From: Pseudooceanicola sp.
Lineage (GTDB): Bacteria > Pseudomonadota > Alphaproteobacteria > Rhodobacterales > Rhodobacteraceae
DNA length: 64,000 nt
Assembly: GCF_029213205.1 (NCBI RefSeq)
Contig: NZ_JARGNH010000004.1
Coordinates: forward strand, 1-64,000
Reading direction: 5' to 3'
Under the pieces are notes generated by a model that was not told the DNA's origin, did not search any database, and was given only the letters and a program-made list of their open reading frames with translations. Positions within the stretch are counted from its first letter, which is position 1, and each line of letters opens with the position of its first letter. Made by a program: the position numbers and the translations under genes. Below are positions 1 to 64,000 of this stretch, one piece after another.

Positions 1-60
1 AAACTCAAACCAGAGCTGTTCAAGAAAATTCCTTACCAGCTTACGGGACGTGACAGTTAA
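1..60 (+). CDS. 3' end of an unidentified gene (partial)
   Basis: Frame 1 is open from the window edge for 19 codons and ends with TAA at 58-60; the last residues read KIPYQLTGRDS. The piece is basic and shows no recognisable domain, and it is too short to prove coding. A chance open frame is possible. If real, it lies upstream of the repeat-protein cassette on the same strand with about 255 bases between them, so it is probably a separate transcription unit. Confidence 0.35.
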   Translation, partial: KLKPELFKKIPYQLTGRDS

Positions 61-315
61 CCAATTGCATCCTAATGGCGTCACATTGAATTGCTGTCTG
101 GATCTTTATCGCGTCACTTTCGAAATTGGCTGATCGCAAATGCAGCCGCTTTCGGCGTTTTTTCGATCACAATTTTATTGTTTTAATACAATTGGTTGCG
201 GCGCCTATGCGATGTGGATTTGAATTTCTCAACACGTTTGAACAGAAATTCGTGTTTGTCAGTCAGCGGGTGCGTGCAAGCGTTTTGGTATCAACCGCAA
301 CCTTGGAGACACAAG
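61..315 (+). other. Relatively AT-rich leader upstream of the repeat-protein gene
   Basis: This 255-base stretch is clearly richer in A and T than the surrounding DNA, especially around 160-200 where runs of T and A alternate. No convincing gene lies here. A promoter for the cassette downstream is expected in it, but I could not pick out one -35/-10 pair over others. It ends with the GGAGAC ribosome site at 305-310 in front of the ATG at 316. Confidence 0.4.
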
Positions 316-987
316 ATGTCAGCACTTCGCAAACACTACATCGCCACTGAAATTCAGCAAAATTCCGGCGCAAGCCTGCTCGACGGCGACGCCGTTGAAA
401 TGTTCAGCTCGGGCTCCGCGCCCTCCGCATCCAGCAACGCCCTGACCGGCGACGTGACCGGCCTGTTCTCGTCAGGTTCCGCCCCCGTCGCATCCACTGT
501 CGCCCTGGCTGGTGAAGGCGTCGAGATGTTCTCCTCCGGCTCGGCTCCGGCGGCTTCGGTCACCGCGCTGATCGGCGAAGGCGTCGAAATGTTCTCTTCG
601 GGCTCCGCTCCGGTGAAAACCACCGCGGCCATCGAAGGCGACGCCGTGGAAATGTTCTCCTCGGGCTCCGCCCCGGTGAAAACCACTGCGGCCATCGAAG
701 GCGACGCGGTTGAGATGTTCTCTTCGGGTTCCGCTCCGGTGAAAACCACCGCGGCCATCGAAGGTGACGCGGTTGAGATGTTCTCTTCGGGTTCCGCTCC
801 GGTGAAAACCACCGCGGCCATCGAAGGTGACGCGGTTGAGATGTTCTCCTCGGGCTCCGCCCCGGTGAAAACCACCGCCGCCATCGAAGGCGACGCCGTG
901 GAAATGTTCTCCTCGGGTTCGGCTCCGAAAGCGGAAACCGCCGTCATTGAGGGCGACGCGACCCACATGTTCTCGTCGGGCTCGTAA
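316..987 (+). CDS. 223-aa protein of ten 21-residue FSSGSAP repeats
   Basis: I do not recognise a characterised family. Residues 1-23 (starting MSALRKHYIATEI) are unique; then come nine complete 21-residue units and a tenth cut short, each centred on VEMFSSGSAP. The first three units vary in the spacer (SASSNALT, VASTVALA, AASVTALI), five share VKTTAAIE, and the last full one has KAETAVIE. The protein stops immediately after the final FSSGS. There is no Cys, no signal peptide and no membrane segment. Start at 316 is chosen because GGAGAC at 305-310 precedes it; the frame is open further upstream without a ribosome site. Silent codon differences between units show the coding frame is maintained. 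It heads a three-gene run with an unknown protein and a DMT exporter. A multi-core secreted peptide precursor or a structural repeat protein are both possible; function is inferred, not shown. Confidence 0.85.
   Translation: MSALRKHYIATEIQQNSGASLLDGDAVEMFSSGSAPSASSNALTGDVTGLFSSGSAPVASTVALAGEGVEMFSSGSAPAASVTALIGEGVEMFSSGSAPVKTTAAIEGDAVEMFSSGSAPVKTTAAIEGDAVEMFSSGSAPVKTTAAIEGDAVEMFSSGSAPVKTTAAIEGDAVEMFSSGSAPVKTTAAIEGDAVEMFSSGSAPKAETAVIEGDATHMFSSGS
385..984 (+). repeat. 63-bp tandem repeat array inside the repeat-protein gene
   Basis: Nine full 63-bp units plus a 33-bp partial unit encode the 21-residue peptide repeat. Copies 708-770 and 771-833 are identical at every base, while outer copies differ mostly at third codon positions. 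This pattern suggests an old array under protein-level selection with a recent duplication in the centre, so copy number probably varies among strains. Confidence 0.9.
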
Positions 988-1052
988 GCCACGATCCTAG
1001 GTGCGGATGAGGGGGCGACAGGGTTCGCCGCTGGAAACAAGGAGATGATCCC

Positions 1053-2147
1053 ATGACCAACGTAGTTCAACTGTCCTTCCCATCCCGCGCCCGGAGCGAG
1101 GCCGACCGTCTGGCCGCCCTCACGGCAAGCTTCGCAGAGGACCGTCGCCTGGGTGACGATGTCTTCTGGCTGAAGGAAAACGCCGAATTGTTGAACATCC
1201 TGGAATGCACCGGCACGCAGCCTGACGAACAGGCCCTCGCGGTGCACCAGGAGTTCTACAACGGCATCGAAAAGCGCCTCAGCTTTTTCCCGCAATATTA
1301 TCGCTTTCTGCTGTCGATCTGCCTGGACCTCGAAGACCTGGGCATCGGCGGCGACAAGGGCGCGCGGCTCGTCGATTGGGCCGCGGATCAGGGGCTGGCC
1401 CGGGCCGAACTGTCGGATCTGCAACGCGCCGAAGCGCGCCGCCTGATGCTGCGTCGGGGCCGTGACCCTCTGCCCGAAGATGGCGGCCTGACCGATCGCC
1501 TGCATGGTTTCATCTCACGTTCAGCCACTTTCGCGATGCCGAACAAGAAGGCCGCCTATGAGCTGACCCATACGATTTTCTATCTCACCGAATATGGTCG
1601 AAAGTCATTGGATTTCGGTCTGGAAGCCGAAAAGAGCCTGACCTTTGCTGGCACGCTGGCCTATCTCGATCAGAACGCCGACCTGCTGGCCGAAATCTGC
1701 GTCGCGATGCGCTATGCCAATGTCATGCCACCGGCGATCTGGGACGATTGGCTGACCACTCACACTGCCAGCTTCGTCATTGCTGCTGACGATTGCGCCA
1801 CGCCGAGCCATGACGATTACCACGAATTCCTGGTCTGCAACTGGTCGCGTTCGATGGCCGGTGACAGGGCCTTTGCGCGTCCGGTCAGTTTTGGCCCGCT
1901 CAGCTTTCACGCCGCGCCGCGCCGCTCGGCACCGTTGCGCCAAATGTCACAGGCGATGCTCGACCTCGACAGCAGCCGCAGTGGTGATTGGGGCCGGATG
2001 CGCGGCTATGTTGCTGAAATGCTGAACGACGACGCGATGCTGGTCCTGCAAGAGGCCGAAGCCGCCTGCGCTGATTTCGATGCCTTCTTTGCCGGCTTTG
2101 CCCGCACCGGATTGCCAATGCCGATGCCGCTGCAGAGGCTGGCATGA
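1053..2147 (+). CDS. Unrecognised 364-aa protein, partner of the repeat protein
   Basis: I cannot name this family with confidence. The protein appears mostly alpha-helical and soluble, with no signal peptide or membrane segment. Features seen: an N-terminal VVQLSFPSRARSEADRL, a helical middle with LLSICLDLEDLG near residue 90, a distinctive AAYELTHTIFYLTEYG near residues 169-184, and DDCATPSHDDYHEFLVCNWS near 247-266 that is rich in D, H and C and could bind a metal or form an active site. The start has AAGGAG at 1039-1044 with good spacing. It sits 65 bases after the repeat gene and its stop overlaps the next start (ATGA), so all three genes are probably co-transcribed. A maturation or chaperone role for the repeat protein is inference from position only. 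Confidence 0.75.
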   Translation: MTNVVQLSFPSRARSEADRLAALTASFAEDRRLGDDVFWLKENAELLNILECTGTQPDEQALAVHQEFYNGIEKRLSFFPQYYRFLLSICLDLEDLGIGGDKGARLVDWAADQGLARAELSDLQRAEARRLMLRRGRDPLPEDGGLTDRLHGFISRSATFAMPNKKAAYELTHTIFYLTEYGRKSLDFGLEAEKSLTFAGTLAYLDQNADLLAEICVAMRYANVMPPAIWDDWLTTHTASFVIAADDCATPSHDDYHEFLVCNWSRSMAGDRAFARPVSFGPLSFHAAPRRSAPLRQMSQAMLDLDSSRSGDWGRMRGYVAEMLNDDAMLVLQEAEAACADFDAFFAGFARTGLPMPMPLQRLA

Positions 2148-3070
2148 GGGCGGGGCTCATGAAAAGCGCGGCGCTGAGCGGCACCTTGATGGTTCTGCTC
2201 TACACCGCGTTGATCTCGTCAGCCGACGCGATCACCAAGCTGTTGGCGGGCGCCTATGCCGCGCCGCAGCTTTATGTGGTTTCCGGTGGGCTGGTGGTGG
2301 CGATGAGCCTGGCCGCCGACCGGTTGAAAGGCGGCGGCTCAGGGGGCGGTCTGCGCACCCGCTGCCCGCGCGCCATGGCGATCCGCTCGGTGATGACAGT
2401 GGTGTCGGCGACCTGCTATTTCTATGCGTTCCGCCTGCTGCCCTTTGCCGAGGTCTTTGTTTTCATTGGGCTGGTTCCGCTGTTTGCCGGGTTGCTGTCC
2501 GGCCCGGTGCTGGGGGAACACCTGCGCCCGGCTGTCTGGTTTGCCCTGGCGGCGGGCTTTGTCGGGGTGCTGTGCCTGTTTCCCGAAGGGGTGGCGACCT
2601 TTGGCCCCGGCCATGCCATTGCTCTGGCGGCCAGTTTCTGCGGCACCCTGTCGATGATCATGGCGCGCTATATCGGCCGGTTCGAACAGAATGCCCTGGC
2701 GCAGGTGCTGTACCCGAATCTGGCGCTGGTCGCGGTGATGGCTTTGGCGCTGCCGTTCGTCTATGTGCCGATGCCGCTGGTCGATTTCGGTTGGGCGGCG
2801 GGCTACGCGACGGTGCTGTTTGCCGCTCGCTGGATCCTGGTGGTGGCACTGCGGCAGCTGGTCGCCTATGCGGTGACGCCGCTGATGAACCTGCAATTCG
2901 TCTGGATGGTGATCCTTGGTGCGGTGTTCTTTGGCGAAGTGCCGGGCGTGCATATCCTGCTCGGCGTCAGCATCGTGATCGCCTCGGGCGCCTATCTGAT
3001 CTATGATCGGGTGATGGCGGACCGGCGCCTGGTGACTGCGGTCAGAACCGGGATTGTTCCAGCGGAATAG
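2144..3070 (+). CDS. DMT-superfamily (EamA-type) transporter
   Basis: Inner-membrane carrier of the drug/metabolite transporter superfamily, about 308 residues with roughly ten hydrophobic segments, the usual size for two fused EamA halves. Visible segments include LMVLLYTALISSADAITKLL near the N-terminus, VVSATCYFYAFRLLPFAEVF and a C-terminal HILLGVSIVIASGAYLIYD. Members generally export small metabolites; the substrate cannot be read from sequence. Its ATG overlaps the stop of the preceding unknown gene, implying translational coupling, so it probably serves the same function as the repeat-protein cassette. An alternative start at 2159 would shorten it by five residues. Confidence 0.88.
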   Translation: MRAGLMKSAALSGTLMVLLYTALISSADAITKLLAGAYAAPQLYVVSGGLVVAMSLAADRLKGGGSGGGLRTRCPRAMAIRSVMTVVSATCYFYAFRLLPFAEVFVFIGLVPLFAGLLSGPVLGEHLRPAVWFALAAGFVGVLCLFPEGVATFGPGHAIALAASFCGTLSMIMARYIGRFEQNALAQVLYPNLALVAVMALALPFVYVPMPLVDFGWAAGYATVLFAARWILVVALRQLVAYAVTPLMNLQFVWMVILGAVFFGEVPGVHILLGVSIVIASGAYLIYDRVMADRRLVTAVRTGIVPAE

Positions 3071-3111
3071 GGGTCATGCGATGGATAAGATTCGCCGCAG
3101 AAGTGAATGAT

Positions 3112-3435
3112 TCACATGGAAAATGAAGTGCCGCATCCGCAAGAGCTGGTGGCATTCGGATTCTCGATGACAAAGCGCGCGCCAATCAGCTCTTCGCTGA
3201 AATCTATGGTGGCGCCGGTCAGAAACGGTAGCGACACGCTATCCACCACCACCTTTTGCCCCTGGCCTTCCAACACCAGGTCATCAGGGTCGACCGCGTC
3301 GAGCTTGATCTCATATTGAAAGCCCGAACAGCCGCCGCCTTCGACGGCGACACGCAGCGCCATGCCGTCGTCGCCCGCGCCGATTTCAGCGAGCCGGGAA
3401 AAGGCGCGGTCTGTGACGTTGGGGGGCAGGTTCAT
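3112..3435 (-). CDS. erpA: A-type Fe-S cluster carrier (ErpA/IscA-like)
   Basis: Small HesB/IscA-fold protein that carries nascent Fe-S clusters to target apoproteins in the cytoplasm. All three conserved cysteines are present: one in GGGCSGFQYE near residue 37 and two in the C-terminal SSCGCGTSF. Length of 107 residues fits the family. Start at 3435 (MNLPPN) is chosen because a purine-rich GGAAGAGG lies just upstream on the minus strand; an upstream extension of the frame has no ribosome site. It is divergent from the dGTPase-like gene, an arrangement familiar in Rhodobacteraceae. ErpA versus IscA cannot be settled from sequence alone. Confidence 0.9.
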   Translation of the reverse strand: MNLPPNVTDRAFSRLAEIGAGDDGMALRVAVEGGGCSGFQYEIKLDAVDPDDLVLEGQGQKVVVDSVSLPFLTGATIDFSEELIGARFVIENPNATSSCGCGTSFSM

Positions 3436-3550
3436 CTGAGGCCTCTTCCGGTGGGAGCTTCGCGGGAGATTTTGCAAGTCGCGTCTCTGCAATATAAGCA
3501 GTCAACAAATGGGCGACAAGTGAGGGCCGCAAAAGGCCCCGGGGACCAAA

Positions 3551-4726
3551 ATGCGCGCGATCTATGCCAGCCGTCCAGAGCGGACGCGGGGCCGTTTGGT
3601 GGCCGAAGAAGAAAGCACCTTTCGCTCCTGTTTTCAGCGGGATCGGGACCGGATCATCCATGCCTCGGCGTTTCGTCGCCTCAAGCATAAGACCCAGGTG
3701 TTTGTCGAACATGAGGGCGATTATTATCGCACCCGGCTGACCCATTCGATTGAGGTCGGGCAGGTGGCGCGCACCATTGCCGGCACGCTCGGGCTCGACC
3801 TGGAGCTGACCGAGGCGGTGGCGCTGGCGCATGACCTGGGGCATCCGCCGTTCGGCCATACCGGCGAGGACGCGCTGCATGTGCTGATGGCCCCCTATGG
3901 CGGCTTTGACCACAACGCCCAGGCGATCCGCATCGTGACTCGGCTGGAACGTCATTACGCCGAATGGGATGGGTTGAACCTCAGCTGGGAAACCCTTGAA
4001 GGCATTGCCAAACACAATGGACCGGTGACCCCGCCGATCCCCTATGCGCTGGCCGAATACAACGCCCGGCACGATCTGGAATTGCACAGCCATGCCGGGG
4101 CTGAGGCGCAGGTCGCGGCATTGTCTGATGACATTGCCTATAACAATCACGACCTGCATGACGGGCTGCGGGCCGAACTGTTTTCGACCGATGAGCTGGC
4201 CGAATTGCCAATCCTTGATGAGTGTTTTGCGGCGGTGGACCGGCGCTATCCCGGTCTAAACTATTATCGCCGTCGCCACGAGGCGCTGCGCCGGTTCTTT
4301 GGCGTCCTGGTCGAGGATGTGATCGCTGTCAGCCGCACCAATCTGGCCGCCCTGGACCCGCAGGATGTCACCGATATCCGCGCTGCCGGGCGGATGATGG
4401 TGCAGTTTTCGCCCGCGCTCTGGCGGGATCTCAAACAGATCCGCAGCTTTCTGTTCCATCGGATGTATCGCGCGCCCGAGGTGATCGTGGTGCGCAAACA
4501 GGTCACCCAGGTGATCAGCGATCTGTTCCCTCTGTTCATGGATCAGGCCGACCTGCTGCCCAAGCAATGGCGCAAGGACGTGGCCGATATCGAAGGCGAC
4601 AAGGTGGCGCTGGCGCGGATCGTCTGTGATTACATCTCAGGCATGACCGACCGGTTCGCCATCCAGGAACATGCCAGGCTGCTCGGCGGGATCGAGGGGC
4701 TGACACCGGCGGGATCGGGCGGTTAG
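3551..4726 (+). CDS. dgt: dGTP triphosphohydrolase-like protein
   Basis: HD-domain metalloenzyme that hydrolyses dNTPs to deoxynucleosides and tripolyphosphate. Metal-ligand motifs are visible: RLTHSIEV near residue 62, AHDLGHPPFGHTGE near 95-108, and DDIAYNNHD further on. The 391 residues match the shorter type 2 dgt group. It is divergent from the ErpA-like gene and followed 82 bases later by argS. Confidence 0.93.
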   Translation: MRAIYASRPERTRGRLVAEEESTFRSCFQRDRDRIIHASAFRRLKHKTQVFVEHEGDYYRTRLTHSIEVGQVARTIAGTLGLDLELTEAVALAHDLGHPPFGHTGEDALHVLMAPYGGFDHNAQAIRIVTRLERHYAEWDGLNLSWETLEGIAKHNGPVTPPIPYALAEYNARHDLELHSHAGAEAQVAALSDDIAYNNHDLHDGLRAELFSTDELAELPILDECFAAVDRRYPGLNYYRRRHEALRRFFGVLVEDVIAVSRTNLAALDPQDVTDIRAAGRMMVQFSPALWRDLKQIRSFLFHRMYRAPEVIVVRKQVTQVISDLFPLFMDQADLLPKQWRKDVADIEGDKVALARIVCDYISGMTDRFAIQEHARLLGGIEGLTPAGSGG

Positions 4727-4808
4727 CACCGCGACATGTGACGCACAGCCCGGTTGCGTTCGCAGCGCGTGATGCTAAACCGCAGGCTGATCTTCGCAGG
4801 ACATGGCC

Positions 4809-6554
4809 ATGAACATCTTTTCCGACATCCGCAGCCTGGTGATCGACTGCCTGAATGAGATGACCGGCGCCGGGGTGCTGCCCGAGGGGCTGGTCACTGG
4901 CAATGTCACGGTTGAGCCGCCGCGCGACGCCGCGCATGGCGATATGGCGACCAATGCCGCAATGGTGCTGGCCAAACCCGCAGGCAAAAAGCCGCGCGAG
5001 ATTGCCGAGGCGCTGGCCGAACGACTGGCCGCCGATCCGCGCATCGACAGCGCCGAGGTCGCCGGGCCGGGGTTCCTGAACCTGCGGCTGTCGACCGAGG
5101 TCTGGCAGGGCGTCATCCAGGGGATTTTGCAGGCTGGTGGCGAATTCGGCCGCTCCGACCTGGGGCAGGGTGCCAAGGTCAATGTCGAATATGTCTCGGC
5201 CAATCCGACCGGCCCGCTGCATGTTGGCCACACCAGGGGGGCGGTGTTCGGCGATGCCCTGGCCTCTCTGCTGGCCTATACCGGCCATCTGGTGACCCGG
5301 GAATACTACATCAACGACGGTGGCGCTCAGGTCGACGTCCTGGCCCGCTCGGTCTATCTGCGCTACCTCGAAGCGCATGGGCAGGAGGTCGCCTTTCCCG
5401 ATGGCACCTATCCCGGCGATTACCTGATCGCGGTCGGTCAGGCGCTGAAGGACAAGGTCGGGGACGCCTTTGTCGGCCAGGGCGAAGAGGTCTGGCTGCA
5501 GGATATCCGTGAATTCGCCACCGCGGCGATGATGGATCTGATCCGCACCGATCTGGCCCGGCTCGGGGTCAAGATGGATGTGTTCTTTTCGGAAAAATCG
5601 CTCTACGGCACCGGCAAGATCGAGGCGGCGATTGCCGATCTCGACGCCAAGGGCCTGATCTATCGCGGCACGCTCGAACCGCCCAAGGGCAAGACCCTTG
5701 AGGATTGGGAACCGCGCGAACAGACCCTGTTCAAGAGCACCGACCACGGCGATGACGTCGATCGCCCGATCCAGAAATCGGACGGCGGCTGGACCTATTT
5801 CGCTCCGGATATCGCCTATCATTTCGACAAGGTTTCCAGAGGCTTCGACGCGCTTATTGACGTATTCGGGGCCGATCACGGCGGCTATGTCAAGCGGATG
5901 AAGGCGGCGGTTTCGGCGCTGTCGGAGGGGCGCGTGCCGCTCGACATCAAGCTGACCCAGCTGGTCAAGCTCTACAAGAACGGTGAGCCGTTCAAGATGT
6001 CCAAACGCGCCGGCACCTTTGTCACCCTGGCCGATGTAGTCAACGAGGTTGGCCCGGACGTGACCCGGTTCGTGATGTTGACCCGCAAGAATGACGCGCC
6101 GCTGGATTTCGATTTCGCCAAGGTGACCGAACAGACCCGCGAAAACCCGGTGTTCTATGTGCAATATGCTCATGCCAGGGTGAACAGCGTGCTGCGCCGC
6201 GCGGCCGACGCCGGGATCGACTGTGATGACGCCCAGCTCGCCGTTGCCGACCTCTCTGGCATGGTGCACCCGGCCGAGTTGAAATTGGCCCGGGCCCTGG
6301 CCGAATGGCCGCGTCAGGTCGAGCTTGCCGCGCGCACCCATGAGCCGCATCGGATCGCCTTTTACCTCTATGATCTGGCCGGGGATTTCCACGCCTTGTG
6401 GAATCGCGGCCATGAAGAGCCGCAATTGCGGTTCCTGCAGGAGGGCGATCAAGCCACGTCGCAGGCGAAAATCGCCCTGGCACGTGCCAGCGCCGTTGTC
6501 ATTTCGTCAGGTCTTGGTATTCTTGGCGTAACTCCGGCGAATGAGATGCGTTAA
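4809..6554 (+). CDS. argS: Arginyl-tRNA synthetase
   Basis: Class I aminoacyl-tRNA synthetase charging tRNA-Arg. An N-terminal Add1-type domain is followed by the HIGH motif as HVGH within [17 protein letters not shown], and by the KMSK loop as [10 protein letters not shown]; a helical anticodon-binding domain ends the protein. I prefer the ATG at 4809 (MNIFSD) because GCAGG at 4796-4800 is then eight bases away; the in-frame ATG at 4803 would be only two bases away. At 581 residues the length is normal. It is followed by the SPOR-domain gene, so argS, the SPOR gene and nagZ may form one unit. Confidence 0.96.
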
Positions 6555-6628
6555 TTGCACCGTGCCGGGAGGAGCAGAGTCAAGATAGACCGATCCGAAC
6601 CGGGCAGGGGCCCGGCGAGCGAGGCGAG

Positions 6629-7609
6629 ATGGCACAGATGCAGGCAGACGATCGCGACTACGCGGTCGTTAACGGGCAATCCATAGGCACAGTGGTGAAT
6701 GCGGCGGCGGGCGTTTTGTCGCTGGCGCTGGTCGTCGGTATCGGCGTCTGGGGCTACAAGATGATGCAGCGCGACGTGTCTGGCATCCCGGTGATCCAGG
6801 CGGTCAGCGGCGAAATGCGGGTGCGCCCGGAAACGCCGGGTGGCAAGCCTGCGCCCAATCAGGGGCTGGCGGTGAATCGTGTTGCCGGCCAGGGCGCCGC
6901 AGCGGCGCCGCCGGATCAGGTGATCCTGGCGCCGCGTCCAATCGGGCTGTCCGAAGAAGATGTCGCCAATTCGGCCCTGCTCGCCAGATCGCAGATTACC
7001 CAGGTTTCGGCATCTGCCGCATCGCCCGGGCGTTCTGGCCGGATCGAGGATCTGGCCACGGCGTTGGCCGCCAATGCGAAAAAGCTTGATCCGCTGGTGA
7101 AGCCCCGGGCCGAGGCCGATGCAGAAACCGGCGCTTCGGGCGCAAAAGTAGACGTCGCGGCGGTCAAGCCGAAAAAGGGCCTGGCCCGGTCACTGCGCCC
7201 GCGTCCGCGCCCGGCGCAGCTGGTCATCACGCCCCCCGCCGCAGCGTCAAAGCCGGATGCCGAAACCCTGCCCGCTGCGGCCTCGGTCGGGTCCGGTCCG
7301 ATCAACGCGCCCGTGCCGCTGGTGCCCAGCCTCGATATCGACCCGGTGACCATTCCCGCCCATACGCCGCTGGCCCAGCTCGGTGCCTTTGACAGCGCCG
7401 AGGATGCGCAGCGCGCCTGGACGAAATTCGATGCGCAGTTCGGTGATTATCTGGAGGGCAAGCTCAGGGTGGTGCAAAAGGCCAGCTCGGGTGGCCGTGC
7501 CTTCTATCGGCTGCGGGCGATGGGCTTTGCCGATATCTCGGATGCCCGCCGGTTTTGCGCGGCCTTTGTCGCGCAGAAATCCGAATGCATCCCGGTCATG
7601 ACCAAGTGA
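6629..7609 (+). CDS. SPOR-domain membrane protein
   Basis: Predicted single-pass inner-membrane protein with a short cytoplasmic N-terminus, a membrane segment at about residues 23-45 (TVVNAAAGVLSLALVVGIGV), a long Pro/Ala-rich periplasmic linker, and a C-terminal SPOR domain (about 250-326, beginning AQLGAFDSAEDAQRAW). SPOR domains bind denuded septal glycan, so a role in cell division or cell-wall remodelling is likely. GAGGCGAG precedes the ATG. It is followed six bases later by nagZ, which also acts on cell-wall material. Alphaproteobacterial FtsN-like proteins have this layout, but I do not assign FtsN. Confidence 0.88.
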   Translation: MAQMQADDRDYAVVNGQSIGTVVNAAAGVLSLALVVGIGVWGYKMMQRDVSGIPVIQAVSGEMRVRPETPGGKPAPNQGLAVNRVAGQGAAAAPPDQVILAPRPIGLSEEDVANSALLARSQITQVSASAASPGRSGRIEDLATALAANAKKLDPLVKPRAEADAETGASGAKVDVAAVKPKKGLARSLRPRPRPAQLVITPPAAASKPDAETLPAAASVGSGPINAPVPLVPSLDIDPVTIPAHTPLAQLGAFDSAEDAQRAWTKFDAQFGDYLEGKLRVVQKASSGGRAFYRLRAMGFADISDARRFCAAFVAQKSECIPVMTK

Positions 7610-7615
7610 CCTGAC

Positions 7616-8620
7616 ATGGCTTTTGGCGCCACCATTCTGGATGCCGAAGGTTTGCGGCTGAGCGCGGCGGAAAAGGCGCTGTTCCGCGAGGCCGATCCCT
7701 TTGGCTTCATCCTCTTTGCCCGCAATATCGACAGCCCAGACCAGGTGCGCGCCCTGACCGCGGAGATGCGCGACAGCGTGGGCCGTGACGTGCCGATCCT
7801 GATCGATCAGGAGGGCGGGCGGGTGCAACGGCTGCGGCCGCCGCATTGGCGCGACTGGTTGCCACCGCTGGCGCATGTCACCCGCGCCGGGCTGCATGCG
7901 GATGAGGCGATGTATCTGCGCTACCGGCTGATTGCGGATGAGCTGCGCGCCATCGGGGTCGATTGCAATTGCGCGCCGCTGGTCGACCTGGCCAGCGAGG
8001 CGACCCACCCGTTCCTGAAAAACCGCTGCTATGGCACGGATCCCGAAGAGGTAGCCGCGATTGGCCGGGTGGTGGCCGAGGCACATCTGGCCGGCGGCGT
8101 GCTGCCGGTGGTGAAACATATTCCCGGCCATGGCCGCGCCGTCGCTGACAGTCATCTGGAATTGCCGGTGGTCGATATCAGCCCGCTGGATTGGGCGACC
8201 TCGGACGCGGTGCCGTTTCGCGCCCTGAATGACCTGCCCTTGGGCATGACCGCGCATATCACCTATCCGGCCTGGGGCGATGCCCCAGCGACGCTGAATG
8301 CGCCGATGATCGAGAGCATCCGCCAGGACCTGGGCTTTGACGGGCTGCTGATGACCGATGATATCAGCATGAAGGCGCTGGCTGGCCCCCCCGCTGATCT
8401 GGCCGCCGCGTCGCTGGCGGCGGGCTGTGATGTGGTGTTGCTGTGCAATGCCGATCTGGCGACCCGCCGGGCGGTGGTCGAGGCGTCGGGCCGGATGAGC
8501 GCCGCAGCGCAGACCCGGGCCGAACGCGCCATGGCCGCCCGCCGCACCCCGGATGCGATTGACATTCCGGCGATGGAAGCCAAGCTGGAGGCCTTGTTGA
8601 ACGGGCGCTTGCATGGCTGA
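7616..8620 (+). CDS. nagZ: Beta-N-acetylhexosaminidase NagZ
   Basis: Glycoside hydrolase family 3 enzyme that removes N-acetylglucosamine from anhydromuropeptides during cell-wall recycling in the cytoplasm. Family signatures are present: LIDQEGGRVQRL near residue 61, VKHIPGHGRA near 165, the catalytic region around DSHLELP, and nucleophile motif LMTDDISMKAL near 243. The length of 334 residues is standard. It follows the SPOR gene by six bases and overlaps scpA by eight. Confidence 0.95.
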   Translation: MAFGATILDAEGLRLSAAEKALFREADPFGFILFARNIDSPDQVRALTAEMRDSVGRDVPILIDQEGGRVQRLRPPHWRDWLPPLAHVTRAGLHADEAMYLRYRLIADELRAIGVDCNCAPLVDLASEATHPFLKNRCYGTDPEEVAAIGRVVAEAHLAGGVLPVVKHIPGHGRAVADSHLELPVVDISPLDWATSDAVPFRALNDLPLGMTAHITYPAWGDAPATLNAPMIESIRQDLGFDGLLMTDDISMKALAGPPADLAAASLAAGCDVVLLCNADLATRRAVVEASGRMSAAAQTRAERAMAARRTPDAIDIPAMEAKLEALLNGRLHG

Positions 8621-9416
8621 GCAGGAATTTCAGGAAGACGCGGTTTCGGTCGCCGACCGGCTGGCCGCCGAGGCGCTGATCATTGACGTCGACGGCTATG
8701 AAGGGCCGCTCGATCTGCTGTTGAGCCTGGCGCGCACCCAAAAGGTCGATTTGCTGAAGATTTCGGTGCTGCAGCTGGCCCGGCAATATCTGGTCTTTGT
8801 CGAACAGGCCCGCAAGTTGCGGATCGAACTCGCCGCCGATTATCTGGTGATGGCGGCCTGGCTGGCGTTTCTGAAATCCCGGCTGCTGCTGCCTCCCGAC
8901 CCGACAGAGGACGGCCCTTCGGGTGAGGATCTGGCGGCGCATCTGGCGTTTCAACTGGAACGGCTGGCGGCGATGCGCGACGTGGCGGCGCGGCTGATGG
9001 CGCGCGACCAGATGGGGCGCGATTTCTTTGCCCGGGGCATCACCGAGGATGTAACTCGGGTGCGCCGGGTGAGCTACACTGCCACCCTTCTGGACCTGAT
9101 GCAGGCCTATGCACGCATCCGCACCAAGGATGAATTCCGCCCTTTCGTGATGGACCGCCTGCACATTCACACGATGGAACAATCGCTGGACCGGATGCGC
9201 AAATTGATCGGCTTTGCTGGCAATTGGACCGATATCGCCGCCTATCTGCCTGAGGATTGGAAGCTGGACCGGATGTCGCGCCGCTCGGCCCATGCCGCGA
9301 CCTTTGCGGCCTCTCTGGAACTGGCCAAGGAGGGGCTGGTTGAGCTGCGCCAATCCGAGGTGTTCGGCGCCATCCAGCTGCGCCGCCGCGACCGGGGCGA
9401 GGCGCCAGAGAAATGA
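8613..9416 (+). CDS. scpA: Segregation and condensation protein A
   Basis: Kleisin subunit that bridges SMC heads and recruits ScpB to condense and segregate the chromosome. The diagnostic YEGPLDLLLSLARTQKVDLL is at about residues 29-48, and ADYLVMAAWLAFLKSRLLLP follows near 90. The C-terminal winged-helix end (SLELAKEGLVELRQSEVFG) is intact. It overlaps nagZ upstream and scpB downstream (ATGA), indicating an operon. Confidence 0.95.
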   Translation: MAEQEFQEDAVSVADRLAAEALIIDVDGYEGPLDLLLSLARTQKVDLLKISVLQLARQYLVFVEQARKLRIELAADYLVMAAWLAFLKSRLLLPPDPTEDGPSGEDLAAHLAFQLERLAAMRDVAARLMARDQMGRDFFARGITEDVTRVRRVSYTATLLDLMQAYARIRTKDEFRPFVMDRLHIHTMEQSLDRMRKLIGFAGNWTDIAAYLPEDWKLDRMSRRSAHAATFAASLELAKEGLVELRQSEVFGAIQLRRRDRGEAPEK

Positions 9417-10141
9417 CCGACACCCCTGACAACGCCAAAGCGCCGCGCGAAACCCTGTTCGAAGCGCCGCCCCTGGACGAGCAGGAGCGGATGGTCGAGG
9501 CAATCCTGTTCGCCACCGCCGATCCGGTCAGTGTCGCCGATCTGAACGCGCGGATGCCGCATGGATCGGACGGGCAGGCGGCGGTGACCGCGCTGCGCAA
9601 ACGCTATGAAGGGCGCGGGGTTCAGGTGGTCAGGGTCGGCGATGCCTGGGCAATCCGCACCGCGCCGGACCTCGGGTTTCTGATGCAGAAAGAGACGGTC
9701 GAGACCCGCAAGCTGAGCCGTGCCGCGATCGAAACGCTGGCGATCATCGCCTATCATCAGCCCGTCACCCGGGCCGAGATCGAAGAGGTCCGTGGTGTTT
9801 CGGTGTCGCGTGGCACCATCGATCAATTGCTGGAACTCGACTGGATCCGCTTTGGCCGCCGCAAGATGACGCCGGGCCGCCCGGTGACATTCGTGGTGAC
9901 GCCGAACTTCCTCGATCATTTCGGGCTGGAAACCGCCCGCGATCTGCCAGGGCTGAAGGAACTGCGCGCCGCTGGCTTGCTCGACAACCGGCCACCGCCG
10001 GGCGCGCCGGGTGAAGAGGACGCGGATGCGCAGGATGCCAGCCAGGTGGATATGTTCGAAGATGCCGGGGGGACTGACCTGCCCGACGACCAAGATCACG
10101 ACGACCAAGATCACGACGACGCTGCGCCGGATCAGAATTGA
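9413..10141 (+). CDS. scpB: Segregation and condensation protein B
   Basis: Paired winged-helix partner of ScpA in the SMC complex. The family segment TLAIIAYHQPVTRAEIEEVR is visible near residues 107-126, followed by GRPVTFVVTPNFLDHFGL. The C-terminal tail is strongly acidic with an imperfect DDQDHDDQDHDD repeat, a plausible source of length variation. Its ATG overlaps the scpA stop. Confidence 0.95.
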   Translation: MTDTPDNAKAPRETLFEAPPLDEQERMVEAILFATADPVSVADLNARMPHGSDGQAAVTALRKRYEGRGVQVVRVGDAWAIRTAPDLGFLMQKETVETRKLSRAAIETLAIIAYHQPVTRAEIEEVRGVSVSRGTIDQLLELDWIRFGRRKMTPGRPVTFVVTPNFLDHFGLETARDLPGLKELRAAGLLDNRPPPGAPGEEDADAQDASQVDMFEDAGGTDLPDDQDHDDQDHDDAAPDQN

Positions 10142-10209
10142 CGCCATAAAAAGGGCGCGATCCGGCGATAGAGTTGGCAGTGAATTGAGCGCAGAGACAG
10201 GAGGATCCA

Positions 10210-10356
10210 ATGGATCTGAACCGCATAATCAACATGGTGATCAACCAGGTCATTCGGCGCGTCATGGGCCGGGGCATCAATGCCGGCATTGACGGGCTGA
10301 TGGGCAAGGCCGGCAAGGGCGGCAAATCCCGGCAACGTCTGTCCGACGACAGCTAA
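10210..10356 (+). CDS. Small basic 48-aa protein downstream of scpB
   Basis: A short gene beginning MDLNRIINMVINQVIRRV, continuing with a Gly-rich INAGIDGLMGKAGKGGKS and ending RQRLSDDS. An excellent AGGAGG lies at 10199-10204, six bases before the ATG. The N-terminal half can form an amphipathic helix; the C-terminal half is basic and flexible. No known function comes to mind. It is 68 bases after scpB on the same strand and probably belongs to the scp operon. The strong ribosome site is the main reason to believe it is translated. Confidence 0.7.
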   Translation: MDLNRIINMVINQVIRRVMGRGINAGIDGLMGKAGKGGKSRQRLSDDS

Positions 10357-10434
10357 GCCTTTCGAGCGCGGCGAGCGGCAGGAATTCGCAGGGGTAACTT
10401 TGCGGACCGATGGATCAACTGCGCCCGCTGGTGA

Positions 10435-11511
10435 TCAGATCGCCTTGAAATGCTTGGATAGTTTCAGACCCTGACCCTGATAATTCGACGCGATTCCGGT
10501 GCCATAGAGCGTTTCCGGTCGGTCCTGCATGCGTTCATAGATCAGCCGCCCGACCACCTGACCATGCTCCAGCACGAATGGCGCCTCGTGGCAGCGCACC
10601 TCCAACACCCCGCGCGACCCGGCACCCCCGGCTTCGGCCCAGCCAAAGCCGGGGTCGAAAAAGCCCGCGTAATGCACCCGGAATTCACCGACCATCGCGA
10701 CATAGGGTGCCATTTCGGCAGCGTGATCCGGTGGGATGCAGACCGCCTCGCGGCTGACCAGAATGTAAAAGGCGCCGGGATCGAGGATGATCTGCCCGGT
10801 CTTGCTGCGCACCTCTTCCCAGTAGTCGGCCGGGTCGTACTGCCCGATCTTGTCGAGATCGATGACCCCGGTGTGCGGTTTGGCGCGAAAGCCGACCAGA
10901 TCGCTGCCCTCGGGGCGCAGATCGACGGAAAAGCCGAGCCCTTCGTCAATCATTGCCTTGCCATCGACCAGCGGCACCCGCGCGTGCAGGGCGCGCAAGG
11001 CGTCGTCATCCAGCACCGCAGCGCCGTTGCGAAACCGGATCTGGTTCAGCCGCATGCCAGGGCGCACCAGAACCGAAAAGCTGCGCGGGCAAATCTCGGC
11101 GTAGAGCGGGCCGTGATAGCCCTCCGGGATCCGGTCGAACTCCTCGCCACCATCGGTGATCACCCGGGTCAGCAGATCGAGCCGCCCGGTCGAGCTTTTG
11201 GCATTGGCCATTGCTTCCAGCCCGGCAGGCAGGGCCAGGGATTCCATCAAGGGCACCACATAGACGCAGCCCTTTTCCAACACCGCGCCATGGCTCAGGT
11301 CGACCTGATGCATTTCGAATTCGGCCATCCGGTCGGCGACCTTGCGCCCATGCCCGGCCAGGAACGAGGCGCGCACCCGCCAGGCCCGGTTGCCCAGCCG
11401 CAGATCCAGGCTGGCGGGCTGAATCTGCGCCTCGCTCACCTCAGGCGTGGCGCGGATCTGTCCGGCGGCGATCATTGTCCTAAGGTGCTGGCTGGCGTAA
11501 ATCCCGGTCAT
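10435..11511 (-). CDS. dcd: dCTP deaminase, double-length alphaproteobacterial type
   Basis: Enzyme of the dCTP deaminase/dUTPase superfamily that converts dCTP to dUTP for thymidylate synthesis. At 358 residues it is nearly twice the length of enterobacterial Dcd. The first half carries IQPASLDLRLG (about 30-40), ANAKSSTGRLDLLTRV (about 102-117) and PGMRLNQIRF (about 151-160); the second half repeats the fold with LDPGAFYILVSRE and ends LKLSKHFKAI. It stands alone, convergent with the small gene after scpB. Confidence 0.9.
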   Translation of the reverse strand: MTGIYASQHLRTMIAAGQIRATPEVSEAQIQPASLDLRLGNRAWRVRASFLAGHGRKVADRMAEFEMHQVDLSHGAVLEKGCVYVVPLMESLALPAGLEAMANAKSSTGRLDLLTRVITDGGEEFDRIPEGYHGPLYAEICPRSFSVLVRPGMRLNQIRFRNGAAVLDDDALRALHARVPLVDGKAMIDEGLGFSVDLRPEGSDLVGFRAKPHTGVIDLDKIGQYDPADYWEEVRSKTGQIILDPGAFYILVSREAVCIPPDHAAEMAPYVAMVGEFRVHYAGFFDPGFGWAEAGGAGSRGVLEVRCHEAPFVLEHGQVVGRLIYERMQDRPETLYGTGIASNYQGQGLKLSKHFKAI

Positions 11512-11666
11512 TCATGTCCCCATATTGCCCGATCTGCCGGGGCGAGTTCCGCCGAACCCTAGAGCCATCGCACATAGATGAAAAGTGGCGCTGACCTGCC
11601 ATTTGCCGGGTGGACTTCGACCGGTCGGCAAGTAATATTTCCCCGAACACGGGAAAAGGACTGCTT

Positions 11667-12821
11667 ATGAGCATTAAGAGAAAGGCCTGTATTGCAGGCA
11701 TTTATGAACATCCTCTGCGAAAGTGCCCGGATCAGTCGATCTGGCAACTGCACGCAGAAGTCGCGGATGGCGCCCTGAAGGATGCCGGTCTGAGCTGGGA
11801 CGATGTGGACGGGTATTTCTGCGGCGGTGACGCCCCGGGTGGTATCATGGCGATGGCCGATTACCTGGGCCTGACCAACCAGCTGACCCATTACGACAGC
11901 ACCGACACCGGCGGGTCGTCCTATGTGATGCATGTCGGCAAGATGGCCGAAGCGATCGTCATGGGCAAATGCAAGGTGGCGCTCTGCACCCTTGCGGGCA
12001 AACCGCGCACCGCGCCGCCAGTGGTCCGGGTTCCGGGCGCTGAACATGGCTTTGAAGCCGGCTACAATGGCACGCCGCCGAACCTCTATGCCCTGGCCGC
12101 GCAGCGTCATATGCATGAATTCGGCACCACCAGCGAACAGCTCGCCTGGATCAAGGTCGCCGCATCCCAGCATGCGCAATACAACCCGAATGCGATGCTG
12201 CAGGGTGTTGTAACGGTCGAGGACGTGGTGAATTCGCCGATGATCGCCGATCCGCTGCATATGTTCGATTGCTGCGTCGTGTCCGAGGGCGGTGGCGCCT
12301 TTGTGATGACCACGCCGGAAATCGCCAAATCGCTGGGTAAGCCGATCGTCAACGTTCTGTCGGCGGCGCAGTTCCTCAAGGGACAAGCGGGCGGCGGCGT
12401 TCTGGACCTGACGAAATCCGGTCTGGGTGTGTCCGGGCCCAAGGCGCTGGAACAGGCGGGTGTCACGGTCAACGACATCAAATACGCCTCGATCTATGAC
12501 AGTTTCACCATCACCGTGCTGATGCAGATCGAAGATATGGGCTTCTGCAAGAAGGGTGAGGGCGGCAAGTTCGTGCAGGACGGCAACCTGATCTCGGGTG
12601 TCGGCAAATTGCCGTTCAACACCGATGGCGGTGGCCTCTGCAACAACCACCCGGTGAACCGCGGCGGCATGACCAAAGTGCTTGAAGCCGTGCGCCAATT
12701 GCGCGGCGAAGCGCATGAAAAGGTTCAGGTGCCCAATTGTGACATCGCCCTGGTGACCGGCATTGGCGGCACCCTGACGGTGCGCCACGGGTCAGCCGCA
12801 GCAATTCTGGAGCGTGGATAA
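11667..12821 (+). CDS. Thiolase-fold (SCP-x/Ltp2-like) protein lacking the usual nucleophile
   Basis: Member of the thiolase superfamily group often annotated acetyl-CoA acetyltransferase or lipid-transfer protein. It starts MSIKRKACIAGI and ends with the thiolase-like NNHPVNRGG (about 332-340) and ALVTGIGGTLTVRHGSAAAI. At the position where thiolases have a nucleophilic Cys in a CASG-type motif, this protein reads TDTGGSSYVMHV (about 79-90) without Cys. In Ltp2-like enzymes of steroid side-chain breakdown that loss goes with retro-aldolase activity and a DUF35 partner, and a DUF35 gene overlaps this stop here. Start 11667 is supported by AAAAGGA upstream. Substrate unknown. Confidence 0.85.
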   Translation: MSIKRKACIAGIYEHPLRKCPDQSIWQLHAEVADGALKDAGLSWDDVDGYFCGGDAPGGIMAMADYLGLTNQLTHYDSTDTGGSSYVMHVGKMAEAIVMGKCKVALCTLAGKPRTAPPVVRVPGAEHGFEAGYNGTPPNLYALAAQRHMHEFGTTSEQLAWIKVAASQHAQYNPNAMLQGVVTVEDVVNSPMIADPLHMFDCCVVSEGGGAFVMTTPEIAKSLGKPIVNVLSAAQFLKGQAGGGVLDLTKSGLGVSGPKALEQAGVTVNDIKYASIYDSFTITVLMQIEDMGFCKKGEGGKFVQDGNLISGVGKLPFNTDGGGLCNNHPVNRGGMTKVLEAVRQLRGEAHEKVQVPNCDIALVTGIGGTLTVRHGSAAAILERG

Positions 12822-13216
12822 TGGTCGAGACAAGCCACAAATACCCCAAGGTCGACAAGAACGAAGAAACCAAGCTGTTTTGGGATTCGGCCAAGGAAGG
12901 CAAGTTCATGGTCCGGCGCTGCCCGGCGTGTAACGAGATCCATTGGTATCCGCGCAGCCTTTGCCCGCTCTGCCACAAGGCGGAAACGGTCTGGGAAGAG
13001 CATTCCGGCGAGGGTGAGATCTACACCTGGACAGTGATGCGCAAATCGCCGACCGGTCCGTTTGGCCTCGGTTATGTCAAGCTGGACGGCGGGCCGTTTG
13101 TCTATGTCCGCTTCCGTGACGGGCTGGTGGACGACCTTGAGATCGGCAAGCGCACCAAGATGGTGTTCGACAAGATCAGCGACGACGACGTGTATCTCTT
13201 CGCCGATCTGGCCTGA
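12821..13216 (+). CDS. DUF35 OB-fold acyl-CoA-associated Zn-ribbon protein
   Basis: Small protein with an N-terminal helix (EETKLFWDSAKEGKFMVRRC), a four-cysteine zinc ribbon made by CPAC (about 35-38) and CPLC (about 49-52), and a C-terminal OB fold (YTWTVMRKSPTGPFG onward). DUF35 proteins bind acyl-CoA and act as partners of thiolase-like enzymes. Its ATG shares a base with the stop of the thiolase-fold gene (TAATG), so the two are almost certainly one functional pair. A strong terminator follows 22 bases after its stop. Confidence 0.92.
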   Translation: MVETSHKYPKVDKNEETKLFWDSAKEGKFMVRRCPACNEIHWYPRSLCPLCHKAETVWEEHSGEGEIYTWTVMRKSPTGPFGLGYVKLDGGPFVYVRFRDGLVDDLEIGKRTKMVFDKISDDDVYLFADLA

Positions 13217-13237
13217 GCATCGAAACGTGATTTGATC

Positions 13238-13266
13238 GGGGCCGGCGTTCGCGTCGGCCCCTTTTT
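13238..13266 (+). terminator. Rho-independent terminator after the thiolase/DUF35 pair
   Basis: A ten-base-pair stem (GGGGCCGGCG with CGTCGGCCCC, one G-T pair) closes a TTCG tetraloop and is followed by TTTTT at 13262-13266. Confidence 0.88.
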
Positions 13267-13445
13267 CAGGCCTGCCGCGATGTCGCGATGGGAACTAACA
13301 ATCCAAGAAATTCAGCTTCTTCCTGCACGCTCCTCGAGCGATACCGCAAGCGTGGGCATCCCGGATCACTTGAATCCCCCGCGGCATGCCCCATCTCGGA
13401 GTCAGGCGTGGCGTTGTCCCGTGTGACCCAGATCAGGAGGCTGAC

Positions 13446-14222
13446 ATGATTACCCTCGACACCTCGAACTCCCCGCTGTTGCGGATCAAGGTCATTGGCG
13501 AGGTGACCCGTGATGAGGTGCGTCGGTTCTATCCGGAGTTTCACAAGGCGCTCGATTCCGCTGGCCGGGCTGGCCTGCTGGTCGATCTGGAAGAGTTCAC
13601 CGATGTTTCCGCCGGTGCGATGCTCGAGGACGTGCTGCACGAGATGGGGCTGCTGGGGGAATTGTCGAAAATGCCCCGCTGCGCGCTGATCACTGACAAC
13701 CGGGTGATGGCGGGCCTGGTGCGTTACCTCAACCCGATCGTGCCGCGGATGCAGGTCCGTGCCTTTGGCGCCAAGGAGCGGGCCGAGGCCGAGGCTTGGG
13801 CCGGTGATCTGACCGAGAAGCCGCGCAAACCCGAGACACCGGGGCTGCGGATGCTGGAGTCGGGCGATGACGACGTGCTGGCCTTCGAGCTGGACGGCTA
13901 CATGGACGACGATCAGATCGAGGCGTTGGTGCGCCCCTTCCGCGAGCGGCTGGACAAGGGTGGCAAGTTCAACGCGCTGGTACGGCTGAAACATTTTGGC
14001 GGCTTCGACCCGGAGTTGCTGTTCGACAAATCGCTGATCGGGATGAAATGGGACGCGGTGCAGGCGCTGGATCGCTATGCGATTGTCACCGATTCCGGCT
14101 GGGTGCGCCCGTTTGTCGGCTTTGCCAGGCTGGTCAGCCGGGTCGACATCCGGATTTTCCCGATGGCCGAAGAGGCCGAAGCCTGGGCCTGGGTGAAAGA
14201 GCCGATGTCAGAAACGGCATGA
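13446..14222 (+). CDS. Tandem STAS/SpoIIAA-like protein
   Basis: Soluble 258-residue protein with two SpoIIAA-like (STAS-fold) domains. Domain 1 runs about 1-120 (RIKVIGEVTRDEVRRFYPEF, then LLVDLEEFTDVSAGAMLEDV) and domain 2 about 137-258 (FELDGYMDDDQIEALVRPF, then PMAEEAEAWAWV). Single-domain relatives are common; the tandem form is less so. The role is unknown and could involve lipid or membrane interaction. Start 13446 is supported by CAGGAGG six bases upstream. It stands between a terminator and tRNA-Pro. Confidence 0.8.
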   Translation: MITLDTSNSPLLRIKVIGEVTRDEVRRFYPEFHKALDSAGRAGLLVDLEEFTDVSAGAMLEDVLHEMGLLGELSKMPRCALITDNRVMAGLVRYLNPIVPRMQVRAFGAKERAEAEAWAGDLTEKPRKPETPGLRMLESGDDDVLAFELDGYMDDDQIEALVRPFRERLDKGGKFNALVRLKHFGGFDPELLFDKSLIGMKWDAVQALDRYAIVTDSGWVRPFVGFARLVSRVDIRIFPMAEEAEAWAWVKEPMSETA

Positions 14223-14229
14223 GGTGATT

Positions 14230-14306
14230 TGGTCGGGCTAGCAGGACTCGAACCTGCGACCTTCCGTCCCCCAGACGGACGCGCTACCAGGCTGCGCTAT
14301 AGCCCG
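14230..14306 (-). tRNA. tRNA-Pro (GGG)
   Basis: The minus strand folds as a full cloverleaf: acceptor CGGGCTA pairs with TAGCCCG, the T arm reads GGTTCGAGTCC, and the anticodon stem TCCGT/ACGGA closes loop CTGGGGG with anticodon GGG. A genomic CCA end is encoded. Confidence 0.96.
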
Positions 14307-14377
14307 AACTGCCCGCGTGGTATCAAATCTGTGGCCAGTGGCAAGGGTTAAATCCACCAGCTGCAGATCGCGGTTTC

Positions 14378-15148
14378 TCAGAGTTTCGATTGTTGCTCGG
14401 CCCAGGTTTTCAACGCCTCGACCAACGGCGTCGCTTTGGCGGCGGCGCTGGCGGTAAGCGGCACCTGACGCCGGGCGATCAGGGTCAGCAGGCCGGGTCC
14501 GGCGGCCAGATCCGCGTCCTGCGGATCGGGCGGCACATCAACCACAATCGGTGCAGGCCGGGCCGGGGCAGCAGGCGCGGCATCCTCCTCCGGCGCTTCG
14601 GCGGCGGGGCTGGTGCTGTCGTCATGGCGGAACGGCACAATGGTCGTGGTGTCCGGGTCCGGGGCGGTAAACCGCCGCGGTTTTGGCGGGAATTCGGGGG
14701 CAGGGGCGTCGGTCTCATCATCGGCGGACTCCGCGACCGGCGGAGCGGTCAGCGGCGGCTCAGGGGGCGGGGCGACCGGCTGCGGCGGGGCGGTGATGCC
14801 GGTCTCGGCCTGTGGCATGGCTTGTGGTGGATCACGCCGCTCATCCGCCGGTTCGGCGCTGTCCCGCGCAATCGCCGCCTTCGGCGAGAGTCCGGCAACA
14901 TGGCCAATCCCGCGTTCGCGCAGCAGCTTTTGCACGCCCTTGATCGTCATTCCCTCTTCATGCAGCAGGTGCTTGATGCCGCCCAGCAATTCCATATCGC
15001 CAGGGCGATAATAGCGGCGCCCGCCGGCCCGTTTGACCGGCTTCACCTGGACGAATTTGCTCTCCCAGAAGCGCAGCACATGAGCTGGCGTTTCCAGCCA
15101 TTCCGAAACTTCACTGATGGTGCGGAATGCATCCGCGGATTTGGCCAT
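14378..15148 (-). CDS. MerR-family transcriptional regulator with long Pro/Ala linker
   Basis: N-terminal MerR winged-helix domain (about residues 8-78): [20 protein letters not shown], then [20 protein letters not shown]. After it comes a long low-complexity stretch rich in Pro, Ala and acidic residues and a short C-terminal helix ([15 protein letters not shown]). No cysteine effector site is seen, so the signal is unknown. This gene follows ihfA by eight bases at the end of the yceD-rpmF-plsX-fabH-ihfA run, its usual place in Rhodobacteraceae. Confidence 0.92.
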
Positions 15149-15156
15149 TGGCCTAA

Positions 15157-15459
15157 CTAGCCTTTGTTGCCAGTTGCGACCTGATCTTTCATCAGGTGCG
15201 ATGGGCGAAAGGTCAGGACCCGGCGCGGGTTGATTGGCACCTCGGTTCCGGTCTTGGGGTTGCGCCCCATGCGGGCGGCCTTGTCCCGGACCGAGAAGGT
15301 GCCAAAGGAAGAAATCTTCACCTGCTCGCCACGCACCAGCGCGTCGGAGACATGTTGAAGAACCGATTCGACCAGTTGCGCGGATTCGTTTCGCGACAAG
15401 CCAACCTCTTGAAAGACGGCTTCGCTCAGATCCATACGCGTCAGCGTTTTGTCAGCCAT
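15157..15459 (-). CDS. ihfA: Integration host factor subunit alpha
   Basis: DNA-bending nucleoid protein of the HU/IHF fold, 100 residues. The family signature [20 protein letters not shown] is at about 65-84, and the N-terminus reads [19 protein letters not shown]. It acts as a heterodimer with IhfB in transcription, recombination and replication. Start 15459 (MADKTL) gives the expected length; the frame extends upstream without family similarity. It lies 94 bases downstream of fabH. Confidence 0.96.
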
Positions 15460-15553
15460 GCTAATCCCCATTTGCTGAAGGCAACCTTGGCGTGTGGGAA
15501 AAAGCAAGTCAATAACGGGGGGTTGGAAAGAGGAGTTAAAGATAGAAAATCCG

Positions 15554-16528
15554 CTACCAGCGCAGGACGACCGCCCCCCAGGCCAATCCGCCGCCAATCG
15601 CTTCGGCCACCAGCAGGTCACCGGGCCGGATCTGGCCAGTGCTGACCCCCACCGAAAGAGCCAGGGGAATCGATGCCGCCGAGGTGTTGCCGTGGTCCTG
15701 AACCGTGACAATCACCCGATCCATCGGCACGTCCAGTTTCTTGGCGGTGCCCTGAATGATCCGGATATTGGCCTGATGCGGCACGATCCAGTCGACATCC
15801 GCATGCGCCAGCCCGGCCTTTTCCAGAGCGGTGTTGGCGGTCGCGGCCAGCTTGGCAACTGCCTGCCGAAACAAGGGGTTGCCTTGCATTCTTAACTTGC
15901 CGCTGGTGCCCGAGGTCGAGACGCCGCCGTCAACATAGAGCATATCGCGATAACGGCCGTCGGAATTCAGATCGCTGGACAGGATGCCGCGATCCTGGGA
16001 ATTGCCAGACCCCGAGCGCGCCTCAAGGATCAGCGCCCCGGCGCCGTCGCCAAACAGCACGCAGGTGGCCCGGTCTTCCCAGTCCATGATCCGGCTGAAG
16101 GTTTCGGCACCGATGATCATCACCCGCTCGGCCTGACCGGAAACGATCAGCGCATTGGCATTGACCAGCGCGAAAATGAACCCGGCACAGACCGCCTGCA
16201 CGTCAAAGGCAAAGCCGCGGGTCATGCCCAGTTCGGATTGCACCATGGTGGCAACCGAGGGGAAGGTCAGGTCCGGGGTCGAGGTGGCGACGATCAGCGC
16301 GTCGATGTCATCGGGCTGCAATTCGGCCATCAACAGCGCCGCACGGGCCGCTTTGGTCGCCATATGCGATGTGGTTTCGCCCTCGGCGGCAAAATGCCGT
16401 CGCTCGATTCCCGAGCGGGTGCGAATCCAATCGTCTGAAGTGTCCAGCTTGTCCTCGAACCAGCTGTTTTCGACCACGTTTTCGGGCAGGTAATGCCCTA
16501 TTCCCGTCGCCACCGCGCGTGTCGTCAT
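15554..16528 (-). CDS. fabH: 3-oxoacyl-ACP synthase III
   Basis: Starts fatty-acid chains by condensing acetyl-CoA with malonyl-ACP. Catalytic Cys114 lies in QAVCAGF, the His is in PHQANIRI near residue 250, and the Asn is in [12 protein letters not shown]. Length of 324 is standard. It overlaps the plsX stop by four bases. Confidence 0.96.
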
Positions 16529-17661
16529 TCAGCCTTGCTCCCCTGCCTGGCGGCATCCTGTTCCAGTGAGGACGCGGATGCAACCCGGGCCGCGATCTTA
16601 TCGGTAAAGCCGGATTGCCCCAGTTTGAACGCCAATTGAATCGCCGCCGATATCCCGGTTGCATCGGCGGAGCCATGTGATTTTACCACGGTGCCGTTCA
16701 GACCCAGGAACACCCCGCCATTGACCCGGCGCGGGTCGATTTTTATCTGCAGGCGGCGCATCGAGGTCAGCGCCAGCAGCGCCGCGATCCGCGACAGCGG
16801 CGAATATTTGAAGGCCTGTTTTAGCTGATCACCGATCAGCTTGGCGGTGCCTTCGCCGGTTTTCAGCGCCACATTGCCGGTGAATCCGTCGGTGACGATC
16901 ACATCGCAGCGGTCGCCGGGAATATCGCCACCCTCGACAAAGCCGACGAATTCGAACTTGCCGTCCTGCTGGGCGGTGTCGATCATGTCGTGGGCGACCT
17001 TCAGCTCGGCCCGGCCCTTGTGTTCCTCGGTGCCGACATTCAGCAGCCCGACCCGGGGGCGGTCGATCTGCAGCCCGTTGCGGGCATAGGCGGCGCCCAT
17101 CAGCGCATATTGCAGCAGGTCGTTCTGATCGGCGCGGATATCGGCGCCGACATCCAGCATCACGTTGAACCCGGTCGGGTTGCTAGAGGGCCAGAGAATC
17201 GCGATGGCGGGGCGGTTGACGCCCTCAAGCTTGCGCAGGCGGATCATCGACAGCGCCATCAACGCGCCGGTGTTGCCGCAGGAGACACAGACCGTCGCCT
17301 CGCCGGAGCGCACCGAATCCAGCGCCGACCACATCGAGGTGTTGCGGCCATGGCGCATCACGTGGCCGGGTTTGTCATCCATGGTCACCACCTCGGCGGC
17401 GTCACGGACTTCCACCCGCTCGGACATGCCTTTGCGCCGCGCAATCAGGCGCTCAAGCTCGGCTTTGGGGCCGTGCAGCAGGAAATGGATATGTGGATTG
17501 TTCTTCAGCGACCGGGCGATGCCAGCCACGACCATGGCCGGGCCCTGGTCGCCGCCCATCGCATCGACAGAGATGACAACGCGCGCCCCCTGCTGGGGGG
17601 CGCTGTCGCTGAGCAAGCCGGTCTTGGGGCCAAGATTGGGCCCAGATTTGGGGCCGATCAT
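16525..17661 (-). CDS. plsX: Phosphate acyltransferase PlsX
   Basis: Converts acyl-ACP to acyl-phosphate for phospholipid synthesis. Core family sequence begins VVISVDAMGGDQGPAMVVAG near residue 30, with ALSMIRLRKLEGVNRPAIA and IVTDGFTGNVALKTGEG further on. The N-terminus is unusual: a GPK-type low-complexity stretch (GPKSGPNLGPKTG) lies ahead of the conserved core and is encoded by a short G-rich DNA repeat, so the true start may be further in. The ATG at 17661 is the best ATG, 20 bases after rpmF. It belongs to the yceD-rpmF-plsX-fabH operon. Confidence 0.93.
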   Translation of the reverse strand: MIGPKSGPNLGPKTGLLSDSAPQQGARVVISVDAMGGDQGPAMVVAGIARSLKNNPHIHFLLHGPKAELERLIARRKGMSERVEVRDAAEVVTMDDKPGHVMRHGRNTSMWSALDSVRSGEATVCVSCGNTGALMALSMIRLRKLEGVNRPAIAILWPSSNPTGFNVMLDVGADIRADQNDLLQYALMGAAYARNGLQIDRPRVGLLNVGTEEHKGRAELKVAHDMIDTAQQDGKFEFVGFVEGGDIPGDRCDVIVTDGFTGNVALKTGEGTAKLIGDQLKQAFKYSPLSRIAALLALTSMRRLQIKIDPRRVNGGVFLGLNGTVVKSHGSADATGISAAIQLAFKLGQSGFTDKIAARVASASSLEQDAARQGSKAE

Positions 17662-17681
17662 GTAAACGCTCGCCCGATGCG

Positions 17682-17888
17682 TCAGGCCGCGTCTTCGTCC
17701 AGGTCGATGATGTCGGCCTGTGCGATCACTTCGCGATCGGCGTAATGCCCGCACGCGCCACAAACATGATGCGGGCGCTTCAGCTCACCGCAGTTCGGGC
17801 ATTCATTCGGGTTCGCGGCGACCAGCGCGTCATGGGCGCGACGGTTGTTGCGGCGCGACTTGGAAACTTTGTTCTGCTGGACAGCCAT
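17682..17888 (-). CDS. rpmF: 50S ribosomal protein L32
   Basis: Small ribosomal protein, 68 residues, with the basic N-terminus [20 protein letters not shown] and a four-cysteine zinc ribbon (CPNC and CGAC). Its place between yceD and plsX is the classic arrangement. Confidence 0.97.
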
Positions 17889-18112
17889 GTCACATTCTCA
17901 AGTTCATCTGGAGGGCTACAGCCCGGTTTCTCGGCCGGGCCGATTGGCCCGCATAACTCATCTGAGGCTCTTAGTCCGCCCAAGGCCCCGCATTCAACCC
18001 CAATTCCGGGAGAGGCGCGAAAATACTGCGGACAGACAGGGATGCAAGCGATTCTTTGCGGTGCCGGTGGGGGCTGGGTGGGCGCTGTGGCCGGGTGCCG
18101 GGCCGGGGGCGG

Positions 18113-18661
18113 TCAGTCCTCGTCGGTCAGCTTGTCGCGCAGGGCGGCGAGCCCGGCAAAGGGTTTCAGGTCGGCGTCGCGCAGCGGGGTGACCCCGGCA
18201 TCGGCGAATTCGCTGGTTTCGAGTGCGGCGTCCTCGGCGCGCGGATAGAGCGGCAACGCCAGCGCCAAAGCCTCGACCAGCACCGCCTCGACGTCGATCC
18301 TGTCGCCCAGCGGCTCAACATCGACATCCTCCGGCATCTCGGTCTCTTCCAGCGAGGTGGTGCTGTCGCGCAGTCCCGCGACATAGCGGCGCGTGACCTT
18401 TTCGTCGATCCGCGAGGTGACCGGGGCCAGGGTGACCACACAGGGCTGCACGACAGTGGCGCCGAGATCGCCGTCCAGCCGCCAGCCCTTGGCGCCCTCC
18501 GGGGTCAGAGTCCCGGAAAACCGCAGCTTTCGCAGCCCGATCAGCGCCAATTCCTCGGCGATCGCGGCGCGCGCGGCGGCATCTGGGGTGATCTCAAATG
18601 CGGTGGACCGGTTCGCGGCCAGGTCGGACACGCGAAAGGATGCCGATGTCGGGACATTCAT
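18113..18661 (-). CDS. yceD: YceD/DUF177 family protein
   Basis: Acidic 182-residue protein of the DUF177 family, conserved upstream of rpmF and linked to 23S rRNA/L32 handling in other bacteria. It begins MNVPTSASFRVSDLA; a DVDVEPLGDRIDVEAVLVEA segment near the middle and LYPR downstream are typical, though the usual cysteine pair is not obvious. The start at 18661 is chosen over an upstream frame extension. About 220 bases separate it from rpmF. Confidence 0.88.
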   Translation of the reverse strand: MNVPTSASFRVSDLAANRSTAFEITPDAAARAAIAEELALIGLRKLRFSGTLTPEGAKGWRLDGDLGATVVQPCVVTLAPVTSRIDEKVTRRYVAGLRDSTTSLEETEMPEDVDVEPLGDRIDVEAVLVEALALALPLYPRAEDAALETSEFADAGVTPLRDADLKPFAGLAALRDKLTDED

Positions 18662-18745
18662 AGCGTCTTGATCCTTTCTTGAACCGCTGTGCAGGGTTAT
18701 GTAAGCGTGATAGAGGGCCGCAACGGTCGGGACAAGAGGGTGGCG

Positions 18746-19204
18746 ATGCCGGGCATGACCAACGCAATCAGAACAGCGGCACTGGGTGCCTGCCTTGCGC
18801 TGACATTGGCCTGTACGCCGATTTACCGCGACCACGGCTATGTGCCCATTGACGAGGAACTGGCCCAGATCGTTGTCGGCAAGGACAATCGCCAGTCGGT
18901 TCTGGAAAAGATCGGCGAACCGGCGACCGGCGGCTTGCTGGAAGACAGCGGTTATTACTACATCCACAGCCGGATGCGCACCATTGGGCCGCGCCGCCCC
19001 GAGGTGATCGACCGCCAGGTGGTGGCGATCAGTTTCAACCAGCGCGGGTTGGTGTCCAATGTCGAACGCTTTGGCCTGAAGGATGGCAATGTGGTGCCGT
19101 TGTCGCGCCGGGTGACCTCATCCTCGGCCGCCAACAAGGGCTTTTTGCGCCAGCTTTTGGGCAATCTTGGCCGATTCTCGGCCAGTGACATGTTGGGTGG
19201 ATAA
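18746..19204 (+). CDS. bamE: Outer-membrane assembly lipoprotein BamE
   Basis: Accessory lipoprotein of the BAM complex, which inserts beta-barrel proteins in the outer membrane. A signal peptide with lipobox LTLAC (Cys near residue 23) precedes GYVPIDEELAQIVVGKDNRQ and VLEKIGEP, typical of the SmpA/OmlA domain. Start 18746 has AGAGGG upstream. It is divergent from yceD, the common alphaproteobacterial arrangement. Confidence 0.92.
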   Translation: MPGMTNAIRTAALGACLALTLACTPIYRDHGYVPIDEELAQIVVGKDNRQSVLEKIGEPATGGLLEDSGYYYIHSRMRTIGPRRPEVIDRQVVAISFNQRGLVSNVERFGLKDGNVVPLSRRVTSSSAANKGFLRQLLGNLGRFSASDMLGG

Positions 19205-19359
19205 CCTGTTTGGCGGCTGCTTTTTGCGGCGTCTCGGTGCGGCGTGGCCGTCGGGCCACGTCCGATCGTTGAATTAAGTCCCGTCGCCGGAATGTCATAT
19301 CTTGCAAGGCAGATGGCGGTGCCCATATTTGTTGGGTGGCCACCCGGGGGAGACCGGAC

Positions 19360-20097
19360 ATGCTGTCGCTGAACAAGGGGCGCTACATCGCCCGATTTGC
19401 CGAAAATTCCGATGATATTCGCGCCGCCCAACGGCTGCGCAGTCTGACGTTTGGCGGCGCGCCCGACGCGCCGCTGGATGAAGACGCCTTTGATGCGGTC
19501 TGCGAGCATGTTCTGGTCGAGGACCGGCGCAGCGGCACCTTGGTCTGCTGTTTTCGGATCCTGCCGCTGGCTGCTGCCGATGACATCGACCGCAGCTATT
19601 CCGCGCAATATTATGAGCTTTCGGCGCTCAAGGATTTCGATGGCCCGATGCTGGAAATCGGCCGGTTCTGCGTGCATCCGGACTGGCGTGACGCGGATAT
19701 CCTACGCGTCGCCTGGAGCGTGGTGACCCATTACGTCGACGACAATGGCGTCGAGCTGCTGTTTGGTTGTTCGTCGTTCCACGGCACCGACGCCAAGCAA
19801 TATTACGACGCTTTCGCAATGCTGAAAGACGGCCACCTGGCCCCGGCCCGCTGGCTGCCCCGGGTCAAGGCGCCGAAGGTGTTCCAATTTGCAAAACGGC
19901 TGCGGCGCAAGCCGGATGCGAAACGCGCGATGCTGGGGATGCCGCCGCTGCTCAGGACCTATCTGCTGATGGGCGGCTGGGTCAGTGACCATGCGGTGGT
20001 GGATGCGCAGATGAACACGCTGCATGTCTTTACCGGGCTGGAAATCCGCACCATCCCGGACGCGCGCAAACGCCTGTTGCGGGCTATCGCCGGTTAG
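19360..20097 (+). CDS. olsB: GNAT-type N-acyltransferase, OlsB-like
   Basis: Member of the hemolysin-like acyltransferase group, in which OlsB transfers a 3-hydroxyacyl chain from ACP to ornithine to begin ornithine-lipid synthesis. Visible family parts are RYIARFAENSDDIRAAQRLR (about 8-27), CEHVLVEDRRSGTLVCCFRIL (split about 48-68) and EIGRFCVHPDWRD (about 100-112). Start 19360 has GGGGGAGA upstream. No olsA acyltransferase is adjacent; the next gene is phaZ on the other strand. It could act on another amino acid. Confidence 0.8.
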   Translation: MLSLNKGRYIARFAENSDDIRAAQRLRSLTFGGAPDAPLDEDAFDAVCEHVLVEDRRSGTLVCCFRILPLAAADDIDRSYSAQYYELSALKDFDGPMLEIGRFCVHPDWRDADILRVAWSVVTHYVDDNGVELLFGCSSFHGTDAKQYYDAFAMLKDGHLAPARWLPRVKAPKVFQFAKRLRRKPDAKRAMLGMPPLLRTYLLMGGWVSDHAVVDAQMNTLHVFTGLEIRTIPDARKRLLRAIAG

Positions 20098-20161
20098 ATC
20101 GCAATCGTATCAGGCCGGGTGGGGCGGCGTTGCGCCCCACCGGACGTGGTGTATTTTGGGT

Positions 20162-21424
20162 TTATTGGGCGACTGTCAGCTTGGCCTTGGCCGCTTCGGC
20201 ATTGCTATCGATGAAATCCATCACCAGGGGCCGGATGTTGTTGCGCCAGGACTTGCCGGCAAAGATGCCGTAATGTCCGGCGCCCGGTTCGACATGCCAG
20301 GCCTTTTTCGACTCGGGCAACCCGGTCAGCAGATCCAGTGCCGCCTTGCATTGACCGGGCGCGGAAATGTCGTCCTTTTCGCCCTCGACGGTCTTGACCG
20401 CGACCCGGGTGATCGCGCCGATATCCACCTTGTGACCATCAACGACAAAATCGTTCTTGGCGATCTCGCCCTCTTTAAAGATGCGGTGCACAGTGGTCAG
20501 GTAGAATTCTGCCGTCATGTCCATCACCGCCAGATATTCGTCATAGAACCGGTTGTGTGCATCGTGATCCGAGGCTTCGTTCCGCGCGACGCGGAACATC
20601 TGATCGGTGAAGGCCTTGGAATGGCGGTCCGAGTTCATCGATATGAAAGACGACAATTGCAGCAGGCCGGGATAGACTTTGCGCCCGACACCGGCATGGC
20701 TGAAGCCGACGCGCTGGATCATCGTCTCTTCCAGGGTGCCCATGGTGACGCGGTTGCCGAAATCTGTGACATCGGTCGGGGTGGCATCCGGGTCGATCGG
20801 GCCGCCGATCAGGGTCAAGGTGCGCGGCTGCGCCTCTGGTTCGAGCTCGGCCAGATAGGCGGTGGCGGCCAGGGTCAGTGGCGCCGGCTGGCAGACCGCG
20901 ATGACATTGATCTCGGGCCCCAGCTCTTTCATGAAATCAACCAGGTAGAGGGTGTAGTCCTCGATGTCGAATTTGCCAGCCGACACCGGGATGTCGCGGG
21001 CATTGTGCCAGTCGGTGATATAGAGTTCGCAATCCGGCAGCAGCGATTGCACGGTTGAGCGCAGCAGCGTGGCGTAATGGCCAGACATCGGCGCGACCAG
21101 CAGGATTTTGCGCAGCTTGGCGTCGCGACCGGCAACTTTGAAATGGATGAGATCGCCGAACGGGCGCTCGATCACCTTTTCAATCGTGACCAGGTGGTCG
21201 CGGCCATCTTCGCAGGTGACCGAATGAATGCCCCAGTCCGGCTTGGCCGCCATCCGCGCGAAGCTGCGTTCGGCGACTTCGCCCCAGGCGGCCATCATTT
21301 GCAGGCCGGGGTTGGGAACCATAGCGAAGGCCGGGTAGGAGGCCATCGCCTGAGCGGTTGCGCCCAGCCATTGGTTGGTGTTGCGCACCGTCTCCATAAG
21401 GTCGTAAGTTGCCATAAAGCGCAT
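20162..21424 (-). CDS. phaZ: Intracellular polyhydroxyalkanoate depolymerase
   Basis: Mobilises stored PHA granules by ester hydrolysis. The alpha/beta-hydrolase protein starts MRFMATYDLMETVRNTNQWL and resembles PhaZ1-type enzymes: RKILLVAPMSGHYATLLRST holds the conserved PMSGH segment, and VEPGAGHYGIFAG carries the C-terminal His. Start 21424 has GGAGAC upstream on the minus strand. It is divergent from phaC, sharing about 110 bases. Confidence 0.92.
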   Translation of the reverse strand: MRFMATYDLMETVRNTNQWLGATAQAMASYPAFAMVPNPGLQMMAAWGEVAERSFARMAAKPDWGIHSVTCEDGRDHLVTIEKVIERPFGDLIHFKVAGRDAKLRKILLVAPMSGHYATLLRSTVQSLLPDCELYITDWHNARDIPVSAGKFDIEDYTLYLVDFMKELGPEINVIAVCQPAPLTLAATAYLAELEPEAQPRTLTLIGGPIDPDATPTDVTDFGNRVTMGTLEETMIQRVGFSHAGVGRKVYPGLLQLSSFISMNSDRHSKAFTDQMFRVARNEASDHDAHNRFYDEYLAVMDMTAEFYLTTVHRIFKEGEIAKNDFVVDGHKVDIGAITRVAVKTVEGEKDDISAPGQCKAALDLLTGLPESKKAWHVEPGAGHYGIFAGKSWRNNIRPLVMDFIDSNAEAAKAKLTVAQ

Positions 21425-21533
21425 TGTCGTCTCCGTTGGTTCGGGCGTGCCCGGCTTTTCCGCCGCATTGCCTCCCGCGTCAGGTGACGTCTCGCGATGC
21501 TGCACAGCAGCAATCTAGGAGGGATTCGTCGCC

Positions 21534-23351
21534 ATGGCAACTCAGGACAATGAAAATGGCCAGGCAGCACCGGATTCGGAGCATCTGGACCGGTTGCATG
21601 AAAACCTCGCCCGGGTCGAGGAACTGTCGCAACGGCTGGTCAACGCCTTTTCACGCCGCGATGCCGCACGACCGGAATTGAACGCCCCGGACCCCAGCGT
21701 CTTTTCCAAGGCGGCCGGGGCCTATTGGAGCGAGATGCTGCAGGACCCGGCCAAGATATTCGAGCATCAGCTCGAATATTGGGGCAAGTCGGTCAAGCAT
21801 TTCATCGAGGCGCAGCAGGTGTTGGCCAAGGGCGCGTTGGTCGCCCCCGAGGATGACGGGCCCGAGGATCCGCGATTTTCCAATCCGCTCTGGCGCAGCA
21901 ATCCCTATTTCAATTTCGTCAAACAGCAATACCAGCTGAACGCCCAGGCGATCGGGCAGGCGGTGCAGGACAGCGAGGGGCTTGACCCGCTGGAACGCAA
22001 GCGTCTGACCTATTTCGCCAATCAGATCGTCGACATGATGGCGCCGACCAATTTTCTGGCCACCAACCCGGACGCGCTGGAAAAGGCCGCCGCGACCGAA
22101 GGCCAGAGCCTGATCGACGGGCTGGAAAACCTGGTTCGCGACATCGAGGCGAATGACGGCGAATTGCTGGTGCGGCTGGCGGATGAGACCGCGTTCCAGC
22201 TGGGCGAGAATATCGCCGCATCGCCGGGGCAGGTGGTTTACCGCAACCAGATGCTTGAACTGATCCAATATGCGCCAAGCACCGAAACCGTCCATGCCAC
22301 GCCGCTGATCATCTTTCCGCCCTGGATCAACAAATTCTACATTCTCGACCTCAAGGCGCAGAATTCGATGATCAAATGGATCGTCGACCAGGGCTTTACC
22401 CTGTTCGTCGTGTCCTGGGTCAACCCCGATCCGACCTATCGCGAAACCGCGCTTGAGGATTATATCGAGGATGGGTTCCTGGCCGCGGTCCGCGAGGTCA
22501 AGGCGATTACCGGCCAAAAACAGGTGAACGCCGTCGGTTATTGCATCGCCGGCACCACCTTGGCGATCACCCTGTCGTTGATGAAAAAGCGCGGCGACAC
22601 CTCGATCAAATCCGCGACCTTCTTTACCGCGCTCACCGATTTTTCCGAACAGGGCGAATTCACCCCCTTCCTGCAGGATGATTTCATCGACGGGATCGAG
22701 GCCGAGGTGGCCGAGCGGGGCTATCTGCGCAGCCATATCATGTCTCGGACCTTTTCGTTCCTGCGCTCCAACGACCTGGTTTATCGCCCGGCGATCCGAT
22801 CCTACATGATGGGCGAGGCGCCACCGGCGTTTGACCTGCTCTATTGGAACGGCGATGGCACCAACCTGCCGGGCAAGATGTCGGTGCAATATCTGCGCAA
22901 CCTCTGCCAGAAGAACCTGTTCGCCTCGGATGGGTTGCCGATGTTCGGCGAGACGCTGCGCCTCAGTGACGTGGATCTGCCGATCTTTGCGGTGACCTGC
23001 CAGACCGATCACATCGCCGCCTGGCGGGATTGCTATCGCGGCATGCAGAATACCAGCTCGACCGCGCTGACCTTTGTGGTGTCCGAATCCGGCCATATCG
23101 CCGGGATCGTCAATCCGCCGTCAAAGATGAAATACGGCCATTACACCAATGCCGACACCAGCCCAGATGCGGAAGGCTGGTTTGCGGCGGCGAAATTCCA
23201 TGAAGGAAGCTGGTGGCCGCGCTGGGGCAAATGGCTGGCTACGCGGTCGGGCAAGAAGATTGCGGCCCGGGAGCCCGGTGATTCGAGCCATCCAGCCCTG
23301 TGCCCGGCGCCGGGCACCTATGTGCACCCGGCCGAGAAGGCTGATTTATAA
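21534..23351 (+). CDS. phaC: Class I polyhydroxyalkanoate synthase
   Basis: Polymerises (R)-3-hydroxyacyl-CoA into PHA on granule surfaces. The lipase-like box is GYCIAG with catalytic Cys337; the motif FPPWINKFYILDL near 261-273, the Asp region near FAVTCQTDHIAAWRD, and the His in SESGHIAGIVNPP complete the triad. Length of 605 fits class I. AGGAGG precedes the ATG. With phaZ, phaP and phaR it forms a complete PHA metabolism locus. Confidence 0.96.
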   Translation: MATQDNENGQAAPDSEHLDRLHENLARVEELSQRLVNAFSRRDAARPELNAPDPSVFSKAAGAYWSEMLQDPAKIFEHQLEYWGKSVKHFIEAQQVLAKGALVAPEDDGPEDPRFSNPLWRSNPYFNFVKQQYQLNAQAIGQAVQDSEGLDPLERKRLTYFANQIVDMMAPTNFLATNPDALEKAAATEGQSLIDGLENLVRDIEANDGELLVRLADETAFQLGENIAASPGQVVYRNQMLELIQYAPSTETVHATPLIIFPPWINKFYILDLKAQNSMIKWIVDQGFTLFVVSWVNPDPTYRETALEDYIEDGFLAAVREVKAITGQKQVNAVGYCIAGTTLAITLSLMKKRGDTSIKSATFFTALTDFSEQGEFTPFLQDDFIDGIEAEVAERGYLRSHIMSRTFSFLRSNDLVYRPAIRSYMMGEAPPAFDLLYWNGDGTNLPGKMSVQYLRNLCQKNLFASDGLPMFGETLRLSDVDLPIFAVTCQTDHIAAWRDCYRGMQNTSSTALTFVVSESGHIAGIVNPPSKMKYGHYTNADTSPDAEGWFAAAKFHEGSWWPRWGKWLATRSGKKIAAREPGDSSHPALCPAPGTYVHPAEKADL

Positions 23352-23380
23352 GAAAATTTCCTGAGTTTTCCAGAAATATG

Positions 23381-23419
23381 CTGCGTCGCAGAAATTTCAC
23401 TTGAAATGCTGCGCTGCAG
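23381..23419. promoter_or_regulatory. Pair of candidate PhaR operators upstream of the phasin gene
   Basis: Two perfect CTGC-N3-GCAG palindromes lie 28 bases apart, at 23381-23391 (spacer GTC) and 23409-23419 (spacer GCT). As I recall, PhaR of Paracoccus denitrificans binds TGC-rich sites of this form upstream of phaP and its own gene. The phasin start is 72 bases further on, so binding here would fit repression of phaP. Confidence 0.7.
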
Positions 23420-23490
23420 CATGCATATTCTAAGCAACGGAAACAACACCGGGGCGCATGGTTCCGGATGCCAGGAAAAGGATCAAACCA

Positions 23491-23934
23491 ATGGCCAAGA
23501 CGCAAGATTTCACCGCGATGATGAAAGACATGATGGGCGCAATGCCGGTCGACACCAGCGCGTTTGACGATGCATTCAAAACCCAAGCCTCGCTGAGCGA
23601 GAAACTGTCGGGTGTTTATTTGGATGCCGCTGACAAATCCGCCGAGATCACCTCGAAATGGACCAAGGACACCCTGTCCAAAGTCACCGAAATGACCAAA
23701 GCCAAATCCGAGCCTGCAGATTACGCCAAGGCAATTACCGATTTCGCTTCGACCTACGCGGAAATGTCGGCCGAGCACATGGCCGCTTTCGCTGAAATCG
23801 CGAAAAAAGTTCAATCCGAAGCCATGGAACTGATGATGGCCGCAGGCAAAGACCTGACCGAAGAAGCGTCGGCAGCTGTCAAGAAAGCCACCAAAGACGT
23901 GACCACCGCGACCAAAAAAGCGGCGGCCAAATAA
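23491..23934 (+). CDS. phaP: Phasin
   Basis: Granule-coating protein of 147 residues, Ala/Lys/Glu-rich and predicted to be wholly helical, typical of alphaproteobacterial PhaP. It begins MAKTQDFTAMMKDMMGAM and ends with a Lys/Ala-rich tail (KKATKDVTTATKKAAAK), with heptad-like hydrophobic spacing between. AGGAAAAGGA precedes the ATG. Candidate PhaR sites lie upstream and a strong hairpin terminator follows. Confidence 0.9.
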   Translation: MAKTQDFTAMMKDMMGAMPVDTSAFDDAFKTQASLSEKLSGVYLDAADKSAEITSKWTKDTLSKVTEMTKAKSEPADYAKAITDFASTYAEMSAEHMAAFAEIAKKVQSEAMELMMAAGKDLTEEASAAVKKATKDVTTATKKAAAK

Positions 23935-23987
23935 GTCACGACATTGCACCCCCACGCTCCTCCCTAGTTCAGGGGTGCAATGGGATT

Positions 23988-24013
23988 GGGCGGGCCTTGG
24001 GCCCGCCCTTTCT
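23988..24013 (+). terminator. Rho-independent terminator after phaP
   Basis: Perfect nine-base-pair stem GGGCGGGCC / GGCCCGCCC with loop TTG at 23997-23999, followed by TTTCTGTTTT. It separates the abundant phasin transcript from phaR. Confidence 0.85.
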
Positions 24014-24118
24014 GTTTTCGGTCTATGAGAAAACCCAGCACAATCGTGCATTCCGCATGGATTTCAGCGCGATGCCGACATTTGCTTTCTTTTTTCAAAT
24101 TGCTGGCCTAGGCTTTGC

Positions 24119-24130
24119 TGCAGTGCTGCA
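24119..24130. promoter_or_regulatory. Candidate PhaR site in the phaR leader
   Basis: The palindrome TGCAG-TG-CTGCA lies 18 bases before the GTG start of phaR. It shares the TGC/GCA core of the phaP operators and fits autoregulation, although the arm order differs from the CTGC-N3-GCAG form. Confidence 0.45.
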
Positions 24131-24147
24131 TGACCGGAGGACGCGCC

Positions 24148-24735
24148 GTGGCTGACAAGACTAACCCGTTGTTGATCAAGCGCTACGCCTCGCGCCGGCT
24201 CTATAACACCGAGACTTCGGACTATGTGACGCTTGAGGACATCTCGGGATTCATTCGCGATGGCCGCGAGGTGCAGATCGTCGATCTGAAATCCGGCGAC
24301 GACCTGACCCGGCAATATCTGTTGCAGATCATCACCGAACATGAGGGGCGCGGCGAAAACGTGCTGCCATTGAGGGTGCTGAACGATCTGGTGCGCAGCT
24401 ACACCACCCAGGCCTCGACCGTGGTGCCGCAATTCCTGCAGATGTCCTATGACATGCTGCGCGATGGTCAATCCAAGATCATGGAAAACATGACCAGCAT
24501 CAACCCGATGACAAAAATGCCCGGGTTCGACGCGATGCAAGCCCAGCAAGAGGCGTTTCTGAAGGCGATAACCGGCGGTTTCTCTGGGGGCTGGAACGGC
24601 CCGGCACAGGCGCCGACCGACGAGCAACCGGCGGCAACCGGCACATCCAAACCCGCCGCCAAGGACGAGGATCTGGACGCGATCAAGAAACAGCTGGCCG
24701 CGTTGCAAAAGAAACTGTCCGACCTCGACGTCTGA
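24148..24735 (+). CDS. phaR: PHA synthesis repressor PhaR
   Basis: DNA- and PHA-binding repressor of phasin genes. The N-terminal domain IKRYASRRLYNTETSDYVTL (about 9-28) and DLTRQYLLQIITEHE (about 60-74) are highly typical; a helical PHA-binding region and a coiled-coil C-terminus (DAIKKQLAALQKKLSDL) follow. I chose GTG at 24148 because GGAGGA at 24136-24141 is well placed; an ATG at 24133 lies upstream of that site. The lysR gene begins six bases after the stop. Confidence 0.93.
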   Translation: MADKTNPLLIKRYASRRLYNTETSDYVTLEDISGFIRDGREVQIVDLKSGDDLTRQYLLQIITEHEGRGENVLPLRVLNDLVRSYTTQASTVVPQFLQMSYDMLRDGQSKIMENMTSINPMTKMPGFDAMQAQQEAFLKAITGGFSGGWNGPAQAPTDEQPAATGTSKPAAKDEDLDAIKKQLAALQKKLSDLDV

Positions 24736-24741
24736 TCCAGG

Positions 24742-25707
24742 ATGGCCGAGAATACCGGACGGATCACCCTGTGGGGGATCGAAGTGTTTGTCGCCACGGC
24801 CGAGGAACGTTCGATCTCGGCCTCGGCGCGGCGTCTGGGGGCCAGCCCCTCCGCCGTATCCCAGCAATTGACCAATCTTGAAACCGCGCTTGGCGCGACG
24901 CTGTTGCTGCGTAATGCCCGCCCGATTGTGCTGACCGCCGCGGGCGAGGCGTTTCGCCGCCGGGCCGAGGCGATCCTGAACGAAGCGGCGCAGGCGCGGG
25001 CCGAGGTGCAGTCGCAGAGCGGCAAGTCGCTGTCGCGGCTGCGGTTGGGGATGATCGACGATCTTGAGGCCGATATCACCCCGCGGCTGCTGACCCGGCT
25101 GGCCGGGCAATTGGAGGGGTGCCAGTTCCTGCTGGAAACCAACGCCAGCCATATGCTCTATGACCAGCTCGACGCGCAGGCGCTGGATGTGATCGTTGCC
25201 GCCGAAATGGGGCCGGTGCCGCCCTGGGCCGAGGTGCATCCGCTCTGGTCCGAGGATTTCGTGATCGCGGTGAAACAGGGCGATCTGACGCCGGGGGGCG
25301 ATATCCTGAGCCAGCTGCGGATGCGGCCGCTGGTGCATTACACCACCCGCCACCACATGGGGCGGCTGGTGGCGGCGCATCTGACCCAGCAGGATCTGAC
25401 CCTGGCGCATCGCTTCGAGCTCGACAGTTATCACGCGCTGCTGGCGATGGTGGCGCAGGGCGAGGGTTGGACCATCCTGCCACCACTGGCCCTGATGCGG
25501 GCAAGGCGGTTGTTGCCGGGGCTGGAGATTCTGCCGCTGCCGTTTGCGCCGCTGACCCGGCGGATCGTGCTGAGCGCCCGGGCCGGGGCCCTGCTGGATC
25601 TGCCCGAACGGATCGCCGCCGAGGTGCGCAGGCTGCTCTGCGATATCGTCCTCAGCGCCGCCGAAGCGGCCCATCCGGCGCTGAAGGGCACGGTGCGCTG
25701 CCTCTAG
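24742..25707 (+). CDS. LysR-family transcriptional regulator
   Basis: Typical 321-residue LysR protein. The winged helix-turn-helix is at about 10-70 (EVFVATAEERSISASARRLG, then ASPSAVSQQLTNLE), followed by a linker helix and a substrate-binding domain from about residue 92 (LRLGMIDDLEADITPRLL). It begins six bases after phaR and converges on the DegT-type gene, whose stop is one base away. Control of the gamma-glutamyl cluster is plausible, but neither divergence nor a visible site supports it. Confidence 0.92.
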   Translation: MAENTGRITLWGIEVFVATAEERSISASARRLGASPSAVSQQLTNLETALGATLLLRNARPIVLTAAGEAFRRRAEAILNEAAQARAEVQSQSGKSLSRLRLGMIDDLEADITPRLLTRLAGQLEGCQFLLETNASHMLYDQLDAQALDVIVAAEMGPVPPWAEVHPLWSEDFVIAVKQGDLTPGGDILSQLRMRPLVHYTTRHHMGRLVAAHLTQQDLTLAHRFELDSYHALLAMVAQGEGWTILPPLALMRARRLLPGLEILPLPFAPLTRRIVLSARAGALLDLPERIAAEVRRLLCDIVLSAAEAAHPALKGTVRCL

Positions 25708-25708
25708 A

Positions 25709-26926
25709 TCAGGTGCCGAACTGCCGGTCGGTGCCGCCCATCACCGCCTCGACCGCCGCCAGAATGGCGTCGCCGATCCAGTCCAGGTCTGGTCGCGTCA
25801 GCCGGGCCGGCAGGCGGGTATCACAGGCCTTCATCAGCATCGACCGGGTGCGCGGCAGATCCGGGGTCTTGCCGAGGAATTCCCAGTTCCAGAACGCCCG
25901 CGCGTTGTCGCTGGACAGGCCAAAGACCTGGATCGAGACGCCGCGTTCGGCGGCGGCGGCCTGAAAGGCGCGGGTCTGGTCGACGGTCGGCCCCTCGAGG
26001 TTGAATTGCAGCGAATCCGGCGCCCGCTGTTCCGGGCCGAGCTTGTCAGGCACCGAGATCCAGGGTGAGGCATTGAGCCGCGCCGCCAGGTAATCGTGAT
26101 TGCGCCGCCCATCGCGCACCCGGCGCGGCACCTCGGCCAGCTGCGGGCGCACGATCGCGGCGGCGAGGTTGGACAGCCGGGTGTTGTAAAGCGGCAGCTT
26201 GTTCTGCCAGCGGGCAAAGGCCTGCTCAAGCTCGGGCGAATTGTCACCCTGCGGGCCTTTGTGCTTCTTCCAGTTATGCTCGTAAGCCCCCGACATGATC
26301 ACGGCGCGGGCGATGAGTTCCGGGTCATCGGTGATCAGGATGCCGCCTTCGCCGGAATTCAACAGCTTGTAGGATTGGAACGAAAAACAGCCGATCCGCC
26401 CGATGGTGCCGATCTTGCGCCCGTGCCAGCTGGTGCCCAGCGAATGCGCCGCGTCCTCGATCACCGGCAGGTCGGCGGCTTCGGACAGGGCCATGATCGC
26501 ATCCATATCCGAGGTATGGCCACGCATATGGCTGATCATCACCGCATCGGCGCCGGGCAATTTGGCGGCGAAATCCTCAAGATCGATCCGGTAATTGTCG
26601 CCGACCTCGACCAGCACCGGCTGGCAATCGGCATGCAGGATGGCCGAAGGCACGGCGGCAAAGGTGAAGGCCGGGATCAGCACCCTTGCATCGCGCGGCA
26701 GATCAAGCGCCTTCAGTGACAGGAACAGCGCCGCCGAGCAGGAGGCGGTGGCCAGCGCGTATTTCGCGCCCATCATATCGGCGAATTCGCGTTCCAGCAG
26801 TGCCACCGGCGCGTCGTCTGCGGCGGTGTAGCGGAACAGATCGCCGGAGCTGAGCAGGCGGTCGATCTCGGCACGGGCGGACTCCGGGATCGGTTCGGCA
26901 TCATAGACGTTTGGCGGCTGAGTCAT
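25709..26926 (-). CDS. DegT/DnrJ/EryC1/StrS-family PLP enzyme
   Basis: Fold-type I PLP enzyme of the sugar-aminotransferase-like group, 405 residues. Visible are the cofactor region TASCSAALFLSLKAL (about 60-74), FAKLPGADAVMISHMRG, the Asp and His of VIEDAAHSLGTSW (about 155-167), and the Schiff-base Lys in FSFQSYKLLNSGEGG (about 181-195). This family normally aminates nucleotide sugars, but no sugar genes are nearby. It lies about 175 bases downstream of the PuuB-like gene on the same strand, with a dispersed repeat between, so it may belong to that amine cluster. Confidence 0.85.
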   Translation of the reverse strand: MTQPPNVYDAEPIPESARAEIDRLLSSGDLFRYTAADDAPVALLEREFADMMGAKYALATASCSAALFLSLKALDLPRDARVLIPAFTFAAVPSAILHADCQPVLVEVGDNYRIDLEDFAAKLPGADAVMISHMRGHTSDMDAIMALSEAADLPVIEDAAHSLGTSWHGRKIGTIGRIGCFSFQSYKLLNSGEGGILITDDPELIARAVIMSGAYEHNWKKHKGPQGDNSPELEQAFARWQNKLPLYNTRLSNLAAAIVRPQLAEVPRRVRDGRRNHDYLAARLNASPWISVPDKLGPEQRAPDSLQFNLEGPTVDQTRAFQAAAAERGVSIQVFGLSSDNARAFWNWEFLGKTPDLPRTRSMLMKACDTRLPARLTRPDLDWIGDAILAAVEAVMGGTDRQFGT

Positions 26927-27023
26927 TTTCGGCTTTCCTGAACTGCTCTTTCAGATTTTCTAAACGACGCGACCCGCTTCGCACAATGAAAAATCCGGTT
27001 ATCCGGCGTAAACCGGCGAGATC

Positions 27024-27086
27024 GGGGGCGCTGCCCCCGTCGCGGCGGCGCCGCGACTCCCCCGGAATATTTCTGGCAAGATGAAG
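27024..27086 (+). repeat. Dispersed intergenic element, copy A
   Basis: A GC-rich hairpin (GGGGGCGCTGCCCCC) and a second one (TCGCGGCGGCGCCGCGA) lead to the tail CCCCCGGAATATTTCTGGCA and AGATGAAG. The tail matches three other copies in this window at 45630, 59271 and 63237. This copy is the most divergent. Confidence 0.75.
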
Positions 27087-27101
27087 CGGCGGGGCGGCGG
27101 A

Positions 27102-28418
27102 TCAGAATCCGAGCCGGTCGCGCAGGGCGAACCAGCTCATCGCTAGGCTGAGCAGCGGCGTGCGCAGGGCGGCGCCGCCGGGAAAGGGCGGGATCGGCAG
27201 GCGCGCCATGGTGTCGAACCCGGCGCTTTGCCCGGCGATGGCCAGCGCCATCAGCTGACCGGCTTGGGTGGCGGTGCCGAGGCCATGGCCGGAATAGCCC
27301 GAGGCCGAGAGGATGTCCGGCGCCAGCCGGGCGAAATAGGGCAGGCGTTTCATGGTGATCGCCAGGGTGCCGCCCCAGGCATGATCGATGCGCACATCTG
27401 CGAGATGCGGAAAGATCCTGGCCATCGGTGCCCGCACCTTGGCGGCGATGTCGCTGGGGAACCGGTCGCCATAGCTTTCACCGCCGCCGAACAGCAGCCG
27501 TTTGTCGGCGCTGAGGCGGAAGTAATTGACCACGAATTTACTGTCGGCAACGGCGACATCGCGGGTCAGGACCCGCGCCGCAGAATCGCCCAGCGGTTCG
27601 GTGGCAATGATGAAATTGTTGATCGGCAGGACCCGGGCGGCGGTCTGGCGGTGCAGGCCGGTGCCATAGCCATTGGTGGCCAGGATGACGTGATCGGCCA
27701 GCACATGGCCCTGGCCGGTCTGCACCTTGGCCGGGCTGCCGGGGCGGCCCGGGGTGAGGTGATGCACCTCGGCGCGTTCATGGATCTGGGCCCCGGCAGC
27801 GGCGGCGGCGCGGGCGAGGCCGCGGGCAAAGGCCAGCGGCTGCAGATGCGCCGCAGCCTGATCGAGGATGCCGCCGCAATAGGCGTCACTCGGGCACAGG
27901 GCCTGGCAGGCGGCGCGGTCGAGGATCTCGATCTGCTCATAGCCATGCTGCGTGGCCAGGTGTTCGGCCAGCCGGTGCAGATCCGCCACCTCGGCGGTGC
28001 TGCCGCCGGTCCAGGCGACCCCGGGTTTCAGATCGCAGTCGATGGCGTGATCCCGGATCAGTGACCTGACCAGGGATTTGGCGTCTTCGCCCAGATCCCA
28101 GAGCAGGCGGGCGGCATCCGCGCCGACCATTTTCGTCAGGCCAAGCTGGTCGATCCGCTGGCCGGAGCCGAGCTGACCGCCATTCCGTCCCGACGCGCCG
28201 AAGCCGACGCGCTGCGCCTCGAGCAGAATTGTGGTCAGCCCTTGCTGGGCACAATGCAGCGCCGCCGACAGCCCGGTGTAGCCGCCGCCAATGATGCAGA
28301 CATCGGCGCGGGCGGCACCTTTGAGCGGCGCGAAGGCCGCCAGCGCCGGGGCGTCGGCGGCATACCAGCTGTCGGGATAATGTCCGGGCCGGTCGTTCAG
28401 ATGCAGCAGGCGGTTCAT
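27102..28418 (-). CDS. puuB: FAD-dependent oxidoreductase, PuuB-like
   Basis: DAO-family flavoprotein of 438 residues, probably oxidising a gamma-glutamylated amine to its aldehyde with release of hydrogen peroxide. The FAD-binding Rossmann motif ADVCIIGGGYTGLSAALHC is at about 39-57, GFGASGRNGGQLGSGQRID follows, and DHAWGGTLAITMKRLPYF and SGYSGHGLGTATQAG near the C-terminus match gamma-glutamylputrescine oxidase. It overlaps the glutamine-synthetase-like gene by four bases. Confidence 0.87.
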   Translation of the reverse strand: MNRLLHLNDRPGHYPDSWYAADAPALAAFAPLKGAARADVCIIGGGYTGLSAALHCAQQGLTTILLEAQRVGFGASGRNGGQLGSGQRIDQLGLTKMVGADAARLLWDLGEDAKSLVRSLIRDHAIDCDLKPGVAWTGGSTAEVADLHRLAEHLATQHGYEQIEILDRAACQALCPSDAYCGGILDQAAAHLQPLAFARGLARAAAAAGAQIHERAEVHHLTPGRPGSPAKVQTGQGHVLADHVILATNGYGTGLHRQTAARVLPINNFIIATEPLGDSAARVLTRDVAVADSKFVVNYFRLSADKRLLFGGGESYGDRFPSDIAAKVRAPMARIFPHLADVRIDHAWGGTLAITMKRLPYFARLAPDILSASGYSGHGLGTATQAGQLMALAIAGQSAGFDTMARLPIPPFPGGAALRTPLLSLAMSWFALRDRLGF

Positions 28419-29773
28419 ACGTTCAGCAGAAGATGCTCACGCTCCCAGGGCGATATCACGCCGAGGAATTCCTCGTATTCGGTGCGTTTCACGATCGAAT
28501 AGACCCGGCAGAACTCCGGTCCGAGGATCTCGGTCAGTGCCGTCGCCTGGTCAAACACATCCAGCGCCTCGCCCAGGGTGCGGGGGAAATCGCCTTCGCC
28601 CTCATAGGCGTCGCCGCGAAACTGCTTGCCGGCGCGTTCCTCATTGACCAGACCGAGATAGCCCGCCGCCAGCGAGGCGGCGATGCCGAGGTAGGGGTTG
28701 CAATCCATCCCGGCGACCCGGTTCTCCACCCGCCGCGCCTCGGTGTCCGAAATCGGCACCCGGATGCCGGTGGTGCGGTTGTCGCGCCCCCATTCCAGAT
28801 TGATCGGGGCGGCGTGGTCTTTCACATAGCGGCGATAGGAATTCACATAGGGCGCCAGCAGCGGCATTGCGGCCGGCAGATGCTGCTGCAAACCGCCGAT
28901 GAAGGTGAAGAAGGCATCGGTCTCGCCGCCCTGCGGACCGGTGAACAGGTTCTTGCCGGTTGCCAGGTCGATCACCGAATGATGGATATGCATGGCGCTG
29001 CCGGGTTCGTCGCCGATCGGTTTCGCCATGAAAGTGGCAAAGCAATCGTGGCGCAGCGCCGCCTCGCGGATCAGGCGTTTGAAGTAAAATACCTCATCCG
29101 CCAGTTTCACCGGATTGCCGTGGCGCAGGTTGATCTCCAGCTGTCCGGCGCCGCCCTCCTGGGTGATGCCATCAATCTCGAAGCCCTGCGCTTCGGCGAA
29201 ATCATAGATGTCGTCGATCACCGGGCCGAACTCGTCCACGGCGGTCATCGAATAGGCCTGACGGGCGGCGGCGGGACGGCCGGAGCGGCCCATCATCGGC
29301 TCGATCGGCTTGGCCGGGTCGATGTTGCGCGCCACCAGGTAGAATTCCATCTCCGGCGCCACCACCGGCTTCCAGCCCTTGTCGGCATAAAGCTGGCACA
29401 CCCGTTTCAGCACGTTGCGCGGCGCATAGGGGATCGCCTGACCCTTGCGGTCAAAAGCATCGTGGATCACCTGCACTGTCCAGTCGCCTGTCCATGGCGC
29501 CGCGGTGGCGGTGGTCATGTCAGGGCGCAGGATCATGTCAGGCTCGGTAAAGCCGTCCTTGCCCGCGGCTTCGCCCCAATCGCCGGTGATGGTCTGGAAA
29601 AAGATTGAATTGGGCAGGTGAAAATTCTGCTGGCGGGCAAATTTCGACGCTGGCACCGCCTTGCCCCGGGCAATGCCGGGCAGGTCGGCGATGATGCATT
29701 CGACCTCGTCCAGGCGGCGGCCTTCGAGATAGGCCCGGGCCGGGTCGGGCAGGGTGTCGGTCCAGTCGCTCAT
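28415..29773 (-). CDS. puuA: Glutamine-synthetase-family gamma-glutamyl-amine ligase, PuuA-like
   Basis: Glutamine synthetase homologue of 452 residues whose relatives ligate glutamate to amines such as putrescine. Family parts include VECIIADLPGIARGKAVPAS (about 24-43), the catalytic segment GGAGQLEINLRHG, FMAKPIGDEPGSAMHIHHSV and ENRVAGMDCNPYLGIAASL. It lacks the close similarity to GlnA seen at 36550. Gene overlaps with PuuB-like and amidotransferase genes indicate one operon. Confidence 0.9.
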   Translation of the reverse strand: MSDWTDTLPDPARAYLEGRRLDEVECIIADLPGIARGKAVPASKFARQQNFHLPNSIFFQTITGDWGEAAGKDGFTEPDMILRPDMTTATAAPWTGDWTVQVIHDAFDRKGQAIPYAPRNVLKRVCQLYADKGWKPVVAPEMEFYLVARNIDPAKPIEPMMGRSGRPAAARQAYSMTAVDEFGPVIDDIYDFAEAQGFEIDGITQEGGAGQLEINLRHGNPVKLADEVFYFKRLIREAALRHDCFATFMAKPIGDEPGSAMHIHHSVIDLATGKNLFTGPQGGETDAFFTFIGGLQQHLPAAMPLLAPYVNSYRRYVKDHAAPINLEWGRDNRTTGIRVPISDTEARRVENRVAGMDCNPYLGIAASLAAGYLGLVNEERAGKQFRGDAYEGEGDFPRTLGEALDVFDQATALTEILGPEFCRVYSIVKRTEYEEFLGVISPWEREHLLLNV

Positions 29774-30447
29774 TCGGATGTCCCTTTGAAGACGGCGGCG
29801 AATCGGTCGGCCATCGCCTGTGCATCGACCGGCGCGGCAAGATCGGCCTCGGCCTGGGCCAGCAGATCCGACGGCACCACGCCGGGGCCGCGATGGCGGA
29901 TCAACCCGGCCAGGGCCTGGGCGTTGTATTCCGGATGCGGCTGCAGGGTGAAAATCTTGTCGCCATAGGCAATGGCGGCATTGGCGCAGAATTCGCTGGA
30001 GGCGACGACCTGCCCACCCTCCGGCACCTCGGTCACCTGATCCTGATGCCAGGCGTTCAGCGGGATGGTCTGTCCGCCGAAATCATAGAGCTTGCGACCG
30101 ACCGACCAGCCCCTGGCATATTTCTCGACCTTGCCCCCCAGCGCCTGGGCGATGATCTGATGGCCGAAACACACGCCGATCAGGGGCACGTCGGCGGCCT
30201 TGACCGCCCTGATGAAATCCTCGAGCGGCGGAATCCAGGGGTGGTCCTCATAGGCGCCGTGTTTCGAGCCTGTGATCAGCCAGCCGTCGCAGTCTTGCGG
30301 ATCTCCGGGGATCACCCCGCCCTCGACATCATAGGATGTGAAGTCAAAGCCCTGACCGCCGAGCAGGCGTTCAAACATCACGTCATAATCGCCCTGTTCC
30401 CCCATCGACGGGTGGACATGGCCGGTTTGCAATATGCCGATTTTCAT
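29770..30447 (-). CDS. Class I glutamine amidotransferase-like protein
   Basis: Cytoplasmic GATase1-fold protein of 225 residues beginning MKIGILQTGHVHPSMGEQGD. Catalytic Cys is in IGVCFGHQIIAQALGG (about 88-103), and His-Glu in TLQPHPEYNAQ (about 173-183). In this setting it may hydrolyse gamma-glutamyl products, as PuuD does, though it resembles GMP-synthase-type amidotransferases more. It overlaps the puuA-like start by four bases and heads the operon. No strong ribosome site precedes the ATG at 30447. Confidence 0.85.
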   Translation of the reverse strand: MKIGILQTGHVHPSMGEQGDYDVMFERLLGGQGFDFTSYDVEGGVIPGDPQDCDGWLITGSKHGAYEDHPWIPPLEDFIRAVKAADVPLIGVCFGHQIIAQALGGKVEKYARGWSVGRKLYDFGGQTIPLNAWHQDQVTEVPEGGQVVASSEFCANAAIAYGDKIFTLQPHPEYNAQALAGLIRHRGPGVVPSDLLAQAEADLAAPVDAQAMADRFAAVFKGTSE

Positions 30448-30556
30448 GGAGCACCGGTTGGTTGATGCGGCAAGCGTAACCAAGCGCGGGCGGGTCGACA
30501 AGGGGCTGAGGTGAGGGCGGCCGCAGCAGGCTGCCGCCCCCGGTCAGCGCATCGGG

Positions 30557-31864
30557 TCAGTTGGCGCCAAACACCCGGGCAAAGATCGTGTCGACATGTT
30601 TGGTGTGATAGCCAAGGTCGAACTTTTCCTCGATCTCGGCGGGAGACAGGGCGGCGGTGACCTCGGGGTCCTGCAGCAGCTCGGTCTTGAAATCGGCGCC
30701 CTGTTCCCAAACCTTCATCGCGTTGCGCTGCACCAGGCGATAGGAATCCTCGCGGCTGACACCGGCCTGGGTGAGCGCCAGAAGCACCCGTTGCGACATC
30801 ACGAGGCCGCGGAATTTGTTCATGTTGGCCAGCATGTTGTCGGGATAGATTTTCAGGTTTTCGACGACCCCGGCCAGCCGGTTCAGGGCGAAATCCAGGT
30901 GGATCGTCGCGTCCGGGCCAATACCGCGTTCGACCGAAGAATGAGAAATGTCCCGCTCGTGCCAGAGTGCCACGTTTTCCAGCGCCGGTATCACCGCCGA
31001 GCGCACCAGCCGGGCCAGCCCGGTCAGGTTTTCGGTCAGCACCGGGTTGCGCTTGTGCGGCATCGCTGACGACCCCTTCTGACCCTTCGAGAAGAATTCC
31101 TCGGCTTCCAGCACCTCGGTGCGCTGCATGTGACGGATTTCGGTGGCAACGTTTTCGATCGAGCTGGCGATCACCCCGAGGGTGGCAAAGAACATGGCAT
31201 GGCGATCGCGCGGGATCACCTGGGTGCTGACCGGCTCGGGCCGCAGGCCCAGCTTGGCGCAGACATGATCCTCGACCGCCGGGTCGATATTGGCGAAGGT
31301 GCCGACCGCGCCGGAAATCGCGCCGGTGGCAACCTCCCACCGGGCCTTTTCAAGCCGGTTCTTGTTGCGATCCATTTCCGCATAAAACCGGGCAAAGGTC
31401 AGCCCCATCGTTGTCGGCTCGGCGTGGATGCCGTGGCTGCGCCCGATGCGGACCGTGTCCTTATGCTCATAGGCGCGCTTTTTCAGCGCCACGAGCAAGC
31501 GGTCCATATCTGCCAGCAGCAGGTCGCAGGCCCGTACCAGCTGCACGTTGAACGTGGTGTCGAGCACATCGGATGAGGTCATGCCCTGATGCACGAACCG
31601 CGCCTCGTCGCTGCCGATATGTTCGGCCAGATGGGTGAGAAAGGCGATGACGTCATGTTTGGTCACCGCCTCGATCTCATCAATCCGGGCGACGTCGAAT
31701 TCGACATCCTTGGCTTTCCACACCGCTTCGGCATTGGCGCGCGGGATCACCCCCAGATCGGCCTGGGCGTCGCAGGCATGCGCCTCGATCTCATACCAGA
31801 TGCGGAATTTGGTGGCAGGGTCCCAGATGGCGACCATGTCGGGGCGGGAATAGCGGGGGATCAT
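30557..31864 (-). CDS. purB: Adenylosuccinate lyase
   Basis: Catalyses two fumarate-releasing steps in purine synthesis. The fumarase/aspartase signature SSAMPHKRNPVLTENLTG is at about 262-279, with HQGMTSSDVLDT near 91 and RSHGIHAEPTTMGL near 139. Length of 435 is standard. It is 110 bases upstream, on the minus strand, of the amidotransferase and is probably a separate unit. Confidence 0.96.
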   Translation of the reverse strand: MIPRYSRPDMVAIWDPATKFRIWYEIEAHACDAQADLGVIPRANAEAVWKAKDVEFDVARIDEIEAVTKHDVIAFLTHLAEHIGSDEARFVHQGMTSSDVLDTTFNVQLVRACDLLLADMDRLLVALKKRAYEHKDTVRIGRSHGIHAEPTTMGLTFARFYAEMDRNKNRLEKARWEVATGAISGAVGTFANIDPAVEDHVCAKLGLRPEPVSTQVIPRDRHAMFFATLGVIASSIENVATEIRHMQRTEVLEAEEFFSKGQKGSSAMPHKRNPVLTENLTGLARLVRSAVIPALENVALWHERDISHSSVERGIGPDATIHLDFALNRLAGVVENLKIYPDNMLANMNKFRGLVMSQRVLLALTQAGVSREDSYRLVQRNAMKVWEQGADFKTELLQDPEVTAALSPAEIEEKFDLGYHTKHVDTIFARVFGAN

Positions 31865-31936
31865 CGGCGGTTCCTTTACTCAGGCTCGCCCGGTCTTTAC
31901 CCCCGGTGTGACGGCGCGACAAGGGAAGGGGCGCAG

Positions 31937-32386
31937 ATGCCACGGCTGGCAGATTTTTCCGGCATCTGGCGGCTTCAGCGCCGGATCCGGCATGGCGACG
32001 GGACCAGCGGCCAGGCCGAGGGGCAGGTGGTCTTTGCGCCTGCGGGCGAGGGGCTGCGCCAGCACGAAACCGGCCTGCTGCGGATGAACGGGCCGGAGGG
32101 GCCGATGCCGCCACTGGCCTTTACCCGCGATTACCTCTGGTCCGAAGGCGCGGACGAGCTGATCGTCCGGTTTTCGGACGGCCGCGATTTCCACCACTTC
32201 GATGCGACGGGCGCAAAGGCCAGCGCGCATCATATCTGCCCGCCGGATGACTACCGCGTTGCCTATGATTTCAGCGCCTGGCCGGACTGGCGCGCGGTCT
32301 GGATGGTCAGCGGTCCGCAAAAATCTTATACAATGGATACTCTTTTCTACCGCGAGGGGGCGAAGGGCTTGCATCCTATGAACTGA
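31937..32386 (+). CDS. DUF6314-type small protein
   Basis: A 149-residue protein beginning MPRLADFSGIWRLQRRIRHG, with conserved-looking LRMNGPEGPMPPLAFTRDYLW and HICPPDDYRVAYDFSAWPDW. It resembles proteins annotated DUF6314 in this group; the beta-rich pattern suggests a lipocalin-like barrel. No signal peptide is present. Start 31937 has AAGGGAAGGGG upstream. It is divergent from purB and 39 bases ahead of bioY. Confidence 0.75.
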   Translation: MPRLADFSGIWRLQRRIRHGDGTSGQAEGQVVFAPAGEGLRQHETGLLRMNGPEGPMPPLAFTRDYLWSEGADELIVRFSDGRDFHHFDATGAKASAHHICPPDDYRVAYDFSAWPDWRAVWMVSGPQKSYTMDTLFYREGAKGLHPMN

Positions 32387-32425
32387 CGCCGCAAAACCTA
32401 CGCGACACCAGCAACGAGGATGACC

Positions 32426-33061
32426 ATGACCCAGGCGACGATGAAACCGGCGGTGATGAATTCACCGATGATAAACAAGGTTCTGACCGAAACCTTCGGC
32501 CCGACCGAGGGCAGCGCCCTGCGTATCAAACAAGCGATCCTGGTGGTTGCAGGCATTGCCCTGTTGACCCTGATGGCGCAGATCAAGATTGCCGTGCCGC
32601 CCTCGCCGGTGGCGATCAACATGGGCACTTTCGCGGTGCTCAGTATCGGTGCGGCCTATGGCGCCCGGCTCGGGCTGACCACGATCCTGGGCTATATGCT
32701 GATCGGCGTTCTTGGCTTTGACGTGTTCCAATCCTCGACCGCCGAGCTTTCGGGCATCGCCTATATGACCGGCTCGACCGGCGGTTATCTGGTTGGCTAT
32801 GTGCTGGCCACCGGGGTGCTGGGCCTGCTGGCGCGGCGTGGCTGGGATCGGTCGGTGCTGTGGATGGCGCTGGCAATGCTGATCGGCAATCTGGTGCTCT
32901 ATGTGCCGGGGCTGCTGTGGTTGGGCACGCTGCATGGCTGGGACAAACCGATCCTGGCCTGGGGGCTGACGCCCTTTGTCATTGGCGATGCCATGAAACT
33001 GGCGCTGGCGGCGCTGCTGCTGCCCGCCGTGTGGAAGCTGGTCGGGCGCGCCCGCGGCTGA
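32426..33061 (+). CDS. bioY: Biotin transporter BioY
   Basis: Substrate-binding S component of biotin ECF transport, with five or six membrane segments in 211 residues. Diagnostic parts are MAQIKIAVPPSPVAINMGTF (about 50-69) and AYMTGSTGGYLVGYVLATGV (about 112-131). I favour the ATG at 32426 because GAGGA at 32415-32419 is then correctly spaced; the ATG at 32420 overlaps that site. No bioMN genes are adjacent. A terminator follows its stop. Confidence 0.93.
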   Translation: MTQATMKPAVMNSPMINKVLTETFGPTEGSALRIKQAILVVAGIALLTLMAQIKIAVPPSPVAINMGTFAVLSIGAAYGARLGLTTILGYMLIGVLGFDVFQSSTAELSGIAYMTGSTGGYLVGYVLATGVLGLLARRGWDRSVLWMALAMLIGNLVLYVPGLLWLGTLHGWDKPILAWGLTPFVIGDAMKLALAALLLPAVWKLVGRARG

Positions 33062-33084
33062 TCCAGCGGCCTGATCGAGGATTG

Positions 33085-33115
33085 AAACGCGGCCCCGAAA
33101 CGGGCCGCGTTTTGC
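33085..33115. terminator. Bidirectional terminator between bioY and the OsmC-fusion gene
   Basis: Perfect 11-base-pair stem AAACGCGGCCC / GGGCCGCGTTT with a six-base loop. T-rich flanks on the right and A-rich flanks on the left let it serve both converging genes. Confidence 0.88.
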
Positions 33116-33116
33116 G

Positions 33117-34328
33117 TTACACCAGTTCGGTCTGCACGGTCGAGCTGCGCTCAAGCGTCCGGTGCACCGGGCATTTATCAGCGATTTCCAACAGCTTGGC
33201 CCGTTGTTCTGTGCTGAGATCGCCTTCCAGCCGGATCCGGCGGAGAAAGGTGTCGGCCTTGGCCTCGCCCTTGTCGGCGGCATCCTGGGCATGCACCTTG
33301 TCGTGACTGATATCGACCTGCACATGGGTCAGCGGCCAGCCCTTGCGCCGGGCATACATGCGGATCGTCATCGAGGTGCAGGCGCCCAGCCCGGCAGACA
33401 GGAACCCATAGGGCGACATGCCCCGGTTGGTGCCGCCGTAGCTTTCAGGTTCGTCTGCAATAACATGGTGATATGGACCATTGTTGATGTCTTGCATGAA
33501 GCCGTTCGGATCGACCTCCGACACCCGCAAGATGCCCTCGGGCGCCCCCGGTGGCGGCGCCGGGGCGGCCAGCGGCAGGTAGCGCAGCACCCAGGCGGAA
33601 ATGACTTCGGCGACGTAATCGGCATCGGCGGGATTGCTGATCAGGTGATCGGCATCATCGAGGGTGACAAAGCTCTTGGGATGTTTTGCAGCGGTAAAGA
33701 TCTGCGCGGCATTGTCGATCCCGACGACCTCATCGCGCGGCCCATGCAGAATCAGCAGCGCCCGGTGCAGCGCCTTGATCGCCGGTTCCAGATTGGCCAT
33801 TTCGATGTCCTCAACGAAATCGCGGGTGATCGAAAAGGCGCGCGGACCCAGCTGCACCTCGGCCACGCCGTCCTGGCGAATCCGCTCCAGCGCCGCGCCG
33901 AAATTGTTTGCCACATGCGCCGGATCGAAGGGCGCGGCGATGGTCACCACCGCCTTGGCCGACGGGATATCGCCCGCCGCGCGCAGGATCGCGGCCCCGC
34001 CCAACGAATGGCCGATCAGCAGATCCGGTGGGGTGCCGAGGCTGTCCAGATGCCGGGCGGCGAATACCAGATCGCTGGCATTCGAGGTGAAATCGGTGTT
34101 GGCGAATTCGCCCCCAGAATGGCCCAGGCCGGTGAAATCAAACCGCAAAACCGCGATGCCCATACTGGCAAGGCGCTGTGAGATGCGGCGTGCGGCGGTG
34201 ATGTCCTTGCCGCAGGTAAAGCAATGCGCAAACAGCGCGGTGGCCAGTCGCGGCCCGTCGGGCAGGTCCAGCCGCGCGTCGAGCAGGGCGCCGTCATGTC
34301 CGGCAAAGCTGAGGCGGGTGGTTGGCAT
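33117..34328 (-). CDS. Alpha/beta hydrolase-OsmC fusion protein
   Basis: Two domains in 403 residues. Residues about 1-255 form an alpha/beta hydrolase with nucleophile box GHSLGGAAI (about 105-113) and a late His in DDADHLISNP. Residues about 270-403 form an OsmC peroxiredoxin-like domain with both catalytic cysteines, in GLGACTSMTIRMYARRKGWP and DKCPVHRTLE. OsmC proteins reduce organic hydroperoxides; what the attached hydrolase does is not established. The fusion is known in proteobacteria. Confidence 0.92.
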   Translation of the reverse strand: MPTTRLSFAGHDGALLDARLDLPDGPRLATALFAHCFTCGKDITAARRISQRLASMGIAVLRFDFTGLGHSGGEFANTDFTSNASDLVFAARHLDSLGTPPDLLIGHSLGGAAILRAAGDIPSAKAVVTIAAPFDPAHVANNFGAALERIRQDGVAEVQLGPRAFSITRDFVEDIEMANLEPAIKALHRALLILHGPRDEVVGIDNAAQIFTAAKHPKSFVTLDDADHLISNPADADYVAEVISAWVLRYLPLAAPAPPPGAPEGILRVSEVDPNGFMQDINNGPYHHVIADEPESYGGTNRGMSPYGFLSAGLGACTSMTIRMYARRKGWPLTHVQVDISHDKVHAQDAADKGEAKADTFLRRIRLEGDLSTEQRAKLLEIADKCPVHRTLERSSTVQTELV

Positions 34329-34443
34329 GGCTCTCTCCTGAAATTTGTGCCCAGCCTGTGCCAGCCATGGCTGCGGGGCAAGGCAGTGCCGGGCAATGTC
34401 ACGCAGAGTTGCACAGCTGCCGATCCGGGCGCAGAAAGAACGG

Positions 34444-35181
34444 ATGGAACCGATCTTTCAATCCGCCTTGCCCTATAGCGAGGCCGACCGCCGCGCCCTG
34501 CCGGGGGTTGCGCCGCTCGACCCTGGCAACTGGTTGTTGCAGGACGATGCCTTTGCCGCGCAGATGGCGCTGCGGGCCCGGCTGATCGCCGAACGGCGGG
34601 GGGATGTGATCGCGCTGCTGCCCGAGGGGCAGGCGGCGGCACAGGAATTGCTGTCGACGGTGTTGGCGCAGCTGGCGGACGCGCGGGCCTATCGCGTCGG
34701 GAAAGCCGAGGTTCTGCGCCCCGATGCGGTGACTGTGGTCATCGATCGGGCCGATCCTCTGGCGACCCTGGGGCATCTGGTGCAGGAGGACCTGTGCCTG
34801 CTGCAGCGTCCCGACGAGGCGGCGGAGCATCTGCTGACCGGTGCGGTGCTGTGTTTCCCTTCGGCCTGGACCCTGGCGCAAAAGATCGGGCGACCGATGA
34901 TGCGGATTCACGATCCGGTGCCGGACTATGATGCCGGGATCGGCAAGCGGGTGCAGCGGATGCTGGACGGGGTGCAGGCGGGGCGGCCATTGTGGCGCTT
35001 CAACTGGCTGCCGACCGATGACACCGCGCTGTTCCGTCCGATGCTGGAATATTCCGACAAGATCCGGCGCGCCGGGCTGCCTTATCTGCGCAGCGAACGG
35101 CAAACCCTCTGGCGCTTGCCGAAATCCGGGGCGGTGGTGTTCGGAATCCACACCTACCTGGTGCGGATTGACGATTTGTGA
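34444..35181 (+). CDS. DUF3445 heme-dependent oxidative N-demethylase-like protein
   Basis: Soluble 245-residue protein beginning MEPIFQSALPYSEADRRALP. It matches the DUF3445 pattern: LDPGNWLLQDDAFAAQMALR, VQEDLCLLQRP (about 118-128), CFPSAWTLAQKIGRPMMRIH (about 140-159), and a C-terminal SERQTLWRLPKSGAVVFGIH. Relatives include subunits of dimethylamine-type oxidative demethylases with heme. The ribosome site upstream is weak. It converges on the next gene with a four-base gap. Confidence 0.85.
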   Translation: MEPIFQSALPYSEADRRALPGVAPLDPGNWLLQDDAFAAQMALRARLIAERRGDVIALLPEGQAAAQELLSTVLAQLADARAYRVGKAEVLRPDAVTVVIDRADPLATLGHLVQEDLCLLQRPDEAAEHLLTGAVLCFPSAWTLAQKIGRPMMRIHDPVPDYDAGIGKRVQRMLDGVQAGRPLWRFNWLPTDDTALFRPMLEYSDKIRRAGLPYLRSERQTLWRLPKSGAVVFGIHTYLVRIDDL

Positions 35182-35185
35182 GGGA

Positions 35186-36196
35186 TCAGAGCGGCAGCAC
35201 CGCAACCGTGGCGATGGTGGCGGCAACCGCCTTGGTCAGCCCGAGGCCCATGAACGCGCCGGTCAGGGTCAGCGCCTGTGCGGTGAGGCGAAAGTTTTCG
35301 CCGCGCAGGACGTTATAGGTCAGCATCGCCGCGCCGACCGGCGGCGCAAAGACCGCGACCGAGGCATTCATCGTCCAGGTGGCGACCCGGCGCTCCATCG
35401 ACACTTCGCGGTCGAGATTGGCGATCATCCCCTTGGGCAGTTCAACCTCGACGCGGAACACATCTTCCAGCGATTCGCTGCCGATCCTGGCCAGTTCAGG
35501 CAGCAACGGCGCGTCGCTCAGACCCGCCCAGGCCCGGGCCTGTCTGGCGGCTTTGATTTGGGCCTTGAACTGCACCATATCGATGGCGGTGCCACAGCGA
35601 CGGTTGCGTTCGACCCCGGTCGCTTTGACACGGCGGGGCATGGCAATCGTCGGGCGGCTGGCGGTATTGGCGACGTTGGGGGGGGGCTTGTCCGTGGCGT
35701 TATCTGCGGGCATTTCTGCGGCGGCTTCGGGCCCCTCAACCTCGGCGGATTTCCAGCGGATCGGCGTGACCACCGCTTGGAACCGGGCCGAGGGCAGGAT
35801 GGTGTCAGTGTCCAGCCATTGGAGGAACGGCGCGCCGGTGATTTCGATCCAGCCGTGCAGCACTTCGGCCAGCAGCGCGACCAGAGCCCCCTGATCGGCG
35901 AAGGGCAGAGCCTGATGCTGGCGCAGGCTGATCAGCAGGCGGAGGCTGGGGGTGATATGGCCAAGCAGCTTCGGCGCATCGGGATCGGCATGGTCGACCT
36001 CGTCAATGCGGGCTTCGATGCTGGCGATCGGGCTGACAAAGCGGATACGGTCATAGCCGGGTTCGACCTTCACATTGCCATTGGCGCCGAACAGGTCGAG
36101 GGCCTGTCGCGCCGGGCCTGCCAGGCGCGCGGCGTTGAACAGGGTTTCGTCAGTGAACAGCAGCGCTGCATCGATCTGTTTGGTGTTGGCAGACAT
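35186..36196 (-). CDS. Hypothetical protein with hydrophobic C-terminus
   Basis: I do not recognise this 336-residue protein. The N-terminal ~170 residues look folded and soluble (QIDAALLFTDETLFNAARLA; LLGHITPSLRLLISLRQHQA). A low-complexity Ala/Pro/Asn linker follows (about 155-190), then a basic helical part, and the C-terminal ~65 residues contain two or three hydrophobic stretches (SVAVFAPPVGAAMLTYNVLR; GAFMGLGLTKAVAATIATVA) likely to enter the membrane. Start 36196 has GGAGA upstream on the minus strand. It stands alone, so context gives no clue. Confidence 0.7.
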   Translation of the reverse strand: MSANTKQIDAALLFTDETLFNAARLAGPARQALDLFGANGNVKVEPGYDRIRFVSPIASIEARIDEVDHADPDAPKLLGHITPSLRLLISLRQHQALPFADQGALVALLAEVLHGWIEITGAPFLQWLDTDTILPSARFQAVVTPIRWKSAEVEGPEAAAEMPADNATDKPPPNVANTASRPTIAMPRRVKATGVERNRRCGTAIDMVQFKAQIKAARQARAWAGLSDAPLLPELARIGSESLEDVFRVEVELPKGMIANLDREVSMERRVATWTMNASVAVFAPPVGAAMLTYNVLRGENFRLTAQALTLTGAFMGLGLTKAVAATIATVAVLPL

Positions 36197-36498
36197 GTGA
36201 GTCTCCGGTTCTTCCGCGTGATCAGGGATTTCTTTCCCCGTTGAGCCCAATGTCGCAGTCAATTGAGATGAAAATGGGAACGCAGATCCCTCAATTTTGC
36301 GGCATCGCGGAGTTTTCGGGGCAGGGTGCCCCATTCCGGCCCGGTTTGTCTTAGTCCCGCCTGAAATACCCCATGAAACGTGGACAATCTGGCGAAATCA
36401 CCACTCTTGTTGACGGGCTCTCAAAGGCGCGTTTCGCCCGCAAGGGGGCAGAACCGGCGTGATTCTGACCTGTTTTCGCCGCATCCCGAGGCGCCAAA
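36197..36498. other. Gene-free interval between an unknown gene and glnA
   Basis: About 300 bases with no convincing gene on either strand. The right end leads into the glnA terminator. The left end should hold the promoter of the unknown minus-strand gene, but I see no clear -35/-10 pair. Confidence 0.5.
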
Positions 36499-36527
36499 GA
36501 AAAAGGGCGCCCGCATGGGGCGCCCTT
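36499..36527 (-). terminator. Rho-independent terminator of glnA
   Basis: Perfect ten-base-pair stem AAGGGCGCCC / GGGCGCCCTT with a short GCATG loop. On the minus strand it is followed by a T-rich run, 23 bases after the glnA stop. Confidence 0.85.
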
Positions 36528-36549
36528 GATGCTGTCATTTTCTGCGCGA

Positions 36550-37953
36550 TCAGCAGGAATAATACATCGCATATTCCACCGGGTGCGGTGTGTGCTCGTA
36601 GAGTTCCAGCTCTTCCATCTTCAACGCGATATAGCCCTCGATCTGGCTTTTGGTGAAAACGTCACCGGCCAGCAGGAAGTCCATGTCGGCCTCAAGCTCG
36701 GTCAGGGCCTCACGCAGCGACCCACAGACGGTCGGGATATCGGCCAGCTCTTCGGGCGGCAGGTCATAGAGGTTCTTGTCCATCGCCTCGCCGGGATCGA
36801 TCTTGTTCCTGATCCCGTCCAGACCGGCCATCAGCAATGCGGCAAAGCACAGATAGGGGTTGGCGGAGGGATCGGGGAACCGGGCCTCGACGCGTTTGGC
36901 CTTGGGGCTTTCGGTCCAGGGGATCCGGACACAACCCGACCGGTTGCGGGCCGAATAAGCGCGCAGAACCGGTGCTTCGAAACCGGGGATCAGGCGTTTG
37001 TAGGAATTGGTGCCCGGGTTGGTAAAGGCATTCAGCGCCTTGGCATGTTTCAGGATGCCGCCGATGTAATACAGCGCCTCCTGCGACAGGTCGGCATATT
37101 TATCGCCTGCAAACAACGGCTTGCCGTCTTTCCAGATCGACATATTCACATGCATCCCGGTGCCGTTGTCGCCTTTGATCGGCTTGGGCATGAAGGTCGC
37201 CGATTTGCCATAGGCCTGAGCGACGTTGTGGATGATGTATTTGTATTTCTGCAGTTCGTCGGCCTGATGGGTCAGGCTGCCAAAGATCAGCCCCAGCTCG
37301 TGCTGGCACGACGCCACCTCATGGTGGTGCTTGTCGACCTTCATGCCGATACGTTTCATCGTCGACAGCATTTCGGCGCGGATGTCCTGGCCGTCATCGA
37401 CCGGGTTGACCGGGAAATAGCCGCCCTTGACGCCGGGACGGTGGCCGGTGTTGCCCATCTCGTAATCGGTGTCGGTGTTCCAGGCCGCGTCCAGCGCGTC
37501 GACTTCAAACGAGACCTTGTTCATCGCCACAGAGTATTTGACGTCGTCGAACAGAAAGAATTCCGCTTCCGGGCCCATATAGGCGACATCGCCGATGCCT
37601 GAGGATTTCAGATAGGCCTCGGCTTTTTGCGCCGTGCCCCGCGGGTCACGGTCATAGGACTCGCCGGTGTCGGGCTCGACGACCGAGCAATGGATGCAGA
37701 TCGTCTTTTCGGCATAGAACGGATCGACATAGGCGCTTTCGGAGTCGGGCATCAGTTTCATGTCCGAGGCTTCGATCGATTTCCAGCCTTCGATCGACGA
37801 CCCGTCGAACATAAAGCCTTCTTCGAGGAAATCCTCGTCGACCAGATCGGAGCATACGGTGACGTGTTGCAGCTTGCCGCGCGGGTCGGTGAAACGAATG
37901 TCGACGTATTCCGCCTCTTCGTCCTTAATAAGATTGAGAACCTTGTTGCTCAT
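36550..37953 (-). CDS. glnA: Glutamine synthetase type I
   Basis: Central ammonia-assimilating enzyme, 467 residues. Signatures are [20 protein letters not shown] (about 48-67), the ATP-binding [20 protein letters not shown] (about 254-273), and the adenylylation region NLYDLPPEE (Tyr near 396) controlled by GlnE. It follows glnB by 29 bases, the standard alphaproteobacterial operon responding to nitrogen status through NtrBC. Confidence 0.97.
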
Positions 37954-37982
37954 TCCCTAAATCCCTTCGTTTTGGAAGTCCG

Positions 37983-38354
<372 letters not shown>

Positions 38355-38488
38355 TCAGACCACTTTCACTCAGGGGCCACAATTGGCTATCGTCGTGACA
38401 TCGGCAAGTCGGCTACGCCCGCAGGGGCCGCGACATTTTTTTGTGCGACTAGACTAAAAATTAGGCGAAATGAAAACATGGGGTCGAA

Positions 38489-40021
38489 ATGCAGGAACTC
38501 CTGACGGCGGCGCAGATGCGGGCTCTGGAACAGGCGGCGATCGACAGCGGCGCGGTCTCCGGGCTCGAGCTGATGGAGCGGGCCGGGCAGGGCGTGGTCG
38601 CGGCGATTTTTGCGCAATGGCCTGATCTGGCGGGTGTGCCGGCGCGTGCCGTGGTGCTCTGCGGGCCGGGCAACAATGGCGGCGATGGTTTTGTGGTGGC
38701 GCGGCTGCTCAGCGGCTGGGGCTGGGAGGTGGCGGTCTATCTGGCCGCCAACCCGGAAAACCTGCCACCGGACGCGCGGGCGAATTATCAGCGCTGGTGC
38801 GAGATCGGGGCGGTGCAGGGCTTTCCCGAGGGCGGGCTTGCGCCGCAGCCCGGCGCGCTGATCGTCGATGCGCTGTTCGGCACCGGGCTGACCCGGCCGG
38901 TTGCGGCACCGCTGTTAGGGGCGCTGCGGGATAACAGCGCGCGCGTCGTCGCCGTCGATCTGCCTTCCGGCCTCTGCAGCGACAGCGGCAAGGTGCTGGG
39001 TACGGCGGCCGTTCGGGCGGATCTGACGGTCACTTTCGACAGCGCCAAGTTGGGTCATGTGCTTGGTCAAGGGCCGGAGCTCTGCGGCAAGCTGGTGATC
39101 AAGGATATCGGTCTGGGGATGAGGCCCGGGGCAATTGCCCCGGTGCGCCCCAATCCACCAGCGAAGCTGCTGGACCAAGACCGCCTGGGAAACCTGGCCA
39201 AACCCAACGGCCATAAATTCGCCCATGGTCATGCCCTGATCCTGTCTGGCGGCGCCGCTCGCAGCGGTGCCGCGCGGCTGGCGGCGCGCGGGGCGTTGCG
39301 GATCGGTGCCGGGTTGGTGACGCTGGGGGTGCCCGGATCGGCGCAGATGGAGGTCGCAGCGCAGATCACCGCGATCATGCTGCGCCGGGTCGACGATGCC
39401 GAGGCGCTGACGGCGGTGCTGGAGGATCGAAGGATCACCGCGCTCTGTCTTGGGCCGGGCTTGGGCATTGACCGGGCAGGGCCGTTGATCGCGGCGGCCC
39501 TCAACGCGGCCAGCGCGCCCGCTGTCGTGTTGGACGCCGACGCGTTGAGCGCCATCGCGCAGGAGCGGGCGCTGTTCCGGCACCTGACCGCGCGTTGTGT
39601 CCTGACCCCGCATGCGGGTGAATTCGCGCGCCTGTTTCCCGACATCGCGGCGCGGCTGACTCAGGTGCCGGACAGCGGCCCGGCGTTTTCCAAGGTCGAT
39701 GCCACCCGCGCGGCGGCGGCGCGGGCGGGCTGCGTGGTGCTGTTCAAGGGCGCGGATACAGTGATCGCCGCGCCGGACGGGCGCTGTGCGGTCAACTCTG
39801 CCGCCTATGCGCGGGCGGTGCCCTGGCTGGCAACCGCCGGGGCCGGCGATGTTCTGGCCGGGTTCGTCGCCGGATTGCTGGCGCGGGGCTGGGATCCGTT
39901 TCGCGCCGCCTGCGACGCGGCCTGGTTGCATGTGGGCTGTGCAAAGGCGTTTGGCCCGGGGTTGATCGCCGAGGATCTGCCCGAGGTGCTGCCGCAGGTG
40001 CTGCGCGAGGTGATCGGCTGA
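38489..40021 (+). CDS. nnr: Bifunctional NAD(P)HX epimerase/dehydratase
   Basis: Repairs hydrated NAD(P)H. The N-terminal YjeF epimerase domain (about 1-205) holds LCGPGNNGGDGFVVARLLSG near 51-70 and VDALFGTGLTRPVAAPLLGA; the C-terminal ADP-dependent dehydratase domain (about 220-505) holds TPHAGEFARLFP, LFKGADTVIAAPDG and the signature ATAGAGDVLAGFVAGLLARG. Length of 510 is normal. It is divergent from glnB. Confidence 0.95.
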   Translation: MQELLTAAQMRALEQAAIDSGAVSGLELMERAGQGVVAAIFAQWPDLAGVPARAVVLCGPGNNGGDGFVVARLLSGWGWEVAVYLAANPENLPPDARANYQRWCEIGAVQGFPEGGLAPQPGALIVDALFGTGLTRPVAAPLLGALRDNSARVVAVDLPSGLCSDSGKVLGTAAVRADLTVTFDSAKLGHVLGQGPELCGKLVIKDIGLGMRPGAIAPVRPNPPAKLLDQDRLGNLAKPNGHKFAHGHALILSGGAARSGAARLAARGALRIGAGLVTLGVPGSAQMEVAAQITAIMLRRVDDAEALTAVLEDRRITALCLGPGLGIDRAGPLIAAALNAASAPAVVLDADALSAIAQERALFRHLTARCVLTPHAGEFARLFPDIAARLTQVPDSGPAFSKVDATRAAAARAGCVVLFKGADTVIAAPDGRCAVNSAAYARAVPWLATAGAGDVLAGFVAGLLARGWDPFRAACDAAWLHVGCAKAFGPGLIAEDLPEVLPQVLREVIG

Positions 40022-40046
40022 GGCGCGGCAGAAACCAGCGCCGCCA

Positions 40047-40083
40047 AAGGAAAAAGGCCGCCCCGGTGGGCAGCCCTTTTCCT
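40047..40083. terminator. Imperfect bidirectional terminator between nnr and the Hint gene
   Basis: AAAAGGCCGCCC faces GGGCAGCCCTTTT with one mismatch around a short GGT-type loop, followed by CCTTTTCTCT. It lies between two converging genes. Confidence 0.65.
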
Positions 40084-40125
40084 TTTCTCTCAACTTGTAT
40101 GGAAGGCTCAGGTTATATGGAAGGC

Positions 40126-40608
40126 TCAGGCGTCCTCGGTCACGCGGGCCTCGGCTTCCAGCTCCATGCCGCCAGCGTAGATCACGTGATCGGCGTCGAA
40201 TTCCAGTTCGTAGACCGTCAGCTCGACCTCGCCCAGGGCGCGGACATATTGGCCGTCAACCAGGCGGGAAATCGGAACCAGCGCTTGTTTTTCACCAAAC
40301 AGTGCCTCGGCGCGCCAGTCGCGGACCAGAACCTTTTGGTCGGCGGGCAGCACCATGTCGGCGTCGGGACGGGTATGGCCCAGCGATCCGGCAGCGATCG
40401 AGATGGCGGCGGTGCGGGTCTTGTGGGTGCGGATGTTGCGGATCACGGCCATGCCGCTGTCCCGGGTGATCACCCGATCACCGGTGTTCAGGAATTCGAC
40501 CGGCAGCTCACCGTCCAGCGTCAGCACCTTGGTGCCAGCCACAAAGCCGTTGATCGTCGCCCGGGGCGTCGCGTTGTCGTTGATGTGTTTGACAGTGATC
40601 GGTTTCAT
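40126..40608 (-). CDS. Small Hint-domain protein without the catalytic cysteine
   Basis: A 160-residue protein that is almost entirely a Hedgehog/intein (Hint_2-type) domain. The family block is GFVAGTKVLTLDGELPVEFL (about 21-40), followed by GDRVITRDSGMAVIRNI and DQKVLVRDWRAEALFG. In active Hint domains a Cys normally precedes the F of FVAGT; here it is Gly21, preceded by Asn20. No His-Asn pair ends the domain. It is thus probably inactive for self-cleavage, or works differently. Start 40608 has AGGAAC upstream. It stands alone beside tRNA-Leu. Confidence 0.85.
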   Translation of the reverse strand: MKPITVKHINDNATPRATINGFVAGTKVLTLDGELPVEFLNTGDRVITRDSGMAVIRNIRTHKTRTAAISIAAGSLGHTRPDADMVLPADQKVLVRDWRAEALFGEKQALVPISRLVDGQYVRALGEVELTVYELEFDADHVIYAGGMELEAEARVTEDA

Positions 40609-40919
40609 GATCGTGTTCCTGTTTGCCTGGCTCGTTTTTGACGTCAGAATATGGCGGAAATTGGCCGTCAACCAGATCAATGCGGGGCATTCGTGCGAAA
40701 TCGCGCCGTCCTGTGCCCCATTTGCCGGCCTTTCCCGGCCTCCGGGTCTGGATGTCGGGAATGTCGAAACATTCAGTAAATGTTGGGGCGTTCCGTGGTG
40801 GCGCATGGCCTGCGGGGGGCGCCACCGGGCAAATCGACCGGCAATTTCCCTCTCGCCAGCTTCCTCGGGCTTTGCTAGATAGCGCGAACCTGTCAGCGTA
40901 GTTTCGCGGTGGCAGGGAT

Positions 40920-41003
40920 GCGGGTGTGGCGGAATTGGTAGACGCACCAGATTTAGGTTCTGGCGCCTTTGGCGTGGGGGTTCGAGTCCCTTCACCCGCA
41001 CCA
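40920..41003 (+). tRNA. tRNA-Leu (UAG)
   Basis: Long-variable-arm class II tRNA. Acceptor GCGGGTG pairs with CACCCGC, anticodon stem CCAGA/TCTGG closes TTTAGGT with anticodon TAG, the T arm reads GGTTCGAGTCC, and CCA is encoded. Confidence 0.96.
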
Positions 41004-41293
41004 CGGTCTTTCTACAAGGATGTCGTCAGGCTTTGCCAGATGGCGGCTGCGGCAGGGGTGCCGTGGAAACGGCGAGCGTCTGCGCGGTGCGAATATTCTC
41101 GGCCCAGGCGGTCATCGGATGAGATTGACCAGCCGAGCATTGGATATGCCGCATTGCCGCCGCGTTCCCGTTCGCGTCCCCCATGAAACGCGGGATTTCG
41201 CCTTGCAAGACAGCAACGCCGCTCATAGAAGTGCCACTGATTTTGGCCCCGCGTCTGTGCGGCGCCCGACCGGTTTGAAAAGGACGACAGAGG

Positions 41294-42622
41294 ATGCAGG
41301 TCACCGAGACCCTGAACGAAGGCCTGAAACGTGGCTACCAGATCACCCTGAGCGCAGGGGAACTGGACGCCAAGGTGAATGGCAAACTGGCCGAAGCGCA
41401 GCCCGAGATCGAGATGAAGGGCTTTCGCAAGGGCAAGGTTCCGATGGCCCTGCTGAAAAAGCAGTTTGGTGCCCGGATGATCGGCGAAGCGATGCAAGAA
41501 GCCATCGACGGCGCCATGTCCGAACATTTCGAAGCCAGCGGTGACCGCCCGGCCCAGCAGCCCGAAATCAAGATGCAGGGCGGCGAAGACTGGAAAGAGG
41601 GCGACGACGTCGTGGTCGACATGACCTATGAGGCGCTGCCTGCGATCCCCGAGGTTGACCTCACCGACATCGCCCTGGAACGCATGGTGGTGAAGGCCGA
41701 GGATGCGGCGGTTCTGGAAGCCCTGGAAAACCTGGCCGAAAGCGCACAGGATTTCGAAGCCAAGACAACCGAGTCGACAGACGGCGATCAGGTGGTGTTC
41801 GATTTCGTCGGCAAGGTCGACGGCGAAGCCTTTGAGGGCGGATCGGCCGAGGATTATCCGCTGGTCTTGGGCTCAGGTCAGTTCATTCCCGGTTTCGAGG
41901 AACAGCTTGTCGGCGTCAAAGCCGGTGACGAAAAAGCTGTGACGGTGACGTTCCCCGCTGATTACCAGGCCGAAAACCTGAAGGGCAAAGAGGCGACCTT
42001 TGATTGCGTCATCAAAGAAGTGAAGGCGCCGAAGAAGGCCGAGGTCAACGATGATCTGGCGACCAAATACGGCGCCGAGTCGCTGGATGCGCTGAAAGCG
42101 CAGATCGGTGAGCGGCTCGAGGCCGAATATGTGCAGGCCGCGCGCGCGGTGATGAAGCGCGCCCTGCTGGATGCGCTGGACAACAAGGTCAACTTTGAGC
42201 TGCCGCCGAGCCTGCTTGAGGCCGAGGCCAGCCAGATCGCGCATCAGCTCTGGCACGAGGAAAACCCCGACGTCCAGGATCACAACCACGACAGCATCGA
42301 AACCACCGACGAGCACAGGAAACTGGCCGAACGCCGGGTGCGTCTGGGCCTGTTGCTGGCCGAGCTTGGCCAAAAGGCCGAGGTCGAGGTGACCGATGCG
42401 GAGATGACCCAGGCGATGATGAATCAGGCGCGGCAATATCCGGGACAGGAACGCGAATTCTTTGAATTCGTGCAGAACAACCCGCAGATGCAGCAACAGA
42501 TGCGCGCCCCGATCTTTGAAGACAAGGTCATCGATTACGTCGTCGAGCTGGCCCAGGTGACGGAAAAGACCGTCAGCAAAGAAGAGTTGCAACAAGCCAT
42601 CGAGGCGCTCGACGAAGAATAA
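41294..42622 (+). CDS. tig: Trigger factor
   Basis: Ribosome-associated chaperone with peptidyl-prolyl isomerase activity, 442 residues. The N-terminal ribosome-binding signature [17 protein letters not shown] is at about 44-60; the FKBP domain (about 160-245) contains [20 protein letters not shown] and [20 protein letters not shown]; a helical C-terminal chaperone domain follows. AGAGG precedes the ATG. About 290 bases separate it from tRNA-Leu, where I see no gene. A strong terminator follows. Confidence 0.95.
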
Positions 42623-42652
42623 GGGCGGCCCCTCGGGCTGTCATTTCACACC

Positions 42653-42682
42653 AAAGGGCCGCTCGGATCGAGCGGCCCTTTT
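42653..42682 (+). terminator. Rho-independent terminator of tig
   Basis: Perfect 13-base-pair stem AAAGGGCCGCTCG / CGAGCGGCCCTTT with a GAT loop and further T residues. Confidence 0.92.
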
Positions 42683-42731
42683 GCTTTGGCGCCAATGGAT
42701 TGTTGGTGCCTGTTCAATCCGTCAGCGCATG

Positions 42732-42765
42732 AAAAAGGGCCGCCCCACAGAGGTGGAGCGGCCCT
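42732..42765 (-). terminator. Rho-independent terminator of the rpsF-rpsR-rplI operon
   Basis: AGGGCCGC pairs with GCGGCCCT, with further pairing of CCCA- and TGG-type bases inside. On the minus strand it runs into TTTTTC, 21 bases after the rplI stop. Confidence 0.83.
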
Positions 42766-42785
42766 GATTTCTGTCGGCGAGACGA

Positions 42786-43406
42786 TCAGTCGTTGTCGTC
42801 GTCGCTGTCCGCTTGCGGGCGGGCCGGAGCATCGTCGTCGTCGTCCGACGCGGCTGCGCCGATGTCGTCGAACAATTCCGAGATTTCGAATTCGGCCTGG
42901 GCCTCTTCCTCGGCGGCGAGTTCCTGGATCGACTTGCCCGAGGCCTGAATTTCAGCCTCTTCCGGCGAACGTGCGACGTTCAGGGTGATCACCACATCGA
43001 CCTCGGGATGCAGGGTGATATGCACCGCATGCAGGCCCAGTTCTTTGATCGGGTCCGGAATGACCACTTGCTTGCGGGCAACGGTAAAGCCCTCTGCAGC
43101 GGCGACGTCGGCGGCGTCACGCGGGGTGACGGAGCCATAGAGATTGCCGCCGTCCGAGGCCGACCGAATCACGACGAATTGCTGTCCGTCGAGCTTTTCA
43201 GCAAGGGCTTCGGCCTCTTTCTTGGTTTCCAGATTACGCGCTTCAAGCTGCGCTTTCTGAACCTCAAAGGCGGCGATGTTCTCTTTCGAGGCGGACAGGG
43301 CTTTGCCCTGCAACAGCAGGTAGTTGCGCGCGTAGCCCGCCTTAACGGAAACCACATCGCCCATCTGGCCCAGCTTGGCCACGCGTTCAAGAAGGATAAC
43401 GTCCAT
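42786..43406 (-). CDS. rplI: 50S ribosomal protein L9 with long acidic tail
   Basis: Begins [20 protein letters not shown], and [20 protein letters not shown] is the L9 signature. The first ~150 residues form standard L9; a further ~55 residues are strongly acidic ([19 protein letters not shown], then an Asp-rich end), common in alphaproteobacteria. Last gene of the rpsF-rpsR-rplI operon, 11 bases after rpsR. Confidence 0.97.
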
Positions 43407-43417
43407 GTGTCAGCTCC

Positions 43418-43645
43418 TCAGTTGACCGCGTAGGGCAGCAGGGCGAGGAAGCGCGCGCGTTTGATTGCACGGGACAATTCGCGTTGCTTCTTGGCCGAAA
43501 CGGCGGTGATGCGCGACGGCACGATCTTGCCGCGTTCGCTGACATAGCGTTGCAGCAGGCGGGTGTCCTTATAGTCGATCTTGGGTGCGTTATCACCCGA
43601 GAAGGGACAGACCTTGCGGCGACGGAAAAATGGTTTGGTAGCCAT
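43418..43645 (-). CDS. rpsR: 30S ribosomal protein S18
   Basis: 75-residue basic protein with the S18 signature [20 protein letters not shown] and [20 protein letters not shown]. Middle gene of the operon. Confidence 0.98.
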
Positions 43646-43674
43646 ATCTTATGTTCCTTTCTTCAGGCTTGGGA

Positions 43675-44031
43675 TCAACGGCGCTCGCGACGGCGATCGT
43701 CGCGTTCGTCACGTTTCTGCATCTGGATGGACGGACCTTCGGCGTGCTCATCGACCTTGATGGTCAGCACCCGCATCACGTCGTCATGCAGCCGCATCAG
43801 CCGTTCCATTTCCTGAACTGCCGGCGCCGGGGCGTCGGAGCGCAGATAGGCGTAATGGCCCTTGCGGTTCTTGTTGATCTTGTAGGCCATCGTCTTGACG
43901 CCCCAATACTCGTGATCCACGAGCTTCCCGCCATTGTCGGACAGGACGGCAGCAAAATGTTCGATCAGACCTTCAGCCTGCGCGTTGGAAAGATCCTGGC
44001 GCGAGATGAATACATGCTCATAAAGCGGCAT
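43675..44031 (-). CDS. rpsF: 30S ribosomal protein S6
   Basis: 118-residue protein beginning MPLYEHVFISRQDLSNAQAE, with LVDHEYWGVKTMAYKINKNR and a basic, Arg-rich end (DERDDRRRERR). Start 44031 has GGAGTG upstream; the longer frame adds unrelated residues. First gene of the operon. Confidence 0.97.
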   Translation of the reverse strand: MPLYEHVFISRQDLSNAQAEGLIEHFAAVLSDNGGKLVDHEYWGVKTMAYKINKNRKGHYAYLRSDAPAPAVQEMERLMRLHDDVMRVLTIKVDEHAEGPSIQMQKRDERDDRRRERR

Positions 44032-44199
44032 GTGCACTCCATTTCTATCAAGGCGCATTTCATAGACGGGCCATTTGCGCCCCTGCCGGCCGGTCACGAG
44101 AGACTGCGCGGTTCATGCATGGTGCAGGGGCGGCGTCCGCATAGCCCGGAACCGGCAGCGGCGCAAGGGCGCGACGGGTCAATCGACGCGCCTCAATGC

Positions 44200-44480
44200 C
44201 AAAGCACAAGGTGACGACACGCGCCGGGGGCGCCGGGTCGGGCAGGTTGGCGCCGATGCCGTCGCTGATGGTCAGGCGAAACGGAAACGACAGCGGCCGG
44301 GTCTGGCCCTGCAGGGATAATGTGCCCTCGGCCTCTTGCCCATCCAGCATAGGGATGGCTGGCGTCAAAGACCGCCGTCGGGTGGCCGCGACGGGCAAAG
44401 AAATCCGGCCCCGGCGCCGGGGCGGTTGCGGCGGGTCATGGCCCGGTTTCTGCTGGCGCGGACAATGTAGCCGGTGGCGT
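44200..44480 (-). pseudogene. Decayed YceI-like gene
   Basis: Two frames of the minus strand carry adjoining pieces that resemble a YceI protein. One frame reads GPDFFARRGHPTAVFDASH (44410-44354), matching the family pattern DFF...HPTAxF. The other, from about 44362 to 44258, reads QEAEGTLSLQGQTRPLSFPF, matching the EGTLTLxGxTRPxxxPF strand pattern. Neither frame holds both, so a frameshift lies near 44360. Upstream, the first frame has a stop in an otherwise plausible stretch. The interval between rpsF and fabD (about 580 bases) has no other gene. A sequencing error could explain the shift but not the upstream stop. Confidence 0.5.
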
Positions 44481-44610
44481 GGTCCGGTTCCGCTTGCAGG
44501 CGGTGGCTTGCGGCTTTGCGCGGGGCATCGCGATGGACAGTGCCGCTCGGGCGCGCTATCCCCGGGCCCCAAGGGCCGAATGCAGGCCCGGCAGCGACGG
44601 AGGGGGCAGA

Positions 44611-45552
44611 ATGAGCCGCGCATTTGTATTTCCCGGGCAGGGCGCCCAGACCATCGGCATGGGCCAGGCGCTGGCCGCAACCTATCCGGCCGCCAAGGCG
44701 GTGTTCGACGAGGTCGACGCGGCACTTGGCGAGAAACTCTCGACCCTGATCTGGGAGGGCGAGCAGGAGGCGCTGACCCTGACCCGCAACGCGCAGCCGG
44801 CGCTGATGGCGACCTCTCTGGCGGCGTTCCGGGCGCTGGAATCCGAAGGCGTGAAGATCACCGATGCCGCCTGTGTCGCCGGTCATTCGCTGGGCGAATA
44901 TTCGGCGCTGGCGGCTGCGGGAGCGCTCAGCGTCACCGATGCCGCCCGGCTGCTGCGGATTCGCGGCGACGCGATGCAGAGCGCGGTGCCGGTGGGTCAG
45001 GGCGCGATGGCGGCGCTGCTGGGGCTTGATTTCGCCACCGCCGTCGAAATTGCCGAAGCGGCGGCCGAGGGCGATGTCTGTCAGGCTGCCAATGACAACG
45101 ATCCGGGCCAGGTGGTGGTGTCGGGCAGCAAGGCGGCGGTCGAACGCGCGGTGGAGATCGCCAAGGCCAGGGGCGCCAAGCGGGCGATGCTGCTGCCGGT
45201 CAGCGCCCCGTTCCATTGCGCCCTGATGGAACCGGCGGCGCAGGCGATGGCCCAGGCCCTGGACGATGTCGAATTGCAGCGCCCAGCGGTGCCGGTGATC
45301 GCCAATGTCGAGGCCGGTCCGGTCAGCGATCCGGAAACCCTGCGCTCACTGCTGGTCGAGCAGGTCACCGGATCGGTGCGTTGGCGTGAAAGCGTGATGT
45401 GGATGGCCGCCCACGAGGTCAGCGAGATCTGGGAAATCGGTGCCGGCAAGGCGCTGTCGGGGATGATCCGCCGCATCGCGCGCGAGATTGAATGTCGCGC
45501 CGTCGGCACCCCGGATCAGGTGGCCGCGGCGGCGGCAAGCCTGAAGGGCTGA
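44611..45552 (+). CDS. fabD: Malonyl-CoA:ACP transacylase
   Basis: Loads malonyl groups on ACP for fatty-acid synthesis. GQGAQTIGMGQAL near the N-terminus and the catalytic Ser93 in VAGHSLGEYSALAA are canonical; His follows in APFHCALMEPA near residue 199. Start 44611 has AGGGGG upstream. Followed by fabG and acpP on the same strand. Confidence 0.96.
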   Translation: MSRAFVFPGQGAQTIGMGQALAATYPAAKAVFDEVDAALGEKLSTLIWEGEQEALTLTRNAQPALMATSLAAFRALESEGVKITDAACVAGHSLGEYSALAAAGALSVTDAARLLRIRGDAMQSAVPVGQGAMAALLGLDFATAVEIAEAAAEGDVCQAANDNDPGQVVVSGSKAAVERAVEIAKARGAKRAMLLPVSAPFHCALMEPAAQAMAQALDDVELQRPAVPVIANVEAGPVSDPETLRSLLVEQVTGSVRWRESVMWMAAHEVSEIWEIGAGKALSGMIRRIAREIECRAVGTPDQVAAAAASLKG

Positions 45553-45602
45553 GTCGGGTCGGGCTGAGTCGGATTGGGCTGGGCCCGGTGCGGCTGAGTC
45601 GG
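45547..45602 (+). repeat. Short GGCTGAGTCGG direct repeats at the end of fabD
   Basis: Three exact copies of the 11-mer GGCTGAGTCGG at 45547, 45562 and 45592, with related G-rich sequence between. The first copy contains the fabD stop codon. Confidence 0.7.
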
Positions 45603-45629
45603 ACAGGGTAGAAATTTGGCGACGTGGCC

Positions 45630-45679
45630 GGGGGTTTTGCACCCCCGGACCCCCGCAGGATATTTTTGACCAGAGGAAG
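45630..45679 (+). repeat. Dispersed intergenic element, copy B
   Basis: Hairpin GGGGGTTTTGCACCCCC, then CCCCCGCAGGATATTTTTGA and CCAGAGGAAG. It lies between fabD and fabG. The same tail occurs at 59271 and 63237, and in weaker form at 27024. Confidence 0.8.
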
Positions 45680-45711
45680 CAGGCGGACCTTGGTCCGGGA
45701 TGGAGAGCGAG

Positions 45712-46449
45712 ATGTTTGATCTGAGCGGCAAGACCGCACTTGTGACCGGGGCCTCCGGTGGAATTGGTGGCGCGATTGCCAGGGCGCTGCATGGTGCCGG
45801 GGCCAGCGTCGGCCTGTCGGGCACGCGGCTGGAGCCGCTGGAGGCGCTGGCCGTCGAACTCGGCGAGCGAGCGCATGTGCTGCCCTGCAACCTCAGCGAT
45901 GCGGCGGCGGTCGAGGCGCTGCCGAAACAGGCCGTCGAGGCTATGGGATCGGTCGATGTGCTGGTCAACAACGCCGGGATCACCCGCGATCAGATTTTCA
46001 TGCGGATGAGCGATGAGGATTGGCAGAGCGTCATCGAGGTCAACCTGACCTCGACAATGCGGCTGTGCCGGGCGGTGATGCGGCCCATGATGAAGGCGCG
46101 ATGGGGCCGGATCGTCAATATCTCGTCGATCGTCGGCGCCACCGGCAATCCGGGCCAAGCGAATTACGCAGCGTCAAAGGCCGGGCTGGTCGGGATGTCG
46201 AAAAGCATCGCCTATGAGGTCGCCAGCCGCGGCATCACGGTGAATTGCGTGGCGCCCGGGTTCGTCGCCACGGCGATGACCGACAAGCTGAACGACGATC
46301 AAAAGACCGCGATTCTGGGCCAGGTGCCCGCGGGGCGGATGGGCGAGCCGGGCGAGATTGCCGCGGCGGTGCTGTATCTGGCCAGTCCCGAGGCGGGCTA
46401 TGTCACCGGCGCCACCCTGCATGTGAACGGCGGCATGGCGATGCTTTGA
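45712..46449 (+). CDS. fabG: 3-oxoacyl-ACP reductase
   Basis: NADPH-dependent short-chain reductase of the fatty-acid cycle, 245 residues. The cofactor motif TGASGGIG is at about 12-19, NNAG near 87, and the catalytic Tyr-Lys in ANYAASKAG near 150. I favour the ATG at 45712 because GGAG at 45702-45705 fits it; the ATG at 45700 lies before that site. Between fabD and acpP. Confidence 0.95.
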   Translation: MFDLSGKTALVTGASGGIGGAIARALHGAGASVGLSGTRLEPLEALAVELGERAHVLPCNLSDAAAVEALPKQAVEAMGSVDVLVNNAGITRDQIFMRMSDEDWQSVIEVNLTSTMRLCRAVMRPMMKARWGRIVNISSIVGATGNPGQANYAASKAGLVGMSKSIAYEVASRGITVNCVAPGFVATAMTDKLNDDQKTAILGQVPAGRMGEPGEIAAAVLYLASPEAGYVTGATLHVNGGMAML

Positions 46450-46494
46450 GTCGAGACGCTGAAACCGCCGGTTGCATTCGGGCAGCGAAAGCGT

Positions 46495-46522
46495 TTGCCT
46501 CCTTTGCGCCATATGCTATAGG
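46495..46522 (+). promoter_or_regulatory. Candidate promoter of acpP
   Basis: TTGCCT at 46495-46500 and an extended -10 TGCTATAGG (hexamer TATAGG at 46517-46522) are 16 bases apart. It would give a leader of about 135 bases ahead of acpP. Confidence 0.5.
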
Positions 46523-46663
46523 CGGCTGATATTTCGCCGGGGGTTCCAGGACACCAGGCACCCGCAGCCGCGGGATCGAGCCGCCCACATGGGCATGACG
46601 AGCACGACCCCGCTGGGGCGAGGGCAGAACCGGGCCAATGCGCCCAAGACGTGAGGAAGTATC

Positions 46664-46897
46664 ATGAGCGATGTCGCAGACCGGGTGAAAAAGATCGTTG
46701 TCGACCATCTGGGTGTGGAAGAGGATAAGGTTGCTGAGAATGCGTCGTTCATCGACGATCTCGGCGCTGACAGCCTTGACACTGTCGAACTGGTGATGGC
46801 GTTCGAGGAAGAATTCGGGATCGAAATCCCCGATGACGCCGCCGAAAACATCCAGACCTTTGGCGACGCCGTGAAATTCATCACCGAAGCCTCCTGA
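46664..46897 (+). CDS. acpP: Acyl carrier protein
   Basis: 77-residue acidic carrier of fatty-acid intermediates. Ser37 in [19 protein letters not shown] is the phosphopantetheine site. AGGAAG precedes the ATG. It has its own probable promoter and a strong terminator, as expected of an abundant protein, although it follows fabD and fabG. Confidence 0.98.
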
Positions 46898-46935
46898 GCC
46901 AGCGCTTTCGCGCAGCATCAGGCTGATTGATTGAC

Positions 46936-46968
46936 AAGGCCCCTGCCGGAAACGGCGGGGGCCTTTGC
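46936..46968 (+). terminator. Rho-independent terminator of acpP
   Basis: Thirteen-base-pair stem AAGGCCCCTGCCG / CGGCGGGGGCCTT with one T-G pair and a GAAA loop, then TTT. Confidence 0.88.
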
Positions 46969-46995
46969 GATTCCGTCTGGCCTGTCGGGCCAGGA

Positions 46996-48135
46996 TCAGC
47001 GCAGCGCGTCGGTGCGGTAGAGTTTCACGCTGAGCCCGCCATGCGGCACCGGCGGCCCGATCTCGGCGAAATTCAGCCCGGTGGCCTTGGCCAGCCCGCC
47101 ATCGCTGGTCACCATCCCCAGGCGCCAGCCACGGAAATGGTCGCGCAGCACCTGGCCGAGGCTGCCGTAGAGGCCGAACAGCAGGTTGCGATTGCCGATC
47201 CGGTCGCCATAGGGCGGGTTGACCATGATCAGCCCCGGCGCGCCTTCGGGGCGGGTCAACGCGCTGATTGGTTGACAGGCAAACTGGGTCAGCGCCGCCA
47301 CCCCGGCGCGTTCGGCATTTTCTGTCGCCATGCGGATCGCGCCCTGATCGCGATCCCGGCCATAAAAGGTCAGGCCCGGGGTGCCGGGACGCGCCGCGTC
47401 CGCGCGCAGACCCTGCCAGGCGGTGGCATCAAACCCGGCGAGCTGCTCAAAGGCAAAACCGCGGGACCGCCCCGGCGCCAGCCCGGCGGCGATTTCCGCG
47501 GCCTCGATCGGAAAGGTGCCGGAGCCGCACATCGGGTCGAGCACCGGCTCGGAGCCGTCATAGCCGCATTGGCGCAGGAACAGCGCTGCCATGCTTTCCC
47601 GGATCGGGGCCTTGCCCACCGCCAGTTTGTGCCCACGCCGGTGCAGCGGCTCACCGGAGGTGTCGATGGAAATGGTGCAGAGGTCATCCTCGATCCGCAC
47701 CCGAACCAGCAGCCCGGTGCCAGCCTCGGTCGCGCGCGGCGCGCCGAGGGTTTCAGTGATGGCCCGCGCCACCCGCTGGGTCGCGGCCCCGGCGTGATAA
47801 ATGCGCGATTTTCGGCAGGTGGTTTCGATCCTGACTGCCACATCCGGGCGCAGGATCGCCGCCCAGTCCAGCCGCCGGGCGCGTTTGTCGAGCTGCGCCA
47901 GATGCAGCGCCCGAAAGCTGGCAATATGCCACAACACCCGCGTGGCACCGCGCAGCCAGAGATTGGCCTGTTGCACCTCGGCCCAGCCGCCATCGGTTTC
48001 AACGCCGCCCGCGACGATGCTGACGCCGGTCAGGCCCAGCTCGCGCGCCTCTTCGGCCAGCACCGCCTCGAGCCCTGGCGGCGCCGCCAGGAACAGCCCT
48101 CCGGGCGCGCCCTCAGGGGGCGATGAGATGGACAT
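46996..48135 (-). CDS. THUMP-type SAM-dependent RNA methyltransferase
   Basis: Class I methyltransferase of the RlmL/TrmN-like group. An N-terminal ferredoxin-like/THUMP part (about 1-150) precedes the SAM site VLDPMCGSGTFPIEAAEIA (about 195-213) and the catalytic IMVNPPYGDRIG (about 290-301), the NPPY motif of base N-methylation. The exact rRNA or tRNA target cannot be told. The start could be 48135 or 48156; both overlap the 3' end of the upstream minus-strand gene, implying coupling. Confidence 0.9.
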   Translation of the reverse strand: MSISSPPEGAPGGLFLAAPPGLEAVLAEEARELGLTGVSIVAGGVETDGGWAEVQQANLWLRGATRVLWHIASFRALHLAQLDKRARRLDWAAILRPDVAVRIETTCRKSRIYHAGAATQRVARAITETLGAPRATEAGTGLLVRVRIEDDLCTISIDTSGEPLHRRGHKLAVGKAPIRESMAALFLRQCGYDGSEPVLDPMCGSGTFPIEAAEIAAGLAPGRSRGFAFEQLAGFDATAWQGLRADAARPGTPGLTFYGRDRDQGAIRMATENAERAGVAALTQFACQPISALTRPEGAPGLIMVNPPYGDRIGNRNLLFGLYGSLGQVLRDHFRGWRLGMVTSDGGLAKATGLNFAEIGPPVPHGGLSVKLYRTDALR

Positions 48136-48988
48136 CGGGGATGCGTTCGATGGCAAAGACGTCTTCTTCGTATTGCTCGGTCAGGAAATCGACATAGGCC
48201 TCGTCCCAGCCGGGCAGGTCGAGCTCTTCTTCGATTTCCTCTTCAATCGCGAATTTGTCGAGGAAGGCGGCGATCACCCGGCGTTTCTGCCGTTCGGTCA
48301 TCACCGGATGCGAATGCAGATAGGCGCGGAACCGCTGCATGCCCTCGCGGCTCATGATTTCGGAGAGCAGGTCAAAGCCGCCGGTGATCTTGGTGCCATG
48401 TTCGAGCCCGGCCACCTCGCGAATCACCGAACCCCAGATCAGCGGCGTATCCTCGTTGCACCAGACCACGATTTCCACATCCGGGTGGGCGGCGCGCAGG
48501 CGCCGGATCAATTCCGACCAGCGCAGTTGCGTCGGGTCGGTGCCGTCGAGAAAGCTCAGGAATTCCTCCTGCGGGCTCTGCGCGAACAGCGCCGGCAGAA
48601 AACTGGCCGGATTGCGGATGCCGAGGCAGAGAGTCAGCTGATCGCCGGCGAACAATTGCTCGAATTCCGCGATCCGAACCTCGGCGCGCGGATAGAACAT
48701 GCCTTCGCTGACCGCCAGTTTCGGCACGCAAAAGAAATTCTCGCTCGACAGCAGCACCCGCTGGGCGCCGTCCTGTTCGACGATCTGGTCCAGCAGGATG
48801 TCACGGGCATTGACCGCGGGCGGGCCCTTGGCCAGCGCCTGCACCGCGTCGCGCAGCAGGCGGCGATAGCGCGATGGCCCCGGCACGGCGATGCCCTGCG
48901 GCAGGAACAGGTGCTTGTTCTTCAGCAGGCATTTCATCAGCCGGTCTTCGTCGGTGCAATGCGCGCCTGCGTGCAGGACGATTTCCAT
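48113..48988 (-). CDS. Unknown protein with sulfotransferase-like N-terminus
   Basis: 291-residue soluble protein. The opening EIVLHAGAHCTDEDRLMKCL followed by LPQGIAVPGPSRYRRLL resembles bacterial sulfotransferase-fold proteins, which begin with a beta strand, a P-loop of the type HxGTHKTG, and a Leu-rich helix; here the Lys and Gly of the loop are absent, so PAPS binding is doubtful. The C-terminal end is strongly acidic (EEEIEEELDLPGWDEAYVDF). Overlap with the methyltransferase gene suggests co-expression. I cannot assign a function. Confidence 0.75.
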   Translation of the reverse strand: MEIVLHAGAHCTDEDRLMKCLLKNKHLFLPQGIAVPGPSRYRRLLRDAVQALAKGPPAVNARDILLDQIVEQDGAQRVLLSSENFFCVPKLAVSEGMFYPRAEVRIAEFEQLFAGDQLTLCLGIRNPASFLPALFAQSPQEEFLSFLDGTDPTQLRWSELIRRLRAAHPDVEIVVWCNEDTPLIWGSVIREVAGLEHGTKITGGFDLLSEIMSREGMQRFRAYLHSHPVMTERQKRRVIAAFLDKFAIEEEIEEELDLPGWDEAYVDFLTEQYEEDVFAIERIPDVHLIAP

Positions 48989-49073
48989 TTCGGCCGTTTC
49001 CCTCATGCTCGGTCTCTGGTTCTATATCGCGGCGCGGCTGGACAGTAAAAGCGGTTTGCGGCATGGGGCAGGG

Positions 49074-50738
49074 ATGGTGGAGATTCCGACACAAATTCCA
49101 CGGCGGCTGAGCGGGCCATCGGTCTGGTCGCTGGGGGCAATCGTGATTGCGCTGCTGGCGATCGCGCCGATCCTCGCGGTGATCTGGATCGCGCTGGCGC
49201 CACTGCTGCAGGGCGGCGACAATATCTGGCCGCATCTCTGGGCGACAACCCTGCCGCGCTATCTGGCCAACACCCTGTGGTTGATGGCCGGAGTCGGGCT
49301 GCTGACTGCGGCGATGGGCACCGGGGCGGCCTGGATCGTCACCCGTTACCGGTTCCCGGGCGACCGCTGGCTGGATTATCTGCTGCTGTTGCCGCTGGCG
49401 ATTCCGGCCTATGTCGGGGCCTATTCGCTGGTCGATTTCCTGGAATATGCCGGGCCGGTGCAGACCGGGCTGCGCCATCTGATGGGCTGGACCAGCGCCC
49501 GCGACTATTGGTTCCCGCAGATCCGATCGCTGGGGGCGGCGGTGCTGGTGCTGTCGGCGGCGCTATACCCATATGTCTATTTGCTGGCGCGGGCGGCGTT
49601 TCGCGAACAGGCCGGGGCCAGCGAAGAGGTGGCGATGTCACTCGGCGTCGGCGCCTTTGGCCGGTTCCGCCGGGTCGGGCTGCCGCTGGCGCGCCCGGCG
49701 ATTGCCGCCGGGGTCGCGGTGGTGATGATGGAAACCGTGAACGATTTCGGCACCGTCGACTATTTCGCGGTGCAGACCCTGACCACCGGGATTTTCTCGA
49801 CCTGGCTGGAAAGCAACAACGCCGGTGGCGCCGCGCAGATCGCCAGCGTGATCCTGACCCTGGTGGTGGCGCTGGTGCTGATCGAAAAGCTGTCGCGGCG
49901 GCGCTCGCGCCATTACAACGCCGCGCGCGGCCATCGCCCGGTGCGCCCGGTGATATTGCAGGGGCGCGCCGGCTGGCTGGCCTGTGCACTCTGCTGCCTG
50001 CCGGTGCTGTTGGGCTTTGTCCTGCCGAGCACGGTGATCCTCGGCCATGCGTTGGACAATGCCGGGGCCTGGGCCGATCCGGCGCTGGGGCGGGCCTTGC
50101 TGCACACGTTGACGGTCGGCGGCATCGCGGCGCTGCTGACGGTGCTGGCGGCGGTGTTCCTGGTCTATGGGGTGCGCCTGTCGGGGCGGCGGCTGCCGCG
50201 CCTGCTGATGCCGCTGACCACCATTGGCTATGCGGCGCCGGGGGCGGTGCTGGGGGTCGGCATCCTGATCCCGCTGGCGCAGGTCGATCACGCCCTGGCC
50301 GACACAGTCGAGGCGGTCACCGGCCGGAATATCGGGCTGATCCTGACCGGGTCCGCCTTTGCTATGATCCTGGCCTATTCGGTGCGCTTCTTTGCGATTG
50401 CCCAAGGGGCGGCGGATGCGGCATTCGGGCGGGTGTCACCGTCGCTGCCGATGGCGGCGCGCTCGCTGGGGCGCAGCCGTGGCCAGGTGCTGCGGGCGGT
50501 GCATTTCCCGCTGATCCGCGGCACCCTGGCCTCGGCGCTGCTGCTGGTCTTTGTCGATTGCGTCAAGGAGTTGCCCGCCACCCTGCTGCTGCGCCCGTTC
50601 AACTACGACACCCTCGCGACACGGGTGCATGACCAAGCCTCGCTTGAGAATATCGGCGACGCCGCCCCGGCGGCAATCCTGGTGATCCTTGTCGGCCTGG
50701 CCGCCGTCGCACTGTTGGCCCGCGCCAACCGCAGCTAG
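49074..50738 (+). CDS. Iron(III)-type ABC transporter permease, fused two-domain
   Basis: Inner-membrane permease of the FbpB/SfuB group with two similar halves of about six segments each. The EAA loops are EVAMSLGVGAFGRFRRVGLP (about 189-208) and MAARSLGRSRGQVLRAVHFP (about 461-480). Start 49074 (MVEIPTQ) avoids extra hydrophobic sequence in an upstream frame. No periplasmic binding protein or ATPase gene is adjacent, so the partners must be elsewhere. tRNA-Thr follows. Confidence 0.9.
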   Translation: MVEIPTQIPRRLSGPSVWSLGAIVIALLAIAPILAVIWIALAPLLQGGDNIWPHLWATTLPRYLANTLWLMAGVGLLTAAMGTGAAWIVTRYRFPGDRWLDYLLLLPLAIPAYVGAYSLVDFLEYAGPVQTGLRHLMGWTSARDYWFPQIRSLGAAVLVLSAALYPYVYLLARAAFREQAGASEEVAMSLGVGAFGRFRRVGLPLARPAIAAGVAVVMMETVNDFGTVDYFAVQTLTTGIFSTWLESNNAGGAAQIASVILTLVVALVLIEKLSRRRSRHYNAARGHRPVRPVILQGRAGWLACALCCLPVLLGFVLPSTVILGHALDNAGAWADPALGRALLHTLTVGGIAALLTVLAAVFLVYGVRLSGRRLPRLLMPLTTIGYAAPGAVLGVGILIPLAQVDHALADTVEAVTGRNIGLILTGSAFAMILAYSVRFFAIAQGAADAAFGRVSPSLPMAARSLGRSRGQVLRAVHFPLIRGTLASALLLVFVDCVKELPATLLLRPFNYDTLATRVHDQASLENIGDAAPAAILVILVGLAAVALLARANRS

Positions 50739-50790
50739 CGTGATGATCGCACTTGATTGGCTGTGCCAGAGGCCGTAAACGGTCGCCATT

Positions 50791-50866
50791 GCCCCTATAG
50801 CTCAGCTGGTAGAGCAACTGATTTGTAATCAGTAGGTCCGCGGTTCGAGTCCGTGTGGGGGCACCA
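50791..50866 (+). tRNA. tRNA-Thr (UGU)
   Basis: Acceptor GCCCCTA pairs with TGGGGGC (one G-T), D arm AGCTCAGCTGGTAGAGC, anticodon stem ACTGA/TCAGT closing TTTGTAA with anticodon TGT, T arm GGTTCGAGTCC and CCA end. An integrase remnant begins 165 bases downstream. Confidence 0.96.
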
Positions 50867-51031
50867 TTTTATCATCCAGACTTGTACGATGATGTCCGAT
50901 TTCCCCTTGTTTATAAGGTCATTGGCGAGGTCGTTTGTCCGGCGCTGTTTAGGTGCGTCCAGCAGCGCACCCCCACATTGGGGGTATTTCTGGGGGTACG
51001 ATGAACACTGAAAGAATTGCATACCCCCACC

Positions 51032-51259
51032 ATGTCGCTAAGCGATATCAAGATTCGAAACCTACATTCGACAGAAAAGGCCTACAAAGTCAGCGACCTT
51101 GAAGGGTTGTTCATCTTGGTCAAAGTCAGTGGCGCGAAATCGTGGCGGTTCAAGTATCGCATTTATGGGAAGGCACGGCTGTTGGTGATCGGCGACTTCC
51201 TGCAGCGACACTGGCCAAAGCCCGCCAAGCTCGTGACTGAGGTGCCCCTAGATTTTTAG
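51032..51259 (+). pseudogene. Truncated tyrosine recombinase (integrase N-terminus)
   Basis: 75 residues beginning MSLSDIKIRNLHSTEKAYKV and continuing LEGLFILVKVSGAKSWRFKY match the N-terminal DUF4102 arm-binding domain of P4-type integrases. Similarity ends after KARLLVIGDF and the frame stops soon after, so the catalytic domain is gone. Its place just after a tRNA is the usual site for such elements. Repeated TGGGGGTA motifs upstream (around 50980-51000) are typical of integrase leaders. Confidence 0.85.
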
Positions 51260-51299
51260 ATGCTTCACTTGGTAATTTTGGGACCAAGGGGGGACCGAT

Positions 51300-51779
51300 A
51301 TGAGCAAGGGAATTCGATTTACAGACGAGTTTAAGCGGGACGCTGTGGCGCAGGATGTTGAGCGTGGTTACGCGGTCAGTGAAGTGGCCGAGCGGTTAGG
51401 TGTCAGTAGCAAGTCGCTGTACACTTGGAAGGCGCAGTTTTCGAAGTCGCCAAGCGTCAGATCAGAGGTTGCGGAGCAGGCCGCCGAGATCAAACGGTTG
51501 AAGCGTGAGTTGGCCCGCGTGACCGAGGAGCGCACTATTCCAAAAAAAGGCGACCGCGTACTGATGGTTCATTTCAGTGAGGTCTATGCATGGCTTAACG
51601 GTTCCTTTGAAGTCGTCCCATCTTTTCGGACAGGTTCGCAGCGTTTCCAAGGTGTATCGGGTTTAGGTTTCATGCTGCTTTTTGCTCTTCCAAGCCGGTC
51701 CGGTATGCTTGGTCCGGCGGGCACCGATCAAGCGCGGAATGGGGCCGCTTGGTATTGTAGTATGTCATCCAGCTCTTGA
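51300..51779 (+). pseudogene. IS3-family orfA, 3' end replaced
   Basis: Residues 1-80 (SKGIRFTDEFKRDAVAQDVE; LGVSSKSLYTWKAQFSKSP; EIKRLKRELARVTEER) are a typical IS3 OrfA with helix-turn-helix and leucine-zipper-like helix. The expected ERDILKKAxxYFA ending is replaced by unrelated sequence that runs into the next IS remnant from 51604. The catalytic orfB of this copy is missing. Confidence 0.85.
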
Positions 51780-52105
51780 TGACACGCCGGGCCTGGAAGC
51801 CATCATTGATTTCTTCGAGGTAGATCGCCGCTTGTTTCAGGCTTCGCCAGAGACGCTCAATGAAGATGTTGTCCAGATAACGTCCGCGCCGGTCCATCGA
51901 GATGCGCACCCCGGCCTCGGTCAATGTCGTGATCCATGCCGATCCGGTGAACTGTCCGCCTCGATCCGTGTTCATGATATCGGGCGGGCCGTGCTTGGCG
52001 ATGGCCTCGTTCAACGCATCGGCACAGAAGTCAGCATGCATCGTGTTCGAGAGCCGCCAACTCAGAACCTAGCTGACTGTCCAGTTTTATGGGACCACTT
52101 CAAGG
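51604..52105 (-). mobile_element. Internally deleted IS3-family element
   Basis: Imperfect terminal inverted repeats bound this stretch: CCTTTGAAGTCGTCCCAT at 51604 facing GGACCACTTCAAGG ending at 52105; the inner bases CGGACAG and CTGTCC also match. Inside is only the C-terminal part of orfB, so about two thirds of a normal IS3 element is missing. No clear target duplication flanks it. Confidence 0.75.
51670..52068 (-). pseudogene. C-terminal fragment of IS3-family transposase (orfB)
   Basis: Carries the second half of the DDE integrase core: IMNTDRGGQFTGSAW with the second Asp, and LDNIFIERLWRSLKQAAIYL with the Glu, ending YYNTKRPHSALDRCPPDQAY. Upstream the frame reads VLSWRLSNTMHADFC, then meets a stop at the element boundary, so the first catalytic Asp is missing and the protein is inactive. 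Confidence 0.88.
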
Positions 52106-52178
52106 TTTCATGGTCGAACATCCCTCTCTTGAATAGAAGATGCGAACCCGACGACCGTATCTAAAGGGGATAGATCCC

Positions 52179-52292
52179 AATCTTTTTGCCAAAAAGATTT
52201 CGGGCGTGCAGTTTTGGGCGCGTTCTGGGGCTGGCGGTGGCAAGGCTTTTCGACGAAAAGCCTTAGAGAAAACTATTTGTGCAATAGTTTTC
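52179..52292. repeat. Cluster of three perfect hairpins
   Basis: Three perfect inverted repeats lie within 114 bases: AATCTTTTT/AAAAAGATT (52179-52199, loop GCC), AAGGCTTTT/AAAAGCCTT (52242-52264, loop CGACG) and GAAAACTATT/AATAGTTTTC (52268-52292, loop TGTGC). The stems are AT-rich in a GC-rich genome. The stretch lies between the IS remnants and rpiA and holds no convincing gene. Confidence 0.8.
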
Positions 52293-52381
52293 GCGCCCCG
52301 CGGCGATGACGCGCGCCATCGGGCTACCATCCCGGTGCGGCCTTGCCTATAAGCGAGGCGACCCCCTTACGGAGCTGCCCC

Positions 52382-53170
52382 ATGTCCGGAGAACTTTCAC
52401 CCATCGACAAGGCCAAATTTGTTGCCGCCAAGCGATCCGTCGACTTTGTCGAGGATGGCATGCGGGTCGGACTTGGCACCGGATCCACCGCCGCCTGGAT
52501 GGTGCGCTGCCTGGGCGAGCTGGTGCGCGAGGACGGGCTCAAGATCAAGGGCGTGCCGACCTCGGTCCGGACCGCCGAACTGGCCCGCGATTGCGGCATT
52601 CAGGTGATCAGCCTGGACGAGGCGAAGTGGCTGGATCTGACCATCGACGGGGCCGATGAATTCGACCAGGATTTGAACCTGATCAAGGGCGGCGGCGGCG
52701 CGCTGCTGCAGGAAAAGATCGTCGCCACCGCCAGTGACCAGATGATCGTGATCACCGATGTCGGCAAGGAGGTCGAGGCGTTGGGCGCCTTTCCGCTGCC
52801 GCTTGAGTTGATTCCCTTTGGCTGGCAGACCAGCCAGGCGCTGATCGAGGAGATGCTGATCTCGATGGATGTGCTGGGCCGCAATTCGACGCTCAGGATG
52901 AACGGTTCCAGCCCCTTTGTTACCGATGAGGGCAATTTCATTCTCGATCTGCATCTGAACCGGATCGGCAACGCCCGGCAGCTGTCGATGGTGCTGAACC
53001 AGATCCCCGGGGTGGTGGAAAACGGGCTGTTCATCGACATCTGCGACAAGGTCGTGGTCGGCTATGGCGATGGCCGGGTCGAGGTGCGTGACATCAACGA
53101 TGGCTCGATCGAAGAGGATCGTCTGGATTTCCTTGAGGACGACAACCTGTTCCGCGATCTGAGCGACTGA
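52382..53170 (+). CDS. rpiA: Ribose-5-phosphate isomerase A
   Basis: Interconverts ribose-5-phosphate and ribulose-5-phosphate. Family signatures are VGLGTGSTAAWMV (about 29-41), DLTIDGADEFDQDLNLIKGG (about 83-102) and the catalytic GGALLQEKIVA (about 103-113). 262 residues is slightly longer than average owing to the C-terminal tail. First intact gene after the island scar. Confidence 0.95.
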   Translation: MSGELSPIDKAKFVAAKRSVDFVEDGMRVGLGTGSTAAWMVRCLGELVREDGLKIKGVPTSVRTAELARDCGIQVISLDEAKWLDLTIDGADEFDQDLNLIKGGGGALLQEKIVATASDQMIVITDVGKEVEALGAFPLPLELIPFGWQTSQALIEEMLISMDVLGRNSTLRMNGSSPFVTDEGNFILDLHLNRIGNARQLSMVLNQIPGVVENGLFIDICDKVVVGYGDGRVEVRDINDGSIEEDRLDFLEDDNLFRDLSD

Positions 53171-53256
53171 ACCACATGGCTGCGACCGACGAGGGCGCTG
53201 CTGGACAATCCTGACCGTTGCGCGCAGCCTGAGCGCCATCGCAAGGGAGACGCAAG

Positions 53257-53637
53257 ATGGCCGATGTCGAGCAGGCGGCTCTGAAGGTTCTGGACGATTT
53301 CATGGTCGCGCTGAACGCGCAGGACAGCGATGGCATGCGGGCAACGTTGCATTTCCCGCATTATCGCCTGTCCACCTCGGGCGTCCAGGTTTATGAAAAA
53401 GCAGAAGATTACGGGGTAGACACCTTTCTGGCCCGGTCCGATACCGGCGGCTGGCATCACAGCGCCTGGACCCGTCGGACGATCATTCACGCGGATGCGA
53501 ACAAGGCGCATTTGGATGTGGAATTCACCCACTACCGCGCGGATGGGTCGGTGATCGGGGTGTATCCGTCGCTCTGGATCGTGACGCGGATCGACGGGCG
53601 CTGGCGGGTGCAGGCGCGGTCGAGTTACCCCGCCTGA
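53257..53637 (+). CDS. NTF2-like (SnoaL-fold) protein
   Basis: 126-residue protein with the cone-shaped NTF2 fold pattern: helix LKVLDDFMVALNAQDSDGMR (about 9-28), LHFPHYRL, and a closing strand set LWIVTRIDGRWRVQARSSY. No catalytic residues can be assigned. AAGGGAGACGCAAG precedes the ATG. Lies between rpiA and gor on the same strand. Confidence 0.8.
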   Translation: MADVEQAALKVLDDFMVALNAQDSDGMRATLHFPHYRLSTSGVQVYEKAEDYGVDTFLARSDTGGWHHSAWTRRTIIHADANKAHLDVEFTHYRADGSVIGVYPSLWIVTRIDGRWRVQARSSYPA

Positions 53638-53706
53638 CCCGGTGTCGGCTCTGGCCATTCGCGCGGTGCTGTGGTCTATGGGGCGCGACCTTTCGGGGAA
53701 ACGGAC

Positions 53707-55068
53707 ATGAGCAATTTCGACTATGATCTCTTCGTCATCGGTGGCGGATCGGGCGGCGTGCGCGCCGCGCGTGTGGCGGCCGGGGAAACCGGTGCCAAAG
53801 TCGCGCTGGCCGAGGAAGACCGCTATGGCGGCACCTGTGTAATCCGCGGCTGCGTGCCGAAAAAGCTGATGGTCTTTGCCAGCGAATATCCGGCGATGGT
53901 CGAGGATGCCCGCGCCTATGGCTGGACGCTGAGCGATCCGGTGTTCGACTGGCCCGCCTTTCGCGGCAAGCTTGAGGCCGAGCTTGATCGGCTGGAGGGC
54001 ATCTATCGCAATCTGCTGAGCGGCGCCGGGGTGACCACCTATGACGCCCGCGCCCGGTTGCGCGACGCCCATACGATTGCGCTGTCCAGCGGCGAGGTCG
54101 TCACCGCCAAGCACATCCTTATTGCCAGCGGTGGCCGCCCGGTAACACCGGATATTCCCGGTGGCGAACTGGCCATCACCTCGAACGAGATCTTTCACCT
54201 CGACACCCTGCCGGACCGGATTCTGGTGGTTGGCGGTGGCTATATCGCCTGCGAATTCGCCGGAATTCTGAACGGGCTGGGCTGTCAGGTCACCCAATTC
54301 TATCGCGGCGCGCAGATCCTGCGAGGCTTTGACGACGAGGCGCGCGGGCTGATCGCCGACGAGATGCGCCAGAACGGCGTCAATATCCATTGCGGCACCA
54401 ATATCCTGGAAATGGTTCGTGATGGCGCGGGCATCAAGGTCAAGGCGACCAACGGATCGGAGATGCATTTCGATCAGGTGCTGTTCGCCATCGGCCGCGA
54501 TCCGAACAGCGATGACCTGGGCCTTGAGGGGCTGGGGGTCGAGACCGGGCGGCGCGGCGAGATTTTGGTCGATGCCTATTCGCAAACCGCGGTGCCGTCG
54601 ATCTATGCGATTGGCGATGTGACCGACCGGGTGAACCTGACCCCGGTGGCGATCCGCGAGGGCATGGCCTTTGTTGAAACCGTGTTCCGGGGCAACCCGA
54701 CGCCGGTGGATCACGACTTGATCCCCTCGGCGGTGTTCACCCAGCCCGAGCTTGGCACCGTCGGGCTGAGCGAGGAGGACGCGCGCGAACAGGAAGCGAT
54801 CGAGGTCTATTGCACCTCGTTCAAGCCAATGCAGCAAAGCTTTGCCGGGCGCTCTGACCGGGTTCTGATGAAGCTCGTGGTCAGTCAGGCCACGCGCAAG
54901 ATTCTGGGGTGCCACATTGTGGCGCCGCAGGCGGGTGAGATGATCCAACTGGCCGGTATTGCGGTCAAGATGGGCGCCACCAAAGAAGATTTTGACCGCA
55001 CCGTGGCGGTGCATCCCACCATGTCCGAAGAACTGGTGACGATGCGCGAACCGGTGCGGACGTCTTGA
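53707..55068 (+). CDS. gor: Glutathione-disulfide reductase
   Basis: FAD- and NADPH-dependent reductase of 453 residues. Redox-active disulfide is in GGTCVIRGCVPKKLM (about 41-55), FAD site VIGGGSGGVRAARVAAGETG (about 11-30), NADPH site VVGGGYIACEFAG (about 177-189), and the C-terminal VAVHPTMSEELVTMREP holds the catalytic His-Glu pair. Start 53707 (MSNFDYDL). Confidence 0.93.
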   Translation: MSNFDYDLFVIGGGSGGVRAARVAAGETGAKVALAEEDRYGGTCVIRGCVPKKLMVFASEYPAMVEDARAYGWTLSDPVFDWPAFRGKLEAELDRLEGIYRNLLSGAGVTTYDARARLRDAHTIALSSGEVVTAKHILIASGGRPVTPDIPGGELAITSNEIFHLDTLPDRILVVGGGYIACEFAGILNGLGCQVTQFYRGAQILRGFDDEARGLIADEMRQNGVNIHCGTNILEMVRDGAGIKVKATNGSEMHFDQVLFAIGRDPNSDDLGLEGLGVETGRRGEILVDAYSQTAVPSIYAIGDVTDRVNLTPVAIREGMAFVETVFRGNPTPVDHDLIPSAVFTQPELGTVGLSEEDAREQEAIEVYCTSFKPMQQSFAGRSDRVLMKLVVSQATRKILGCHIVAPQAGEMIQLAGIAVKMGATKEDFDRTVAVHPTMSEELVTMREPVRTS

Positions 55069-55127
55069 AATTTCGCATTTCCTGCACAGGTAGTGCAGGA
55101 CTCCATTTAAGTTAGGGAAGGAACAAC

Positions 55128-56315
55128 ATGTCTGGACAATCCGGCGGCCCATGGGGCGGCGGTGGCGGCGATGACGGAAATCGCGGCGACGGTCAGAATG
55201 GGAATGGCCAGAATGGCAATGGCAATGGCGGACGGCGGCCCGCGAACGGCGGCAAACGCCCGGGTGAAGGCCCGCAGATTCCCGATATCGACGATCTTGT
55301 GCGCAAAGGTCAGGACCAGCTCAAGGTGCTGATGGGCGGACGCGGTGGCGGCCCTCGCCAGCCCAACGGCGCCGGTGGTGGCGGCGGCGGCGGTCCGGCT
55401 CTGACCCGTGGCACCATTGGCATTGCTGCGGTGGTTGCGGTGGTTCTGTGGGGCGTGGCCAGTTTCTACACGGTCAAACCCGAAGAACAATCGGTCGAGC
55501 TGCTGTTTGGCAAATATTCCTCGACCGGCGGTCCGGGGCTGAATTTCGCACCCTGGCCAGTGGTCACCTACGAGGTGATTCCAGTCACCCGCGAACAGAC
55601 CGAAGAGATCGGCGTCGGCGGGCGCGGCAGTGATGCCGGGCTGATGCTGACCGGCGATGAAAACATCGTCGACATTGATTTCCAGGTGGTCTGGAACATC
55701 AATGATCCGGCGAAATACCTGTTCAACCTGCGCGATCCGCGGATGACCATCCGTTCGGTCGCAGAATCCGCCATGCGCGAGATCATCGCGCAATCGGAAC
55801 TGGCACCGATCCTGAACCGTGACCGGGGGTCGATTGCCAGCCGGCTGCGGGACTTGGTCCAGCAGACCCTCGACAGCTATGACAGCGGGCTGAACGTGGT
55901 GCGGGTGACCTTTGACAAGGCTGACCCGCCCGAGCAGGTGATCGACGCCTTCCGCGAAGTGCAGGCGGCCGAGCAGCAGCGCGACCGGCTGGAAAAAGAG
56001 GCGGACAGATATGCCAACACGGTGCTTGCCGGTGCCCGCGGTGAAGCCGCGCAGGTTCTGGAAGAGGCCGAAGGCTATCGCGCTCAGGTGGTGAACGAGG
56101 CCAAGGGTGAGGCCAGCCGCTTTAGCGCGGTTCTGGCGGAATACAAAAAGGCACCAGAGGTGACGCGCAAGCGGCTCTATCTGGAGACCATGGAAAGAGT
56201 GTTGGGCGATGTCGACAAGATCATCCTCGACGACAATGCGGGCGGATCGGGCGTGGTGCCTTACCTGCCGTTGAATGAATTGCGCCGATCCGGCACCGAT
56301 GGGGGGACCAACTGA
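55128..56315 (+). CDS. hflK: FtsH protease modulator HflK
   Basis: Membrane-anchored SPFH/prohibitin protein that forms a complex with HflC and FtsH. A Gly/Asn-rich N-terminal cytoplasmic stretch (about 1-90) with an imperfect GNGQN repeat precedes one membrane segment (GTIGIAAVVAVVLWGVASFY, about 95-114) and the SPFH domain (EDNIVDIDFQVVWNI-type region near 180), ending in a helical coil. It overlaps hflC by one base. Confidence 0.95.
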   Translation: MSGQSGGPWGGGGGDDGNRGDGQNGNGQNGNGNGGRRPANGGKRPGEGPQIPDIDDLVRKGQDQLKVLMGGRGGGPRQPNGAGGGGGGGPALTRGTIGIAAVVAVVLWGVASFYTVKPEEQSVELLFGKYSSTGGPGLNFAPWPVVTYEVIPVTREQTEEIGVGGRGSDAGLMLTGDENIVDIDFQVVWNINDPAKYLFNLRDPRMTIRSVAESAMREIIAQSELAPILNRDRGSIASRLRDLVQQTLDSYDSGLNVVRVTFDKADPPEQVIDAFREVQAAEQQRDRLEKEADRYANTVLAGARGEAAQVLEEAEGYRAQVVNEAKGEASRFSAVLAEYKKAPEVTRKRLYLETMERVLGDVDKIILDDNAGGSGVVPYLPLNELRRSGTDGGTN

Positions 56316-57202
56316 TGCGTAAGGGACCGGCACTACTTGTCATTCTGGTCGCGGCAGTCGTCCTGCTGCTGTCGTCGATCTTTATCGTGGATGAGCGTGA
56401 AAAGGCGCTGATCCTGCAATTCGGGCGCGTTGTCTCGGTCAAGGAGGAACCGGGGCTGGCGTTCAAGATCCCGCTGATCCAGGAGGTCGTGCGCTATGAC
56501 GACCGGATCCTGTCGCGTGACATCGACCCGCTTGAAGTGACACCGCTGGACGATCGCCGCCTGGTGGTCGATGCCTTTGCGCGCTACCGGATCGTCGATG
56601 TGAACCAGTTCCGTCAGGCCGTTGGCGTGGGCGGGATCGCGGCGGCGGAAACCCGTCTGGATTCGATCCTGCGCTCGCAAACCCGCGAGATCCTCGGCTC
56701 GGTCAGCTCCAACGACATTCTCAGCGCCGATCGGGCAACCCTGATGCTGCGGATTCGAAATGGCGCGATTGGCGAGGCCCGCAATCTGGGGCTGGAAATC
56801 ATCGACGTGCGGCTGAAACGCACCGACCTGCCAAGCGCAAACCTCGACTCGACCTTTGGCCGGATGCGGGCTGAACGAGAACGTGAAGCGGCGGATGAAA
56901 TCGCCCGGGGCAACGAGGCGGCGCAGCGGATTCGCGCCCAATCGGATCGCACCCAGGTCGAAATCGTCTCGGATGCCAAGCGCCAATCAGAAATCGCCCG
57001 GGGTGAGGCGGATGCGCTGCGGAACGCGATCTATGCCGAAGCCTTTGGCGCCGATCCGGAATTCTTTGAATTCTATCGGTCGCTCAACGCCTATGAGAAA
57101 GCGCTGAAAGGCGAGAATTCGACCATGGTTCTGTCCCCGGACAGCGAATTCTTTAATTTTATGCGGTCGTCCGAGGGCGCTGTCGCGACCGCGGCTGAGT
57201 GA
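56315..57202 (+). CDS. hflC: FtsH protease modulator HflC
   Basis: Partner of HflK, 295 residues. N-terminal membrane segment LVILVAAVVLLLSSIFIV (about 7-24), then the SPFH domain (EKALILQFGRVVSVKEEPGL) and the family block GEADALRNAIYAEAFGADPE (about 231-250). Overlaps hflK and the DUF2065 gene. Confidence 0.95.
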   Translation: MRKGPALLVILVAAVVLLLSSIFIVDEREKALILQFGRVVSVKEEPGLAFKIPLIQEVVRYDDRILSRDIDPLEVTPLDDRRLVVDAFARYRIVDVNQFRQAVGVGGIAAAETRLDSILRSQTREILGSVSSNDILSADRATLMLRIRNGAIGEARNLGLEIIDVRLKRTDLPSANLDSTFGRMRAEREREAADEIARGNEAAQRIRAQSDRTQVEIVSDAKRQSEIARGEADALRNAIYAEAFGADPEFFEFYRSLNAYEKALKGENSTMVLSPDSEFFNFMRSSEGAVATAAE

Positions 57203-57396
57203 TGCAGATCCTGTTTCTGGCCCTTGGGCTGGTGCTGATCGTCGAGGGGCTGGCCTATGCGCTGGCCCCTTCGCTTGTCGAACGCATGCTGGAGGCGCTG
57301 CAAACCCTGCCGGAAGCCGCGCGCCGCAACCTGGGCCTGCTGGCGCTGGCCCTCGGGGTGGTGCTGGTCTGGCTGGGGCGCGGGGTCTGCATGTGA
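57202..57396 (+). CDS. DUF2065 small membrane protein
   Basis: 64 residues with two membrane segments (LFLALGLVLIVEGLAYALAP; LGLLALALGVVLVWLGRGV). DUF2065 proteins are regularly found next to hflC; function unknown. ATG overlaps the hflC stop (TGATG). Confidence 0.88.
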   Translation: MQILFLALGLVLIVEGLAYALAPSLVERMLEALQTLPEAARRNLGLLALALGVVLVWLGRGVCM

Positions 57397-57582
57397 GTGG
57401 CGGGGCGTGGCCGTCACGCGGGCTTCACGCGCAGTTGACGCGGCGCGACAGGCTTTGAGTTGCGCGCAGACTCGCCTACATTGGATAACATCATCAGGGA
57501 CGCTGTTATCGTGCCCCACAAAATACGTCGCCCAAGGCCGCGCCACGGCGGTCAGGGCGTTTCACCAAAGAGGAGAACGGGT

Positions 57583-59070
57583 GTGAGACATCGGGCCTAT
57601 GCCATCCAAGCCAAGGATCAGGACGCGGCGGCGCTCTGGTCATTCAGGGCGCTGGTCACCGGTATCGTCGTGATACTGGTGATGCTGGCGCAATCCGCCG
57701 CCGCGCAGTCCCGGCCATCGAGTTTTGCCGATCTGGCCGAAAAATTCAGCCCCGCAGTGGTGAATATCACCACCTCGACCACGGTCGCGGGCAATGCAGG
57801 CGCCAATCCGGTGGTCCCCGAAGGTTCACCCTTCGAGGATTTCTTCAAGGAATTCCGTGATCGCAACAAGGATCAGCAGCGGCCGCGCAAATCCTCGGCC
57901 CTGGGTTCGGGTTTTGTGATTTCCGAAGACGGTTATGTGGTGACCAACAACCATGTCATCGAGTCGGCGGATGAGATCAGCATCGAGTTCTTTGACGGCG
58001 GCGTGCACAAGGCCAAGGTCGTCGGGACGGACCCGAAAACCGATATCGCGCTGCTGAAGGTCGAAGCCGACAAGCCGTTGCCTTTTGTCAATTTCGGCGA
58101 CAGCGACACCGCACGGGTCGGTGACTGGGTGCTGGCGATGGGCAACCCTCTGGGCCAGGGGTTCTCGGTCTCTGCCGGGATCGTTTCGGCGCGCAACCGC
58201 GAGCTTTCGGGCAGCTATGACGATTACATCCAGACCGACGCGGCGATCAACCGGGGCAATTCCGGCGGGCCGCTGTTCAATCTGGACGGTGAAGTTGTCG
58301 GGGTGAACACCGCGATCCTGTCGCCCAACGGCGGTTCGATCGGCATCGGCTTTTCGATGGCCTCGAATGTGGTCAAGCGGGTGGTGCTGCAGCTGAAAGA
58401 CTTTGGCGAGACCCGCCGCGGTTGGCTCGGGGTGCGGATTCAGGACGTCACCCCGGATATGGCCGAAGCCATGGATCTGAAAGAGGCGCGCGGCGCCCTG
58501 GTCACCGATGTGCCCGAAGGCCCGGCGCGTGACTCCGGCATGCAGGCCGGTGACGTGATCCTGGAATTCGACGGGCGCAAGGTCGATGACACCCGCAGCC
58601 TGGTGCGCCAGGTCGGCAACACCGAGGTCGGCAAGACGGTCCGGGTGATTGTCTGGCGCGGCAGTGCCGAAGAGGTGCTGAAGGTCACGCTGGGTCGCCG
58701 TGAGCAGGCAGAAACCGCCGTGCCCGCCGCCCAGCCGGGGGGTGAGGAAGAGATGGCACCGAAACAGCAGGACATGATGGGCATGACGCTGAGCCCGGTG
58801 ACCCCGGAACTGTCGACCCAGCTGGAACTGGGCGACAATGCCGAAGGTCTGGTGGTGGTCGATGTCGACGAGACTTCGCAAGCCTATGACAAGGGGCTGC
58901 GGGCCGGCGATCTGATCACCGAGGCCGGGCAGCAGAAAATCGCCAGCCTGAGCGATCTGGAAGAGCGGGTCAGCGACGCCCGCGATGCCGGCCGCAAGTC
59001 GATCCTGCTGCTGGTGCGCCGGGCCGGTGACCCGCGCTTTGTTGCGCTGCCGGTGGACGAGGCCGAGTGA
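57583..59070 (+). CDS. degP: Periplasmic serine protease DegP/Do
   Basis: HtrA-family protease that degrades misfolded envelope proteins. A signal peptide (VTGIVVILVMLAQSAAAQ) is followed by a trypsin-like domain with His in VVTNNHVIES, Asp in KTDIALLKVE and Ser in RGNSGGPLFN, then two PDZ domains (RRGWLGVRIQDVTPDMAEAM; EGLVVVDVDETSQAYDKGLR). I use the GTG at 57583 because AGGAG at 57571-57575 is correctly placed. It follows hflKC-DUF2065, all membrane-protein quality control. Confidence 0.94.
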   Translation: MRHRAYAIQAKDQDAAALWSFRALVTGIVVILVMLAQSAAAQSRPSSFADLAEKFSPAVVNITTSTTVAGNAGANPVVPEGSPFEDFFKEFRDRNKDQQRPRKSSALGSGFVISEDGYVVTNNHVIESADEISIEFFDGGVHKAKVVGTDPKTDIALLKVEADKPLPFVNFGDSDTARVGDWVLAMGNPLGQGFSVSAGIVSARNRELSGSYDDYIQTDAAINRGNSGGPLFNLDGEVVGVNTAILSPNGGSIGIGFSMASNVVKRVVLQLKDFGETRRGWLGVRIQDVTPDMAEAMDLKEARGALVTDVPEGPARDSGMQAGDVILEFDGRKVDDTRSLVRQVGNTEVGKTVRVIVWRGSAEEVLKVTLGRREQAETAVPAAQPGGEEEMAPKQQDMMGMTLSPVTPELSTQLELGDNAEGLVVVDVDETSQAYDKGLRAGDLITEAGQQKIASLSDLEERVSDARDAGRKSILLLVRRAGDPRFVALPVDEAE

Positions 59071-59110
59071 CGCAGGATTGGGCGTGACGCCTGTCGCAAG
59101 TGTTTGCAGG

Positions 59111-59138
59111 CGGCCCCGGGGAGTCCCGGGGCCGTTTT
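59111..59138 (+). terminator. Rho-independent terminator of degP
   Basis: Perfect ten-base-pair stem CGGCCCCGGG / CCCGGGGCCG with loop GAGT, followed by TTTT. Confidence 0.88.
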
Positions 59139-59166
59139 CGTTTGCGCGCGGGGTTCAACCTGACCA

Positions 59167-59205
59167 GGCCCAGACTTGGGGGCCAGACTTGGGGCTCAGA
59201 CTTCG
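59167..59205 (+). repeat. Short CAGACTTGGGG-type tandem repeat
   Basis: Three successive copies of a 13-14-base unit (CAGACTTGGGGGC, CAGACTTGGGGCT, CAGACTTCGGG). Similar units (TTGGGGCC, CAGATTTGGGGCC) occur in the 5' end of plsX near 17620-17655. Confidence 0.65.
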
Positions 59206-59270
59206 GGCTGACCCCGGGGACCTGACCAGATTGCGCGCCTGCGGCGCATTTCTTTGGCTGATTGGGGCGA

Positions 59271-59320
59271 GGGGGCTTTGCCCCCTCACGCTCCCCCAGG
59301 ATATTTTTGACCAGAGGAAG
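59271..59320 (+). repeat. Dispersed intergenic element, copy C
   Basis: Hairpin GGGGGCTTTGCCCCC, then CTCCCCCAGGATATTTTTGA and CCAGAGGAAG. The last 20 bases equal those of copy B at 45630-45679. Confidence 0.82.
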
Positions 59321-59355
59321 ATCGGGACGATTGCAGCGGGAGGGGCAGGGGCGGT

Positions 59356-60486
<1,131 letters not shown>

Positions 60487-60487
<1 letters not shown>

Positions 60488-61245
60488 TGCCGCGCGCGGC
60501 GCTGGCGCTGGCCCTGCTGCTGGGCCTGTCGCTGAGCCCGGCGGCGGCGCGGGCGGTGCCGACCGAATGCGTCGGACCGTTGCGCGATGCGATCTACAAC
60601 ACCCCAACCGACCGCTATCCGCATGGCGCATTGGGCGATCCCTATGAATGGGCGGCGCTGACGGTCTTTGTCACCTTGACGCCGCCCTGCCGGGCCGGAT
60701 CGGCGGCGAGTCATGTGGTCCTGCCCAACACGCTGGTGTTTGAGGATGTGAAACCGATCCTTGCCGATCTGACCGGCGACGGGGTGCCTGAAATCCTGAC
60801 CGTCGAAAGCCACCGCGACAAGGGCGCGCGGCTGGCCATCTACCGCCAGACCGGGGTGAGCGCCGCGCGGCTGACGACGACCCCCTATATCGGCCAGAGT
60901 CACCGCTGGCTGGCGCAGCTGGGGGCTGCGGATCTGGACGGCGACGGCCATGTCGAGATCGCCTATATCGACCGCCCGCATCTGGCCAAGGTGCTGCGGG
61001 TCTGGCGGTTTCGCGACGGACGGCTTGAGCATGTCGCTGATCTGGCCGGGCTGACCAATCACCGGTTCGGCGAAACCGCGATTTCCGGCGGTATCCGTGA
61101 CTGCAGCGGGCAGGCCGAGATCGTGACCGCGAATGCCAGCCGCACCCGGCTGATCCTGACCCGGCTTCAGGGCGCTCGCCTGATTGCGCGCGACGCGGGC
61201 GCCTATTCCAAGGCTGCAGAACAGGCGGCGCTGGCCTGCCGATGA
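60487..61245 (+). CDS. Secreted VCBS/FG-GAP repeat protein
   Basis: 252 residues with a signal peptide (ALALALLLGLSLSPAAARA). At least two calcium-binding-like blades are visible: ADLTGDGVPEILTVES (about 93-108) and ADLDGDGHVEIAYIDRP (about 149-165). The beta-propeller type suggests a periplasmic binding role. The three cysteines may form disulfides. Coupled to the ferredoxin gene by a one-base overlap, though the products go to different compartments. Confidence 0.88.
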
Positions 61246-61258
61246 GCGATGGATCCCG

Positions 61259-61867
61259 TCAATCCGGCAGGTCGGTTTCGCTGCCCGGACCCGTTTGCGC
61301 CAGGATGTCGAGCCTGGCGGGGAAGTCGGCGGCGACAATTCGCGGCGGTTGCGTCCAGGGCCGGTTGCTCCAGGCGTAAAGGCCGCCGATCAGTGACAGC
61401 AGCAGAATCGGCAACCCGGCCTCAACCGACAACCCGCCCCGGCGCAAGCTGGCCGCTGCGGCGACAAAGCCGACGCTGGCCAGCACACCAAGGAGCCCGA
61501 CCAGGAACATCGCCCAGCGCGCGCCGCCCTGCCGACCCAGGTCCACCGGCACCTCTGGCACGGCGCTGGCAAGGCCGGCAGCGATGGCGCGGATCATTGC
61601 GAAATGCGCCTGTGCGTCGGGATCGGAGCGATAGCCGAGTGTCCCGGTATTGATACCAAGTTGATACCGGCGGCCACCGGCGTGGATCTGCAGCCGCCTG
61701 AACAGCGTGCCGCGCAGGGTTTCGCGGGTGAAGGCCAGCCGGGTCACGTCGGCAAAGGCGATCCGCCAGCCCTTGGTGCCCAGCTTTGTGATGCCGGTCG
61801 CGTCGACCTCGACCTCCCAGGCCTGGCGCAGGAGGGCGGGCTTCCAGCGGAACCGACGCCGTTCCAT
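61259..61867 (-). CDS. Membrane protein with PH-like N-terminal domain, unknown
   Basis: 202 residues. The soluble first half (VEVDATGITKLGTKGWRIAF; RRLQIHAGGRRYQLGI) resembles a small PH-like fold; two membrane segments follow (MFLVGLLGVLASVGFVAAAA; LPILLLSLIGGLYAW). No family name can be assigned. Start 61867 is two bases after the purD stop, so it is probably co-transcribed with purD. Confidence 0.75.
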   Translation of the reverse strand: MERRRFRWKPALLRQAWEVEVDATGITKLGTKGWRIAFADVTRLAFTRETLRGTLFRRLQIHAGGRRYQLGINTGTLGYRSDPDAQAHFAMIRAIAAGLASAVPEVPVDLGRQGGARWAMFLVGLLGVLASVGFVAAAASLRRGGLSVEAGLPILLLSLIGGLYAWSNRPWTQPPRIVAADFPARLDILAQTGPGSETDLPD

Positions 61868-61869
61868 CG

Positions 61870-63135
61870 TCAGCCGAGGACTCGCCAGCCGATGTCGCGG
61901 CGGCAAAAGCCCTCGGGCCAGTCGATGGCGTCGATCATGGCATAGGCGCGGTCGCGGGCCTCGGCCAGGTTGGCGCCGCGGGCGGTGGCGTTCAGCACCC
62001 GGCCGCCATTGGCGAGGAGCGAGCCGCGCTCCTGGCGGGTTCCGGCATGAAAGCACATCTCGAACGAGGTTTCCGGCAGCGCCTCGAGGCCGCGAATTTC
62101 GCTGCCCTTGGGGTAATCGCCGGGATAGCCCCGGGTCGCCATCACCACGGTGATCGCGTGATCCTCGGCCCAGTTGACCTGCATTTCGGCGAGCCGGCCT
62201 TCGGCGGTGGCCTGGATCAGATCGAGCGCTTGCGCCCCGAGCCGCATCATCAGCACCTGGCATTCGGGGTCGCCAAAGCGGCAATTGTATTCGATCAGCT
62301 GCGGTTCGCCATTTTCGATCATCAACCCGGCATAGAGGATGCCCTGATAGGGGGTGCCACGCCGGGCCATTTCGGCCAGGGTCGGATGGATGATCTGCTG
62401 CATGGTCTTTTGCACCACCGCATCCGAGAGCACCGGCGCCGGGGAATAGGCGCCCATACCGCCGGTGTTCGGGCCCTCATCGTTGTCAAAGGCGCGTTTG
62501 TGATCCTGGGCGGTGCCGATTGGCAGGGCGGTCTCGCCGTCACAGAGGACAAAGAACGAGGCCTCTTCACCGGTCAGGAAGTCCTCGATCACCACCTCGG
62601 CCCCGGCTTCGCCGAATTCGCCCGAGAACATGTCGTCGATGGCCTCCAGCGCCTCGGCCTCGGTCATCGCCACGATCACCCCTTTGCCAGCGGCCAGCCC
62701 ATCGGCCTTGACCACGATCGGTGCGCCTTTTTCGGCGATATAGGCGCGGGCGGGCGCGGCTTCGCCAAAGCGGGCATAGGCGGCAGTGGGGGCGCCCGCG
62801 GCGTCGCAGATTGCCTTGGTGAAGGCCTTGGAGGCCTCAAGCTGCGCAGCGGCCCGGGACGGGCCAAAGACGATCAGCCCGGCGGCGCGCAGATCGTCGG
62901 CGACCCCGGCGGCCAGCGGCGCCTCGGGGCCGATAATGATCAGGTCGATGGCGTTCTCTTCGGCAAAGCCGATGACGGCGCTGCCGTTCAGGATGTCGAG
63001 GCTGGCGCATTCGGCAATCGCCGCGATGCCGGCATTGCCCGGCGCGACGATCAGCTTGTCGCATTTCGGATTCTGCAAGGTGGCCCAGGCCAGCGCATGT
63101 TCGCGGCCACCGCCGCCGAGGATGAGGATGTTCAT
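61870..63135 (-). CDS. purD: Phosphoribosylamine-glycine ligase
   Basis: Second step of purine synthesis, ATP-grasp enzyme of 421 residues. N-terminus MNILILGGGGREHALAWATL; ATP-grasp parts include GAPIVVKADGLAAGKGVIVA (about 133-152); the family signature RFGDPECQVLMMRL is near 288-301. Start 63135. A downstream membrane-protein gene begins two bases after its stop. Confidence 0.96.
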   Translation of the reverse strand: MNILILGGGGREHALAWATLQNPKCDKLIVAPGNAGIAAIAECASLDILNGSAVIGFAEENAIDLIIIGPEAPLAAGVADDLRAAGLIVFGPSRAAAQLEASKAFTKAICDAAGAPTAAYARFGEAAPARAYIAEKGAPIVVKADGLAAGKGVIVAMTEAEALEAIDDMFSGEFGEAGAEVVIEDFLTGEEASFFVLCDGETALPIGTAQDHKRAFDNDEGPNTGGMGAYSPAPVLSDAVVQKTMQQIIHPTLAEMARRGTPYQGILYAGLMIENGEPQLIEYNCRFGDPECQVLMMRLGAQALDLIQATAEGRLAEMQVNWAEDHAITVVMATRGYPGDYPKGSEIRGLEALPETSFEMCFHAGTRQERGSLLANGGRVLNATARGANLAEARDRAYAMIDAIDWPEGFCRRDIGWRVLG

Positions 63136-63236
63136 ATCTGCCGTTCCGCCTGAGGTTTGCGGCGGTTCTAGGCGGCGGCGCGGGCGAGGGCAAGGTTTGG
63201 CGCCGGGAGGGGGCCAAAGGGGGAGAGGAGGCCAGA

Positions 63237-63301
63237 GGGGGGGCTGTCTGCCCCCCGCGCCCTGCGGGCGCCCCCCCGAGGATATTTTGAACCAGAGGAA
63301 G
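63237..63301 (+). repeat. Dispersed intergenic element, copy D
   Basis: GC-rich double hairpin (GGGGGGG...CCCCCC and GCGCCCTGCGGGCGC), then CCCCCGAGGATATTTTGA and ACCAGAGGAAG. It lies between the divergent purD and xseA genes. Confidence 0.78.
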
Positions 63302-63375
63302 CAGCTGGGCAGGCCAGGTGGGATTGTCGGCGCGGTCGGCTTCGGGGTAGACCTGAGGCGCAGAGGCAGGAGCAT

Positions 63376-64000
63376 ATGGACGAGCTTTTCGAAGACCCGC
63401 AAGGCAACACGCCGGAATTCAGCGTCAGTGACCTCACCGGCGCGGTGAAGCGTCTGATCGAGGGCGAATTCGGCCATGTCCGGGTGCGGGGCGAGGTCGG
63501 GCGGGTGATGGTGGCGCGCACCGGGCATATGTATTTCGATCTGAAGGACGATCGTTCGGTGATCGCCTGTGTGTCCTGGAAAGGTCAGGTCGCCAAGTTC
63601 CGCCACCAGCCCGAAGAGGGGATGGAGGTGATCGTCACCGGGCGGATGACCACCTTTGGCCCGCAGTCGAAATACCAGCTGAATGTCGAGAGCGTCGAAC
63701 CGGCAGGGGCCGGGGCGCTGATGGCGATGCTGGAGGCGCGCAAGAAAAAGCTGGAGGCCGAGGGGCTGTTCGCGGTGGAGCGCAAGCGGCCGCTGCCGTT
63801 CCTGCCCGAGGTCATCGGCGTGGTCACCAGCCCGAGTGGCGCGGTGATCCGCGACATCCTGCACCGGCTGCGCGACCGGTTTCCGCGCAAGGTGCTGATC
63901 TGGCCGGTCGCGGTGCAGGGGCAGAATTGCGCGCCCGAAGTGGTGCGGGCGATCGAGGGGTTCAATGCGCTGACCCCCGGCGGTGCCCTGCCACGCCCCG
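63376..64000 (+). CDS. xseA: Exodeoxyribonuclease VII large subunit (5' part)
   Basis: Runs off the right edge after 208 codons. It begins [20 protein letters not shown]; the OB-fold domain (about 14-110) includes [20 protein letters not shown], and the catalytic domain begins at [20 protein letters not shown] (about 144-163), the XseA signature. AGGAG at 63368-63372 precedes the ATG. With XseB it degrades single-stranded DNA in mismatch repair. Divergent from purD. Confidence 0.95.

Follow-up and report, generated by a model that had tools for sequence, protein, structure and literature searches.

In the window, the 64,000-nucleotide stretch of DNA analyzed here, a gene with ten copies of the pentapeptide FSSGS is followed by a gene for a DUF6902 protein. 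This cassette is real and recurrent: the same arrangement is found beside DUF6902 in more than 100 genomes, far beyond chance. On balance, the repeat gene is likely to encode a multi-core peptide precursor and not a structural repeat protein, with the DUF6902 protein modifying the cores and the peptides being released and exported to act as a signal or antagonist. Judged from sequence, this looks like a peptide-making, perhaps signaling, system found in many marine bacteria of a single family and undescribed so far.

Composition and distribution of the cassette

The cassette comprises the following features:

316..987, forward strand: repeat precursor gene (223 aa; 23-aa N-terminus and ten units of 21-aa pitch)
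403..417, forward strand: first FSSGS core (precursor residues 30-34)
970..984, forward strand: tenth FSSGS core, which is the precursor C-terminus
1053..2147, forward strand: DUF6902 protein gene (364 aa; probable core-modifying enzyme)
2144..3070, forward strand: EamA/DMT-family transporter gene (308 aa; probable exporter)

The architecture of the repeat protein, whose tail (...THMFSSGS-stop) closes exactly on the tenth core, is as given in a preliminary description of this DNA, as is the overlap of the transporter gene with the DUF6902 gene as ATGA at 2144-2147. Tandem Repeats Finder reports a 63-bp period in the precursor gene, and some precursor units, such as those in the middle of the gene in the window, are recently duplicated. 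No signal peptide is visible on the precursor by eye, and no credible family for it was found in Pfam or NCBIfam. The low-E Pfam matches of the repeat protein, of which DUF1048 and DUF2652 even exceed the whole-protein cut-offs, include no single stretch that passes on its own; these and the NCBIfam matches are taken as low-complexity chance.

Of 390 Rhodobacterales genomes, 107 encode a DUF6902 protein that scores above the family cut-off. In 106 of these, the gene immediately upstream is a repeat precursor, one of which is decayed; the sole DUF6902 gene without a precursor is that of locus L209, and at L122 both genes are broken together. DUF6902 is also present in 77 of the 78 genomes with a repeat match. 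The 78th match (G289), with 30% identity and a position within an 874-aa frame, looks like low-complexity chance, as do two extra weak matches on other contigs of G204. The preliminary description had proposed a linkage of all three genes, to be abandoned if the repeat gene occurred regularly without its partners. The link between precursor and DUF6902 holds, the latter being absent only from that one weak case in 78, whereas the transporter is a frequent but dispensable part of the cassette: it lies downstream in 60 of 77 loci and is absent from 17, of which 12 carry the name Marivita. In 27 of 28 further genomes, among them G150 with its degraded locus, a DMT homolog of at least 44% identity adjoins DUF6902, and in G041 the transporter is kept without precursor or DUF6902. 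Neither a protease nor an immunity-like gene was recognized by eye among the 30 largest neighbor clusters. Between the precursor and DUF6902 genes, a search for a structured attenuator gave no clear signal relative to mononucleotide shuffles (mean z of -0.5 for 76 gaps).

Core uniformity within genes and turnover between species

The 160 distinct precursors contain 38 core types of the general form x-x-[S/T/C]-x-x, in 2-20 copies per gene. Examples from named species are FTSGL in Shimia litoralis, FTTSC in Marivita lacus and FTSSI in Roseovarius litoreus. S, T or C occupies position 3 in all but one of the 39 top 5-mers, which were picked with no constraint on the letters of the core; the exception comes from one gene read out of register. 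An encoded precursor with a recognizable core, as expected of a RiPP, is present. In a within/between test on 581 units from 79 genes, anchored on G[DE] and made without use of the core, the statistic is 0.96, 0.67, 0.87 and 0.90 for core positions 2-5, compared with 0.46-0.51 for the two residues immediately after the core and 0.19-0.31 at most positions elsewhere in the unit. Core residues are unlike in 2-8% of within-gene pairs. Where the residues at core positions 2-5 are identical, their codons differ in 45-55% of such pairs, and linkers drift more freely than cores. The earlier identification of FSSGS as the core of a multi-core precursor gains support from this uniformity within genes and divergence between them.

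At least 39 core changes are required on the DUF6902 tree (110 rows), and switches occur between DUF6902 proteins that are 87-95% identical (L046/L057 and L013/L015). In the second pair, the DUF6902 proteins are 94.8% identical and the linkers recognizably alike, whereas all six cores of L013 are FSSGS and all seven of L015 are FTSGS. The precursor C-terminus coincides with a core in 122 of 160 cases by script, or 125 when three single-copy terminal cores are added by eye, and 35 precursors end off core. Two repeated cores are present in 8 of 160 precursors. The two cores of L215 differ from each other (FVSGL and FCCSI). Some relatives have 3-residue spacers.

Cyanobactins also have multi-core RiPP precursors. 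Multi-core microviridins are described as carrying several cores per precursor, with the modifying gene adjoining (PMC5934393). These multi-core RiPPs use enzyme families other than DUF6902, and the system described here is set apart by a core that is uniform within the gene, turns over between species and is present in up to 20 copies.

The DUF6902 protein and its DUF6895 relatives

The 364-aa protein, previously called unrecognized, belongs to Pfam family DUF6902 (PF21843; E of 1.3e-159, 531.3 bits against a cut-off of 27). His173, Asp210, Glu214 and His257 are identical in 110 of 110 aligned homologs. The protein also matches DUF6895 (PF21836; E of 5e-23, 82.3 bits against a cut-off of 23.8), with a score far below that for DUF6902, and profile-profile comparison of the two families in hhalign gives a probability of 96.9 and an E of 1.3e-10. 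Residues of the pattern Y-x3-H...G and D-x3-E are common to both families, and a YH pair was also matched by eye. Based on these similarities, DUF6902 is a distant homolog of DUF6895, a family from which one protein is reportedly a lasso-peptide epimerase (ACS Catal. 2026, doi 10.1021/acscatal.5c08590). The preliminary view that any chemistry would be new was therefore too strong, although its observation that radical-SAM, YcaO and LanM homologs are missing was borne out: none was matched by the three cassette proteins in Pfam or NCBIfam, the neighbors being judged by eye. Because of this homology and conservation, the DUF6902 protein would have a core-modifying role, in agreement with the earlier proposal of a modifying partner, and is probably an enzyme.

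The link to epimerization, which draws on the distant homology and the reported DUF6895 enzyme, may hold. MslH, the epimerase of lasso peptide MS-271, is described as acting on a ribosomal precursor with two His/Asp pairs and as having a calcineurin-like fold with Ca(II). DUF6902, in contrast, is predicted to be all-helical (pLDDT 93.9). A comparison of this model with the PDB by fold gave no match at E of 0.001 or below (best 0.2), the weak matches (E 0.2-2) including TPR and other helical-repeat proteins, and nothing credible was found in the PDB by sequence (best E 0.85). In Pfam, no TPR family matched at E of 1 or below, and no regulator family matched. As the model is confident yet lacks a PDB match, the structure is no proof of an enzyme.

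Like DUF6902, the distantly related DUF6895 family, with its matching invariant residues, is found beside small precursor-like ORFs, which lie upstream in 6 of 10 loci read. These ORFs resemble each other, having a common stretch like L-x2-[SA]-[GN]-[IL] and, in many cases, a tail that is aromatic. A small ORF of this kind is missing from L156 (compared) and from L157, L158 and L160 (by eye). DUF6895 is nevertheless a different Pfam family, and its small ORFs, unlike DUF6902 precursors, are without repeated S/T pentapeptides. Among 249 genomes from the order of G493, one has a DUF6895 protein, and among 229 from the class of G568, seven do; in that class the locus read is that of G568, and the other six matches are weaker. 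Open-access literature searches on DUF6902/DUF6895, and on peptide epimerases with RiPP and DUF, gave nothing beyond one review's citation of the DUF6895 epimerase. Searches for multi-core RiPPs in Rhodobacteraceae found none, and those for roseobacter RiPP precursor repeats gave matches irrelevant by title. Among the matches listed, multiple cores with concerted evolution returned none on this family by title, and the core motifs, used as words, returned only skin-graft papers.

Proposed pathway, alternatives and promoter elements

In the proposed pathway, each gene carries its core in 2-20 copies, as is seen in sequences across the family. The all-helical DUF6902 protein would act on every core, most likely through Calpha chemistry such as L-to-D epimerization. 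Catalysis would use the invariant His/Asp/Glu set common to DUF6895, and the modification is possibly centered on the hydroxyl- or thiol-bearing core residue 3. Because precursors end at the core and some relatives have 3-residue spacers, proteolysis would then free peptides of ~5-8 residues that end at core residue 5. The product is probably exported, usually by the DMT carrier. Since the core is uniform within species and fast-changing between them, it probably serves either as a species-specific signal or as an antagonist to which self-recognition is matched; of these, a species-specific signal is possible. If this pathway is correct, a function would be assigned to DUF6902, a protein family common in roseobacters, and the case for DUF6895 relatives as peptide-modifying enzymes would be strengthened. 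It would also provide a natural series of at least 38 pentapeptide substrates for one enzyme family and, for a group abundant in the sea, a peptide language specific to the species. As pentapeptides are simple to synthesize and test, the idea is directly testable.

Rap receptors are TPR proteins, and the repeat gene could, in a similar way, supply a pentapeptide signal for which DUF6902 is the intracellular receptor and not an enzyme. This reading, which we consider unlikely, draws on the likeness to Rap-Phr (RRNPPA) systems in having several short peptides per propeptide and a helical neighbor protein: the cores are pentapeptides with species-specific turnover, an all-helical protein is encoded next to the repeat gene, and its weak PDB matches include TPR and helical-repeat proteins. 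Phr propeptides with tandem pheromone copies are also on record, described as short linear peptides of Bacillota and phages with extracellular proteolysis. However, DUF6902 matches no TPR or regulatory family, has an invariant His/Asp/Glu set in common with DUF6895, and is paired with a precursor that shows no signal peptide on inspection by eye. The core switches between 87-95% identical DUF6902 proteins are also easier to reconcile with a tolerant enzyme than with a specific receptor. Alternatively, the repeat protein could remain intact in the cytoplasm as a scaffold, its cores docking DUF6902 or another partner and co-evolving with one pocket. Such a scaffold likewise predicts cores that are uniform within a gene and unlike between species, and would fit the near-perfect co-occurrence with DUF6902. 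It is improbable in that it does not readily explain most precursors ending exactly on a core, the linked transporter, the precursors with two repeated cores, or the DUF6895 kin beside short precursor-like ORFs.

The recently duplicated units are what would be expected if duplication and conversion at the DNA level kept an ordinary tandem-repeat protein uniform and its core had no function. This explanation is very hard to sustain, as core codons are silently unlike in roughly half of the pairs within a gene but the residues seldom are, linkers diverge more freely than cores, and flanks remain orthologous while all cores switch. In contrast, a bacteriocin-like antagonist, with species differences reflecting an arms race with self-protection, would replace only the last step of the proposed pathway. 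Fast core turnover fits antagonism as well as signaling; the lack of an immunity-like gene recognizable by eye among the 30 largest neighbor clusters argues against this low-probability reading, although the DUF6902 or DMT protein could serve that purpose.

Two elements precede the precursor gene in the window:

274..284, forward strand: GTGCAAGCGTT element, 42 nt before the precursor ATG
213..221, forward strand: degenerate DnaA-box-like 9-mer TGTGGATTT (2 mismatches, at -103)

Of 79 genes, 51 have the GTGCAAGCGTT element with 0-2 mismatches in the 120 nt upstream, roughly between -36 and -65. No exact DnaA box is present at the precursor promoter of the window, whereas many relatives have one in the place of the degenerate 9-mer. 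Exact DnaA-box sequences occur in the precursor promoter of 48 of 77 loci, mostly at fixed positions; the promoter of L013, for example, has two boxes. Such promoters would link peptide output to replication. In a more speculative extension of the proposed pathway, which is possible but doubtful, a Calpha-modifying DUF6902 would alter every species-specific pentapeptide (to a D-residue or otherwise) and DnaA would gate the precursor in many species, giving an undescribed class of Gram-negative pheromone that reports replication or cell-cycle state.

Assignment of the DnaA-like boxes to the divergent neighbor, which by eye we take to be exonuclease-III-like, was rejected: it is the precursor ATG, and not that gene, with which they stay in register, and L218, which is without the cassette, is also without the boxes. 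The cassette locus was also rejected as a replication origin. In G380, GC skew was taken in 20 stretches of 19 kb. Between 0.23 and 1.91 Mb it is mostly positive, with two stretches slightly negative, and in every stretch from 2.12 Mb onward it is negative; the locus lies at 2.57 Mb, away from any switch. The G380 copy of the locus has two exact DnaA boxes.

The repeat cassette and its linkage

When the window was re-read, the coordinates and features given for the cassette in the preliminary description were confirmed. The window forms the beginning of contig C51 of a 3.69-Mb genome in 60 contigs, and the cassette consists of three genes:

316-987 (+), repeat protein, 223 aa, ten FSSGS cores, one every 21 residues, the tenth being the exact C-terminus
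1053-2147 (+), second protein, 364 aa, DUF6902
2144-3070 (+), EamA/DMT carrier, 308 aa, its gene overlapping that of the 364-aa protein by ATGA

The 364-aa protein had been called unrecognised; it belongs to DUF6902 (PF21843, E 1.3e-159), with a secondary match to DUF6895 (PF21836, E 5e-23). A scan across named genomes turned up 191 DUF6902 relatives. The best 80 of these were kept, and their titles name genera of roseobacter type, Rhodobacteraceae or Alphaproteobacteria. Among 390 evenly drawn Rhodobacterales genomes, DUF6902 was matched in 108 and exceeded the family cut-off in 107; none of 14 control genomes contained it.

Flanking DNA was read for all 107 genomes, in sets of 30, 20 and 57 loci, and a repeat precursor lies directly upstream of DUF6902 in 106, the sole exception being L209. 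Weak cases among the 106 are L122 (both genes broken), L113 (a MAQSFSAP motif in two copies), L215 (two cores unlike each other), and L174 and L106 (partly masked). The decay of both genes in the single genome of L122 looks as if they were being lost together. Conversely, a repeat-protein search of the same draw matched 78 genomes, 77 of which also hold DUF6902, bearing out the co-occurrence of precursor and second protein; the remaining match is weak and falls within a long frame. In 60 of the 77 loci with sufficient DNA, the carrier gene lies downstream of DUF6902 in the same orientation; it is missing there in the remainder. Carrier homologues of at least 44% identity adjoin DUF6902 in 27 of 28 other genomes (196 genomes searched). 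In G041, a genome without precursor or DUF6902 (locus L218), the DMT gene is retained near the same neighbors.

The proposed reading of the cassette is partly supported: it is very likely a multi-core peptide system. No description of this precursor system was found in the searchable literature.

Core uniformity within genes owes to selection

Aligned precursors follow one rule: a single pentapeptide throughout a gene's repeats and another between species. Core types include FSSGS, FTSGS, FTSGL, FTSWS, FTTSM, FTSSL, FTSSM, FSSGA, FSTSC, FTTSC, FTCGL, FMSWS, STSSF, VSSTC, MTSVA, MPTSN and more, with 38 main types listed among 160 distinct precursors. The rule was quantified over 581 units from 79 genes, anchored on G[DE] without use of the core and with a few false units retained. 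At core positions 2-5 the within/between statistic reaches 0.96, 0.67, 0.87 and 0.90; it is 0.46-0.51 at the two positions after the core and 0.19-0.31 at most of the others. Core position 1 scores low (0.24) because the majority of genes have F there. Of within-gene pairs, 2-8% differ in their core residues, and where residues at positions 2-5 are identical, their codons differ in 45-55% of such pairs. Silent codon differences alongside rare residue differences therefore indicate selection, not fresh duplication alone. By parsimony, the core changed at least 39 times on the DUF6902 tree (110 rows), an approximate figure, since the tree was built quickly and several of its branches are long. 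Loci L013 and L015, whose DUF6902 proteins are 94.8% identical and whose linkers are recognizably alike, carry six of six FSSGS cores in one and seven of seven FTSGS cores in the other.

Position 3 is S, T or C in 38 of 39 top 5-mers, taken with no letter rule for the core; the 39th comes from a gene read out of register. Precursors hold 2 to 20 copies of the main core (median 7). The core-to-core gap is mostly 15-16 residues and just 3 in 58 cases; in those genes, a peptide cleaved after core residue 5 would be at most ~8 residues long. The protein ends on a core in 122 of 160 precursors by script, or 125 once three single-copy terminal cores are added by eye. A second repeated core, e.g. FSTSC with FSSGS, occurs in eight of the 160 (L042, L078, L167, L176, L177, L195, L200 and L034).

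Elements upstream of the precursor

An exact TGTGGATAA or TTATCCACA lies upstream of the precursor in 48 of 77 loci from the named-genome scan, with a mean of 0.84 boxes per 450 nt there versus 0.002 elsewhere in the same loci. PMC8203912 gives TTATCCACA as the DnaA-box consensus. In 67 loci with the divergent neighbor in place, 57 of 60 boxes sit, relative to the precursor ATG, in the interval −103 to −115 or −156 to −189; distances to the start of the divergent neighbor spread from 125 to 301. Orientation is the same for 56 of 61 boxes, and L218, which lacks the cassette, has no box. A replication origin at the locus was ruled out by GC skew in genome G380, whose copy has two boxes. The box copy of the window is degenerate, and no exact box occurs in L002 or L003, its closest relatives; control by the predicted DnaA boxes, if real, would therefore not be universal. 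A second element, GTGCAAGCGTT, occurs some 36-65 nt before the precursor ATG. Its 10-mer GTGCAAGCGT is exact in 24 of 78 upstream regions; in the shuffled sets shown, the most frequent 10-mer of each reaches three.

DUF6902, DUF6895 and the putative chemistry

The AlphaFold2 model of DUF6902 (76 aligned sequences) is all-helical and confident (pLDDT 93.9, pTM 0.91), with no fold match in the PDB at E<=0.001 and no credible PDB sequence match. Against a profile of 11 DUF6895 proteins, hhalign gives a probability of 96.9 (E 1.3e-10). Invariant residues of DUF6895 include Y183, H187, G196, D229, E233, Y291 and H292. The first five correspond, within the hhalign block, to DUF6902 Y169, H173, G182, D210 and E214; the YH pair (Y256-H257 in DUF6902) lies outside the block and was matched by eye. 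In DUF6902, all are present in 110 of 110 rows except Y256 (109). A DUF6895 lasso-peptide epimerase is reported, by a title cited in PMC13352647. DUF6902 is probably an enzyme, its family akin to that epimerase yet distinct from it.

DUF6902 would act on the core. Because the His/Asp/Glu set is common to both families, Cα epimerization is the best single guess for the chemistry, although taken alone it falls somewhat short of probable. The S/T/C rule at core position 3 may mark that residue as the site; the same rule would equally suit hydroxyl or thiol chemistry. The peptide would presumably be released from the precursor and exported, and the product could serve in species-specific recognition.

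Ten DUF6895 loci were read, and in six of them mutually similar small ORFs lie directly upstream:

L140:5104-5703, small ORF upstream of DUF6895
L141:6437-6868 (-), small ORF upstream of DUF6895
L153:5329-5685, small ORF upstream of DUF6895
L154:5348-5545, small ORF upstream of DUF6895
L155:5398-5658, small ORF upstream of DUF6895
L159:5519-5725, small ORF upstream of DUF6895

The superfamily therefore tends to accompany peptide genes. These ORFs, of which L140 has two, are similar over a stretch of the type L-x2-[SA]-[GN]-[IL]; that of L155 is joined to the others weakly (E 0.008, E-values referring to a set of eight). They match no Pfam or NCBIfam family, apart from two chance-level Pfam matches, and are a candidate new precursor family, occurring in Actinomycetota, Bacillota and Pseudomonadota. 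No small ORF of the shared kind was found at L156, L157, L158 or L160, and no obvious precursor was seen at L156 or L158 (the latter judged by eye and alignment). L156 and L158, on Streptomyces plasmids, each carry two tandem DUF6895 genes and an unknown ORF of 231 or 232 aa.
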